NCBI RefSeq assembly: GCF_000225705.1
Contig: NZ_JH126474.1
Span: forward strand, 1 to 40,177
Direction: 5' to 3'
DNA from: Collinsella tanakaei YIT 12063
GTDB taxonomy: Bacteria > Actinomycetota > Coriobacteriia > Coriobacteriales > Coriobacteriaceae
DNA: 40,177 nucleotides
The notes under the pieces are model-generated. The model did not search any database and was not told where the DNA came from. It saw nothing but the letters and a program-made list of their open reading frames with translations. Each line of letters opens with the position of its first letter. The stretch's first letter is position 1. The position numbers and the translations under genes are program-made. Shown in pieces: positions 1-40,177 of this stretch.

Positions 1-54
1 CTCGCCTGCTGGGCCTGGGAGGTCGGCAGGCGCGCCGAGGGGACGCTCGCGTAG
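1..54 (+). CDS. IS110-family transposase, C-terminal fragment (partial)
   Basis: Frame 1 reads LACWAWEVGRRAEGTLA and then TAG at 52-54. This resembles the closing segment of IS110-family transposases, which commonly ends in an RELAxxxW-like helix. Only 17 codons are visible because the window starts inside the gene. The same strand and family appear at the other edge (39847 onward), which supports the reading. Other frames are also open here, so the assignment rests on the short motif and on context. Confidence 0.5.
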   Translation, partial: LACWAWEVGRRAEGTLA

Positions 55-109
55 CTCCCCGGGGCCCACATAGCCTTCCCGCCGGGAGGGCCCGCGCTTC
101 GACGCATCG

Positions 110-375
110 CCGGGACCGGCTCACGACCCTTTTTATGGGCAGCCCGAGGGCCGCGCCCGACTATCGAGACTCCAAGGTTTTTCGAAACGACGGTCCCGGA
201 CGCAGAATCGAAATGCGGTAGCGCGCGGCGACATACCTGAACCCGCACGCCGCGCCACGAGCCCGCGGATATTAGCTTGCCAGGCGAGCGACGACTAACG
301 AGCATCCGCGCGGGCCCGACCGGTCGTAATACGAGAAGGTCCGGAAAGAAATTTCCGGACCTGGCAGCTTTTGCC
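110..375 (+). ncRNA. Candidate structured (bridge/seek-type) RNA region in the IS110 right end
   Basis: Several perfect or near-perfect stems follow one another. A 9-bp arm at 110-118 pairs with 191-199. GCGCGGCG at 223-230 pairs with 248-255. CCCGCGGAT at 262-270 pairs with 304-314 with one bulge, and encloses two inner stems (272-275 with 295-298, and 275-280 with 284-289, which share one base). An 11-bp hairpin with a GAAA tetraloop spans 337-362, and a small hairpin spans 363-375. IS110-family elements encode a guide (bridge) RNA in a non-coding end, and in the IS1111 subgroup it lies 3' of the transposase. Transcription and guide loops are not demonstrated here. Confidence 0.3.
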
Positions 376-399
376 TCTTGACAATGGCTTTCTCATATT

Positions 400-424
400 A
401 AAAAGGGCACCCTTGCGGATGCCC
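400..424 (-). terminator. Rho-independent terminator of the tRNA-Ile/tRNA-Ala unit
   Basis: On the minus strand GGGCATCC, a GCAA tetraloop and GGGTGCCC form an 8-bp stem (one U-G pair) followed directly by five T residues. It lies 12 bases beyond the tRNA-Ala CCA end. Confidence 0.9.
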
Positions 425-436
425 TCATACATTCAA

Positions 437-512
437 TGGTGGAGGTTAGGGGGATCGAACCCCTGACCTCAGGCTTGCAAAGCCCGCGCTCTCCCAGCTG
501 AGCTAAACCCCC
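437..512 (-). tRNA. tRNA-Ala (anticodon TGC)
   Basis: The reverse complement starts GGGGGTTTAGCTC and ends AACCTCC-A-CCA, giving a 7-bp acceptor stem (one G-U pair), a D arm, an anticodon loop CTTTGCAAG with TGC, and a T arm containing GGTTCGATCC. The 3' CCA is encoded. It follows tRNA-Ile on the same strand. tRNA-Ile followed by tRNA-Ala beyond gyrA is also seen in mycobacteria (ileT-alaT). Confidence 0.98.
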
Positions 513-515
513 ATT

Positions 516-560
516 AATAAACACCCCAGCGGCGACTCGGCTCTCGCTGGGGTGTTTATT
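516..560 (-). terminator. Long hairpin between tRNA-Ile and tRNA-Ala
   Basis: A 16-bp perfect inverted repeat (516-531 with 545-560, 13-base loop) fills nearly the whole spacer between the two tRNAs. On the minus strand the 3' arm ends GGGGTGTTTATT, a weak T tract. It may be a partial terminator that sets the Ile:Ala ratio, or a processing signal for the dicistronic precursor. No separate promoter for tRNA-Ala is apparent to me. Confidence 0.6.
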
Positions 561-572
561 GCGAAAGAAAAA

Positions 573-649
573 TGGTGGACCTGACAAGATTCGAACTTGT
601 GACCTCCCGGTTATCAGCCGGACGCTCTAACCAACTGAGCTACAGGTCC
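573..649 (-). tRNA. tRNA-Ile (anticodon GAT)
   Basis: The reverse complement starts GGACCTGTAGCTCAG and ends CAGGTCC-A-CCA. The anticodon loop CTGATAA holds GAT, and the T arm contains AGTTCGAATC. The acceptor, D, anticodon and T arms all pair. CCA is encoded. It is the first gene of a minus-strand tRNA-Ile/tRNA-Ala unit with a clear promoter just upstream. Confidence 0.98.
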
Positions 650-663
650 ATCGCACGAGTGGT

Positions 664-693
664 ATAATAACCCTTTGTTGGAATCGGAGTCAA
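664..693 (-). promoter_or_regulatory. Promoter of the tRNA-Ile/tRNA-Ala unit
   Basis: On the minus strand a TTGACT -35 (688-693) and a TATTAT -10 (664-669) are separated by 18 bases. The tRNA-Ile 5' end lies 14 bases beyond the -10, as expected for a sigma-70-type stable-RNA promoter. Confidence 0.8.
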
Positions 694-1003
694 CGACTTT
701 TTCCAAAAAAGTTGGAATCTTTTTCCAACTCTCTTATTCTCCCAGTTCACAAGGCATTTTTCTTTTCAAATTTCGCATGCGGCAGCTAAATGTCGCCCAA
801 CGCAAGGCCCGCCTCGCCCCATCGCGGCCTCTCGACACCCGCAAAGCCAAGCCCCGCCCATCCGTTCAGCAGAAAGCTGGCCGTCGCGTGTCGTTGCCAT
901 GTTTCCCATAGCATCCACGTTGGAATTGGGTACTATTACTACCCGGCTTGGGATGGGAGACCCAGCCAACCCTTATGATTTCTAACTTGGAGGAGGTGCC
1001 ATA
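694..1003 (+). other. Intergenic leader of the bifunctional-nuclease gene with small hairpins
   Basis: No gene is evident in this stretch of about 310 bases. An inverted repeat near 710-731 (GTTGGAA facing TTCCAAC) lies behind the tRNA promoter. Two adjacent hairpins sit at 928-944 (GGGTA/TACCC) and 945-967 (GGCT-GGG/CCCAGCC) in the leader of the downstream gene. A strong ribosome-binding site, GGAGGAGG, lies about 7 bases before the ATG at 1004. No confident -35/-10 pair was found. Confidence 0.5.
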
Positions 1004-1504
1004 ATGATTCGCGTTGATATCGAAACCATTATTATGGCCGCCGGCCCCGTCCCCTCGGTTATCGTGCTGCGCGAGCGCAACGAGTCCGTGGGTGCCGGAG
1101 CACCGCCGCGCGCGCTCTCCATTCAAACCGGATCATTCGAGGCGGCGGCCATCAGCCGTGGAATTGACCGCACGGAGGAGCCGCGCCCCATCACGCACGA
1201 TCTTATGAATGCCGCCCTTACGGCACTCGACGCCAAGGTCGAGCGCGTGGAGATCAACCGCGTCGACCTTCCCGTATTCTTTGCGGACCTGGTGGTTCTC
1301 GACAAAGACGGCAAGGAACTCTCTATCGACGCGCGGCCAAGCGATGCGCTCGCATTGGCGGTGCGCGTCAACGCCCCCATTTACGTTGAGGACGATGTCA
1401 TGAACCGCGCCGGCAGTATCTCTGCCCGCTCGGACGACAACGCCGAAGAAGAGATCGAGCGATTCGACGAATTTGTCCAGACGCTTTCTCCGGATGATTT
1501 CTAA
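1004..1504 (+). CDS. Bifunctional nuclease family protein (DUF151/BFN domain)
   Basis: The 166-residue protein matches the BFN/DUF151 family, a small domain that in some bacterial and plant members has DNase and RNase activity; the bacterial role is often unknown. Family-like stretches are visible: the start IRVDIETI, PITHDLMNAALTALDAKVERVEI in the middle (given here as the region near residues 63-85), FFADLVVLDKDGKEL and the signature RPSDALALAVRVNAPIYVED at about residues 116-135. The C-terminus is acidic. The ATG is chosen for the GGAGGAGG site about 7 bases upstream. It stands alone between the leftward tRNA pair and the convergent GH3 gene and has its own terminator. The family call is firm; activity is not shown by sequence alone. 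Confidence 0.9.
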   Translation: MIRVDIETIIMAAGPVPSVIVLRERNESVGAGAPPRALSIQTGSFEAAAISRGIDRTEEPRPITHDLMNAALTALDAKVERVEINRVDLPVFFADLVVLDKDGKELSIDARPSDALALAVRVNAPIYVEDDVMNRAGSISARSDDNAEEEIERFDEFVQTLSPDDF

Positions 1505-1578
1505 GCGGACGAAAATCCGCGCGCTGCTCTTCGCACCTCATTATCGACGCATCGGCCACCCACATGCCGGCCGCCATC

Positions 1579-1624
1579 AAGCCCCGCGATCGCAACCATG
1601 CAGTCGCGGGGCTTTCTCTTTTGC
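1579..1624 (+). terminator. Rho-independent terminator after the BFN gene
   Basis: AAGCCCCGCGA (1579-1589) pairs perfectly with TCGCGGGGCTT (1604-1614) and is followed by a T-rich run. It lies between two convergent genes and may also act on the GH3 transcript. Confidence 0.85.
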
Positions 1625-1652
1625 ACGCGCGCACCCGGGAGCCTCACGGAAC

Positions 1653-4196
1653 TCACTCCTCGCTATCGCCCGAGCGGTCGAAGTGCGCGGTCAAGGCGGG
1701 CGCATGCTCTCGCAGGGCCTTCTTGATGCGCCTGTACGTACCCACCGCGCGCGTAAAGCCGCGAATATACCTACCGTTGAGCATATCGACCAAGCCATGG
1801 ACGGTCCGCATTGAAAATCCGCTTGAGATGAGCTGGCGCAAAGGCAGATCAGAGACAATTTCATGCATCATGCGTCTGGTGTCCTCGTCCATCTTTTTCA
1901 CGGGCTCATCCATAACATGCTCCACCACGCGAACCATTAGTCGACCAAAAGGCGTGGAGGCCATCTCTGACACGGACGAATCGATGGTGAACGGCGCGAT
2001 GGGCGTGCGAGCGGGAAGAGGACCCGCGTAAAGCGCCTTGAAAGACTCCTCATCAAACCGAGTGGCATCGGGGCGCCAGTACGCCGCGAGCGCCGAGCGG
2101 TCGGCGAGGAGGACGGAACGGTCGGCAGACACGGGAAACGGCGCTGTATCGGCTGCGAGGTGAAGGGAGCAGCTCCTTCGGATATCGCGGCTTGAAGAGC
2201 CAACCAAAAGCTCGTAGTCGCCCTGATCCACGCGCCACGCGTGACGCGCGGCGTCCCAATATCGAAGCTCCATCTCGCCAAACTCAAGCGTCACGTGAGA
2301 GCGCTCGCCAGGCGCAAGGCGCACCTTGGCAAACGCGGCGAGGCGGCGCGGCTCATGGAAGGCACACTCGCAAGGCGGGCAAACATAGAGCTGCACCACT
2401 TCGGCGCCGGCGATGGAACCAGCGTTTTCCACATCAACCTCAACGCGGAAGACGGCCGGGCGGGTAGATTCACCGCAGGAAAGAGGCATGGCAAGCTTTG
2501 GCCGGCCGTAGGCAAACGCGGTATAGGACAAACCATGGCCAAACGGCCATGCCGGGCGCGCGCCGACCGCATCAAAATAGCGATACCCCACGTAGATGCC
2601 CTCGCGATAGAGAACCTCGCGGTCAAAGTCGGGATAGCTTGCACCCAAAGCGGTATCCCCCAGCCGCTCCGGCCACGTTTCGGCAAGCTTTCCACACGGA
2701 TTCGCATCGCCGTATAGCAAATCAACCGTTGCGGAGCCGCCATGGCATCCCGACAGGTACATCGCCATAATCGCGGCGGGCATGCGTCTCCAGGGCGCTT
2801 CCATGGGGGCACCACCTTGCAGAACCACCACGGTGTTGGGGTTTTCACGGCACACGCGCTCGATCAAGCTGCAGTGGCCGCGCGGCATCACCATGAGCTT
2901 GCGATCAAATCCTTCGGACTCGAACCTATCCGGCAAGCCGGCGAACACCACGGCGACGTCATGCGTGCGCGCCGCCTCGACCGCCTGCTCAACTTGAACG
3001 TCGGACGCCTCACCCGAATACGCATCGTATCCAGGGGAGAACGAGACCGAGATACCGCGGCGTTTGAACTCGTCCAGCGCGCAATCGAGCTCACGGGGAT
3101 TGATTTTGGACGAGCCGGCACCTTGGAAGCGCGGCTCCCTTGCAAAGGCGCCTATAACGGCGACCGTCTTGGTTGGGCCAAGCGGCAAGATACCGTTGTT
3201 TTCAAGTAATACCGCGCTTTCACGCGCGGCGCGGGCGGCGAGGCGGGCGCTCCTCTTGTAGACCGACTCGCCCGCCGCAGGGTCGCCGTCAGTCGTTGCG
3301 GACAAGGAGGAGGCACGAGAGCTGCGCGTCGGGCGCGTGCGCTCCACAAGATCGATCACGCGGCCCGCAGCGCGGTCCACGCACCTTTCATCCAGCGCTC
3401 CGCGGCGCACGGCCGCCAGGGCTGTAGGGGCGTAATCTGGACGAGGGCCGGGCATGCAGAGGTCTAGACCGGCGGCGATGGACTCGGCCACGCCGCTCAC
3501 GGCGCCCCAGTCGCTTATCACGGCGCCGTCAAAGCCCCATTCTTCGCGCAGCACGGTTTGCAGCAACCAAGCGTTTTGCGAGCAATACGTGCCGTTAAGC
3601 TTGTTGTACGCCGTCATAATCGACCACGGACGCGCCTTTTTGACCACGCGCTCAAAGGGCTGGAGGTAGATTTCGCGCAGGGTCCGCTCTTCCACAACCG
3701 AATCGCTTACCAGGCGGGCGAGCTCTTGGTTGTTGCATGCGAAATGTTTGAGGCACGCCGCGACGCCGCGCGACTGGATGCCTTGGACCATGGCGGCACC
3801 CAGCTCGCCGGAAAGCAGGGGGTCCTCGCTGAAATATTCAAAGTTACGCCCGCATAAAGGGCTGCGCTTTATATTGACACCGGGCCCCAGCACAACCGAT
3901 ACGCCCTGGTCGACCGCCTCATCTGCAATAGCGGCGCCCACAGATAAAACCAGATTGGGGTCAAAAGAGCAGGCGAGGGCTGAGGCAGAGGGAAAGCAGG
4001 TTGACGGAACGCTCTGGTTGATACCAAGATGATCCGCGGCGCCCAACTGATGGCGCAGGCCGTGGGGGCCGTCGGACAGCGCGATAGACTCAAGCCCGAC
4101 CTCGTCCACTCGCACGGTGTCCCAATGGGACGCTCCCGCCAATAAGGAGGCCTTTTGCTGCAGGGTCATCTGCTGAAGCATCGAAGAACTATCCAT
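1653..4196 (-). CDS. Glycoside hydrolase family 3 protein, probable beta-glucosidase
   Basis: An 847-residue protein with the full GH3 plan. It has an N-terminal barrel (to about residue 310) with SDGPHG, GRNFEYFSEDP, KHF at 150-152 and the nucleophile Asp in VISDW (D229). An alpha/beta sandwich (about 360-600) and a fibronectin-III-like domain near residues 640-720 follow. A C-terminal tail of about 100 residues is of the kind seen in gut GH3 enzymes. There is no signal peptide, so it is probably cytoplasmic and cleaves imported beta-glucosides; substrate is inference. The start ATG at 4196 is preferred because AAGGGGGC lies 3-10 bases upstream; an in-frame start at 4379 would overlap the gyrA terminator. 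It is a catabolic gene placed between gyrA and the tRNA pair. Confidence 0.9.
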   Translation of the reverse strand: MDSSSMLQQMTLQQKASLLAGASHWDTVRVDEVGLESIALSDGPHGLRHQLGAADHLGINQSVPSTCFPSASALACSFDPNLVLSVGAAIADEAVDQGVSVVLGPGVNIKRSPLCGRNFEYFSEDPLLSGELGAAMVQGIQSRGVAACLKHFACNNQELARLVSDSVVEERTLREIYLQPFERVVKKARPWSIMTAYNKLNGTYCSQNAWLLQTVLREEWGFDGAVISDWGAVSGVAESIAAGLDLCMPGPRPDYAPTALAAVRRGALDERCVDRAAGRVIDLVERTRPTRSSRASSLSATTDGDPAAGESVYKRSARLAARAARESAVLLENNGILPLGPTKTVAVIGAFAREPRFQGAGSSKINPRELDCALDEFKRRGISVSFSPGYDAYSGEASDVQVEQAVEAARTHDVAVVFAGLPDRFESEGFDRKLMVMPRGHCSLIERVCRENPNTVVVLQGGAPMEAPWRRMPAAIMAMYLSGCHGGSATVDLLYGDANPCGKLAETWPERLGDTALGASYPDFDREVLYREGIYVGYRYFDAVGARPAWPFGHGLSYTAFAYGRPKLAMPLSCGESTRPAVFRVEVDVENAGSIAGAEVVQLYVCPPCECAFHEPRRLAAFAKVRLAPGERSHVTLEFGEMELRYWDAARHAWRVDQGDYELLVGSSSRDIRRSCSLHLAADTAPFPVSADRSVLLADRSALAAYWRPDATRFDEESFKALYAGPLPARTPIAPFTIDSSVSEMASTPFGRLMVRVVEHVMDEPVKKMDEDTRRMMHEIVSDLPLRQLISSGFSMRTVHGLVDMLNGRYIRGFTRAVGTYRRIKKALREHAPALTAHFDRSGDSEE

Positions 4197-4306
4197 GCAG
4201 CCCCCTTTTTTGATTTCTTGCCGTGAGCCGTCATCGCATTGGTCGTCACATTGAGCTTTTATACCCCTGGCGGCGGGCGCGCGCATACACAATTGTCGCC
4301 AAACGC

Positions 4307-4334
4307 AAAAGGAGGGGCGCCGAAGCACCCCTCC
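4307..4334 (-). terminator. Rho-independent terminator of gyrA
   Basis: On the minus strand GGAGGGGTGC, a TTCG tetraloop and GCGCCCCTCC form a 10-bp stem followed by TTTT. It lies about 80 bases past the gyrA stop and separates gyrA from the GH3 gene. Confidence 0.93.
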
Positions 4335-4411
4335 CGTCACTCGTTTTTCCCTGCGGAGGCGTCGCGGCCAATCGCTCAAACGCGCCCGCGCGATATATCC
4401 CTCTGGAACCC

Positions 4412-7180
4412 CTACTCCTCGAGCAGACCCTCCGGAGCCTCGTCGCCGCCGTCAACGTCCACGCGCTCGTCATCGGGCGCGGGCATCTCTCCATCGGCAT
4501 CGCTGGAATCAGGGTCAACTTGATCGTCCGCTTCGGCGGGCGCCTTGTCCTTCTCCTCCGAACTGGTCATGCGGGCCACAGCCGTAACGCGGTCGCCATC
4601 GATAACGCTCATCATCTTGACGCCCTGCGTGGCACGACCGGTCTGAGACACGTCCTCGGTCTTCACGCGAATAACCGTGGCGCCCTCGGTGATGATGAAC
4701 AGCTCGTGCTGCGGTCCCACCGTCTTCATGGCGGCGAGGCTGCCCTTGTGGTCGGTCATCTGGATGGTATAAACGCCCTGCCCACCGCGGTTCTGCTCGG
4801 GATAGTCCGCAACGGGAGTGCGCTTGCCGTAACCGCGCTCGGTGATGACGAACAGGTCGCCGGTACCGTTGGAGATCTCCATGCCCAGCACCTCGGCACC
4901 ATCCTTCATAGTGATGCCACGAACGCCGCTGGTATCGCGGCCGGTGGCGCGCACCTGGTCCTCGGCAAACACAATCGCCTTGCCCGACGTGGTGGCCATG
5001 ATGACCTTATCGCCCTCGCGCACGCGGCGAACATCAAGCAAGCGGTCACCGTTCTTGAGGTTGATGGCGATGATGCCGTCTCGGCGGCTGCGGTCGTAAG
5101 CGCTCATGACCGTCTTCTTCACCATGCCGTTGGCGGTGGCAAACATGAGGTACTCGTTGCCCGGGAACTCGCGGCAGGAGATGACGCTGGCGATCTTCTC
5201 GCCCTCCTCAAAGGGGAGCAGGTTGACGATTGCGGTACCGCGCGCCTGACGGCTGCCAACGGGCAGCTCATGGACCTTCAAACGGTAGACCTTGCCCTTG
5301 TTGGAGAAGAACAGCACGTACTCGTGGGTGCTGGCGATAAACATCTCAGCGATGACGTCGTCCTCCTTGAGGTTGACGCCGGTCACGCCCTTGCCGCCGC
5401 GCTTCTGCGAGCGGTAGGTCTCGACGGGAATGCGCTTGACGTAGCCGGTATGGGTGATGGTGACGACCATGTCCTCGTCCGCGATAAGGTCCTCGACGTC
5501 CAGGTCCCTCTCCGCCCGGGTGATCTCGGTGCGGCGCTTGTCTCCAAATTTCTTGGAGATCTCGCGCATCTCCTCTTTGATGACGCCCAGGATCTTGTGC
5601 TCGTTGGCGAGAAGGTCCTCGTAGTAGGCGATCGCGCGGCGCAGGCCGGCCAACTCGTCCTCGATCTTGTCGCGCTCGAGGCCGGTCAAGCGGCGCAGCT
5701 TCATCTCGAGAATCGCGGTGGTCTGCTCGGGGCTGAAGCCAAAGCGCTCGATCAGGCGAGAACTGGCCTCGGCATCCGTCTGGGAGGAGCGGATGATCGA
5801 GATGACCTCGTCGATATGGTCGAGAGCCATAAGGTAGCCCTCGAGGATGTGTGCACGGGCCTGTGCCTTCTTGAGGTCAAAGCGGGTGCGGCGGGTAACC
5901 ACGTCGACCTGGTGGTCGATGTAGTGGGAGAGAATCTCGCGCAGCGACAGGCACTTGGGCACGCCGTTGACCAAGGCGAGGTTGTTCACGCCAAAGGTGT
6001 TCTGCAGCGAGGTGTACTTGTACAGGTTGTTGAGAACCACCTGCGGAATAACGCCCTTTTTGAGCTCGATAACCAGGCGGATGCCCTTCTGGGTAGACTC
6101 GTCGCGCATATCCGAGATCCCCTCAATGCGCTTCTCATTCACCAGCTGGGCGATCTTCTCCTGCAGGGTTCCCTTGTTGACCTGATAGGGGATCTCGGTA
6201 AAGACCAGACGGCTGCGACCGGTCTTGGTGGACTCAACATGGGCCTTGGCGCGCACGGTGATGGAGCCGCGGCCGGTCTCGTAAGCCTGGCGGATGCCGG
6301 AGGTACCCATGATGAGGGCACCGGTGGGGAAGTCCGGTCCCGGCAGAACCGTCATGAGCTCCTCGCAGGTGGCGTCCGGGTTGTCGATAAGCATACAGGT
6401 GGCCTCGATAACCTCGGAAAGGTTATGGGGCGGAATATTGGTAGCCATGCCAACCGCGATGCCGGAAGAACCGTTGACCAGCAGGTTGGGGAAGCGGGCG
6501 GGCAGGACCTTGGGCTCTGCCAGGGACTCGTCGTAGTTGGGACCCCAGTCAACCGTGTCCTTCTGCAGGTCGCGAAGCAGCTCCATGGCGGGCTTGGCCA
6601 GGCGGCTCTCGGTGTAGCGCATGGCCGCGGCGGAGTCGCCGTCGATGTTGCCAAAGTTACCATGGCCGTCGATGAGCGGAGTGCGCATGGAGAACCACTG
6701 CGCCAGGCGGACCATGGTGTCGTACACCGCGAAGTCGCCATGGGGATGGTACTTACCGATAACTTCGCCGACCGTCCAAGCGGACTTCTTATGCGGGCGG
6801 TTGGGGAAGATGCCGCTCTCGTTCATTGCGTAGAGGATACGGCGGTGAACGGGCTTCAAGCCGTCGCGAACGTCCGGCAGGGCGCGCGCGGTGATGACCG
6901 ACATGGAGTACTCGATGAAGGACTGCTTCATCTCGCGGCCGAACTCGCTGATCTGCAGGGAGCCGCCGTTAACGTCTTCTCCGGCTGCCTCGCCGCGATC
7001 CACCGCGCCAAAGCTCTCCTCCAGCTCCTCGTCATCTTCTTCTTCCTCGTCCGAATCGGCGTCCGGGTCGTAGGCCGCAGCGTCGCCATCATCCTCGGCG
7101 CGGGCCAGCAAGCGCTTCAGATCGTCGGGCAGGCCCGCGGTCTCGTCGCCGCCAATCTCGTTGTTCATATCGTCTGCCAC
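4412..7180 (-). CDS. gyrA: DNA gyrase subunit A
   Basis: A 922-residue GyrA, which cuts and rejoins DNA in the gyrase A2B2 complex. Recognisable parts are the winged-helix core start (SFIEYSMSV at about 87-95), the catalytic Tyr in AAMRYTESR (Y189, E. coli Y122) and the GyrA box QKRGGKG in the C-terminal wrapping domain. The first 75 or so residues are a strongly acidic extension absent from E. coli GyrA, and the C-terminal 50 residues are also acidic. The quinolone-resistance region reads [10 protein letters not shown]: Phe150 occupies the position of E. coli Ser83 (codon TTC at 6731-6733). The GTG start has GGAGG 6 bases upstream. gyrB lies 79 bases ahead on the same strand. Confidence 0.98.
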
Positions 7181-7259
7181 GTAAGACCTCCTGGTTTCTC
7201 GTGGTCATTCAGTGCTCAGCGCGCGTATGTCGCGCAGGGGATTGCCAAAAGCAGTTGCC

Positions 7260-9281
7260 CTAGGCATCGAGGAAGCGGGCGTCGTGCGCGTGCTTCTCGA
7301 TGTAGGCGCGGCGGAACTCAACCTGATTTCCCATCAGCTCGCGGACCGCGCGATCGGCAATAGCGGCATCCTCGATGGTCACGCGCTGCAGAATACGCGT
7401 CTTGGGATCCATGGTGGTGCTCGCCAGCTGCTTGGGGTCCATTTCACCCAGACCCTTGTAGCGCTGGACGGTATATCCGCGGCGCTTCTTGGTCACCTTG
7501 CCGGAAGCGTCATCGCCGTCGTCGTCCGGATTGAGGCCAAGCTCAACGATGGTATCGCGCAAAATCTCCTCTTCGGGCTGGCGACCGTTGGGGTACACGT
7601 AGTGAATCTTGTTGCGCACCTTGATGCCGAAGATGGGCGGGCAGGCGACATAGACGTAGCCGGCGTCGATCAGCGGGCGCATGTACTTGTAGAAGAACGT
7701 CAGCAGCAGGATGCGGATGTGCGCGCCGTCGACGTCTGCATCGGTCATGATGATGATCTTGTGGTAGCGAGCCTTGGTGATATCGAAGTCTCCGCCGTCG
7801 CCGGTGCCGTTGGTGACGCCGGTGCCAATAGCAGTGATCAAAGACTGGATGGTATCGCTGGAAAACGCACGGTGGTCTCCCACGCGCTCAACGTTCAAGA
7901 TCTTACCGCGCAGGGGCAGAATCGCCTGGATGTCTCGGCGACGGCCGTCCTTAGCAGAACCGCCTGCCGAGTCGCCCTCGACAATGAAGAGCTCGGTCAT
8001 CTCGGCGTCGCGAACCGAGCAGTCGGCTAGCTTGCCCGGAAGGCTCGCGGTCTCCAACAGGCTCTTGCGGCGGGTCGCCTCGCGGGCCTTGCGAGCGGCG
8101 TTGCGAGCCTTGGACGCCTGCTGGGCCTTCTTGATAATCTCACGCGCCTGCTTGGGATGCTCTTCCAGGTAATCGGCCAAGCCGTCGGAGACGATTTTGC
8201 GGACCAGTCCGCGCATGAAGGAGCTGCCGAGCTTGGCTTTGGTCTGGCCTTCGAACTGCGGGTCGGCCAGCTTGACGGACACAACGGCGGTGAGGCCCTC
8301 GCGCACATCATCGCCGGTGAGGTTGCCATCCTTTTCCTTCAAGATACTGTTCTTGCGGGCGTAATCGTTGATCACGCTGGTAAGCGCCGCGCGGAAGCCC
8401 TCCATGTGCATGCCGCCCTCGATGGTGCGAATATCGTTGGCAAAGCTCATCACGGTCTCAGAGTAGGAAGAGTTCCACTGAATGGCGACCTCGACCTCGC
8501 CGGTGCGCTCGACGGGGGCATCCGGCTCGGAGGCACCGGACAGGTAGATGGGGTCCTTGAGGCCGTCGGGGATGTCCTTGCCCTGGCTGAGGAATTTCAC
8601 AAAGTCGATGATGCCGCCGGCGTAGCAGAACTCTTCCGCGTGGGGAGAAAGTTCGCGCTCGTCGGTCAGGACGATCTTGAGGTTCTTGTTCAAAAACGCC
8701 GTCTGCTGCAGGCGGTCGTGCAAGATGTCGTAGTCGTAGACCGTGGTCTCGAAGATCTCCTCGTCCGGCCAAAAGGTGACGGTAGTGCCCGTATGGTCGG
8801 AAGTGCCGACCTCCTCCATCTTCTGAGTGGTCTTGCCGCGGCTAAACTGCATCTCGTAAATCTTGCCGTCGCGAGCAACCTGGACAACCATCTTCTTGGA
8901 CAGGGCGTTTACAACGGAGACGCCAACGCCATGCAGGCCGCCGGAAACCTTATATGCAGAGTTATCGAACTTGCCGCCGGCGTGCAGGATGGTCATGACG
9001 ACCTCGAGCGTGGGGATCTTCTTTACAGGGTGCATGTCGACCGGGATGCCTCGGCCGTTATCGACGACGGTAATGGAATTGTCACCATGAACGGTGACTT
9101 CGATTTTGGAGCAGAAGCCAGCCATGGCCTCGTCGACCGCGTTGTCGACGATCTCCCACACCAGGTGGTGCAGGCCCGTCGAGCTGGTCGAACCGATGTA
9201 CATGCCGGGACGGACGCGGACGGCCTCAAGACCCTCAAGGACCTTGATCTCGCCTCCACCGTATTCTTCCTCTTTCGCCAC
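7260..9281 (-). CDS. gyrB: DNA gyrase subunit B
   Basis: A 673-residue type II topoisomerase ATPase subunit. The N-terminal GHKL ATPase contains EIVDNAVDEA (residues 43-52), DNGRGIPVD and GGLHGVGVSVVNAL. The transducer domain follows, then the Toprim domain with EGDSAGGSAK and the metal-binding DADVDGAHI, and the GyrB C-terminal YKGLGEM region. It lacks the large insertion of proteobacterial GyrB, so about 670 residues is normal for Gram-positive-type GyrB. Position next to gyrA, recF and dnaN favours GyrB over ParE. The GTG start has GAGGGAG 5 bases upstream. A 106-base gap separates it from dciA, room for its own promoter, though none is clear. Confidence 0.98.
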   Translation of the reverse strand: MAKEEEYGGGEIKVLEGLEAVRVRPGMYIGSTSSTGLHHLVWEIVDNAVDEAMAGFCSKIEVTVHGDNSITVVDNGRGIPVDMHPVKKIPTLEVVMTILHAGGKFDNSAYKVSGGLHGVGVSVVNALSKKMVVQVARDGKIYEMQFSRGKTTQKMEEVGTSDHTGTTVTFWPDEEIFETTVYDYDILHDRLQQTAFLNKNLKIVLTDERELSPHAEEFCYAGGIIDFVKFLSQGKDIPDGLKDPIYLSGASEPDAPVERTGEVEVAIQWNSSYSETVMSFANDIRTIEGGMHMEGFRAALTSVINDYARKNSILKEKDGNLTGDDVREGLTAVVSVKLADPQFEGQTKAKLGSSFMRGLVRKIVSDGLADYLEEHPKQAREIIKKAQQASKARNAARKAREATRRKSLLETASLPGKLADCSVRDAEMTELFIVEGDSAGGSAKDGRRRDIQAILPLRGKILNVERVGDHRAFSSDTIQSLITAIGTGVTNGTGDGGDFDITKARYHKIIIMTDADVDGAHIRILLLTFFYKYMRPLIDAGYVYVACPPIFGIKVRNKIHYVYPNGRQPEEEILRDTIVELGLNPDDDGDDASGKVTKKRRGYTVQRYKGLGEMDPKQLASTTMDPKTRILQRVTIEDAAIADRAVRELMGNQVEFRRAYIEKHAHDARFLDA

Positions 9282-9387
9282 GCGAACTCCCTCTCATTCA
9301 AATAAAAGACTAACGTCACTATGATACACGCTTGAAATGGGAGCCTACGTAACTACCAAATAGCTCTACAAGCCCATCAGCGCCCAT

Positions 9388-9996
9388 TTACGCCTTGTTT
9401 TGGGCATCCAAGCCCTTCCTCCACTCAAAGCTCGCTTTCATGGCCGATTTGAGCGCCTCCTGCAATCTTTGGTCTTTGATCCCGGAGACCTCGCGGTCAA
9501 TCACGGCGCTCTCCGCCGGGGTGAGATCCTTATGCGGGGGCGGAGTCTTTGCAGCCCTGCGTGCGGACGATGAGCCCGCGGGGCCTTTTGCGGGCGAATC
9601 TGCCGAACCGCTCGTCCCTGCGGCCGTCCCTGCAGCGGCGGCGGACGAAGCGCGGCTCGCGTAGCCCTCCTTGGACGTCATGAACACCAGACCCGCCACG
9701 TCTACACCCGTGGCAGCCATGCGCGCGCGGATAATCTCACGCAACATGGTCATCTCCTGCGTCCACGCCGCGGAATCCATGTAAACGATTAGCTCGTTTG
9801 GCTCGGGCCTGTAGTGCAAGCCGGTCGCATGCGACCCCTCGCGCGTGTGGGCGCACACCGCGTTCCACGCGCGATAGACCTCACGCGTCCGTTCTGCGGC
9901 AAGCATCTGCTCGCGCTTTTTGGGCGAGGCGCCGTCAAACAAACGGCTGCGCTCCTCCGCCAGGTATCCACCCAGGCCGCGGGTCTCGCCGCTCAT
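9388..9996 (-). CDS. DciA-like protein (DUF721), probable helicase-loading factor
   Basis: A 202-residue protein in the slot between recF and gyrB that DUF721/DciA proteins occupy in actinobacteria (Rv0004 in M. tuberculosis). The central part (ELIVYMDSAAWTQEMTMLRE, about residues 77-96) matches the DUF721 core, which in DciA binds the replicative helicase. An Ala/Ser/Gly/Pro-rich linker and a charged C-terminal helix follow. I place the start at 9996 (MSGETRGL), 7 bases after the recF stop, with GGGACGAG directly ahead; the longer frame to 10095 runs deep into recF. Function is inferred from family and position. Confidence 0.85.
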   Translation of the reverse strand: MSGETRGLGGYLAEERSRLFDGASPKKREQMLAAERTREVYRAWNAVCAHTREGSHATGLHYRPEPNELIVYMDSAAWTQEMTMLREIIRARMAATGVDVAGLVFMTSKEGYASRASSAAAAGTAAGTSGSADSPAKGPAGSSSARRAAKTPPPHKDLTPAESAVIDREVSGIKDQRLQEALKSAMKASFEWRKGLDAQNKA

Positions 9997-10003
9997 CTCG
10001 TCC

Positions 10004-11107
10004 CTATTCGTCAACCTCAACGACCTTCGCCTCCTCCAGCACCAAATCGCTAAAGTAACCCAGGTTTGTAGTGGTGATAACCGTCTGAACGCCATCCTCT
10101 ATGAAATGCATGATCGACTCGCGGCGCGATGCGTCAAGCTCGCTCATCACATCGTCCAACAGCAGCAAGGGCGGACGGCCCAGGATATCGCGCGTGACGG
10201 CGACTTCGGCGATCTTCCACGCCAGCACCACGGAGCGCTGTTGACCCTGCGAGGCGAACGACCGAGCGTCGCGCCCGTCTATGGTGAATAGGATCTCATC
10301 GCGATGGGGGCCGGTCAGGGTGATGCCGCGGCGAAGCTCCTCGTCCCGCCGCTCATCAAGCGCGCGCAAGAACTGCTCCTGTACCTCCCCGCGCTGCGGG
10401 ATCTTGTCCCCCGCCGTATATTCGTCCCCATATATCGAAGGGGAGTAGGAGATGCCCAGCAGCTCGCCCGGGGCGATGGCGCCGTATGCACGGGCGGCAT
10501 GCTCGCGGATGCGGGCCAAAAGCGACATGCGGTGCACCGTGAGGGCGGCGCCGGTCGCAGAGATCGATTCGTCCCACGCCGCCAGCAGGCCCCGATCCAC
10601 GTAGGGCTCTTTCAACAGGTTGTTTCGCTGCTCGACTGTGCGCTCATACGTTGAAACCAAGCGCGCATACTGCTCGTTGAGCTGAACGCCAAAGTCATCA
10701 AGGGCGGCACGGCGCACGCTGGCAGAGCGCTTCACCATGTCAAGGTGGTCGGGGCAGAACAGCACGCTGGGCAGAACGCCGCGCACACCAGCCGCGGTCA
10801 CCTTCTTGCCGTTGCGCGAAAACGTGCGGCGCGACCCCGCCACCGCCAGCCCCATCTCAAGCAAGCGTCCCTCGCCCTCAAGCGTGCACTGCGCGCGGCA
10901 CGCCTCGGCGCCCTGTCGGACCAGGTCGCGGGGCGAGGGTCTTCTGAACGACTGGCCGGACGTCAGCAGCTGCAGGCACTCGACAAGGTTGGTCTTGCCC
11001 GCGGCGTTACGACCAACAAGCACGTTAACGGCTTCGCCGAGCGACAGGTCGTACGCGGCGAAACTGCGAAAGTTGTATACCGACAAACTGGAGACGCGAA
11101 TGCTCAT
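10004..11107 (-). CDS. recF: DNA replication and repair protein RecF
   Basis: A 367-residue SMC-like ATPase that loads RecA at single-strand gaps together with RecO and RecR. The Walker A motif GRNAAGKT is at residues 32-39, the signature motif is in FASQGQQRSVVLAWK, and the Walker B motif with D-loop is PPLLLLDDVMSELD. Length and motif order are typical. It starts 6 bases after the dnaN stop without a visible ribosome-binding site, so its translation is probably coupled to dnaN. dciA follows after 7 bases, which makes dnaN-recF-dciA a tight operon. Confidence 0.97.
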   Translation of the reverse strand: MSIRVSSLSVYNFRSFAAYDLSLGEAVNVLVGRNAAGKTNLVECLQLLTSGQSFRRPSPRDLVRQGAEACRAQCTLEGEGRLLEMGLAVAGSRRTFSRNGKKVTAAGVRGVLPSVLFCPDHLDMVKRSASVRRAALDDFGVQLNEQYARLVSTYERTVEQRNNLLKEPYVDRGLLAAWDESISATGAALTVHRMSLLARIREHAARAYGAIAPGELLGISYSPSIYGDEYTAGDKIPQRGEVQEQFLRALDERRDEELRRGITLTGPHRDEILFTIDGRDARSFASQGQQRSVVLAWKIAEVAVTRDILGRPPLLLLDDVMSELDASRRESIMHFIEDGVQTVITTTNLGYFSDLVLEEAKVVEVDE

Positions 11108-11113
11108 GGGCGA

Positions 11114-12217
11114 CTAGATGCGAACCGGCATGACCAGATAGAGGTAGTTAATCTTGTCGTAGCTCTTGAAGACGCCCGCCTGCGCGTAAGACTGAAGCTC
11201 GAGCGTGATCTCCTTTTCACGCGACAGCACGTTGAGGCAGCCAAAGATGTAGTGGTAGTTGAACGCGATGACGCCGCTGTCGCCCTCGACCTCCACGTCC
11301 ACGGTTTCACGTGCAACGTCTTGGTCGTTGGAGATGGCAGAGAGACCCAGGGTACCGTCCTCGACGTTGATGTCGAATTTGACGGCGGAGTTGTTTTGGG
11401 CGATGACGGCCACGCGCTTCAATGCGGACGAGAACGCGTCGACGTCGATCTTGACCGTCGTGGTGCACGTCTGGGGCAGCAGCGCCTTGTAGTTGGGATA
11501 CATGCCCTCGATGCGGCGCGACACGTACGTGGTGTTGCCCGCCTCAAAGACAACTTGGGTGTCGGTCGAGCCAATCATGATGGTGCCTTGGCCGCCGGTG
11601 ATCGAAAGGGCGTCGTTGAACGCCTCCGCGGGCACGTTGAGCTCGAAGCTGCCCTCAAGCGAGGACGTCTCCACCTGCGTGTCGCACACCGCCAGACGGT
11701 AGGAGTCCGTAGCCACCAGGCGAATGGTGTTGTTCTCGACCGTCATATAGACTCCGTTGAGGACGGGACGGTTCTTATCCGTGGACGTCACGCGCCACAC
11801 GCGGCTCACCATCTCGGACAAGATGTTCGCCGGCAGCTCCACCGTGCTCTCAAGCGCATAGGTGGGAAACTCCGGGAAGTCTCCCACATCAAGCGTGTTG
11901 AGCCTAAAGGAACTTTTCTCGCACGTGATGCTTACTTGGCGCTCCTCGACCTCAAACGTCACCGCCGCATCCGGCAGGGTCTTGGTGATGTTAGAGAGCA
12001 TCTTGCACGGAACCACCATCGCCCCCTCCTCGTCCACGCGCGCGGCGATGCGATGACGAATGGCGATGGCGTAGTTAGAAGTCTGGAACTCCAAGACTCC
12101 GTCCACCGCCTTGATGAGCACACCCGAGAGGATGGGAAGCGTAGAGGTTCCGGCTATGCCTTTCATTACGGTTGCCAGTGCCTCGGAGAGAGCGGATTGG
12201 CTAACGGTGAACTTCAT
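11114..12217 (-). CDS. dnaN: DNA polymerase III beta subunit (sliding clamp)
   Basis: A 367-residue beta clamp, the ring that tethers DNA polymerase III and many repair proteins to DNA. It begins MKFTVSQSALSEAL, contains the typical PILSGVLI and NRPVLNGVY segments of domains I and II, and ends with the clamp signature YLVMPVRI, which contributes to the peptide-binding cleft. Length is normal. The ATG at 12217 is preceded by GAGAGGAAT. A 279-base non-coding gap with origin-like features separates it from dnaA. A parS-like sequence (13 of 16 positions) lies inside the gene at 11303-11318. Confidence 0.98.
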   Translation of the reverse strand: MKFTVSQSALSEALATVMKGIAGTSTLPILSGVLIKAVDGVLEFQTSNYAIAIRHRIAARVDEEGAMVVPCKMLSNITKTLPDAAVTFEVEERQVSITCEKSSFRLNTLDVGDFPEFPTYALESTVELPANILSEMVSRVWRVTSTDKNRPVLNGVYMTVENNTIRLVATDSYRLAVCDTQVETSSLEGSFELNVPAEAFNDALSITGGQGTIMIGSTDTQVVFEAGNTTYVSRRIEGMYPNYKALLPQTCTTTVKIDVDAFSSALKRVAVIAQNNSAVKFDINVEDGTLGLSAISNDQDVARETVDVEVEGDSGVIAFNYHYIFGCLNVLSREKEITLELQSYAQAGVFKSYDKINYLYLVMPVRI

Positions 12218-12496
12218 CTTTTATTCCTCTCTATATAGATATATATCTAATAATAGTAATAAGTCGGTGGACGCTGTGGATTACTAATATTTCTGCAGGT
12301 AGGGGACTGAAAAACAGTGCGCTTTGACCTGTTGAAAACTCAGCCAGTTATCAACAGGTCAAAGGGTGTGGGTTCTTTTCCCACCGAGTAGGCCGTTTCT
12401 TTCACATCCTTTCCCGCGGGTTTGCACAAGCTTTTCACCGCCTTTCACGGGCTTTCAGGCGCTTTTGCGGCGGTGAGTTTGGATACTCCTGTCTGT
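12218..12496. other. dnaA-dnaN intergenic region with origin-like features
   Basis: Beside dnaN is an A/T-only stretch (about 12239-12255) that includes part of the 14-base palindrome TAGATATATATCTA (12236-12249). Further along are DnaA-box-like sequences TGTGGATTA (12275-12283) and TTATCAACA (12348-12356). A 13-bp perfect inverted repeat, TTTGACCTGTTGA (12323-12335) facing 12351-12363, carries DnaA-box-like sequence in both arms. Some actinobacteria place oriC between dnaA and dnaN. Whether this is the origin, part of a split origin, or a DnaA-regulated dnaN promoter is not settled by sequence. Confidence 0.5.
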
Positions 12497-14338
12497 TTAT
12501 GACTGAGACTGAAGGACAATCTTATTCTTTAGCTTCTGTAGGTCGTCGCAAATGCGGCGATCTTCCTTGATCTTGCTTTCAACTACCTTAAGGCTGTTGA
12601 GTACGGTCGAATGGTCGCGCCCGCCAAATTCCGCGCCAATAGCGGACGAGGTCATTTCGCACAGGGAGTTCGACAGGTAGACGGCCACATGGCGCGCGAA
12701 CGCGATCTCCTTGGTGCGCCTGGTGCCCTTGAGATCCTCCGGCTGCAGGTGATAGAAGTCCGCCACCACCTTTTGGACGGTGTCGATGCGGATGATCTTG
12801 CGTGCGGTATCGAAGTACTCGTTGGCAACCTTCTCGATATCCTCGGTGGTGAGCTCGCCTCCCTGCTGCTCGCGCTCAAATGAGAGGCTCGCGCATCGTT
12901 CGCAGTAGCTTTCCAGCTCACGGATGTTGTTGCCGGAGATCTCCGCCATATGGCGCAGCTGCTCGTCGGTGAGCGTGCCATCGTTTGTTTGGAATGCGCC
13001 CAAAAGCGACGGGTCCACGTTCATGCCGTTGAGGCCGTCTCCGCCCTTGATGGTGTTCTCGTAGTAGCGTTTCAAAATCATGTACTTCATCTCAAAGCCC
13101 GGTTCGGACACCAGGCACAGCATGCCCGCGTTAAAGCGGCTAGTCAGGCGCTCGTCCATACCAAGATTCTTGGGCGCGCGATCCGATGCGATGACAACCT
13201 TCTTGTTCTCGCGGATGAACTCGTCCATGAGGCTGAAGAAGTACTCGATGCTCGCCTGCTTACCAATGATGTTTTGGATATCGTCGATAATCAGGACGTT
13301 TGCCTCGTGGTACTCGCGCAGTATCGCGCGGCCCTCGGTCTTTTGGCGGGCGATCTCGTTGATGAAGTCGTCGATGTAGGCCTGCGAATTGGCGTACTTT
13401 ACCTTGATATGCGGTTTGTTGGCGGCAAGGTGGTTCTTGATGGCCAGGAGCAGGTGCGTTTTACCCAACCCGCTTCCTCCGTAGATGAATAGCGAGTTGT
13501 ACTGGCCGGGCTCGTCCGCAAACGCCGCAAACCGCATGGCGGAGTGGTACGCGAGCTTGTTCTCGTCTCCGTAGACAAAGTTGTCGAACGTGAACTTGGA
13601 TCCTATGGGGTTGGCGACGGGCTGATCGCTTGCGTCCGTCATCGGAGCGCCGCTTCCTGCCGGCTCGATCGATTTCTTCTGCACCGTCTGTCCGGTCTCG
13701 ACGCCCTTCATCTGGGCGAACATTCTGTTGAATTGGTCGCGTGACATGGTATTGGTCACGTTTACGCCGCCATGCTCCCCTGCGGGGGCGAATGACATGG
13801 GACCTGGTGCCGTGGCGAATCCCGCAGCGTCGTTTTCCACAGTTACCCTAGGCTTTGCAAAGGCGGCTTCCAGGTCAAAGGGGTTTTCAATTGGCTTCTC
13901 AACCGGCTCGACCGCCATGTGCGGCGCCGCCATTTGGGGCATATCCACCCCGGCCGCGTTGGCGGCAATCGCCTCCGGCATCGCATTGGTTTGATGCGGA
14001 CGAGGAACCTCCGTCGTGGCCATCACAGGCGTGTCCTGCGCCGCCGCCGGTGCTGCCGGTATGGTCGGCCTCACCGCACCGGTGTGCGAGCCAGCGGGAG
14101 CCTGCACCACCAGAGAGATGGGCATAAACGCTATCTCTTCCAGGTAAGCTTCGACAACTGAGCGGTTCTTTTCAAGAAACGCCACCGCAAACCTGCTGGG
14201 CGCTTCTATATAGAGCGATTCATCGTCCAGCTCCACCGGTGTTGACTGGCTGAGCATGTTTACAAGCCGATCGCTTTGGCCGTCGCGCTGACAGAACGCG
14301 ATGGCGTCATCAAGAAGTATCTGAGCTTCGCTTTCCAT
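12497..14338 (-). CDS. dnaA: Chromosomal replication initiator DnaA
   Basis: A 613-residue DnaA, the AAA+ initiator that binds DnaA boxes and melts the origin. Domain I is at about residues 1-78. Domain II is an unusually long Ala/Pro-rich linker (about 80-245). The AAA+ core has Walker A GGSGLGKT (287-294) and Walker B VLIIDDIQ (348-355). Domain IV carries the DNA-binding signature GAEFGGRDHSTVLNSL near the C-terminus. E. coli DnaA has 467 residues; most of the excess is linker. The ATG at 14338 has GGAG 4 bases upstream. It lies 25 bases after the GHKL/winged-helix gene and is probably cotranscribed with it. Confidence 0.98.
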   Translation of the reverse strand: MESEAQILLDDAIAFCQRDGQSDRLVNMLSQSTPVELDDESLYIEAPSRFAVAFLEKNRSVVEAYLEEIAFMPISLVVQAPAGSHTGAVRPTIPAAPAAAQDTPVMATTEVPRPHQTNAMPEAIAANAAGVDMPQMAAPHMAVEPVEKPIENPFDLEAAFAKPRVTVENDAAGFATAPGPMSFAPAGEHGGVNVTNTMSRDQFNRMFAQMKGVETGQTVQKKSIEPAGSGAPMTDASDQPVANPIGSKFTFDNFVYGDENKLAYHSAMRFAAFADEPGQYNSLFIYGGSGLGKTHLLLAIKNHLAANKPHIKVKYANSQAYIDDFINEIARQKTEGRAILREYHEANVLIIDDIQNIIGKQASIEYFFSLMDEFIRENKKVVIASDRAPKNLGMDERLTSRFNAGMLCLVSEPGFEMKYMILKRYYENTIKGGDGLNGMNVDPSLLGAFQTNDGTLTDEQLRHMAEISGNNIRELESYCERCASLSFEREQQGGELTTEDIEKVANEYFDTARKIIRIDTVQKVVADFYHLQPEDLKGTRRTKEIAFARHVAVYLSNSLCEMTSSAIGAEFGGRDHSTVLNSLKVVESKIKEDRRICDDLQKLKNKIVLQSQS

Positions 14339-14363
14339 GAGTCTCCTGTATCAGCTATCCGAC

Positions 14364-15788
14364 CTATTGGTTTTCCTGTAACCAGTAGCGCCCCATGTCG
14401 GTGAGGATTCGCTTCTGGCCGTGCTTTGCCACGAGTCCGGCCGCCGTAAGCGCGTTGAGCTCTCGCGACCATGTTGCATTGGAGTGTCCGTACGCCGTGG
14501 TGAGGTCCGTAGGGCCGCACATCTCATATGTCGCCAGGTACTGCAGCGCCTCTCGCCCTCGCTCGTTGATATACGGCATGCCGCCGTTTACCTGCGGCTG
14601 GGGCTGCCCCATTTGACCCATACCTTGCGGATATGTCGGGTAGGGCGTCTGCGCGGGCATATACCCCATTCCCATGGGGGGAACTTGTCCCATTTGCGGG
14701 GGATACCCCGGATAGGGGTATCCCGGCGCGTAGGGTTGTTGGAATTGCGGCGGGTACTGGTTTGCATATTGCTGGGGCGGCCTCTGCTGCATCTGCTGCG
14801 GGTGCTGTTGCCCCCACGGGCTGGGTCCCGCCGCCGGCATCCCTGTTCCTGCCGTTCCGGGCCCGCCTGCGGCGGCTCCCCAGCCTTGTTGTTGGTAGCC
14901 CCCCGTCGTCTGTCCGTTTTGCCATGCGACGCCATAGGGGTTTTGCTGCGCGGGTTCGCCGTAGTCTTGGTAGGCGGACGATGCATCAAGCTGCACGCCT
15001 GCCGCATCCATGGCGCGTTGCATGGCGTCTTGAGCGCCTGCGCCGCTTTCGGGTGCTATCTGACCTTGTGGCATTGCTCCATAGGGTTGTACTGGCTGCT
15101 GCGGCGCGGCCTGCTGGTTAAAGGGGGTGGGCTGGACGTGCGTCCCCACGTTGGTGTTTACCGCCGGGTGTCCGCTGCGCACCGACGCTCCCCTCGCGCT
15201 CGCCGCTTCGATCTCGGCGACCCGTGCGGGGTCAACGCTTACGGTGATGACGGTCCCCTTATTAAGGTTGTCCTCTATCGAGATGGCTCCGCCAACGTTT
15301 TCCAGGTATTGCTGGACCATAGGGAACCCAGCTCCGGTCCCCCTGATATAGCGCTTCTGTTCCCTGTCCGCCGAGGTCACGCCAAAGTCAAATGCCCGCT
15401 CTTTGTCGGCGATGCCGGGACCTTGGTCTGCAAAGCGGATGGTGGAGCCTCCATCAAGCACGGAGATGATCGGCTCCATGAAGCGAGCATGGATAAAGTT
15501 CTCCACAATCTCGCGGATCACCATGAGGGAGATGTTTCCACCCTGCTCTTTCATGCATCTATATACGGTGTTGGTAACCTCCTCCAGATATGCCCTCACG
15601 TCGTTTTGAGTGATGACTACCACGCGCGGCGTGGAGAGCATGTCGTCGTATACCGCGATCCGAGTGGTATACGACTCGGTAGCGGGAGCTCCAATCTGGG
15701 TCCCCGCCGGCGAGGTTATTCCATTTAAATGGGCGTTGTCCGGTGCCGGATCGCCCGAATCCACAAAGGGATAAAAGTCATCTGCCAT
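14364..15788 (-). CDS. GHKL ATPase-winged helix protein upstream of dnaA, function unknown
   Basis: A 474-residue protein with three parts. Residues about 50-190 form a histidine-kinase-type GHKL ATP-binding domain: N box REIVENFIHA (92-101), G1 ADQGPGIAD (120-128), G2 GTGAGF (150-155). There is no sensor, no phosphoacceptor-His domain and no membrane segment. Residues about 190-405 are a low-complexity Gln/Pro/Gly/Tyr/Met-rich linker. Residues about 405-474 form a probable winged helix-turn-helix (GREALQYLATYEMCGPTDL through ILTDMGRYWL). It is the first gene of the leftward dnaA cluster. I know of no characterised counterpart. A cytoplasmic ATP-switched DNA-binding regulator of dnaA or of the origin is an inference from architecture and position only. 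Confidence 0.75.
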   Translation of the reverse strand: MADDFYPFVDSGDPAPDNAHLNGITSPAGTQIGAPATESYTTRIAVYDDMLSTPRVVVITQNDVRAYLEEVTNTVYRCMKEQGGNISLMVIREIVENFIHARFMEPIISVLDGGSTIRFADQGPGIADKERAFDFGVTSADREQKRYIRGTGAGFPMVQQYLENVGGAISIEDNLNKGTVITVSVDPARVAEIEAASARGASVRSGHPAVNTNVGTHVQPTPFNQQAAPQQPVQPYGAMPQGQIAPESGAGAQDAMQRAMDAAGVQLDASSAYQDYGEPAQQNPYGVAWQNGQTTGGYQQQGWGAAAGGPGTAGTGMPAAGPSPWGQQHPQQMQQRPPQQYANQYPPQFQQPYAPGYPYPGYPPQMGQVPPMGMGYMPAQTPYPTYPQGMGQMGQPQPQVNGGMPYINERGREALQYLATYEMCGPTDLTTAYGHSNATWSRELNALTAAGLVAKHGQKRILTDMGRYWLQENQ

Positions 15789-16120
15789 GGTGCGTTTCTC
15801 AATCTTTCGTGACGTCTCTCAAGAATATCAGCTTGTTGCGAAAGGTTCCGCACCTTTCAACAACTTTTCCCAATCGGTTGAAAAGTGAAGAAAAGAACCG
15901 AAAAGTTATTAACAACATGCCAACAACCTGTGGAAAAGTCCGTGGAAGAACATGAAACGCTTCTTGAAGAAATGGTGAGAGTTGGACGAACAGTGAAAAT
16001 CACTGGTTTCTTGCCAATCTTTCAGGCAAGATACATTGACATTCTTGCACCTTATTCCATACAATCTCTAAGCTCACGTGTCTATGTGAGCAGACGAAAT
16101 GCAGCAGGAGGATATTAACC
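15789..16120. other. Divergent dnaA-operon/rpmH intergenic region, probable oriC component
   Basis: This 332-base gap is the point where leftward replication genes and rightward rpmH-rnpA-yidC genes diverge. It is AT-richer than its flanks and holds several DnaA-box-like sequences: TTTCAACAA near 15856, TTATTAACA at 15906-15914 and TGTGGAAAA near 15929-15937. None is the exact TTATCCACA consensus. The rightward part contains the rpmH promoter and leader hairpin. In many bacteria the rpmH-dnaA gap is part of oriC. Confidence 0.55.
16036..16065 (+). promoter_or_regulatory. Promoter of the rpmH operon
   Basis: A perfect TTGACA -35 (16036-16041) and a TACAAT -10 (16060-16065) are separated by 18 bases. 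Transcription would start about 16072, immediately before or within the hairpin GCTCAC (16072-16077) / GTGAGC (16086-16091), leaving a leader of about 50 bases before rpmH. Confidence 0.85.
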
Positions 16121-16264
16121 ATGAAGCGTACCTACCAGCCTAACAAGCGCAAGCGCGCCAAGACCCACGGCTTCCGTTCCCGTATGGCGACCAAGGGCGG
16201 CCGTGCCGTTCTCGCCCGTCGCCGCGCCAAGGGCCGCAAGCGTCTCACGGTGAGCGACAAATAA
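16121..16264 (+). CDS. rpmH: 50S ribosomal protein L34
   Basis: A 47-residue, very basic protein beginning [18 protein letters not shown] and containing [25 protein letters not shown]-type sequence, the invariant L34 signature. It is a component of the large ribosomal subunit. AGGAGG lies 9 bases before the ATG. It is the first gene of the rightward operon and is followed after 14 bases by rnpA, the near-universal rpmH-rnpA pairing. The codon choice is GC-rich and typical of highly expressed genes. Confidence 0.98.
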
Positions 16265-16278
16265 CTCACGCAACTCGC

Positions 16279-16617
16279 ATGAGAACATTGAAGTCTCGGC
16301 TGGAGTTCGAGCGTGCGTTCACTCAGGGAAGGCGCTATAACCATCCCCTGATTAGAATGGTTATATGTGATGCAGTTAACGAAGGCGATCCGGGTAGGGT
16401 CGCCTTCGTTGCTGCAAAAAGGCTTGGTTGCGCCGTTGTACGCAACCGGTCCAAGCGCGTGCTCCGCGAGGCCGCCCGCGCCGTGAAGCTTCCCGTCGAT
16501 GGATACGACATTATCTTGTTCGCTACCCCTCGCACTCGCGACTCTTCGCCGCAACAAATGATTGAAGCGCTTTGCAAGCTCTGTGAGAGGGCCGATCTGC
16601 ATGTCTCCGTTCGGTAG
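16279..16617 (+). CDS. rnpA: Ribonuclease P protein component
   Basis: A 112-residue basic protein that assists the RNase P RNA in trimming the 5' ends of tRNA precursors. The family signature RNRSKRVLREA is visible at about residues 56-66, preceded by RVAFVAAKRLG (the conserved FVxxKRLG-type strand). Length matches the family. It lies between rpmH and yidD in the standard order, and its last 17 bases overlap the start of yidD. The start ATG at 16279 gives the usual N-terminus (L-x-SRLEFERAF). Confidence 0.96.
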   Translation: MRTLKSRLEFERAFTQGRRYNHPLIRMVICDAVNEGDPGRVAFVAAKRLGCAVVRNRSKRVLREAARAVKLPVDGYDIILFATPRTRDSSPQQMIEALCKLCERADLHVSVR

Positions 16618-16867
16618 TATCAAAAGACTTCTGAAGGGGATGGCGGTCGCCCTCATACACGTGTATCAAAAGGGCATATCGCCCCTTCTACCTGACTCGT
16701 GTATATACTTCCCGACTTGTTCACAGTATGCTGTTGAAGCTATTGAATCATATGGTGTTATGCGTGGCTGTTGGCTTGCTGCAAAAAGGATTCTGCGCTG
16801 CAATCCCTTGCATGTCGGCGGCTACGACCCCGTGCCCTCGAGGCCGCATCCGTATCGGAGGAACTAA
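16601..16867 (+). CDS. yidD: Membrane protein insertion efficiency factor YidD
   Basis: An 88-residue protein of the YidD (haemolysin-domain, DUF37) family, thought to aid YidC-dependent membrane protein insertion. The conserved pattern is present: IHVYQKGISPLLPDSCIYFP, then TCSQYAVEAIESYG and CNPLHVGGYDPVP, including all three conserved Cys. I choose ATG at 16601, with GAGAGGG 9-15 bases ahead and a 17-base overlap with rnpA; a longer frame from 16562 would run further into rnpA. yidC starts 3 bases after the stop, so the two are translationally linked. Confidence 0.95.
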   Translation: MSPFGSIKRLLKGMAVALIHVYQKGISPLLPDSCIYFPTCSQYAVEAIESYGVMRGCWLAAKRILRCNPLHVGGYDPVPSRPHPYRRN

Positions 16868-16870
16868 AAC

Positions 16871-17647
16871 ATGTGGGATTGGATCGTCAACATTCTATTT
16901 GTGGTCCTGCAGTTCATTCAGCAGTTTGCTGTTGACTGGGGCCTTTCGATCATCATCTTGGTGCTGATCGTCCGTATTATCCTTACGCCGCTGCTGCTTA
17001 AGTCGACTAAAGCAACTGCGCGCATGCAGGTTCTCCAGCCCAAGATGATGGAGATCCAGGAGAAGTACGCGGACGACCCCCAGCGTCAGGCTGAAGAGCT
17101 TCAGAAGTTCTACAGCGAGAACAAGTTCAATCCCTTTGGCGGTTGCTTGCCCCTGCTGATCCAGATGCCCATCCTTCTTGCGCTCTACACGCTTCTTCGC
17201 GACCTGCCCAAGTACTTCCCGGATCATGAAGGCGTCTTCTCGTTCTTCAACATCCTGCCTGACCTTACGGCGTCTCCTGCGACAAGCCTTGCAGAGGGCT
17301 TCACCGCGGGCCTCCCGTATCTCATCGCGCTTATTCTGTTCTCTGTTCTGACCCTGATTCCTCAGCTTATGCAGTCTCGCAACCAGACCGGCGCTCAGGC
17401 GCAGAGCATGAGGATGATGTCCGTCGTCATGACCCTCATGATGCTGTTTGTTGGCTGGGGCCTGCCCGCCGGTGTTCTTCTGTACTACGACGTTTCCACG
17501 CTCTGGCAGGTTGTCCAGCAGCTTTTCGTCACTCAGAAGGTTATTGAGAAGGCGAAGGCCGAAGAAGAGGAGCGCATGGCGAATGCTCCCATTCAAGTAG
17601 ACGTTGTTCGCCGTGAGCGCAAGCCCCGCCCGCACAAGAAGAGCTAA
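16871..17647 (+). CDS. yidC: Membrane protein insertase YidC/Oxa1
   Basis: A 258-residue Gram-positive-type YidC that inserts proteins into the cytoplasmic membrane. Five membrane segments can be read: one at residues 5-22, then LSIIILVLIVRIILTPLLL (about 24-43) carrying the conserved Arg, and three more at about 95-110, 150-168 and 178-205. The charged cytoplasmic hairpin with KYADDPQRQAEELQKFY lies between. The C-terminal tail is basic (RRERKPRPHKKS), as is common for ribosome contact. GGAGG lies 9-10 bases before the ATG. No lipoprotein cysteine is visible near the N-terminus. The stop is followed by the palindrome TAAGGTACCTTA (17648-17659). Confidence 0.96.
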   Translation: MWDWIVNILFVVLQFIQQFAVDWGLSIIILVLIVRIILTPLLLKSTKATARMQVLQPKMMEIQEKYADDPQRQAEELQKFYSENKFNPFGGCLPLLIQMPILLALYTLLRDLPKYFPDHEGVFSFFNILPDLTASPATSLAEGFTAGLPYLIALILFSVLTLIPQLMQSRNQTGAQAQSMRMMSVVMTLMMLFVGWGLPAGVLLYYDVSTLWQVVQQLFVTQKVIEKAKAEEEERMANAPIQVDVVRRERKPRPHKKS

Positions 17648-17674
17648 TAAGGTACCTTACTAATAAGGGAGTTT

Positions 17675-18244
17675 ATGATGTCTGAGGAAATTACTGAGGT
17701 TCTTGCCGAGGATTCTTCCGTTACTTCCGGTGAGTATCCGGAGATCGCTCAGCGTTATAAGGCTGGTGAGCAGCTTACGGACGAGGAGCTCGATACTATT
17801 GCGGACGTTGCCGTATCTGTCCTCCGCTCTATCCTTACTCATTACGATGCCGAATCCTCTCCTATTGATGAGTACGATGGTGATGACGGCGAGCTTATTC
17901 TTGATGTTACTGCTCCTGATCTTGCTGTCCTAATTGGACGTCATGGACGTACTCTCGAATCCTTGCAGGTTCTCGTTTCTCTCCTGGTTAGCCGTAAGCT
18001 TGGTTTCAGGTATCCAGTTGTTGTTGACGTGGAAGGCTACAAGAGTCGCCGCCATGACAAGGTTGTTTCTATGGCTCACTCTGCTGCATCTCGTGCTGTT
18101 CGTCAGCATGGCTCCGTTCCTCTTCCTCCTATGAATGCTTATGAGCGCCGCCTTGTTCATATTGCTTTGAGGGAGAACGATGCTGTTGAGACTCACTCTG
18201 AGGGTGTCGATCCCGAGCGTCGTGTTGTTATCAATGCGCTTTAA
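17675..18244 (+). CDS. jag: KH-R3H RNA-binding protein Jag/KhpB
   Basis: A 189-residue protein with an acidic N-terminus (about 1-60), a KH domain containing LIGRHGRTLESLQVLVSLLV (about 87-106), and a C-terminal R3H domain with YERRLVHIALREND. KhpB/Jag/EloR proteins bind RNA and affect cell elongation in Firmicutes; adjacency to yidC is widely conserved. A Jag-N domain is not obvious, so this is the short actinobacterial form. Two ATGs (17675 and 17678) are possible behind AAGGGAG; the second has slightly better spacing. Codon use is noticeably more T-ending than in yidC. A strong terminator follows. Confidence 0.92.
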   Translation: MMSEEITEVLAEDSSVTSGEYPEIAQRYKAGEQLTDEELDTIADVAVSVLRSILTHYDAESSPIDEYDGDDGELILDVTAPDLAVLIGRHGRTLESLQVLVSLLVSRKLGFRYPVVVDVEGYKSRRHDKVVSMAHSAASRAVRQHGSVPLPPMNAYERRLVHIALRENDAVETHSEGVDPERRVVINAL

Positions 18245-18264
18245 CTGGTTGTTTATAGCCTCTT

Positions 18265-18295
18265 AAGGGGATGCACTTTGTGCGTCCCCTTTTTT
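18265..18295 (+). terminator. Rho-independent terminator after jag
   Basis: AAGGGGATGCAC pairs with GTGCGTCCCCTT (one T-G pair) around a short loop and is followed by a run of T residues. It closes the rpmH-jag operon. Confidence 0.93.
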
Positions 18296-18349
18296 GACTC
18301 AAATTCTTGTTACACTGATTTCAGTCATTAAGTCTCTGAAAGGATTTCA

Positions 18350-19123
18350 ATGTCCGATTCTTCTGGTGCACGTTCTATTGAACTGGAAACCATCGACCCC
18401 AGTTCCGAGTTTGTAGATCAGCTTGTGTTCAAGCTTTCTTCTTACCTTCCTTCTTTTTGTATTGATATTGATGAGGATCACCTGCGCCTTTGTGTTCTTC
18501 ATCTTCTGTATGTTGAACAGGTTAATCACTATATCAATCTCACTCGCATTACAAATCTTGACGATGCTCTTGTCCTTCATATTCTCGATTCTTTGCTGTT
18601 CCTACCTTTTATACCTGAAGGATCAGATACGCTTCTTGATATGGGTTCGGGCCCTGGATACCCTGGCCTTCCTCTTCATGCTTGCTCTAACGTTTCGGCT
18701 ACTCTACTGGATTCAGTGTCCAAGAAGATGAATGTAGTCTCTGTAATCGCTGACGCTCTTCTTGTTTCAGATATTACTTGTGTATCTGATAGGCTTGAGA
18801 CCTATGCGAAAGATAAAGCCGGTCAGTTTGATGTTGTTACTGCTAGAGCACTCGCTTCTCTTCCGGTTCTGATTGAGTATGCTCGACCATTCTTAAAAAT
18901 GGGTGGCACTCTTCTCGTCAGCAAGGGTCTTCCAGATGAATCTGAAGTCTCGTCTGGCTTGAAAGCTTGTTCCATATGTGGCTTCAAGCTCGTTGACCGC
19001 CAGGAGTTTGATCTTCTTCATGATCTTGGTCACCGAGTTATTTTCTCTTTTAAAGTGGTTTCTAAATCTAAGGTTAAACTTCCTAGACAGAACGGCCTAG
19101 CTCGAAAGGCCCCGCTTGCATAA
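18350..19123 (+). CDS. rsmG: 16S rRNA (guanine527-N7)-methyltransferase RsmG (GidB)
   Basis: A 257-residue SAM-dependent methyltransferase that modifies G527 of 16S rRNA; loss of RsmG gives low-level streptomycin resistance in other bacteria. Family motifs are visible: HILDSLLFLPF, the SAM site LLDMGSGPGYPGLPLH (about 96-111), LLDSVSKKM, and VVTARALASLPVL. Length is slightly above the usual 210-240 because of a C-terminal basic tail. AAAGGA lies 5 bases before the ATG. It has its own transcription unit between two terminators. A parS site begins at the base after its stop. GC content is clearly below that of the genes on the left. Confidence 0.95.
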   Translation: MSDSSGARSIELETIDPSSEFVDQLVFKLSSYLPSFCIDIDEDHLRLCVLHLLYVEQVNHYINLTRITNLDDALVLHILDSLLFLPFIPEGSDTLLDMGSGPGYPGLPLHACSNVSATLLDSVSKKMNVVSVIADALLVSDITCVSDRLETYAKDKAGQFDVVTARALASLPVLIEYARPFLKMGGTLLVSKGLPDESEVSSGLKACSICGFKLVDRQEFDLLHDLGHRVIFSFKVVSKSKVKLPRQNGLARKAPLA

Positions 19124-19139
19124 TGTTTCACGTGAAACG
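19124..19139. repeat. parS site 1 (ParB-binding)
   Basis: TGTTTCACGTGAAACG matches the parS consensus TGTTTCACGTGAAACA at 15 of 16 positions. It starts at the base after the rsmG stop codon. Confidence 0.93.
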
Positions 19140-19148
19140 CTTCCAATA

Positions 19149-19170
19149 GCCGGCATCTTGCCGGCTTATT
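19149..19170 (+). terminator. Terminator after rsmG
   Basis: GCCGGCA (19149-19155) and TGCCGGC (19159-19165) form a 7-bp stem with a 3-base loop, followed by TTATTTATT. Confidence 0.8.
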
Positions 19171-20425
19171 TATTATCAGTCAAAGGATGTGTCTTTGATC
19201 GCCCGCTTAGATTTGTTTCCTCTTAAACTTCGATGCTCTACGCTCTTATAAATCGGCAAATTAACTATAATCTGGACGATCCTTCATTGATTGCTGTTTG
19301 AATCGATGCATCGAGGTTATATATCTGTATGGAATTGATCATGATTGTATCTATGTAAGTGAATTGATACTTACCATATTCATAGTAATTAAAGAACGAA
19401 TTACTGAGATTCCTGTTAGCGGCTTAAATCATGTTTTATTGGATTGTTTACTCCGGTATTGAAAAACTTATTATCATTAATAGCACTATGTATTAAATTG
19501 AAGCTTGTTATCTAATCTATTCAGTTTGCAGCGCGATATCTCTGTCTCATCTCAATTGTTAGATCATAAGAAGAGACCAATCACTTCACTGAGTTGAATG
19601 GCAGCGTCTTGGCTAGCCAGATAAAAAGAATTTTCGCATAAATATCTATCGCAGAGTGTTTTGATTCCATGTATTAACATAGTTTAGGTATGGACGATGA
19701 CTAGATGCGCTGTGATTTGTATTAGCAGCTATACGTCACATTGATATTTTGGGTATCGCTTTAATGATTTAAGAAAAATCCAATTTGCTGATGATTGATT
19801 TACTAAAAATGGTATAGCTATTATACAGTTGTTTGATTTGGCGTATTCGATTTTGTCTCAAGGTAAATCGCATATAGATGATTTGTAGTTTGATTAGGAC
19901 TCTATATGTGCATTGCGAAGTTTCATACAATTTATCACTCGCTATATTTTTACTATTGAATCTAAAGATCAATATTATCAACTCATGATTACTGTATTTG
20001 TAAGCTACTTGCGCATTTATAAAATTGAGTTGCCTGTATTTGTCAATTATTTTGCAATCCATTAGCTATAATCGGTTGGATACGATATTTATAGTTCTTT
20101 TTTTGGCAACATTGCTATATAGAATCGTAGTAAGAAGTTAGTTTGTACGATTTCAGCTTGAAGAAATTTGCGCAGATTATTTAGTTGACGTTCAATATAG
20201 TGCGGTTAATCTTACGCAAAAGATTGTCGATAGCAGTTGTGGTGTGATTTCGTTTTGTACTTCACTTATTTATGCTCTGAATGGCCTTGCTCAATAACTG
20301 AATTCATGAACGTTGTTCGTTAATTGACTATTGAATGGATTCTGCTTGCTCATATCGACGTAGTCGATTATCTGAAATTGCCAATCTGGACCTACTTCAC
20401 GAAAGAGCAGTCAGTTTTGATTGAA
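19171..20425. other. AT-rich gene-free region between rsmG and parAB, flanked by parS sites
   Basis: About 1.25 kb with no credible gene: the open frames are short, lack ribosome-binding sites and have no recognisable protein sequence. By eye roughly two thirds of the bases are A or T, against about 40 percent in most of the window. I see no exact DnaA box. parS sites lie at both ends (19124 and 20426/20471). It could be part of oriC (unwinding region), a segregation-complex loading zone, the site of an unrecognised RNA, or decayed DNA. Confidence 0.6.
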
Positions 20426-20441
20426 TGTTTCACGTGAAACG
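20426..20441. repeat. parS site 2
   Basis: TGTTTCACGTGAAACG, 15 of 16 positions to consensus. It lies between a possible -35 (TTGAAT, 20421-20426) and a possible -10 (TATTCT, 20445-20450) in front of parA, so ParB binding could repress parAB. Confidence 0.93.
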
Positions 20442-20470
20442 TTGTATTCTATAGGAGTTAAACCTGAGCA

Positions 20471-20486
20471 TGTTTCACGTGAAACA
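20471..20486. repeat. parS site 3 (perfect consensus)
   Basis: TGTTTCACGTGAAACA is an exact 16-base parS palindrome, 45 bases from site 2 and 45 bases before the parA start codon. Confidence 0.96.
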
Positions 20487-20530
20487 TATTCCATGGGGCC
20501 AAATGCAGTAATGAATAATAGGAGGACAAC

Positions 20531-21331
20531 GTGGGGTTTCGCGACATTAGCCGTTTAAAAAGTGAAAAAGATACGCGCGTAATCGCGATTATCAACCAGA
20601 AGGGCGGTGTTGGAAAGTCTACCACTGCAGTAAATCTTGCTGCAGCGCTTGGTGAGCAGAACCGCAAGGTTCTTATTGTAGATTTTGACCCGCAGGGAAA
20701 CTCTACGAGTGGCTTTGGAATTGATAAAGAGGAGCTTACCCAGTGCGTATATGACGCTATCTTGCATGATGTGGCGGCAGAAGAGATTATCCAGGAAACA
20801 TCTTGCAAGAAAGTGTTCGTTGTCCCTGCAACAATACAGCTTGCTGGGGCTGAAATTGAGCTTGTTTCTGCAATGGCGCGTGAAACTCGATTGAAAGACA
20901 TGATCGACCCTATCAAGGATGAATTTGACTTCATCTTTATCGATTGCCCGCCTTCTCTTGGATTGCTTACCATTAACGCACTTGCCGCAGCTGATAGCGT
21001 GCTCATTCCAATTCAATGTGAGTACTATGCCCTTGAAGGCGTTACAAAGCTTCTTGAGTCGATGAGAATGGTTAAGGGCCGCATCAACAAGGATCTTGAT
21101 ACCTTTGGTGTTCTTCTTACGATGTACGATTCGCGTACATCGCTTTCTAATCAGGTTGTTGAGGAAGTAAGGCGTTACTTTGGAAATCTTGCTTTTAAGA
21201 CATTGATCCCACGTTCCGTTAAGGTTTCCGAAGCTCCTTCATATGGACTCCCAATTATTAAATACTCTCCTAGCAATAAGGGAGCTCGTGCATATATGAA
21301 CCTTGCAAGAGAGGTGATTCGTCGTGCCTAG
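20531..21331 (+). CDS. parA: Chromosome partitioning ATPase ParA (Soj)
   Basis: A 266-residue Walker-type ATPase that moves ParB-parS complexes over the nucleoid. The deviant Walker A is NQKGGVGKSTT at about residues 22-32, Walker A' is VLIVDFDPQGNSTSG, and Walker B is FIFIDCPPSLGLLTINAL. There is no N-terminal helix-turn-helix, so it is the chromosomal Soj-type. The GTG start at 20531 is chosen for AGGAGG about 5 bases upstream. It overlaps parB by 8 bases. The three parS sites lie upstream. The GC content is lower than that of the dnaA block. Confidence 0.97.
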   Translation: MGFRDISRLKSEKDTRVIAIINQKGGVGKSTTAVNLAAALGEQNRKVLIVDFDPQGNSTSGFGIDKEELTQCVYDAILHDVAAEEIIQETSCKKVFVVPATIQLAGAEIELVSAMARETRLKDMIDPIKDEFDFIFIDCPPSLGLLTINALAAADSVLIPIQCEYYALEGVTKLLESMRMVKGRINKDLDTFGVLLTMYDSRTSLSNQVVEEVRRYFGNLAFKTLIPRSVKVSEAPSYGLPIIKYSPSNKGARAYMNLAREVIRRA

Positions 21332-22202
21332 CCCTAAGAAAAAACCTGCACTTGGAAGAGGTCTTGGATCCCTTATGGGTGAAGCCCAGTCTGAGACAGG
21401 CTTTGTTGAGCAGAAGGAAGATAACAAGGTTCCCATTGATAAGATTAATCCTAATCCAAATCAGCCAAGAACGCATTTCAATGAAACGCTCCTGAATGAG
21501 CTTGCGGATTCAATTCGTGAGAACGGTGTCCTTCAACCTCTTCTGGTGAGGAAGAAGGGTAAGGGTTATGAAATCATCGCAGGTGAACGTAGATATCAAG
21601 CCTCTAAGATAGCCGGCCTTGAAGAGCTTCCCGTGATCGTCAAGGAAGTCGATGATCAGAAGATGCTCGAGCTTGCCTTGATCGAGAATCTTCAGAGGTC
21701 CGATCTTAATCCGATTGAAGAAGCTAAGGGTTATAGGCAGCTCATCAAAGCGAGCGGCATGACCCAGGAGGCATTATCAAAGGCAGTTTCAAAGTCGCGC
21801 TCGAGCATCACAAACTCCCTGAGACTTTTGGATTTGCCGGAGCCAGTACAGCAGTATCTGTTTGATGGAAGGCTTACTGCCGGACATGCACGCGCAATTC
21901 TCGCCGTCCCTTATGAAGAGCAGCGAGTCAAGTTGGCTGATAAGGTGGTCGCAGAAGGATTGTCGGTTCGAGCGACTGAAAACCTTGCTCCACTGTTTTC
22001 AGTCGGAGAAACGCCAAGGACTCCTCGTCCTGTTATGCCGCAATCGTATAAGAGGGCTGCAAGGGTTCTGCGTCAGGCATTGAATACCAACGTCAAGGTA
22101 AAGTCTTCACGTGGTAAGAATAAAATTGAGATTGAGTTCAAGGACGAGGAAGAACTTACGAGAATATTGTCATCAATGGTATCTGGTGGTGACGATGAAT
22201 AG
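21324..22202 (+). CDS. parB: Chromosome partitioning protein ParB (Spo0J)
   Basis: A 292-residue ParB, the CTP-dependent clamp that loads at parS. It begins with the family start KKPALGRGLGSLMG. The ParB/Srx domain contains PNPNQPRTHF and the CTP-binding GERRYQASK (about 90-98), with LIENLQRSDLNPIEEAKGY nearby. The helix-turn-helix region has TQEALSKAVSKSRSSITNSL, followed by GHARAIL. The C-terminal dimerisation domain is short and charged. The GTG start overlaps the parA stop by 8 bases. parB in turn overlaps the next small gene by 8 bases, giving a compact three-gene operon. Confidence 0.97.
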   Translation: MPSPKKKPALGRGLGSLMGEAQSETGFVEQKEDNKVPIDKINPNPNQPRTHFNETLLNELADSIRENGVLQPLLVRKKGKGYEIIAGERRYQASKIAGLEELPVIVKEVDDQKMLELALIENLQRSDLNPIEEAKGYRQLIKASGMTQEALSKAVSKSRSSITNSLRLLDLPEPVQQYLFDGRLTAGHARAILAVPYEEQRVKLADKVVAEGLSVRATENLAPLFSVGETPRTPRPVMPQSYKRAARVLRQALNTNVKVKSSRGKNKIEIEFKDEEELTRILSSMVSGGDDE

Positions 22203-22449
22203 GGATCAGAAGCTTGCATTAGCAGTGTTCTCAGTAACTGCATTGGTATCTGCGGGCATTGCCATTCTGGTTGCATTAAATAAGGATGAGATTCATGAGA
22301 GGATCACCGAGATAAAAAGCGACCTTCTCGCCGGTTCTCGTAGCCGTATGGATGGAATGACGGAAGAAGTGGCGATGAAGACCGCTAAACTCACTCATAA
22401 TCCTAAAATCAACCAAGAGTGGGTTGAGAGACAATGGGATATGATTTAA
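22195..22449 (+). CDS. Small single-span membrane protein of the parAB operon, function unknown
   Basis: An 84-residue protein with one hydrophobic helix near the N-terminus (LALAVFSVTALVSAGIAILVAL, about residues 8-29) followed by a charged, mostly helical tail. It somewhat resembles YtxH-like small membrane proteins but I cannot assign a family. Its ATG lies within the parB end (ATGAATAG, 8-base overlap), so translation is probably coupled. The position suggests a membrane partner for the segregation operon, which is inference. Its stop lies inside a 20-base perfect palindrome (22446-22465), and a strong terminator follows. Confidence 0.75.
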   Translation: MNRDQKLALAVFSVTALVSAGIAILVALNKDEIHERITEIKSDLLAGSRSRMDGMTEEVAMKTAKLTHNPKINQEWVERQWDMI

Positions 22450-22465
22450 TTAGGTACCTAATTAA
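22446..22465. repeat. 20-base perfect palindrome over the stop codon of the parAB operon
   Basis: TTAATTAGGTACCTAATTAA is fully self-complementary. A related 12-base palindrome, TAAGGTACCTTA, follows the yidC stop at 17648-17659. Both are centred on GGTACC. Their role is unknown. Confidence 0.7.
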
Positions 22466-22476
22466 CAGATTGTTTT

Positions 22477-22510
22477 GCGGGGATTCTCTTGAAGAGGGTC
22501 CCCGCTTTTT
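22477..22510 (+). terminator. Terminator of the parAB operon
   Basis: GCGGGGA (22477-22483) pairs with TCCCCGC (22499-22505), with inner pairing in the loop, followed by TTTTT. Confidence 0.93.
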
Positions 22511-22558
22511 AGCACGCATACGTGACACTGCTTTCAACGAGCTTGATGTAGAGCTACG

Positions 22559-22590
22559 AAAAAGGACCCGGAGAGAAACTCCAGGTCCTT
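22559..22590 (-). terminator. Terminator of rlmN
   Basis: On the minus strand AAGGACCTGGAG and CTCCGGGTCCTT form a long stem (one mismatch), followed by TTTTT. It faces the parAB terminator across a convergent junction. Confidence 0.92.
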
Positions 22591-22613
22591 AGAGCAGTTC
22601 TATGTTGAGTCCC

Positions 22614-23672
22614 CTACTGGTCGGAGGATTTTTTAACTGCGAAACGTTGCTTAAGCTGACCGCAGGCGGCGTCGATGTCATTGCCGCGAGAATTGCGAAT
22701 GGTCGTCTCGACGCCGTGCATGGTGAGACGGCGCTGAAGGGTCTCGACCTTCTCCATGGGCGACGGCTTGAGGGGGCTGTCGGGGACATCGTTTAGCTGG
22801 ATCAAGTTGACGTGGCATAGCGTGCCCTGACAGAAGTCTATGAGAGCCTGCATCTCGGGGTTGTTGTCGTTTACGCCGTCGATCATGGCGTATTCGTACG
22901 TGGGGCGGCGACCGGTCTTCTCGACGTAGTCCTGAATAGCTTCGTGGAGGCGCAGGAGCGTGTGCTTCTTTACACCCGGCATAAGCTTATTGCGGGTGGA
23001 CTGCACAGCGGAATGCAGGGAGATTGCCAGAGTGAACTGCTCGGGTAACTCGGCAAAACGCTTAATACCAGGGATGACACCGCAGGTGGAAACGGTGAGA
23101 TGGCGAGCACCGATCTCAAGGCCGCCTGGGGCGTTGAGCTTGCGAAGTGCAGATACAACGTTGTCGAAGTTTGCAAAGGGCTCGCCTTGGCCCATGAAGA
23201 CGACGCTGGTCACTCGTTCACCAAAGTCGCGGGAGACGTGAAGGACCTGATCGACCATTTCTTGATCGGTGAGAGATCTGGTGAGGCCGTTCATGCCGGT
23301 AGCGCAAAATGCACAGCCCATAGCACAGCCAGCTTGAGAAGAAATGCAGACAGCGAGCTTGTTCTTGCTGGGCATGCCAACGGTCTCAACGGAGACGCCG
23401 TCACTGAATTGGAGCAGGTATTTGCGGGAGCCGTCACGTGAAACCTGCTTGGCGCGTTCGACGGGGATGTTGAAGCCATAGGATTCAGCCAGCTTCTCCC
23501 TAAAGACTTTAGGTAGATTGGTCATATCATCAAACGAACATACGTTCTTATCGAAGATCCATTCACGAAGCTGCTTAGCGCGGAAAGCAGGCTGGCCAAG
23601 CTCCTTGGTAAGGGCGACCAGGTCATCTTCGGAAAGGGATCGAATGTCGCGCAGGGGTTTTGTACGTTCCAT
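22614..23672 (-). CDS. rlmN: 23S rRNA/tRNA adenine C2-methyltransferase RlmN
   Basis: A 352-residue radical-SAM enzyme that methylates C2 of A2503 in 23S rRNA and A37 of some tRNAs. The iron-sulfur motif is CAMGCAFC (C116, C120, C123). MGQGEP and SLHSAVQSTRNKLMP are typical RlmN segments, and the C-terminal methyl-accepting Cys lies in DAACGQL (C337). The residue pattern fits RlmN rather than the resistance enzyme Cfr; the chromosomal setting agrees. It is a single-gene unit on the minus strand between the parAB operon and ddl, with its own terminator. Confidence 0.96.
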   Translation of the reverse strand: MERTKPLRDIRSLSEDDLVALTKELGQPAFRAKQLREWIFDKNVCSFDDMTNLPKVFREKLAESYGFNIPVERAKQVSRDGSRKYLLQFSDGVSVETVGMPSKNKLAVCISSQAGCAMGCAFCATGMNGLTRSLTDQEMVDQVLHVSRDFGERVTSVVFMGQGEPFANFDNVVSALRKLNAPGGLEIGARHLTVSTCGVIPGIKRFAELPEQFTLAISLHSAVQSTRNKLMPGVKKHTLLRLHEAIQDYVEKTGRRPTYEYAMIDGVNDNNPEMQALIDFCQGTLCHVNLIQLNDVPDSPLKPSPMEKVETLQRRLTMHGVETTIRNSRGNDIDAACGQLKQRFAVKKSSDQ

Positions 23673-23817
23673 TAGCGGCCTTTCAAAGGGGGTAATAGGT
23701 AAAGATGCTTATACAATAAGGGATGCGAAATAAAGATGCGCCTGCGTATCGTGTAAAACAGCGAAAACGCCTAGATTGGACGCATGCTATCTATCGAGAA
23801 GGGTGGAGGGTGATCTC

Positions 23818-24777
23818 ATGGTAGAGATCAATCGTGCCAAGATGCGCGTAGCAGTGCTTGCTGGAGGACGCTCGAGCGAGCGAGAGATCTCGTTCTCGTC
23901 CGGAAAAAACGTGGTCGATGCGCTGCGCACCGCCGGCTTTGGCGAGGTTGAGATGCTCGACCCCGCTTCTGAGACGTTTTTGAGCGACCTGACGGGTGGT
24001 TCGTTTGACGTGGCCTTTATCGCGCTGCATGGCGAGGGCGGAGAAGACGGTAAGATCCAGAGCGTTTTGGACTTCTGCGGAATCCCCTACACCGGATCTG
24101 ACGTGACGTCGAGCGCCCTTGCGGCAGATAAGGACCTTTCCAAGGTGATGTACGAGCGCGCGGGGATTCCCGTTGCCCCCGGCGTGTCGCTGGTCCGCGG
24201 CCAGTCGTATGATTTGGACGAGATTCTGTCGATAGTGAGCGACCACTGCTTTGTGAAGCCGGCTGTTAACGGCTCGAGCTATGGCATCACCTATGTGAAG
24301 AAGGCCCAAGACCTGCAGGCGGCAATCGATGTGGCCTTTGGTTTTGGCGACAAGGTTCTTATAGAGAAGCGCATAGAGGGCACCGAGATCACCGTGGGCG
24401 TATACGGCGGCGATAACCTGCGCGCTCTGCCCATTGTCGAGATCCTCAAGCAGGAGGACGCAGACTTCTTCGACCTTCGCGTGAAGTATATCTCGCCCGA
24501 TAAAATCCACCGTATTCCTGCTCAGATCTCTGAGGCGGACTACTCACGTGCCCAGGAGCTTGCGTGTGCCGCGCACCGTGCGCTGGGCTGCATGAGCGTA
24601 TCGCGAAGCGACTTTATTGTGTCTGAGGAGGGCCCGGTCATCCTTGAGACCAACACCATCCCCGGCATGACGGATACGTCGCTCTACCCTGACGAGATTC
24701 GCCATACGGACGATCTGACGTTCCCTGAAGTCTGCGCCTCCTTTATCCAGATGGCCATCGACCGCGCTGAGAAGTGA
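23818..24777 (+). CDS. ddl: D-alanine--D-alanine ligase
   Basis: A 319-residue ATP-grasp enzyme that joins two D-alanines for peptidoglycan precursors in the cytoplasm. Visible motifs are VLAGGRSSEREIS (N-terminal substrate-binding Glu), ALHGEGGEDG, GIPYTGSD, the ATP-grasp strand VLIEKRIEGTEITVGVY, and the metal-binding VILETNTIPGMTDTS. The omega-loop reads RVKYIS; Tyr rather than Phe there fits D-Ala-D-Ala rather than D-Ala-D-Lac products, so no intrinsic glycopeptide resistance is predicted. The ATG at 23818 is preferred because GGAGGG lies about 8 bases upstream; an in-frame start at 23776 lacks a good site. It overlaps the next gene by 4 bases. Confidence 0.95.
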   Translation: MVEINRAKMRVAVLAGGRSSEREISFSSGKNVVDALRTAGFGEVEMLDPASETFLSDLTGGSFDVAFIALHGEGGEDGKIQSVLDFCGIPYTGSDVTSSALAADKDLSKVMYERAGIPVAPGVSLVRGQSYDLDEILSIVSDHCFVKPAVNGSSYGITYVKKAQDLQAAIDVAFGFGDKVLIEKRIEGTEITVGVYGGDNLRALPIVEILKQEDADFFDLRVKYISPDKIHRIPAQISEADYSRAQELACAAHRALGCMSVSRSDFIVSEEGPVILETNTIPGMTDTSLYPDEIRHTDDLTFPEVCASFIQMAIDRAEK

Positions 24778-27683
24778 TACATCTGAACGCCAACACCTAC
24801 AACAACATGGCCGCGGCGGTGCTTCCGGGCACCCCCGGTTTTGTTATCGAGCAATACGCGACGCTTACCGAGCGCGCCAAGAATCGCTCCTTTGGCCTTA
24901 TTGAGGATGATGTGATCGTTCTTGATACGGAGACCACCGGACTATCGTGTGCGGAAAACGAGCTCATAGAGATTTCCGCAGCGCGCCTGCGCGGCCGCGA
25001 AGTGGTGGATCGCTTTGACACCTTTGTGCATCCCAACGGTCTAATCCCGCCGGAGATTACCGAGCTCACTAGTATTACCAACGCTGACGTGGCGCATGCC
25101 CCGCGCGCGGAAGAGGCCGTTGCCGCGCTTGAGGAGTTTGTCCAAGGATGCCCGGTTATCGCCCACAACGCAACGTTTGACCGCTCGTTTATCGAATCGG
25201 TCAAGGGCGGCGTGAGGGTGAGCGATATCTGGATTGACTCGCTGGCGCTTTCGCGCATCGCTTTGCCCCGTTTGAGTTCGCATAAGCTGGCAACCATGGC
25301 CGAGCTGTTTGGGTGTTCGGCCGTATCTCACCGCGCGTCAGATGATGTCGAGGCTCTTTGCGGAGTCTGGCGCATCTTGCTGTGCGCTCTCACGGATCTT
25401 CCCGGAGGTCTGATGAGGCTGCTGGCTGACATGCATCCTGACGTGCGCTGGCCGTATCGACCCATCTTCTCGTTCCTTGCTGGCGAGCGGCAGGGCGAGA
25501 CGTTCTCTCTAGAGGCGGCGAGGGCGCAGGTTATGCAGGCGGACGCTGAGCCGGACCACATCGATGCGGACGAGCTTCCGGGTCTTACCATGCCTCGACG
25601 CGATGAGATTGAGCTGAGGTACGCCCCCGGCGGCCTGGTGAACGACATGTACTCCTCGTACGAGCCCCGCGCGGAGCAGATTGTGATGGCGTCTGAGGTG
25701 CGCGATGCGTTCGCAACGTCGACGCACCGGGTTATCGAGGCGGGAACGGGCGTTGGAAAATCAATCGCCTATCTTGTCCCAGCTGCAGAGGCGGCGAAAA
25801 GGAACAAGATCACAGTTGGCATCGCGACCAAATCGAACAACCTTACCGACCAGCTTATGTATCAAGAGCTGCCAAAACTTGCTCGTGAGCTAGATGGCGG
25901 GCTCTCGTTTTGCGCGCTTAAGGGCTTTGATCATTACCCGTGCCTGCTCAAACTCGAGTCCCTGGCTGCTGGCAGGGAGATCACTACAAACCGAGATCCG
26001 GCGGATACGCTGACCGCCATAGCGGTGCTGTATGCATTTGCCTGCCAATCCCCCACGGGTGACTTGGATTCGCTTGGCATTAGGTGGAGGAGCGTCAACA
26101 GGGCGGATCTCACCACCTCATCAAGGGAATGTGCCCGCGGGAATTGCCGCTTCTTTAACAGGGGTTGCTTTGTGCGCTGCGCTCGTCGGCGTGCTGCAAA
26201 GGCGGACATTGTTGTTACGAATCACTCACTGCTGTTTAGAAACGTTGCAGCTGATGGCAAGATTCTGCCGCCCATTCGCCATTGGATTATCGACGAGGCC
26301 CATTCGGTTGAGAAGGAGGCCCGTCGCCAGTGGGCACTAAGCGTTTCGGCAGATGAGTCGCGCATGGTGTTCGAGCGCTTGGGCGGGGCTCAGTCAGGTG
26401 CACTGGGAAGGCTGACGCATGCTCTGGCCTCCTCCGACGCCGCCACCTTGTTTCTGGGCCTGGGTGCCAAGGCGGCGAGCAGCGCCTCAAGGGCGTCGCT
26501 TGCAATGGCGGAGCTCTTCGAGGCCGTGCGAGAGCTATCCCGAAACGGCAAGGCGGATGGCTATGCGGACGCCAACATCTGGATAGGGCCCGAGTTGAGG
26601 GCGCACCGTGGCTGGGAGTACTTTGAGCCGACGGCGCGCACCGCTATCGATGCGCTGGACGAGGCGGGAAAGAACCTTTCCTCGCTTGCGGAGTCGGTTG
26701 GGGCGGAGAATCCAGAGATGGTCATAGAGGTGGCTGACGGAGCTCGACGCATCAAAGAGATGAAGGCTACGCTATCGCTTGTTCTCGAGGGGGCGGACGA
26801 GCATTACGTCTATTCCCTGCAGGTCAACAAGGCTCGCCGTGCGGGTGGAGAAGCCCTTACAGCGGAGCGCATGGACATTGGCGAGGCGCTGGCGGAGCAA
26901 TGGCTGCCCGAGATGCACAGCGTGGTGTTTACGTCTGCAACCGTGACGGTCTCCAACTCGTTTGACCACTTCAATCACTCCGTTGGTCTGGATCGCCTTC
27001 CCAAAGGGAGCTTCTCATGCGTCCAGCTGGAGTCGAGCTATAACTTCCAGGAGAACATGGCAGTTGTGGTGGCGGGCGATATCCCGGATCCGAGAGATCG
27101 CGATGCGTATCTTGCAGCGATGGAGAATTTGCTGGTGGATGTGCATATGGCGATGGGTGGCTCAACGCTCACCCTTTTCACCAATCGCCGAGACATGGAG
27201 GATCTCTATGGTCGTGTGGAGCCTCGCCTGTCGCGCCAGGGGCTGGAGCTTGCCTGCCAGCTGCGCGGAACAAGTGTGAAGCGCCTGCGCGACCGATTCC
27301 TTTCCGAGGAGTCATCGTCCCTCTTCGCCCTCAAGGCATTTTGGGAGGGCTTTGACGCTTCCGGCGATACGTTGCGTTGCGTGGTGATCCCCAAGCTGCC
27401 GTTCGCCAACCCTACGGAACCGCTGTCTTGCGAGCGCAACGTTCGCGAGGAGCGGGCGTGGGCCAAGTATTCGCTGCCGGACGCCGTGCTTGAGGTTAAG
27501 CAGGCGGCCGGCCGGTTGATTAGGACCTCGACCGACCGCGGCGTCTTGGTTCTGGCGGACTCGCGCTTGCTGAGCAAGGGGTACGGCAAGAAGTTCCTCT
27601 CTTCGCTTCCATCCCAATTCCAGCGGATTGATGCGGAACAGGTTGGTCGCTACATCAAGCTGTGGCGCGCCTCACACGAATAG
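24774..27683 (+). CDS. DEDDh exonuclease-DinG-type helicase fusion protein
   Basis: A 969-residue fusion. Residues about 45-205 form a DEDDh 3'-5' exonuclease (VLDTETTGL with D51 and E53, HNATFD with D136, SHRASDD with H186 and D191), all catalytic positions present. Residues about 290-960 form a DinG/XPD-type superfamily 2 helicase: Walker A GTGVGKS (324-330), DEAH (507-510) and a final QAAGRLIR arginine-finger motif. Cys390, 453, 458 and 465 have the spacing of the DinG iron-sulfur cluster, unlike Firmicutes DinG which lack it. It probably acts in DNA repair on flaps, R-loops or D-loops. The GTG start (GTGA) overlaps the ddl stop; a later ATG at 24807 is possible. Confidence 0.88.
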   Translation: MIHLNANTYNNMAAAVLPGTPGFVIEQYATLTERAKNRSFGLIEDDVIVLDTETTGLSCAENELIEISAARLRGREVVDRFDTFVHPNGLIPPEITELTSITNADVAHAPRAEEAVAALEEFVQGCPVIAHNATFDRSFIESVKGGVRVSDIWIDSLALSRIALPRLSSHKLATMAELFGCSAVSHRASDDVEALCGVWRILLCALTDLPGGLMRLLADMHPDVRWPYRPIFSFLAGERQGETFSLEAARAQVMQADAEPDHIDADELPGLTMPRRDEIELRYAPGGLVNDMYSSYEPRAEQIVMASEVRDAFATSTHRVIEAGTGVGKSIAYLVPAAEAAKRNKITVGIATKSNNLTDQLMYQELPKLARELDGGLSFCALKGFDHYPCLLKLESLAAGREITTNRDPADTLTAIAVLYAFACQSPTGDLDSLGIRWRSVNRADLTTSSRECARGNCRFFNRGCFVRCARRRAAKADIVVTNHSLLFRNVAADGKILPPIRHWIIDEAHSVEKEARRQWALSVSADESRMVFERLGGAQSGALGRLTHALASSDAATLFLGLGAKAASSASRASLAMAELFEAVRELSRNGKADGYADANIWIGPELRAHRGWEYFEPTARTAIDALDEAGKNLSSLAESVGAENPEMVIEVADGARRIKEMKATLSLVLEGADEHYVYSLQVNKARRAGGEALTAERMDIGEALAEQWLPEMHSVVFTSATVTVSNSFDHFNHSVGLDRLPKGSFSCVQLESSYNFQENMAVVVAGDIPDPRDRDAYLAAMENLLVDVHMAMGGSTLTLFTNRRDMEDLYGRVEPRLSRQGLELACQLRGTSVKRLRDRFLSEESSSLFALKAFWEGFDASGDTLRCVVIPKLPFANPTEPLSCERNVREERAWAKYSLPDAVLEVKQAAGRLIRTSTDRGVLVLADSRLLSKGYGKKFLSSLPSQFQRIDAEQVGRYIKLWRASHE

Positions 27684-27782
27684 GCGCACCGCGCGGAAAG
27701 TCTAGGGTAAGGTCGCGTCTCTCGCTCGCGTTGCTTGCGGGTGCGGACGGGGAACAGCTGGACAGCGGGCAAGATGGATAGC

Positions 27783-27812
27783 AAAAAGAGGGGTCCGTCC
27801 GGGCCCCTCTTT
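27783..27812. terminator. Terminator hairpin between the convergent DinG-like and WYL genes
   Basis: AAAGAGGGG (27785-27793) pairs with CCCCTCTTT (27804-27812), with further inner pairing. T residues follow on the minus strand, so it mainly serves the WYL operon; the plus-strand side has a poorer T tract. Confidence 0.85.
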
Positions 27813-27869
27813 GCATGGGCGGTACTTCCGGGCTACTTGTCCCTTGCGGTCGCTCGTCAGAATATGGCT

Positions 27870-28814
27870 TTAAGAGATTCTCGACGCCAAGCGATGCGCG
27901 TACTCTACCAGGCGCTGGCGCAGGTCTGAAGGCGATTCGATGATGATTTGACCTCCGGAGCCAAGCACGCGGTCAAACAACCATTCCTCGTCCGCGATGT
28001 AAACGGTCGCCCGTACCCTGCCGTTTTGATCGGCATCGCCGTCTGTATCCGCTATGCCTGCCCAGCCGGCCTGTTCGAGGGTTTCTTTGCTGGGGAATGA
28101 GACGGTCGCTTTGAGCGCACCGGCGGTAAGGCTCTGCTGGATGCTGGCGTTCTCCCAAGGATGAATCTCTACGGAGTCATCGGTGTAGGCAACGTTATCG
28201 ATGCGATCCAGGCGGTAGAGACGTTGCGCGTCCTTCTCCACATCCCAGCCAATCAAGTAAGCGGCATCGCGGTCCTGCTTGATAGCGAGGGGGTCGACCG
28301 TTCTGGGGCGCGGTGCGGTATCGTTCGAGCTTCTATAGGTGAGGATAAGGCGGACGCAGTCTTGGATAGCGATTTCGATCTGCTGGTAGAAGCGCCCGTA
28401 GATGGAGACGGAGCCGATGGTGTCGGGCTGGGGCGTCGCATCGACGGTTTCAAGGGAGAGCATGGCCCGCTCAACGCGCTCGCGCACGCTGGCGTCGATG
28501 TTGAGGAGGTTGAGCACATGTGCGAGAACCATGCCCTCTTGCAGCGACAGGCGGATGGCGTGGAAGGTCGCAACATCGCCCAGCAAAGAGATGGTATCGT
28601 CCTCGATGAAGACGGCCACGCGCGCACCGGATTGACGGTGGGCCAGGCCGCAGAGGGTGTCCACGGCAGAGGTGAGCTGGTCTTCGCTGACCTGCAGCAA
28701 CGTCGCCGTCTGTGCAAACGGCGCGGTTTGGGTGGGCGAGTCGCTCAGCACCTGCAGCAACTCGATGCAGGTGCCAATAAGGGCATCGCCGTGTAGAGCT
28801 GGTTTTCTAGGCAT
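27870..28814 (-). CDS. WYL-domain transcriptional regulator, PafC-like
   Basis: A 314-residue regulator with an N-terminal winged helix-turn-helix region (about 1-75) and a WYL domain (about 150-235) containing AAYLIGWDVEKDAQRLYRLDRI, the YLIGWD...RLDRI hallmark. The WCX domain follows to the end. It overlaps the preceding WYL gene by 8 bases; such tandem pairs are PafB and PafC in actinobacteria. PafBC is a LexA-independent DNA-damage activator that responds to single-stranded DNA in mycobacteria. No proteasome or Pup gene is nearby, so the orthology is provisional. Confidence 0.8.
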   Translation of the reverse strand: MPRKPALHGDALIGTCIELLQVLSDSPTQTAPFAQTATLLQVSEDQLTSAVDTLCGLAHRQSGARVAVFIEDDTISLLGDVATFHAIRLSLQEGMVLAHVLNLLNIDASVRERVERAMLSLETVDATPQPDTIGSVSIYGRFYQQIEIAIQDCVRLILTYRSSNDTAPRPRTVDPLAIKQDRDAAYLIGWDVEKDAQRLYRLDRIDNVAYTDDSVEIHPWENASIQQSLTAGALKATVSFPSKETLEQAGWAGIADTDGDADQNGRVRATVYIADEEWLFDRVLGSGGQIIIESPSDLRQRLVEYAHRLASRIS

Positions 28815-29841
28815 GGGCTTGCACCGCCTTTGAGATACGATTTCGCCAGCAGTCGATAAGGAGCGGGGGCTCCAGGGGCGTCATGCCCATCTGAGAGTGT
28901 TCCAGGCAAAAGCCTGCGGCAGCGTCGAGGTCGCGCACGTCGATGTCCCAGCGCACGCCGTCGGCATGGGGTGCGAGCGTTCCCCTGCCATGGGTGACCG
29001 CTTCGATTTCTGCCCGGGGAACAGAGGCGGGGAAGCTGAACGCGGCGGGTGTGGACGAGGCTCCCTCGAAGTCAAACGTGAAGAAGAGGAAATCCGTGAC
29101 ATCGAAGTCCGCGGGGATAGCGTAAGTGCCCTTTGGTTTCCATACGCGCTGGATGCGGTCGATTCTAAAGGTGCGCACCTGCGAGCTCTTCTCGTCCAAG
29201 CCCGCGAGGTACGACACGCCCTTAACGGAGAAGAGCCCGTAGACGCATACGGTGCGCTTGGTCGCCTCGCCGCGCGCGTTTTCATATTCAAAGGTGAGCT
29301 TAAGGCGCAGCGAAAAGGCGGTCCACACTGCTTCGAGCACGTTGTCCTGCGAGGCGTCCAACAGCCCCGGAAGGTCCGGCGGCGTGAGTCCGCGCGCAGA
29401 GGTGAGTTTTGCGACAATGTGCTCGAGCGGGCGCCTGTAGGGCAGGCCGGGGCTTAAGAGATGGTCTGTCAGCGCCTTTGCAAGCAGGTCGGCATCGTCC
29501 GCGGTGATAAGGCGCGGCACGGCGTGCGTGCGTTCCTGGTCGATCGCCCAAGAACTTTCTTCGCGTTCAGACGCTCCCCGCTCTTTGACCTCGGCGACTA
29601 CAATGCCAAGGCTTTCAAGTTTTTGCCGGTCGCGTTTGAACTGCTTCATGGCGGACTCGCGCTTTGTGGCCGAGTATCCAAGCTCCTCATCGTCCAAAAT
29701 CTGGCTGGTGGTAAGGGGTATGCGTGACGCATTGAGGATAAAGAGCAGGTTGAGAATGCGGTGGACGGCGTCCTGCCGGTCGTTCTCGCGGGCGGATTGC
29801 TGCACTTCGCGCCCGGCTGGGGGCGTGGGCGTTTTTGTCAT
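28807..29841 (-). CDS. WYL-domain transcriptional regulator, PafB-like
   Basis: A 344-residue protein with an N-terminal winged helix (about 25-85, LLFILNASRIPLTTSQILDD and RDRQKLESLGI), a WYL domain (about 170-245: FSVKGVSYLAGLDEKS and RTFRIDRI) and a C-terminal WCX domain. It is the first gene of a two-gene operon with the PafC-like regulator. The two proteins probably act as a heterodimeric or tandem activator. The operon converges on the DinG-like repair gene, a plausible but unproven target. The ATG at 29841 is behind AAGGTTCTCCTATG-type sequence with a modest ribosome-binding site. A divergent gene starts 139 bases away. Confidence 0.8.
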   Translation of the reverse strand: MTKTPTPPAGREVQQSARENDRQDAVHRILNLLFILNASRIPLTTSQILDDEELGYSATKRESAMKQFKRDRQKLESLGIVVAEVKERGASEREESSWAIDQERTHAVPRLITADDADLLAKALTDHLLSPGLPYRRPLEHIVAKLTSARGLTPPDLPGLLDASQDNVLEAVWTAFSLRLKLTFEYENARGEATKRTVCVYGLFSVKGVSYLAGLDEKSSQVRTFRIDRIQRVWKPKGTYAIPADFDVTDFLFFTFDFEGASSTPAAFSFPASVPRAEIEAVTHGRGTLAPHADGVRWDIDVRDLDAAAGFCLEHSQMGMTPLEPPLLIDCWRNRISKAVQAHA

Positions 29842-29980
29842 AGGAGAACCTTTCTACAGAATCAAGCGTTCTTGCGAATTGCTGCAGCTACCAATAAGTA
29901 AGGGTATACTTTCGACTATATACAGGCTTACCGTGGGAGCGGTGTGCCTACATGTAACTATAAGATGATGTGGAGCCCTC

Positions 29981-32900
29981 ATGGCGAATACCCAAAAGTA
30001 TCTCAACCACCTGCTGCAGAACACCGGCATCACGCCGGCATGCAGCGAGGAGGAGCGTGCAGCCGCTGACATCGTTGCCGATATCTTCAGAGACCATGGC
30101 TTTCAGCCCGAGATTCAGGAATTTAGCGCTTCTTCCAGCGAAAAGGTTGCCCAAGCAGCTATGGGCATCATGGTCTTTGTGGGCGCGGTCCTTATGGGCA
30201 TCGGCGGCGCCGTCGGCATTGTGGGCGTCATCATCGCGCTCGCCGGCGCGGTGCTGTTTGTCATGGAACGCTCCGGCCATCCCGTGCTCTCCAACATGGG
30301 AGCTGGCGGCTTGAGTCAAAACGTTATCGCATACCACAAGGCCTCTGGTCCCCTGGCGTCTCCGCGTAACCGCCCGGTTGTGGTGGTCGCCCACTACGAT
30401 TCCCCGCGCGCGGACCTTTTGTCGCAGGAGCCCTATGCTTCTTATCGGCCCATGCTGGTGAAGCTGCTGCCCTTCGCCATGATTGCCCCCGCGATTTTGG
30501 CCGTGGTGCGCCTTCTGCCCGTGCCCGCCCCGGCAAAGATCGTGCTTTGGATCCTCGCCATCATTGTCGCGCTGGTTCCCCTTGCCAACGCCGTGGCGAT
30601 CATAGCCAACAAGTTTGTGCTTCCGTACACGTCCGGTTCCGTCTGCAACAAGTCTTCCGTTGCCGCCATGCTTGGCGTTATGGATGCGGTCTCCCCGTAC
30701 CAGGGCGTCAACGAGTTCCCCGGCGACGTTCCGTTTGACCAGTACATGGAAGAGCAGCGCTCTTACGCCCCCGTTATGGAGCTGGTTGACCAAGACGCCG
30801 TGGATGCGGACTTTGAGGATGAGTATGGCGCGGCCGCCCCTGCGGACGAGCAGGTTGAGGAGCAGGATGAGGCAAGCGCCGTTGATGCGTCTACCCCGTC
30901 CGCCGCTGCTTATGATGAGGACGATGAGTCTTCCGACGCCGCCGCCACCGCCATGTGGTCCGCACTTGATGCCGAGACCACGGTAGCTGCGGGCGTCGAG
31001 GCCGCCCGCCGCGCAAACCAAGCCGCCGCTGCCGTGCAGCCCGTATCTCAGCCCGTGGCTGACCCGGGCTCCACCGTCGCTATGACCTCCGAGCAGTTTG
31101 CCGCGGCTCTGCTTAATACCGACGTTCAAGTGGAGGGCTCTGCGCAGGCCGCTTCCGCTGACAAAGCCGTTGCGTTTGAGGTTGCGCCCGAGGCGCAGAC
31201 CGCTGCGCCCGCAGTATCTGCCGAGCCCGAGGGACCCGCTCTCCCCATCAACGCATCGGGTAATATTCGCTATGGCGTTGAGGTTCTTCGCGCCCTTGGC
31301 ATGGTTTCGTCCGCGTGCGCAATCGAGTACGAGGCGGGAGCTTCCGCTGTTCCTCCCGTGAAGCCGGAGCCCCAGCCCGTTGTCCAGCCGGCTGTCCAGC
31401 CCGCGGTGCCGGCTGCGGTTCAGTCCGTGCTTCAGCCGGTCGAGAGCTCCGCGCGTCAAGTAGAAGATGTGCCCGCGCCCGTTGCCGGCTACCATGAGGT
31501 TGCGCCGACGCCGGCGGACGGCGATAGCATGCCCGCTTCCCATAATCCCGTTTCTGAGTATGAGGACGATGAGGCCTACACGCCTCTTACGGATGAGAGC
31601 TATGAGTCTCAGACGGTTGAATCCGCTGCTTATGAAGAGGCGCCCATCGAGGAGGACCTTGAACCCCAGCGCGTCGACCAAACGTCCATGTGGGCGGTTC
31701 CGGCAGAGTTTGGCGGCTCCTCCGCTTACGCAGAGGATGAGGCGACGGGGCAGCAGAACGACGAGGACTCGTTTGATGGGTATGAAGATGAGTCCGACCA
31801 GTCCATGCGTAGCGCATACCTTAATTACGCCGATGATGCGGATGACTATATTCTTGAAGCTGAATACGAAATCATCGACGACGGCATGTATGACGAGATC
31901 GATGAAAGTGTTGAGGACGTCGCCGTTGAAGAGGCATCTGAGGAGGTCTCGCAGGACGACGAAATCGTTGATGATGACGAGGCAGCCTCTGATATCGATG
32001 AGGTAATCGACGCCGTCGATGACGCTGATGCAAGTGATTTCGACATCGATGATGAGGACGCTGATACCGAGGGCGCTTCTGAGGAGGAGCCTGCAGAGGA
32101 AGCTGAAGTTTGCGATGGCGATGAAGTGGAGGGCGAAAACTCCTTCAATGGCGAGGGCGTTGTATCCGAGTCCGAGCTCGTGGATATCGAAGGGGAAGTT
32201 GCTGAGTCTGTTTCCATCGACGCTGTCGAGGAAGGCGATTCTGCAGATGAGTCGAGCGTAGGGTCCGATGGGGATGCCGAATCGGTCGAGCCGAGTGATT
32301 CTACGGTTGATGGTCAGGGCGAGGTTCAGCCTGTCGAGCAGCCCATGGTTGATGTGACGGCTGACACCCAGCTGTTCCAGATGCCGCAAAACGTCATGAA
32401 GCCGGGTGCGACTCAAGCTATGCCCATGCCGCCTGCCACCGAGCACACGATGCCTCGTCGCCCCGTGGAGACGGTGGATTCCCTTATGGCCCAGATCGCA
32501 CAGCCGCAGCCCGCGGTTCATGTTCCGCCGCGCTCAATCAACGTGCCGGATATCTCTGTTCCCGCGAACGCCCGCCGTATCCCCGCGGTTCCCGGCATCG
32601 AGGCGTTCCAGCAACAGAATGCGTCGCAGAACAGGTCTCCGCTGTTTGATTTGCCCGACCCCTCGGTGAAGCCCGCCGATCCCTTTGCGTCGGCTTCCCC
32701 CTCCACCACGTCTGCAGCCAGCAGGGGCTTCTCCGTTGTGAGCTCAGCGCCCCAGCCCACGCCCGCTCCCGCTCCCGTACAAGAACAGCAGGTCTTTGAG
32801 ACTATTAAGGCCCCCGCCCCGCAGCCCAAGAAGCAGCGCCGCGGCCTGGGCGGCCTGTTTGGTCGCAAGAAGAAGCAGCAGGAAAGCATGAGTGAGTGGC

Positions 32901-33505
32901 TTGGGGTCGATGATGACTTCGACGCTAAGCGCAGCGGCGGTGAAATTGGCTCTTGGGACAACTTCGACGGAGATGATAACGGCTGGAAGGGCGGCGCGAC
33001 GGGCATCGACGGCGTAACTGAGCTTGAGCTTCGCGACGCTATCACCTCCATGGGTGATAATGAGCTGCTTGGCCATGACATTTGGTTTGTTGCCACCGGC
33101 GCCTCCGAGTGCGGCAACGCCGGTCTCAAGGCGTTCCTTGAGACTCATCGCGATAAGCTGCGCGGCGTTTTTCTGATTAACCTCGAGAGCGTCGGCGCCG
33201 GCCAGGTTGCAATGCTTGCATCCGAAGGCGATTCCCGAGCTCTCAAGGGTGATAAGCGCATCATGAAGCTCGTTCAGCAGGTTTCTAGCGATTTCCATCA
33301 TGAAATCGGCGCCGTCGATATGCCGTATGTGAATACGGACGCACATGCGGCGATGAATATGAGCCTGCGCTCTTTGACCATCGCCGGTATCGAGGGCGCG
33401 CATTTCGCCTGTTCTCACAGTGAGGAAGACATGCCTTACAACGTGAACGATGAGAACATCAACAAGGTTGCCGATGTGGTGACCGAGGTCATCAGGCGTT
33501 CCTAA
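29981..33505 (+). CDS. M28-peptidase-like membrane protein with a very long disordered insertion
   Basis: An 1174-residue protein. The two ends resemble an M28 zinc aminopeptidase: VVVVAHYDSPRAD (H138, D140) near the start, and GASECGNAG (E1043), INLESVGAG (E1069) and CSHSEED (H1146) at the end. Four hydrophobic segments (about 58-94 as two, then 160-178 and 186-208) interrupt the N-terminal part. Between about 255 and 1010 lies a very acidic, Ala/Val/Pro/Glu/Asp-rich disordered stretch, with a basic patch KKQRRGLGGLFGRKKKQQ near residues 949-966. The usual bridging Asp (DN in the GADDNASG motif) appears to be Cys222, and the catalytic Glu before E1043 is Ser1042, so activity is doubtful. No signal peptide. 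Function unknown. Confidence 0.75.
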   Translation: MANTQKYLNHLLQNTGITPACSEEERAAADIVADIFRDHGFQPEIQEFSASSSEKVAQAAMGIMVFVGAVLMGIGGAVGIVGVIIALAGAVLFVMERSGHPVLSNMGAGGLSQNVIAYHKASGPLASPRNRPVVVVAHYDSPRADLLSQEPYASYRPMLVKLLPFAMIAPAILAVVRLLPVPAPAKIVLWILAIIVALVPLANAVAIIANKFVLPYTSGSVCNKSSVAAMLGVMDAVSPYQGVNEFPGDVPFDQYMEEQRSYAPVMELVDQDAVDADFEDEYGAAAPADEQVEEQDEASAVDASTPSAAAYDEDDESSDAAATAMWSALDAETTVAAGVEAARRANQAAAAVQPVSQPVADPGSTVAMTSEQFAAALLNTDVQVEGSAQAASADKAVAFEVAPEAQTAAPAVSAEPEGPALPINASGNIRYGVEVLRALGMVSSACAIEYEAGASAVPPVKPEPQPVVQPAVQPAVPAAVQSVLQPVESSARQVEDVPAPVAGYHEVAPTPADGDSMPASHNPVSEYEDDEAYTPLTDESYESQTVESAAYEEAPIEEDLEPQRVDQTSMWAVPAEFGGSSAYAEDEATGQQNDEDSFDGYEDESDQSMRSAYLNYADDADDYILEAEYEIIDDGMYDEIDESVEDVAVEEASEEVSQDDEIVDDDEAASDIDEVIDAVDDADASDFDIDDEDADTEGASEEEPAEEAEVCDGDEVEGENSFNGEGVVSESELVDIEGEVAESVSIDAVEEGDSADESSVGSDGDAESVEPSDSTVDGQGEVQPVEQPMVDVTADTQLFQMPQNVMKPGATQAMPMPPATEHTMPRRPVETVDSLMAQIAQPQPAVHVPPRSINVPDISVPANARRIPAVPGIEAFQQQNASQNRSPLFDLPDPSVKPADPFASASPSTTSAASRGFSVVSSAPQPTPAPAPVQEQQVFETIKAPAPQPKKQRRGLGGLFGRKKKQQESMSEWLGVDDDFDAKRSGGEIGSWDNFDGDDNGWKGGATGIDGVTELELRDAITSMGDNELLGHDIWFVATGASECGNAGLKAFLETHRDKLRGVFLINLESVGAGQVAMLASEGDSRALKGDKRIMKLVQQVSSDFHHEIGAVDMPYVNTDAHAAMNMSLRSLTIAGIEGAHFACSHSEEDMPYNVNDENINKVADVVTEVIRRS

Positions 33506-33532
33506 CCAGCGCTCCATCGCATTTGCGCCGAG

Positions 33533-33564
33533 AAAAAGGACCCCGCTCGCAAGTGGGGTCCTTT
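33533..33564. terminator. Terminator hairpin shared by the M28-like and glutaredoxin-like genes
   Basis: AAAGGACCCC (33535-33544) pairs with GGGGTCCTTT (33555-33564). A run of A residues upstream gives a T tract for the minus-strand gene, and the plus side ends TTTGC. It lies between convergent genes. Confidence 0.85.
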
Positions 33565-33581
33565 GCTATCAAGATCATCTG

Positions 33582-33821
33582 TTAAAAGGCGTTGTCGAGG
33601 TAGTCGATGATATCGTTCGATTCATACAAGGGCTTACCATCGATAAAGAGACAGGGGACCTGGGTCTTGCCTCCAACATCAAGAAGTCTCTGGCGGGCGA
33701 CGGGGTCGGCCGTGGTGTCTTTGAGTGGCAGCTCGATCCCCTTGGACTTCATGAACGAAAGAACCTTCAGGCAAAATGGGCAGGTAGGCATGATGAAGAG
33801 CTCGTAGGAGGGCTGATTCAT
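33582..33821 (-). CDS. Glutaredoxin-like thioredoxin-fold protein
   Basis: A 79-residue protein with a thioredoxin fold: the active site MPTCPFCLKV (Cys14 and Cys17), the cis-Pro motif TQVPCLFIDG, and ESNDIIDYLD at the end, which matches the glutathione-contacting segment of glutaredoxins and GST N-terminal domains. It probably reduces disulfides or mixed thiols. Start ATG at 33821 is preferred because AGGA lies 5-6 bases ahead; the longer frame to 33872 has no good site. It is divergent from the small membrane gene at 34004. The thiol partner in this organism is not visible here. Confidence 0.88.
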   Translation of the reverse strand: MNQPSYELFIMPTCPFCLKVLSFMKSKGIELPLKDTTADPVARQRLLDVGGKTQVPCLFIDGKPLYESNDIIDYLDNAF

Positions 33822-34003
33822 GGCGGATCCTTTCGGTAGTGAGAGGTGACAAGCACTCATCCCGTTCAACATGTATTGAAAGCTGTCTACCCACTTTTCT
33901 GATTGAGCGCATCTATATTTTGGCTTGTGTGTCCACTGCGAGTAATTGCTACCATGTCAGCAAAAGCTGATAGCATAGAGGAAGTTCGAAGGCAGGAGGT
34001 ACC

Positions 34004-34270
34004 GTGTTCGCCTTTATCCGTAAACATTGGGTTGCATATCTTATAGGGGCGGCCACAGCCGTTGCCCTGGGCTTTGGTGTTTCCTATGTTCTTGGCGTTA
34101 AATGGTCCACTCCAGAGGACGTTCGCGCGGAACGGCAGGAGGCGTATGCAGAGGATGCCGCGGAGCGCAATGAGATGGCTGGCGACGAGAGTCAAAACGT
34201 TGACGATTCATTGGATGCGGACCAGGCGGCTGACGCTCAATCAACCGACGCCGGTTCATCCGCAGAGTAG
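34004..34270 (+). CDS. Small membrane protein with acidic tail, function unknown
   Basis: An 88-residue protein: a short basic N-terminus (MFAFIRKH), one hydrophobic helix (WVAYLIGAATAVALGFGVSYVL, about residues 9-30) and a very acidic Asp/Glu/Ala/Ser tail of about 55 residues. The GTG start at 34004 is supported by AGGAGG 4-5 bases upstream. The last 34 bases overlap the 3' end of the convergent sortase gene. I cannot assign a family. The charge pattern suggests the tail lies outside or is disordered; topology is uncertain. Confidence 0.7.
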   Translation: MFAFIRKHWVAYLIGAATAVALGFGVSYVLGVKWSTPEDVRAERQEAYAEDAAERNEMAGDESQNVDDSLDADQAADAQSTDAGSSAE

Positions 34271-35124
34271 TATTCAACGGCCTCTGCTGATGCTGACTCT
34301 ATAACCATGCCGTACGTTAACGTTCGCTGATCCTTCCATCTGCTATATGAGCACGTTACAAACGTGAAGAGCTGGTCGATTGAGGATGGCCGATATAGAA
34401 CGGCCTCCGATTCGTCCAGCTTTTCCTTTATCCATGAAGCAAGTGCCTGCCGACTGGTGAATGATGTCTTAATCTTCTCCGTCGATGCGTCAACGATATT
34501 TCCCGCAAATAGTTCTACGTGAAACATGGTGGTAGGAGTATAGAGAAATACCTGGTCATGTCTTGAAAGCTCGTCGACCGAATCATTCTTTGAGAAGGAT
34601 GAGAGCATAGAGCCGTTGAGCTGGTAGTGGCCGTATATGACGGGGGTGGAAGAGGAGAGACCATCGTCAGCGTTGTCTGAGTCCAGATAAATTGTTCCCT
34701 GGTTGTTGGGGTAGGCTACGGAGCCTTCAAAGGTGGTTCGCAGGTACTTTTCCGAATCGTTCACGGGTGCTTGCACTATAGGGTAGTCGATTGGCGTATT
34801 GGGGACGTAGATCCAGCCGATAACGTCTTTGTTTATAGTCGAGAGTGCATCCCAATCAATGTGCCTGCTGTTCTCCAATAGCTCAGAGCTTGGACGCGGA
34901 GGGGCGCCCGCGTCCTCGGCATCGTGCCCGTTCTCGCGTGGGTTCGATCGATTATCGATTGCGTTTGGGTCCATCGGTTTGCAGAACGCTCTCAAGCGTT
35001 CATATTCTATGTCGGCTGAGATGAGCGGTTGCAGGTACCATCCGAAAAAACCCGATACCATAACGGCACAGCCAGTGCATGCTGCTATCAAGAATCGAAG
35101 CGCTCTATGGGTTGCTGAATACAT
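34237..35124 (-). CDS. Class B-type sortase
   Basis: A 295-residue membrane-anchored transpeptidase with one N-terminal helix (about residues 11-30). The catalytic triad is readable: His166 in VIYGHYQ, Cys258 in TFVTCSYS and Arg267 in RWKDQRTLTYG. The IGWIYVPNTPIDYPIVQ strand and the alpha-helical N-terminal part fit class B (SrtB) rather than class A. It lies 55 bases downstream of a gene for a large surface protein with a sorting signal, so it is probably dedicated to that substrate. The reaction is cleavage of the substrate signal and transfer to a cell-wall or pilin amine. Which class it belongs to is less certain than the sortase call. Confidence 0.9.
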   Translation of the reverse strand: MYSATHRALRFLIAACTGCAVMVSGFFGWYLQPLISADIEYERLRAFCKPMDPNAIDNRSNPRENGHDAEDAGAPPRPSSELLENSRHIDWDALSTINKDVIGWIYVPNTPIDYPIVQAPVNDSEKYLRTTFEGSVAYPNNQGTIYLDSDNADDGLSSSTPVIYGHYQLNGSMLSSFSKNDSVDELSRHDQVFLYTPTTMFHVELFAGNIVDASTEKIKTSFTSRQALASWIKEKLDESEAVLYRPSSIDQLFTFVTCSYSRWKDQRTLTYGMVIESASAEAVEYYSADEPASVD

Positions 35125-35144
35125 AGGTTCCCTTTATCCAAGCG

Positions 35145-35174
35145 GGGTGCGCCCGGCGGTTGCCAAGCGCACCC
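35145..35174. other. Hairpin between the surface-protein and sortase genes
   Basis: GGGTGCGC (35145-35152) pairs with GCGCACCC (35167-35174) and the loop holds a further GGC/GCC stem. It fills the 55-base gap between the two minus-strand genes. There is no T tract on the minus strand, so it may stabilise mRNA or attenuate rather than fully terminate. Confidence 0.55.
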
Positions 35175-35179
35175 TTTGA

Positions 35180-38100
35180 TTAGTGACGGGGACGTTTGTG
35201 GGTGATGATGGCGGCGAGGCATATGCATATCGCAACGCCAAGAACCGTTACCGTGGGTAGATTGCTCATGAGCCAATCACCGGTTTTGCCAAGGTCTTTA
35301 CCAGGGTCTTTATCCGGATCATCGGTTCCCGACTTGTCAGGCTGATCGGGATTACTGGGCTCATCGACATCGTTCGGGCCATTAGGATTGTCTGGGCCGT
35401 CGGGATCCGGATTATCCGGGGTGTCCGGATCTCCCGGCTCATCGTCCGTATCGTCTTCGATATGAATAACGGCGTCGTCTACTAACGGCTCATCAAGACC
35501 ATCAAAGTCCAAGGTGGCCACGTTGACAACGGAGGCACCCTTGAGCGAAGGGTCGGATGGCGTTGCGTTGTAGGATATCGCGATCTCATCCCCTGCCGCC
35601 AGGCTTCCGCATGCGATGCTGAATCCATTGTCAGCATGTTTGACCTCGTCCTCAAGCAGGGTCCCGTTCTTAGTAACCGTGATGCTATCGAAATCGATAG
35701 GGGTCGTTTTTGGCAGGCTTGTGTCAGAGATGACGGCGTTATCAGCTTTGCCGGAGCTCAGCGTTGCCTTTACCGTATAACGTGCGGTTTCATTAAGTGC
35801 GAGATTTTCATCTTGTACGGTCTTGGAGATTGAGGCCTGAGGCTTTGCTTCAAGAATTTCTACGCTGTGTTGGTCTATGCCTTCCAATGATCCTTCCGCT
35901 TGGGCTCTCACCTTGTTGTCGAGCATCTGGGCGGGAGCCTCCATGTTGACTTGGTAAGAGACCGTGATTGCTTGCTCGTCCTCCAGATCAATGCCGGTGG
36001 GTATTTCGAATCCGGTGATTCGCTCATCTTTTTGGACGATAAACTCCGGCTCAACATCAACCGCGTTGCCGTCTGGGCCGGTGACCACAATGCTGCCCTC
36101 AACAATAGATGCAAGATCTACCTGGTCAAAAGCATCATGTATCACAACCTTTCGTGCGATTCCCGCTTCACGTGTTTGGCGAATCACCAGGGTATATTCA
36201 GCCACATCTCCAACGTGATAGGTTGGCTTGTCGGATGACTTCTCAACAATCAGCTTGGCACCATCAACGTTCACCACTTCGTCGTCCGTTGTCTGCGTGT
36301 TGGGCTCATCGGTGACGGCGAGCGCGGTGTTGTCGATTGTCTTGCCTGCAAGCTCAGCGTCCGATATTGCAACTTGGTACTCGACCGTTATAGAGGTCTC
36401 TCCATCACCGTCGAGGGGATTGCGCCCCTTTGCCTCACGCAGCTCACCCTCCTTCCAGACACTTCTGGAGTCCGACTTGTTGATGATGTTGCGATGCGTC
36501 TGGACAATAAAGGTTTCCTGGCCGTGTTTGCTAGAAATGGTGCACTCATCGGTGATGTCCTCATTGCGTGAGTCGTATACGCGTATCGATCCGCGAATCA
36601 ACTCGATGCCCTCGGTGTGGGCAAGGTCTGAAATCACCAGGTCGCGACCAAGGGTACCGGGTGTCTCATTGGTTACCGTCACGTGGTAGACAATATGGTC
36701 GCCAACGGAGAAGGACTCAAGGTTAGCTTCCTTATCAACAGCGAGGTGGGGCTGGTTGATCCAGACCAGCGCGGTATCCTCATCTTTGCTTGAGTTATCC
36801 GCCTGGGCGATAGCTTTGTTTTCAACCTCCCAGCCAGACGCGGCGTCTTGCGGGTAGGCACGGTAAGTGACCGTCACAGTGGTTGTATCGTTCAGATGGT
36901 CAAAGGACAGCTTCCATCCGGTGCCCGATGGGTCGAGGTTCCAGGTAACGGGTTGGGGCGCCGTTTGGTTGTGGACGGTATCATCGTCGCCTATGGGATA
37001 TGCTACGTCGGCAAAGCTTCCTTCGGCCCTATCTCCAACCCATGTCATGGTGTTGTCAGAGCCATCGTCCACCTTCACCTCGACGCGCAGCGCTCCGTCG
37101 TTATTTCTACCTACCGGCATCTCTTTAGGAAGCGAATCATCGCTTATCACAACATCGTTCGCGATGGTTCCGCGCTTGGCGTTCTTAAGGGTCACGGTGT
37201 ATTCGAAAAATCCCGGGTCGATATCTGACGAGCCAACATAGCCTTCGTATCTATCGACTTCCTTTGTTATGTCGAGGGCGGCGGAGTTGATCCATACTTC
37301 GGCTGGATCATCTTGGTCGGCAGCGTTGTTCGCGTGGATCGAGGCGTTGTTGACGATCTCCTGCCCGTTGCCGTGGCTTGTCGCCCGTGCCTGATAGGTA
37401 ACGGTGATGGTGTCGCCATAGTTGAACTTGTCAAACGAGTAGGACCATTTGTTCTCGTTGATATCTGGATCGGGCAGGTCTTTCAAGCCGGTTGCCTTGA
37501 CAGTGTCGGCTATAAGTTCAAGGCCTTCAGGGAGGTTGTCAGAGATGATGGCTTCTCGCGCCTGGGCGTTCTTGGCGGTCTGCTTGTACACAACGGTGTA
37601 TGTGATGGTATCGTCCACCTGGTATTCATACTTGTCTGCGGTTTTGTCGACGGAGAGCACGGGTTCCACCAACAGCGTGTCCACGTTGTTCGAGGGAAGC
37701 TTGCCGCTTTGGTTGATGAGCACATAGCTGGAGTTGCGAACAAAGAGGTGGCCGTCCAGCCGCTTGCCGCTCTTTGGGTATTCGGTCAGTTCCGCTTTGA
37801 AGATAAAGAAGTAATGCTCGCCCTCCATCTTCATAGTCTGCAGGTAATCGGGATAGAGCTCGAAGCGAACCGTGTTTTCCACTGGGTTCTCGTTATCGCC
37901 TTCGTAGATGACGCGACCGGCATTCTCTATGCGGGCGCCGCTTTCATCGGTGAGGTAGCCGGAACCGTCTACATAGCGCATCTCATCCGGCAAGACATCG
38001 ATGATGTCGAGATTGGTATATCGGTATCCGCCACGACAATTAACGCCCTGCTCGTGCGCGGTGAAATCGATGGTGTAGATGACTTGGTCGCCAAGGGAGA

Positions 38101-39178
38101 CGCCGCTTGTCTTGTCGGCGGATTTCACGGGTGCGGGCGGATTCTCCGGTATGTCGTCTTCTGGGTTGGGCAGTGTGAGGAACTCCGAGGTCATGGCGAA
38201 GAAGGAGACGCAGGTTGTTCCCAGGCCCCGCCAGCTGGCACCAAAGTAGAGCTCGGTGGGTGTCTTGAGCTTTCCTTCCGCCGTGGTGTCGTAATACGCA
38301 CCCACTAGACCCATGCGATATTCTTCTGGGTTGCGCTTGTATTGATCATCAAGCGCGGTGTTCTCGCTCTGAACGCGCGTTTGGTCATCGGTGATCGACA
38401 GATGGTCGTTGTTGGAGACAACGCGCGCCTGGGTAACGGATCCGCCAAATCCAAACGACTGACTAACGTCCAGATCCATGCAGGTCATATGCCCCTTGAG
38501 TTCGATAGGCGTATTGGTTCCCGCGTAGACCCAGGAGACATCGACGCGAATGTTGGCGAGTCCCACGGTGTAGAAGTTGAAATTCTGATAACCGGTCTCA
38601 TCGTCTGCACCAGAGCGCCAGAGGTCGCTTACAAAGACGCCGGTGCGGAATTCCTCAAACCATTGATCCTTAACCTCGGGAAGCTCGTCCCAACCGCAGG
38701 TTGGTTCTAGATAATCCCAATCTACCAGCGTAACAAGCGCGTCTACGTTGTCTTTTCCGTATGATCCGCCGGAATAGCGCAGGGTTGGACGAGAATCCTT
38801 CGGTGTGCTCTCATCGATAAAGAAGGCATAGCCTTTTCCGCGTGGTGCCACAACCGGTCTGGAGCCGTCAGGGTTGGGTTCCGTGCCTCCAGACGTGCTG
38901 TAGTACTTGGAAACATCGGTTTCTTCCACCCAGCCGCTTTCGATTGTTATGGTGTCGAAGTCGATAGATGGGGCGTAGCCCTCGTCCTCAAATTCATTTT
39001 CGGCAACTTCAATGATCTTTGCCTTACCGGTGTCTGCAGCCACAAGGTGGAAAATGGGTGTAAGGCTACCCACAATGGCTGCGGCAAAGATGACAAGGCC
39101 TAGAATCGCCGCGGGCGGATTAAAGGAAGACATGAGGGTGAGAAGCGATTGTCTGCAGCTGGGTGGGTGGTGGTTCAT
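35180..39178 (-). CDS. Large cell-wall-anchored surface protein with DUF11-like repeats
   Basis: A 1332-residue secreted protein. A signal/transmembrane segment is at about residues 20-48 (ILGLVIFAAAIVGSL). The first 340 residues are unique. At least six repeats of about 120-170 residues follow, each with a K-x-(6-14)-V/L-G-D-x-(I/V/A)-x-Y-x-V core (for example SVDKTADKYEYQVDDTITYT); these resemble DUF11/isopeptide-type Ig folds. A Pro/Asp/Asn-rich wall-spanning stretch lies at about 1235-1295. The sorting signal LGKTGD is at 1296-1301, followed by a hydrophobic helix and a basic tail (THKRPRH). Glycine replaces the usual proline of LPXTG. It is probably an adhesin or pilus-like protein processed by the adjacent sortase. 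Confidence 0.85.
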   Translation of the reverse strand: MNHHPPSCRQSLLTLMSSFNPPAAILGLVIFAAAIVGSLTPIFHLVAADTGKAKIIEVAENEFEDEGYAPSIDFDTITIESGWVEETDVSKYYSTSGGTEPNPDGSRPVVAPRGKGYAFFIDESTPKDSRPTLRYSGGSYGKDNVDALVTLVDWDYLEPTCGWDELPEVKDQWFEEFRTGVFVSDLWRSGADDETGYQNFNFYTVGLANIRVDVSWVYAGTNTPIELKGHMTCMDLDVSQSFGFGGSVTQARVVSNNDHLSITDDQTRVQSENTALDDQYKRNPEEYRMGLVGAYYDTTAEGKLKTPTELYFGASWRGLGTTCVSFFAMTSEFLTLPNPEDDIPENPPAPVKSADKTSGVSLGDQVIYTIDFTAHEQGVNCRGGYRYTNLDIIDVLPDEMRYVDGSGYLTDESGARIENAGRVIYEGDNENPVENTVRFELYPDYLQTMKMEGEHYFFIFKAELTEYPKSGKRLDGHLFVRNSSYVLINQSGKLPSNNVDTLLVEPVLSVDKTADKYEYQVDDTITYTVVYKQTAKNAQAREAIISDNLPEGLELIADTVKATGLKDLPDPDINENKWSYSFDKFNYGDTITVTYQARATSHGNGQEIVNNASIHANNAADQDDPAEVWINSAALDITKEVDRYEGYVGSSDIDPGFFEYTVTLKNAKRGTIANDVVISDDSLPKEMPVGRNNDGALRVEVKVDDGSDNTMTWVGDRAEGSFADVAYPIGDDDTVHNQTAPQPVTWNLDPSGTGWKLSFDHLNDTTTVTVTYRAYPQDAASGWEVENKAIAQADNSSKDEDTALVWINQPHLAVDKEANLESFSVGDHIVYHVTVTNETPGTLGRDLVISDLAHTEGIELIRGSIRVYDSRNEDITDECTISSKHGQETFIVQTHRNIINKSDSRSVWKEGELREAKGRNPLDGDGETSITVEYQVAISDAELAGKTIDNTALAVTDEPNTQTTDDEVVNVDGAKLIVEKSSDKPTYHVGDVAEYTLVIRQTREAGIARKVVIHDAFDQVDLASIVEGSIVVTGPDGNAVDVEPEFIVQKDERITGFEIPTGIDLEDEQAITVSYQVNMEAPAQMLDNKVRAQAEGSLEGIDQHSVEILEAKPQASISKTVQDENLALNETARYTVKATLSSGKADNAVISDTSLPKTTPIDFDSITVTKNGTLLEDEVKHADNGFSIACGSLAAGDEIAISYNATPSDPSLKGASVVNVATLDFDGLDEPLVDDAVIHIEDDTDDEPGDPDTPDNPDPDGPDNPNGPNDVDEPSNPDQPDKSGTDDPDKDPGKDLGKTGDWLMSNLPTVTVLGVAICICLAAIITHKRPRH

Positions 39179-39524
39179 GGCATGTCCTTTCTCGCGCGTA
39201 TAGTGTGCGGATGAGAAAGGAGCCTAGACGCGTCTTTGCACCCCAAGGTGATATGGAACGTTCCAAATGTGTAGGCGTGCGTATCGAAGATTCTTACAGG
39301 TATAACGAACGTGCAGGTCGATGCCTGCCGAGCACGGTGCTTGGATTCTATATCCGTTATCAAGGGGTGCGGTTTATCATCAAAAGCGCACGCCGGTAGT
39401 TCAAAAGTATGCTTTGTATGTTCCAACCCGGAGATAAAGGAACTCCGCGGTCGGGAAATGAAGTCTTGCCGCCTCAGGTGGTGCGGGATATACTTATCAA
39501 ACGGCCAGAGATGGCTTTCATTTT
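39179..39524. other. Intergenic region between the surface-protein operon and tRNA-Gly
   Basis: No gene is evident. A perfect 12-base palindrome TGGAACGTTCCA (39254-39265) and a 10-base palindrome AGACGCGTCT (39226-39235) lie 50-90 bases upstream of the surface-protein start and could be operator sites. The tRNA-Gly promoter occupies the right end. No confident promoter for the surface protein was found. Confidence 0.5.
39466..39494 (+). promoter_or_regulatory. Promoter of tRNA-Gly
   Basis: TTGCCG (39466-39471) and TATACT (39489-39494) are separated by 17 bases. The tRNA begins 30 bases after the -10. Confidence 0.75.
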
Positions 39525-39599
39525 GCGGGCATCGCCAAGTGGTAAGGCATCAGCTTCCCAAGCTGACACTCGCGGGTTCGAGTCCCGTTGCCCGCTCCA
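39525..39599 (+). tRNA. tRNA-Gly (anticodon CCC)
   Basis: The gene starts GCGGGCATCGCC and ends TGCCCGC-T-CCA. The acceptor stem has 7 bp, the anticodon arm TCAGC-TTCCCAA-GCTGA carries CCC, and the T arm contains GGTTCGAGTCC. CCA is encoded. A terminator follows closely, and beyond it lies the IS110 left end. Confidence 0.98.
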
Positions 39600-39610
39600 G
39601 AGATTGTTTA

Positions 39611-39638
39611 ACCCGGTATCGCAAGGTGCCGGGTTTTT
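39611..39638 (+). terminator. Terminator of tRNA-Gly
   Basis: ACCCGGTA pairs with TGCCGGGT (one T-G pair) over an 8-base loop, followed by TTTTT. Confidence 0.92.
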
Positions 39639-39711
39639 CATGCGCAGTCAGTGTGCTGGGCGTATAGGGTGCGCCGGCATGCTCTACCAGGGTTATAAGA
39701 TCGATTCAAAT

Positions 39712-39767
39712 GCGAGGGGCGGGGCATGAGACGATATGAGTTGAACATTGGGAGCCCCTCCCCTTGC
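39712..39767 (+). ncRNA. Long hairpin in the IS110 left end, candidate structured RNA
   Basis: The arm at 39712-39725 pairs with 39754-39767: 14 positions with one mismatch and one G-T pair, closing a 28-base loop. It lies 80 bases before the transposase start codon. In the IS110 subgroup (for example IS621) the bridge RNA is encoded in the left non-coding end. Whether this hairpin is part of such an RNA or a translation-control element is not known. Confidence 0.3.
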
Positions 39768-39846
39768 AGCTCTATCGTGGGTCGGGCGACAATGGTCGTA
39801 GCGCCAACCGTGGCCGCGCGCCACATGCGACGGAGAGGGGCCCGCC

Positions 39847-40177
39847 ATGTCCAATTATGTCACAGCCATCGGTCTCGACGTCCACGCGAGGAGCATCTCC
39901 GCATGCGCCTTCGACCCCATGACCGGCGAGGTGTCCCGCGCAAGGTTCGGATACGACCCCGCGTCGGTCGCCGAGTGGGCACTGGGGTTCGAGTCGCCCA
40001 AGGCGGTGTACGAGAGCGGCCCGACCGGCTTCCACCTCTGCCGCGCCCTGAGGGCGCTCGGCGTCGACTGCGCCGTAGGCGCCGTCTCCAAGATGCACCG
40101 GCCGGCCGCCGACCGCGGGCGCAAGAACGACCGGCGCGACGCCGAGTGGCTCGCCAGGCTCCTCGCCTGCCGCAACG
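39847..40177 (+). CDS. IS110-family transposase, N-terminal part (runs off the window)
   Basis: The first 110 codons of a DEDD (RuvC-like) transposase. The first catalytic Asp is in AIGLDVHARSISA (about D10), the Glu is in AVYESGPTGF, and SKMHRPAADRGRKNDRRDAE carries the DRRDA motif with the third acidic residue. This order is diagnostic of IS110-family N-terminal domains. The C-terminal transposase_20 domain with its essential Ser lies beyond the window. GAGAGGGG lies 5-12 bases before the ATG at 39847. The frame is intact as far as it is visible. Confidence 0.93.
   Translation, partial: MSNYVTAIGLDVHARSISACAFDPMTGEVSRARFGYDPASVAEWALGFESPKAVYESGPTGFHLCRALRALGVDCAVGAVSKMHRPAADRGRKNDRRDAEWLARLLACRN

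Follow-up and report, generated by a model that had tools for sequence, protein, structure and literature searches.

A very probable IS1111-type insertion sequence at a tRNA terminator of Collinsella, with candidate target guides that appear to change along with their sites

The closest described systems to the locus reported here are the seekRNAs of the IS1111-family elements ISEc11, ISKpn4, ISPa11 and ISPst6 (Siddiquee et al. 2024, PMC11187229) and the bridge RNA of IS110 elements, alongside which bridge RNAs of IS1111 elements have been predicted (Durrant et al. 2024, PMC11208160); both papers are used here in excerpt. As described in those excerpts, IS1111 seekRNA elements carry subterminal inverted repeats and a long non-coding region 3' of tnp, insert without target duplication and encode two short guides for the two strands, the complement of the top strand coming first, and the present element is like them in these respects (PMC11187229). 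Its inverted repeats of 17 bp fall within the 7 to 17 bp of IS1111 elements, its guide-bearing stretch of ~90 nt compares with the 70 to 100 nt reported for IS1111 seekRNAs, and its terminal extensions total 8 nt versus 7+3 or 6+3 (PMC11187229). Like the bridge RNA, the RNA has a loop that matches the target and probably another that matches the donor junction, and like that of IS1111 members it lies in the right end, whereas the RNA of the IS110 group lies in the left end (PMC11208160) and has its guides in reversed order (PMC11187229). While IS1111 seekRNA elements are described at attC, REP or a short linear site, families 1 and 2 of the present elements (numbered below) mostly use the T-tract side of intrinsic terminators, and while expression and binding of the seekRNA are reported for the IS1111 system (PMC11187229), the RNA here is predicted from sequence.

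Positions 1 to 400 of the window (the whole analyzed stretch of 40,177 nucleotides from Collinsella tanakaei YIT 12063) are very probably the right part of an IS1111-type insertion sequence with a guide RNA in its 3' non-coding region. The window starts where contig C8 of the 2.49-Mb genome starts, at a contig break inside the element. Judged by its sequence, this folded stretch most likely specifies a guide RNA belonging to a small mobile element of Collinsella. This kind of RNA is already known as seekRNA or bridge RNA; what the locus and its relatives add is a terminator target class and natural re-targeting. The features discussed below are as follows.

1..54, plus strand: 3' end of the transposase gene, IS110/IS1111 type; frame 1 reads ..LACWAWEVGRRAEGTLA, stop at 52-54
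55..400, plus strand: non-coding right end (IS1111-type 3' non-coding region, 346 nt), placed by identity to the copy on contig C1; its end ..CATATTA is common to copies with differing flanks
110..199, plus strand: putative stem-loop for target binding in the guide RNA; its closing stem, 110-118/191-199, shows compensatory changes, and the loop has covariance-model matches
127..135, plus strand: right target guide CCCUUUUUA, 9/9 complementary to 399-407
137..158, plus strand: inner hairpin between both guides (GGGC 137-140 / GCCC 155-158; GCCC 142-145 / GGGC 148-151)
163..170, plus strand: left target guide, AUCG then AGAC, reading like the top strand of the left junction, with 2 of the 4 variable bases matching in this copy
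258..316, plus strand: candidate donor-binding stem-loop, with GGAUAU(U/G)A in 27 of 29 distinct sequences (not an independent count, because the 29 were picked by motif search)
269..275, plus strand: candidate left donor guide AUAUUAG, with the same letters as the predicted circle junction ATATTA-G
337..362, plus strand: hairpin near the right end
378..383, plus strand: TTGACA, a -35-like box found in members of all five families; putative promoter element
382..398, plus strand: right subterminal inverted repeat CAATGGCTTTCTCATAT (17 bp); the C1 copy has its perfect counterpart, ATATGAGAAAGCCATTG, on the left
401..424, minus strand: host intrinsic terminator of the tRNA-Ile/tRNA-Ala unit, the insertion target; a hairpin against an A-tract
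437-512 and 573-649: host tRNAs of that unit

The domain assignment of the transposase rests on a homologue of 369 aa in L051 (C-terminal end ELACWVWEIGRRAEGTLG; PF02371 at 80.7 bits, PF01548 at 42.7 bits), the window itself holding the last 17 codons only. On the left side, complete relatives have ~119 to 141 nt between the repeat and the protein match. Relatives of the transposase were present in 18 of the 43 genomes of the genus, and a motif for the RNA region matched 29 stretches of named genomes, 26 of them in Collinsella and the rest in Enorma, Olsenella and an Ahrensia MAG. We number the families 1 (the window's type), 2 (TTGAAC), 3 (CAGGAC), 4 (repeat TATGACCCAATCCG) and 5 (L103 to L105). 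A second family in the same genome has another inverted repeat (ATATGAGTTGAACATTG) with identical outer bases. Rfam at gathering scores returned three tRNAs and nothing else. The proposal in the preliminary description, made from the DNA letters, that this was an IS110 element with an IS1111-like guide RNA downstream of the transposase is supported by the 346-nt region, the 17-bp repeats and a covarying stem.

That description had drawn four stems between the transposase stop and the host terminator and had called the region strongly folded. All four stems are present where it drew them, at 110-118/191-199, 223-230/248-255, 262-270/304-314 and 337-362. Strong folding holds for 55-404 (z -3.1; equaled by 1 of 100 shuffles) and for the hairpin at 337-362, which stands out by itself (z -4.7; 0 of 200), but it does not hold for 100-320, which folded no better than shuffles (z -0.9; 34 of 200). 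Whole-region folding energy was rejected as proof for being too uneven. The decision rested on covariation, counted in 17 distinct family-1 sequences and in 20 distinct target-loop sequences from families 1 to 4. Within family 1, stem 110-118/191-199 showed changes on both sides in 4 of 9 pairs, with 97% of cells paired; across families 1 to 4 the figures were 7 of 9 pairs and 82%, one pair being unformed in 9 of the 20 sequences and four others in 8, 7, 4 and 4. For the two helices counted across families 1 to 4, covariation was 0.401 versus 0.166 after shuffling (0 of 500 shuffles as high), slid versions reaching at most 0.109, and pairs with both-side changes numbered 8 versus 6.1 (22 of 500), while the number of pair types showed no excess over shuffles (162 of 500). 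The whole structure within family 1 gave 0.188 versus 0.094 (0 of 500), again with no excess of pair types (357 of 500).

These counts support two of the four stems, 110-118/191-199 and 337-362, the latter with 7 of 11 pairs changed on both sides within family 1. The other two parts of the drawn structure fared less well. Stem 223-230/248-255 is clade specific: no pair changed on both sides, 7 of the 17 family-1 sequences break four of its eight pairs, and families 2 to 4 have no alignable counterpart; stem 262-270/304-314 is neutral, being mostly invariant, with no both-side change and one pair broken in 7 of 17. The inner hairpin at 137-158 has invariant outer pairs within family 1 and one inner pair changed on both sides in three sequences, and its outer helix was paired in 87.5% of cells across families 1 to 4. 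A pairing of 275-279 with 299-303, taken from the minimum-energy fold, was rejected, as one pair was broken in 7 of 17 sequences and none changed on both sides; a short hairpin of 275-279 with 285-289 was kept in 17 of 17. A covariance model of the target loop hit 25 of the 65 genomes available for the bacterial family (E 0.01), spanning four of its six genera, three of which had no part in building the model.

Stems of this sort could be merely structured 3' sequence that acts as a terminator, in RNA stability or in attenuation of the transposase, and the likeness between a U-run and the target could arise by chance because A-tracts are common. The region is GC rich, its part 100-320 folds no better than shuffled sequence, and in the window's copy the 337-362 hairpin is followed by TTTT and looks like a terminator. 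A U-run in that place is found only in some relatives, however, and is missing in L046, L049 and others, so we rejected the hairpin as a transcript terminator.

The preliminary description had expected a guide loop to match bases near 395-405, and positions 127-135 are indeed the exact complement of TA-AAAAGGG (399-407), which takes in the element's two terminal bases and the seven host bases next to them; this is the longest such complement in the non-coding region. What is to be corrected is the place of the guides, both of which sit in the first stem-loop (110-199), none being found in the 337-362 hairpin. As in the IS1111 seekRNA layout, the complement of the top strand (127-135) lies 5' of the complement of the bottom strand (163-170). 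The left guide in the window's copy, AUCG-AGAC-U, matches 2 of 4 variable bases of the left flank CACG-AGAC; the AGAC that follows the variable bases is invariant in 20 of 20 RNAs and common to the left end of the element. Since random host positions find a complement of at least 9 nt in the region in 33 of 4,000 cases (~0.8%), the match at the window's single site is not overwhelming without comparisons.

For these comparisons, 72 entries were merged to 67 and L094, whose left end belongs to another element, was left out, giving 66 insertion rows of which 64 had right flanks and 55 left flanks; the left flank of the window's row was taken from L045. The 21 distinct right guides scored 5.51 on their own sites versus 3.64 when shuffled (64 insertions), and the 13 distinct left guides 2.74 versus 1.30 (55 insertions); the own-guide score was reached by 0 of 100,000 shuffles on either side. 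Left-guide positions -2 to -4 alone gave 1.86 versus 0.95 (0 of 100,000), and taken base by base, positions -1 to -4 were equaled in 3, 1, 2,115 and 5,111 of 100,000 shuffles. Shuffling within families left the right guides at 0 of 50,000 overall (family 1, 0; family 2, 1,559) and the left guides at 6 of 50,000 (family 1, 403; family 2, 871). Nine insertions from a later search, unseen when the guides were first spotted and included among the 64, fitted at 9, 8, 7, 7, 6, 5, 3, 3 and 3 of 9 positions. Among individual cases, L053 has a changed guide, GGCCUCUUUUA, on TAAAAGAGGCC, and L120, from another genus, occupies the same tRNA-Ala terminator with a guide fit of 9/9. In family 5 (three copies in genome G014), which stood outside the permutation tests and whose guide was noticed by eye before checking, CCGUCCCCA fits a quite different target, TGGGGACGG, at 9/9 in all three.

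To judge from these fits, guides change along with targets across elements. The complementarity between internal loop and insertion flanks that the preliminary description had proposed stood up, with several poor fits noted below, and so did the covariation among homologues that it had named as a check, the main stem covarying in family 1 and in families 1 to 4. Chance likeness in a merely structured 3' end accounts poorly for own-site fits that shuffling does not reach, also on the right within families, or for a distant family with a GC-rich target that has a GC-rich guide at the corresponding place, and we regard that explanation as very unlikely. The 21 distinct right guides with their own sites form a natural series of re-targeted guides within one bacterial family, from which one could derive and test how IS1111-type guides pair.

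The sites of the two families in this genome follow the pattern 'pyrimidine-G, A-tract, usually G', and most insertions therefore lie directly behind intrinsic terminators. With a hairpin of -10 kcal/mol or better as the criterion, a hairpin adjoined 14 of 20 insertions in family 1 and 22 of 32 in family 2, or 36 of 52 together. The corresponding counts were 9 of 41 for AAAAG[GC] sites (a control that itself contains terminators, 15 of 41 at a looser cut), 3 of 33 for [CT]GAAAA sites and 186 of 3,000 (6%) for random window positions. Elements at repeated palindromes (REP, attC and Tn21 ends), which we compare in outline, likewise have hairpin-forming, widespread targets, but the right guide here covers just the A-tract and the first stem bases. 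In searches of open-licence papers, most of them covered at the level of the listing, we found no report of terminators as an IS110/IS1111 target class. The T-tract of intrinsic terminators as a target class means many landing sites for the element.

The adjoining hairpins invite another explanation, namely that the transposase recognizes a DNA structure, the terminator hairpin or the T-tract, and is not guided by the RNA. Against this, 16 of the 52 family-1 and family-2 insertions have no hairpin that reaches the criterion, and several copies (L023, L028, L036, L082, L083 and L085) are at A-tracts with a weak hairpin or none, which is why the sequence rather than the hairpin seems to be recognized. 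In families 3 and 4, which share the RNA layout, a hairpin is found at 2 of 8 insertions each, family 5 is at a fixed GGGACGGG site, and targets and guides change together, so that recognition of DNA structure retains a very slim chance. In family 3, the right flank of L068, L092, L098, L128, L130 and L143 is AAAGGAACGTCCC, a dispersed sequence and not a terminator set; the left flanks of L068, L092 and L098 end in GCCGGCA(C/G). On the left side, family-2 copies with the guide CACG have pyrimidine-G in 21 of the 21 left flanks available. The tRNA-Ala terminators of some relatives have TG or AG before the A-tract, which would suit guides such as this one.

The extent of the element follows from its copies. 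Aligning them, as the preliminary description had suggested, fixed the right end at about 400, and not at 60 to 100, because copies with differing flanks all begin with AGACGATATGAG on the left and finish with CTCATATTA on the right; the element had also been said to sit against the terminator of a tRNA unit, and the host tRNA-Ala terminator does begin at 401. That the folded DNA might belong to the host, as a spacer that separates the element from the tRNA unit, has a negligible probability, since positions 1-407 recur with 100% identity in another genomic context (C1:138682-139088), where identity stops at the flanks, and copies at different sites have this end at 400 in common. Less well preserved versions also occur in the genome: a decayed copy at 85% and a relic at 72%. 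Contig C6 ends in what is most likely the left half of the window's copy (L045), a join that we infer; the 17-bp repeat there has one mismatch, and ..GTACGACGTGCAC precedes GAGACG.

One pair of genomes gives an empty and an occupied site. The empty site in G011 reads GCAACGTAAAAGGGG (fuller reading GCAACGTAAAAGGGGTCGCC) and the occupied one in G001 GCAACGTA-AGACG..TATTA-AAGGGG, with junctions GCAACGTA-AGACGATATGAG on one side and CATATTA-AAGGGGTCGCC on the other; the right flanks are 100% identical over 260 bases. In this one pair, a single A is shared and there is no target duplication, which fixes the crossover position; the terminal extensions are 5+3 or 6+2, depending on where the shared A is placed and the repeat starts. 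The G001 copy spans ~3.8 kb between its ends and therefore contains a further insertion. At a second site, occupied in G004, the element end preceded the A-run in 0 of 19 relatives examined, in which the run has 3 to 7 As, once interrupted by T, beside a stem GGAGGCC or GAGGCC. We looked for the precise unoccupied counterpart of the window's insertion site and did not find one; the uninterrupted tRNA-Ala terminator in G022 reads AAAAG-AAAAGGCACC.

Element ends, clean insertion, the RNA stem, the guide/target match and guide/target covariation are all read from sequence, and they suggest a mechanism in which transcription, transposase binding, strand exchange, the donor guide and intact termination are predicted steps. 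The 3' non-coding region would encode a seekRNA or bridge RNA that binds the DEDD transposase of the element. On the right of the insertion point, its 5' guide at 127-135 would pair with the top strand (AAAAAGGG, which in the terminator T-tract is the template strand); on the left, its 3' guide (163-166 plus AGAC) would pair with the bottom strand. The second stem-loop, 258-316, would probably recognize the joined ends of the excised circle via AUAUUAG. Insertion of this circle at the T-tract by the transposase would follow, in a single orientation and without target duplication. Insertion behind the terminator should leave the terminator intact. We can only speculate, and with considerable doubt, that in this lineage of RNA-guided insertion sequences the guide reproduces the 3' end of terminated transcripts (..GCC-UUUUU) and thereby finds intrinsic terminators throughout the chromosome, perhaps via the template strand left exposed by terminating RNA polymerase. 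If so, insertion would be coupled to transcription termination while the terminator is kept working.

The donor side is less certain than the target guides. Joining the ends at the shared A gives the predicted circle junction CATATTA-GACGATATG, to which AUAUUAG is the longest identity in the region (7 nt), and on this basis it is probably a donor guide. Identity between RNA and junction is 7 nt in family 1, 8 in family 2, 6 in family 3, 9 in family 4 and 5 in family 5. The surrounding motif, GGAUAU(U/G)A, differs by one base each in L132 and L062. In the window's region, complements to the circle junction did not exceed 5 nt, and no convincing match was found for a second half of the donor guide. 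Family 4, whose ends are CATATGA and whose RNA has AUAUGAGAC, matches 9 nt of its own junction and 8 nt of that of families 1 to 3. The short complement and this almost equal match to a foreign junction keep the donor guide at the level of a candidate. A junction promoter has been described for IS1111 circles (PMC11187229, in excerpt). The TTGACA box at 378-383, which is TTGGCA in L004 and L127, could contribute to a promoter across the joined ends.

Fits were not uniform among guides. Ties included, the own guide ranked first for 9 of 21 distinct right guides and 9 of 13 left ones. Poor ranks on the right were those of L069 (19 of 21) and L136 (11 of 21), and L051 had a right score of 1 and a left match of 2/4. 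The two big family-2 guides, with 15 and 11 insertions, ranked 12 and 9 and fitted no better than other guides, and family 2 alone was weak for right guides in the within-family shuffles. The copies L086 and L087 in G016 have the left guide CUCA on flanks ending in ATG and ACG, which agree at the last base with the guide CACG of sister copies; this suggests mobilization by the RNA of a sister copy or later conversion.

Several further elements deserve mention. The window itself holds, at 39730-40177, the left end and transposase gene start of a second element, of family 2 (inverted repeat 39734-39750), ~130 bp behind tRNA-Gly, with its right end beyond the window near C8:41186-41223. Contig C12 (L011, 3,650 bp) has two large open reading frames that by eye resemble an IS21-type gene pair, with IS110-type PF02371 matches at both ends, as in a nested insertion or a collapsed repeat. 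L003 (C4:85532-88866) has lost most of the transposase gene and retains both ends and the RNA region, like a non-autonomous derivative. A search of 42 genomes for an empty site at the terminator GGGAGGAG(T/C)CGACTGATCGGCCCCTCCC returned just two occupied copies, L127 and L134, in which different related elements from two species share this terminator, with A-runs and guides that differ in length.
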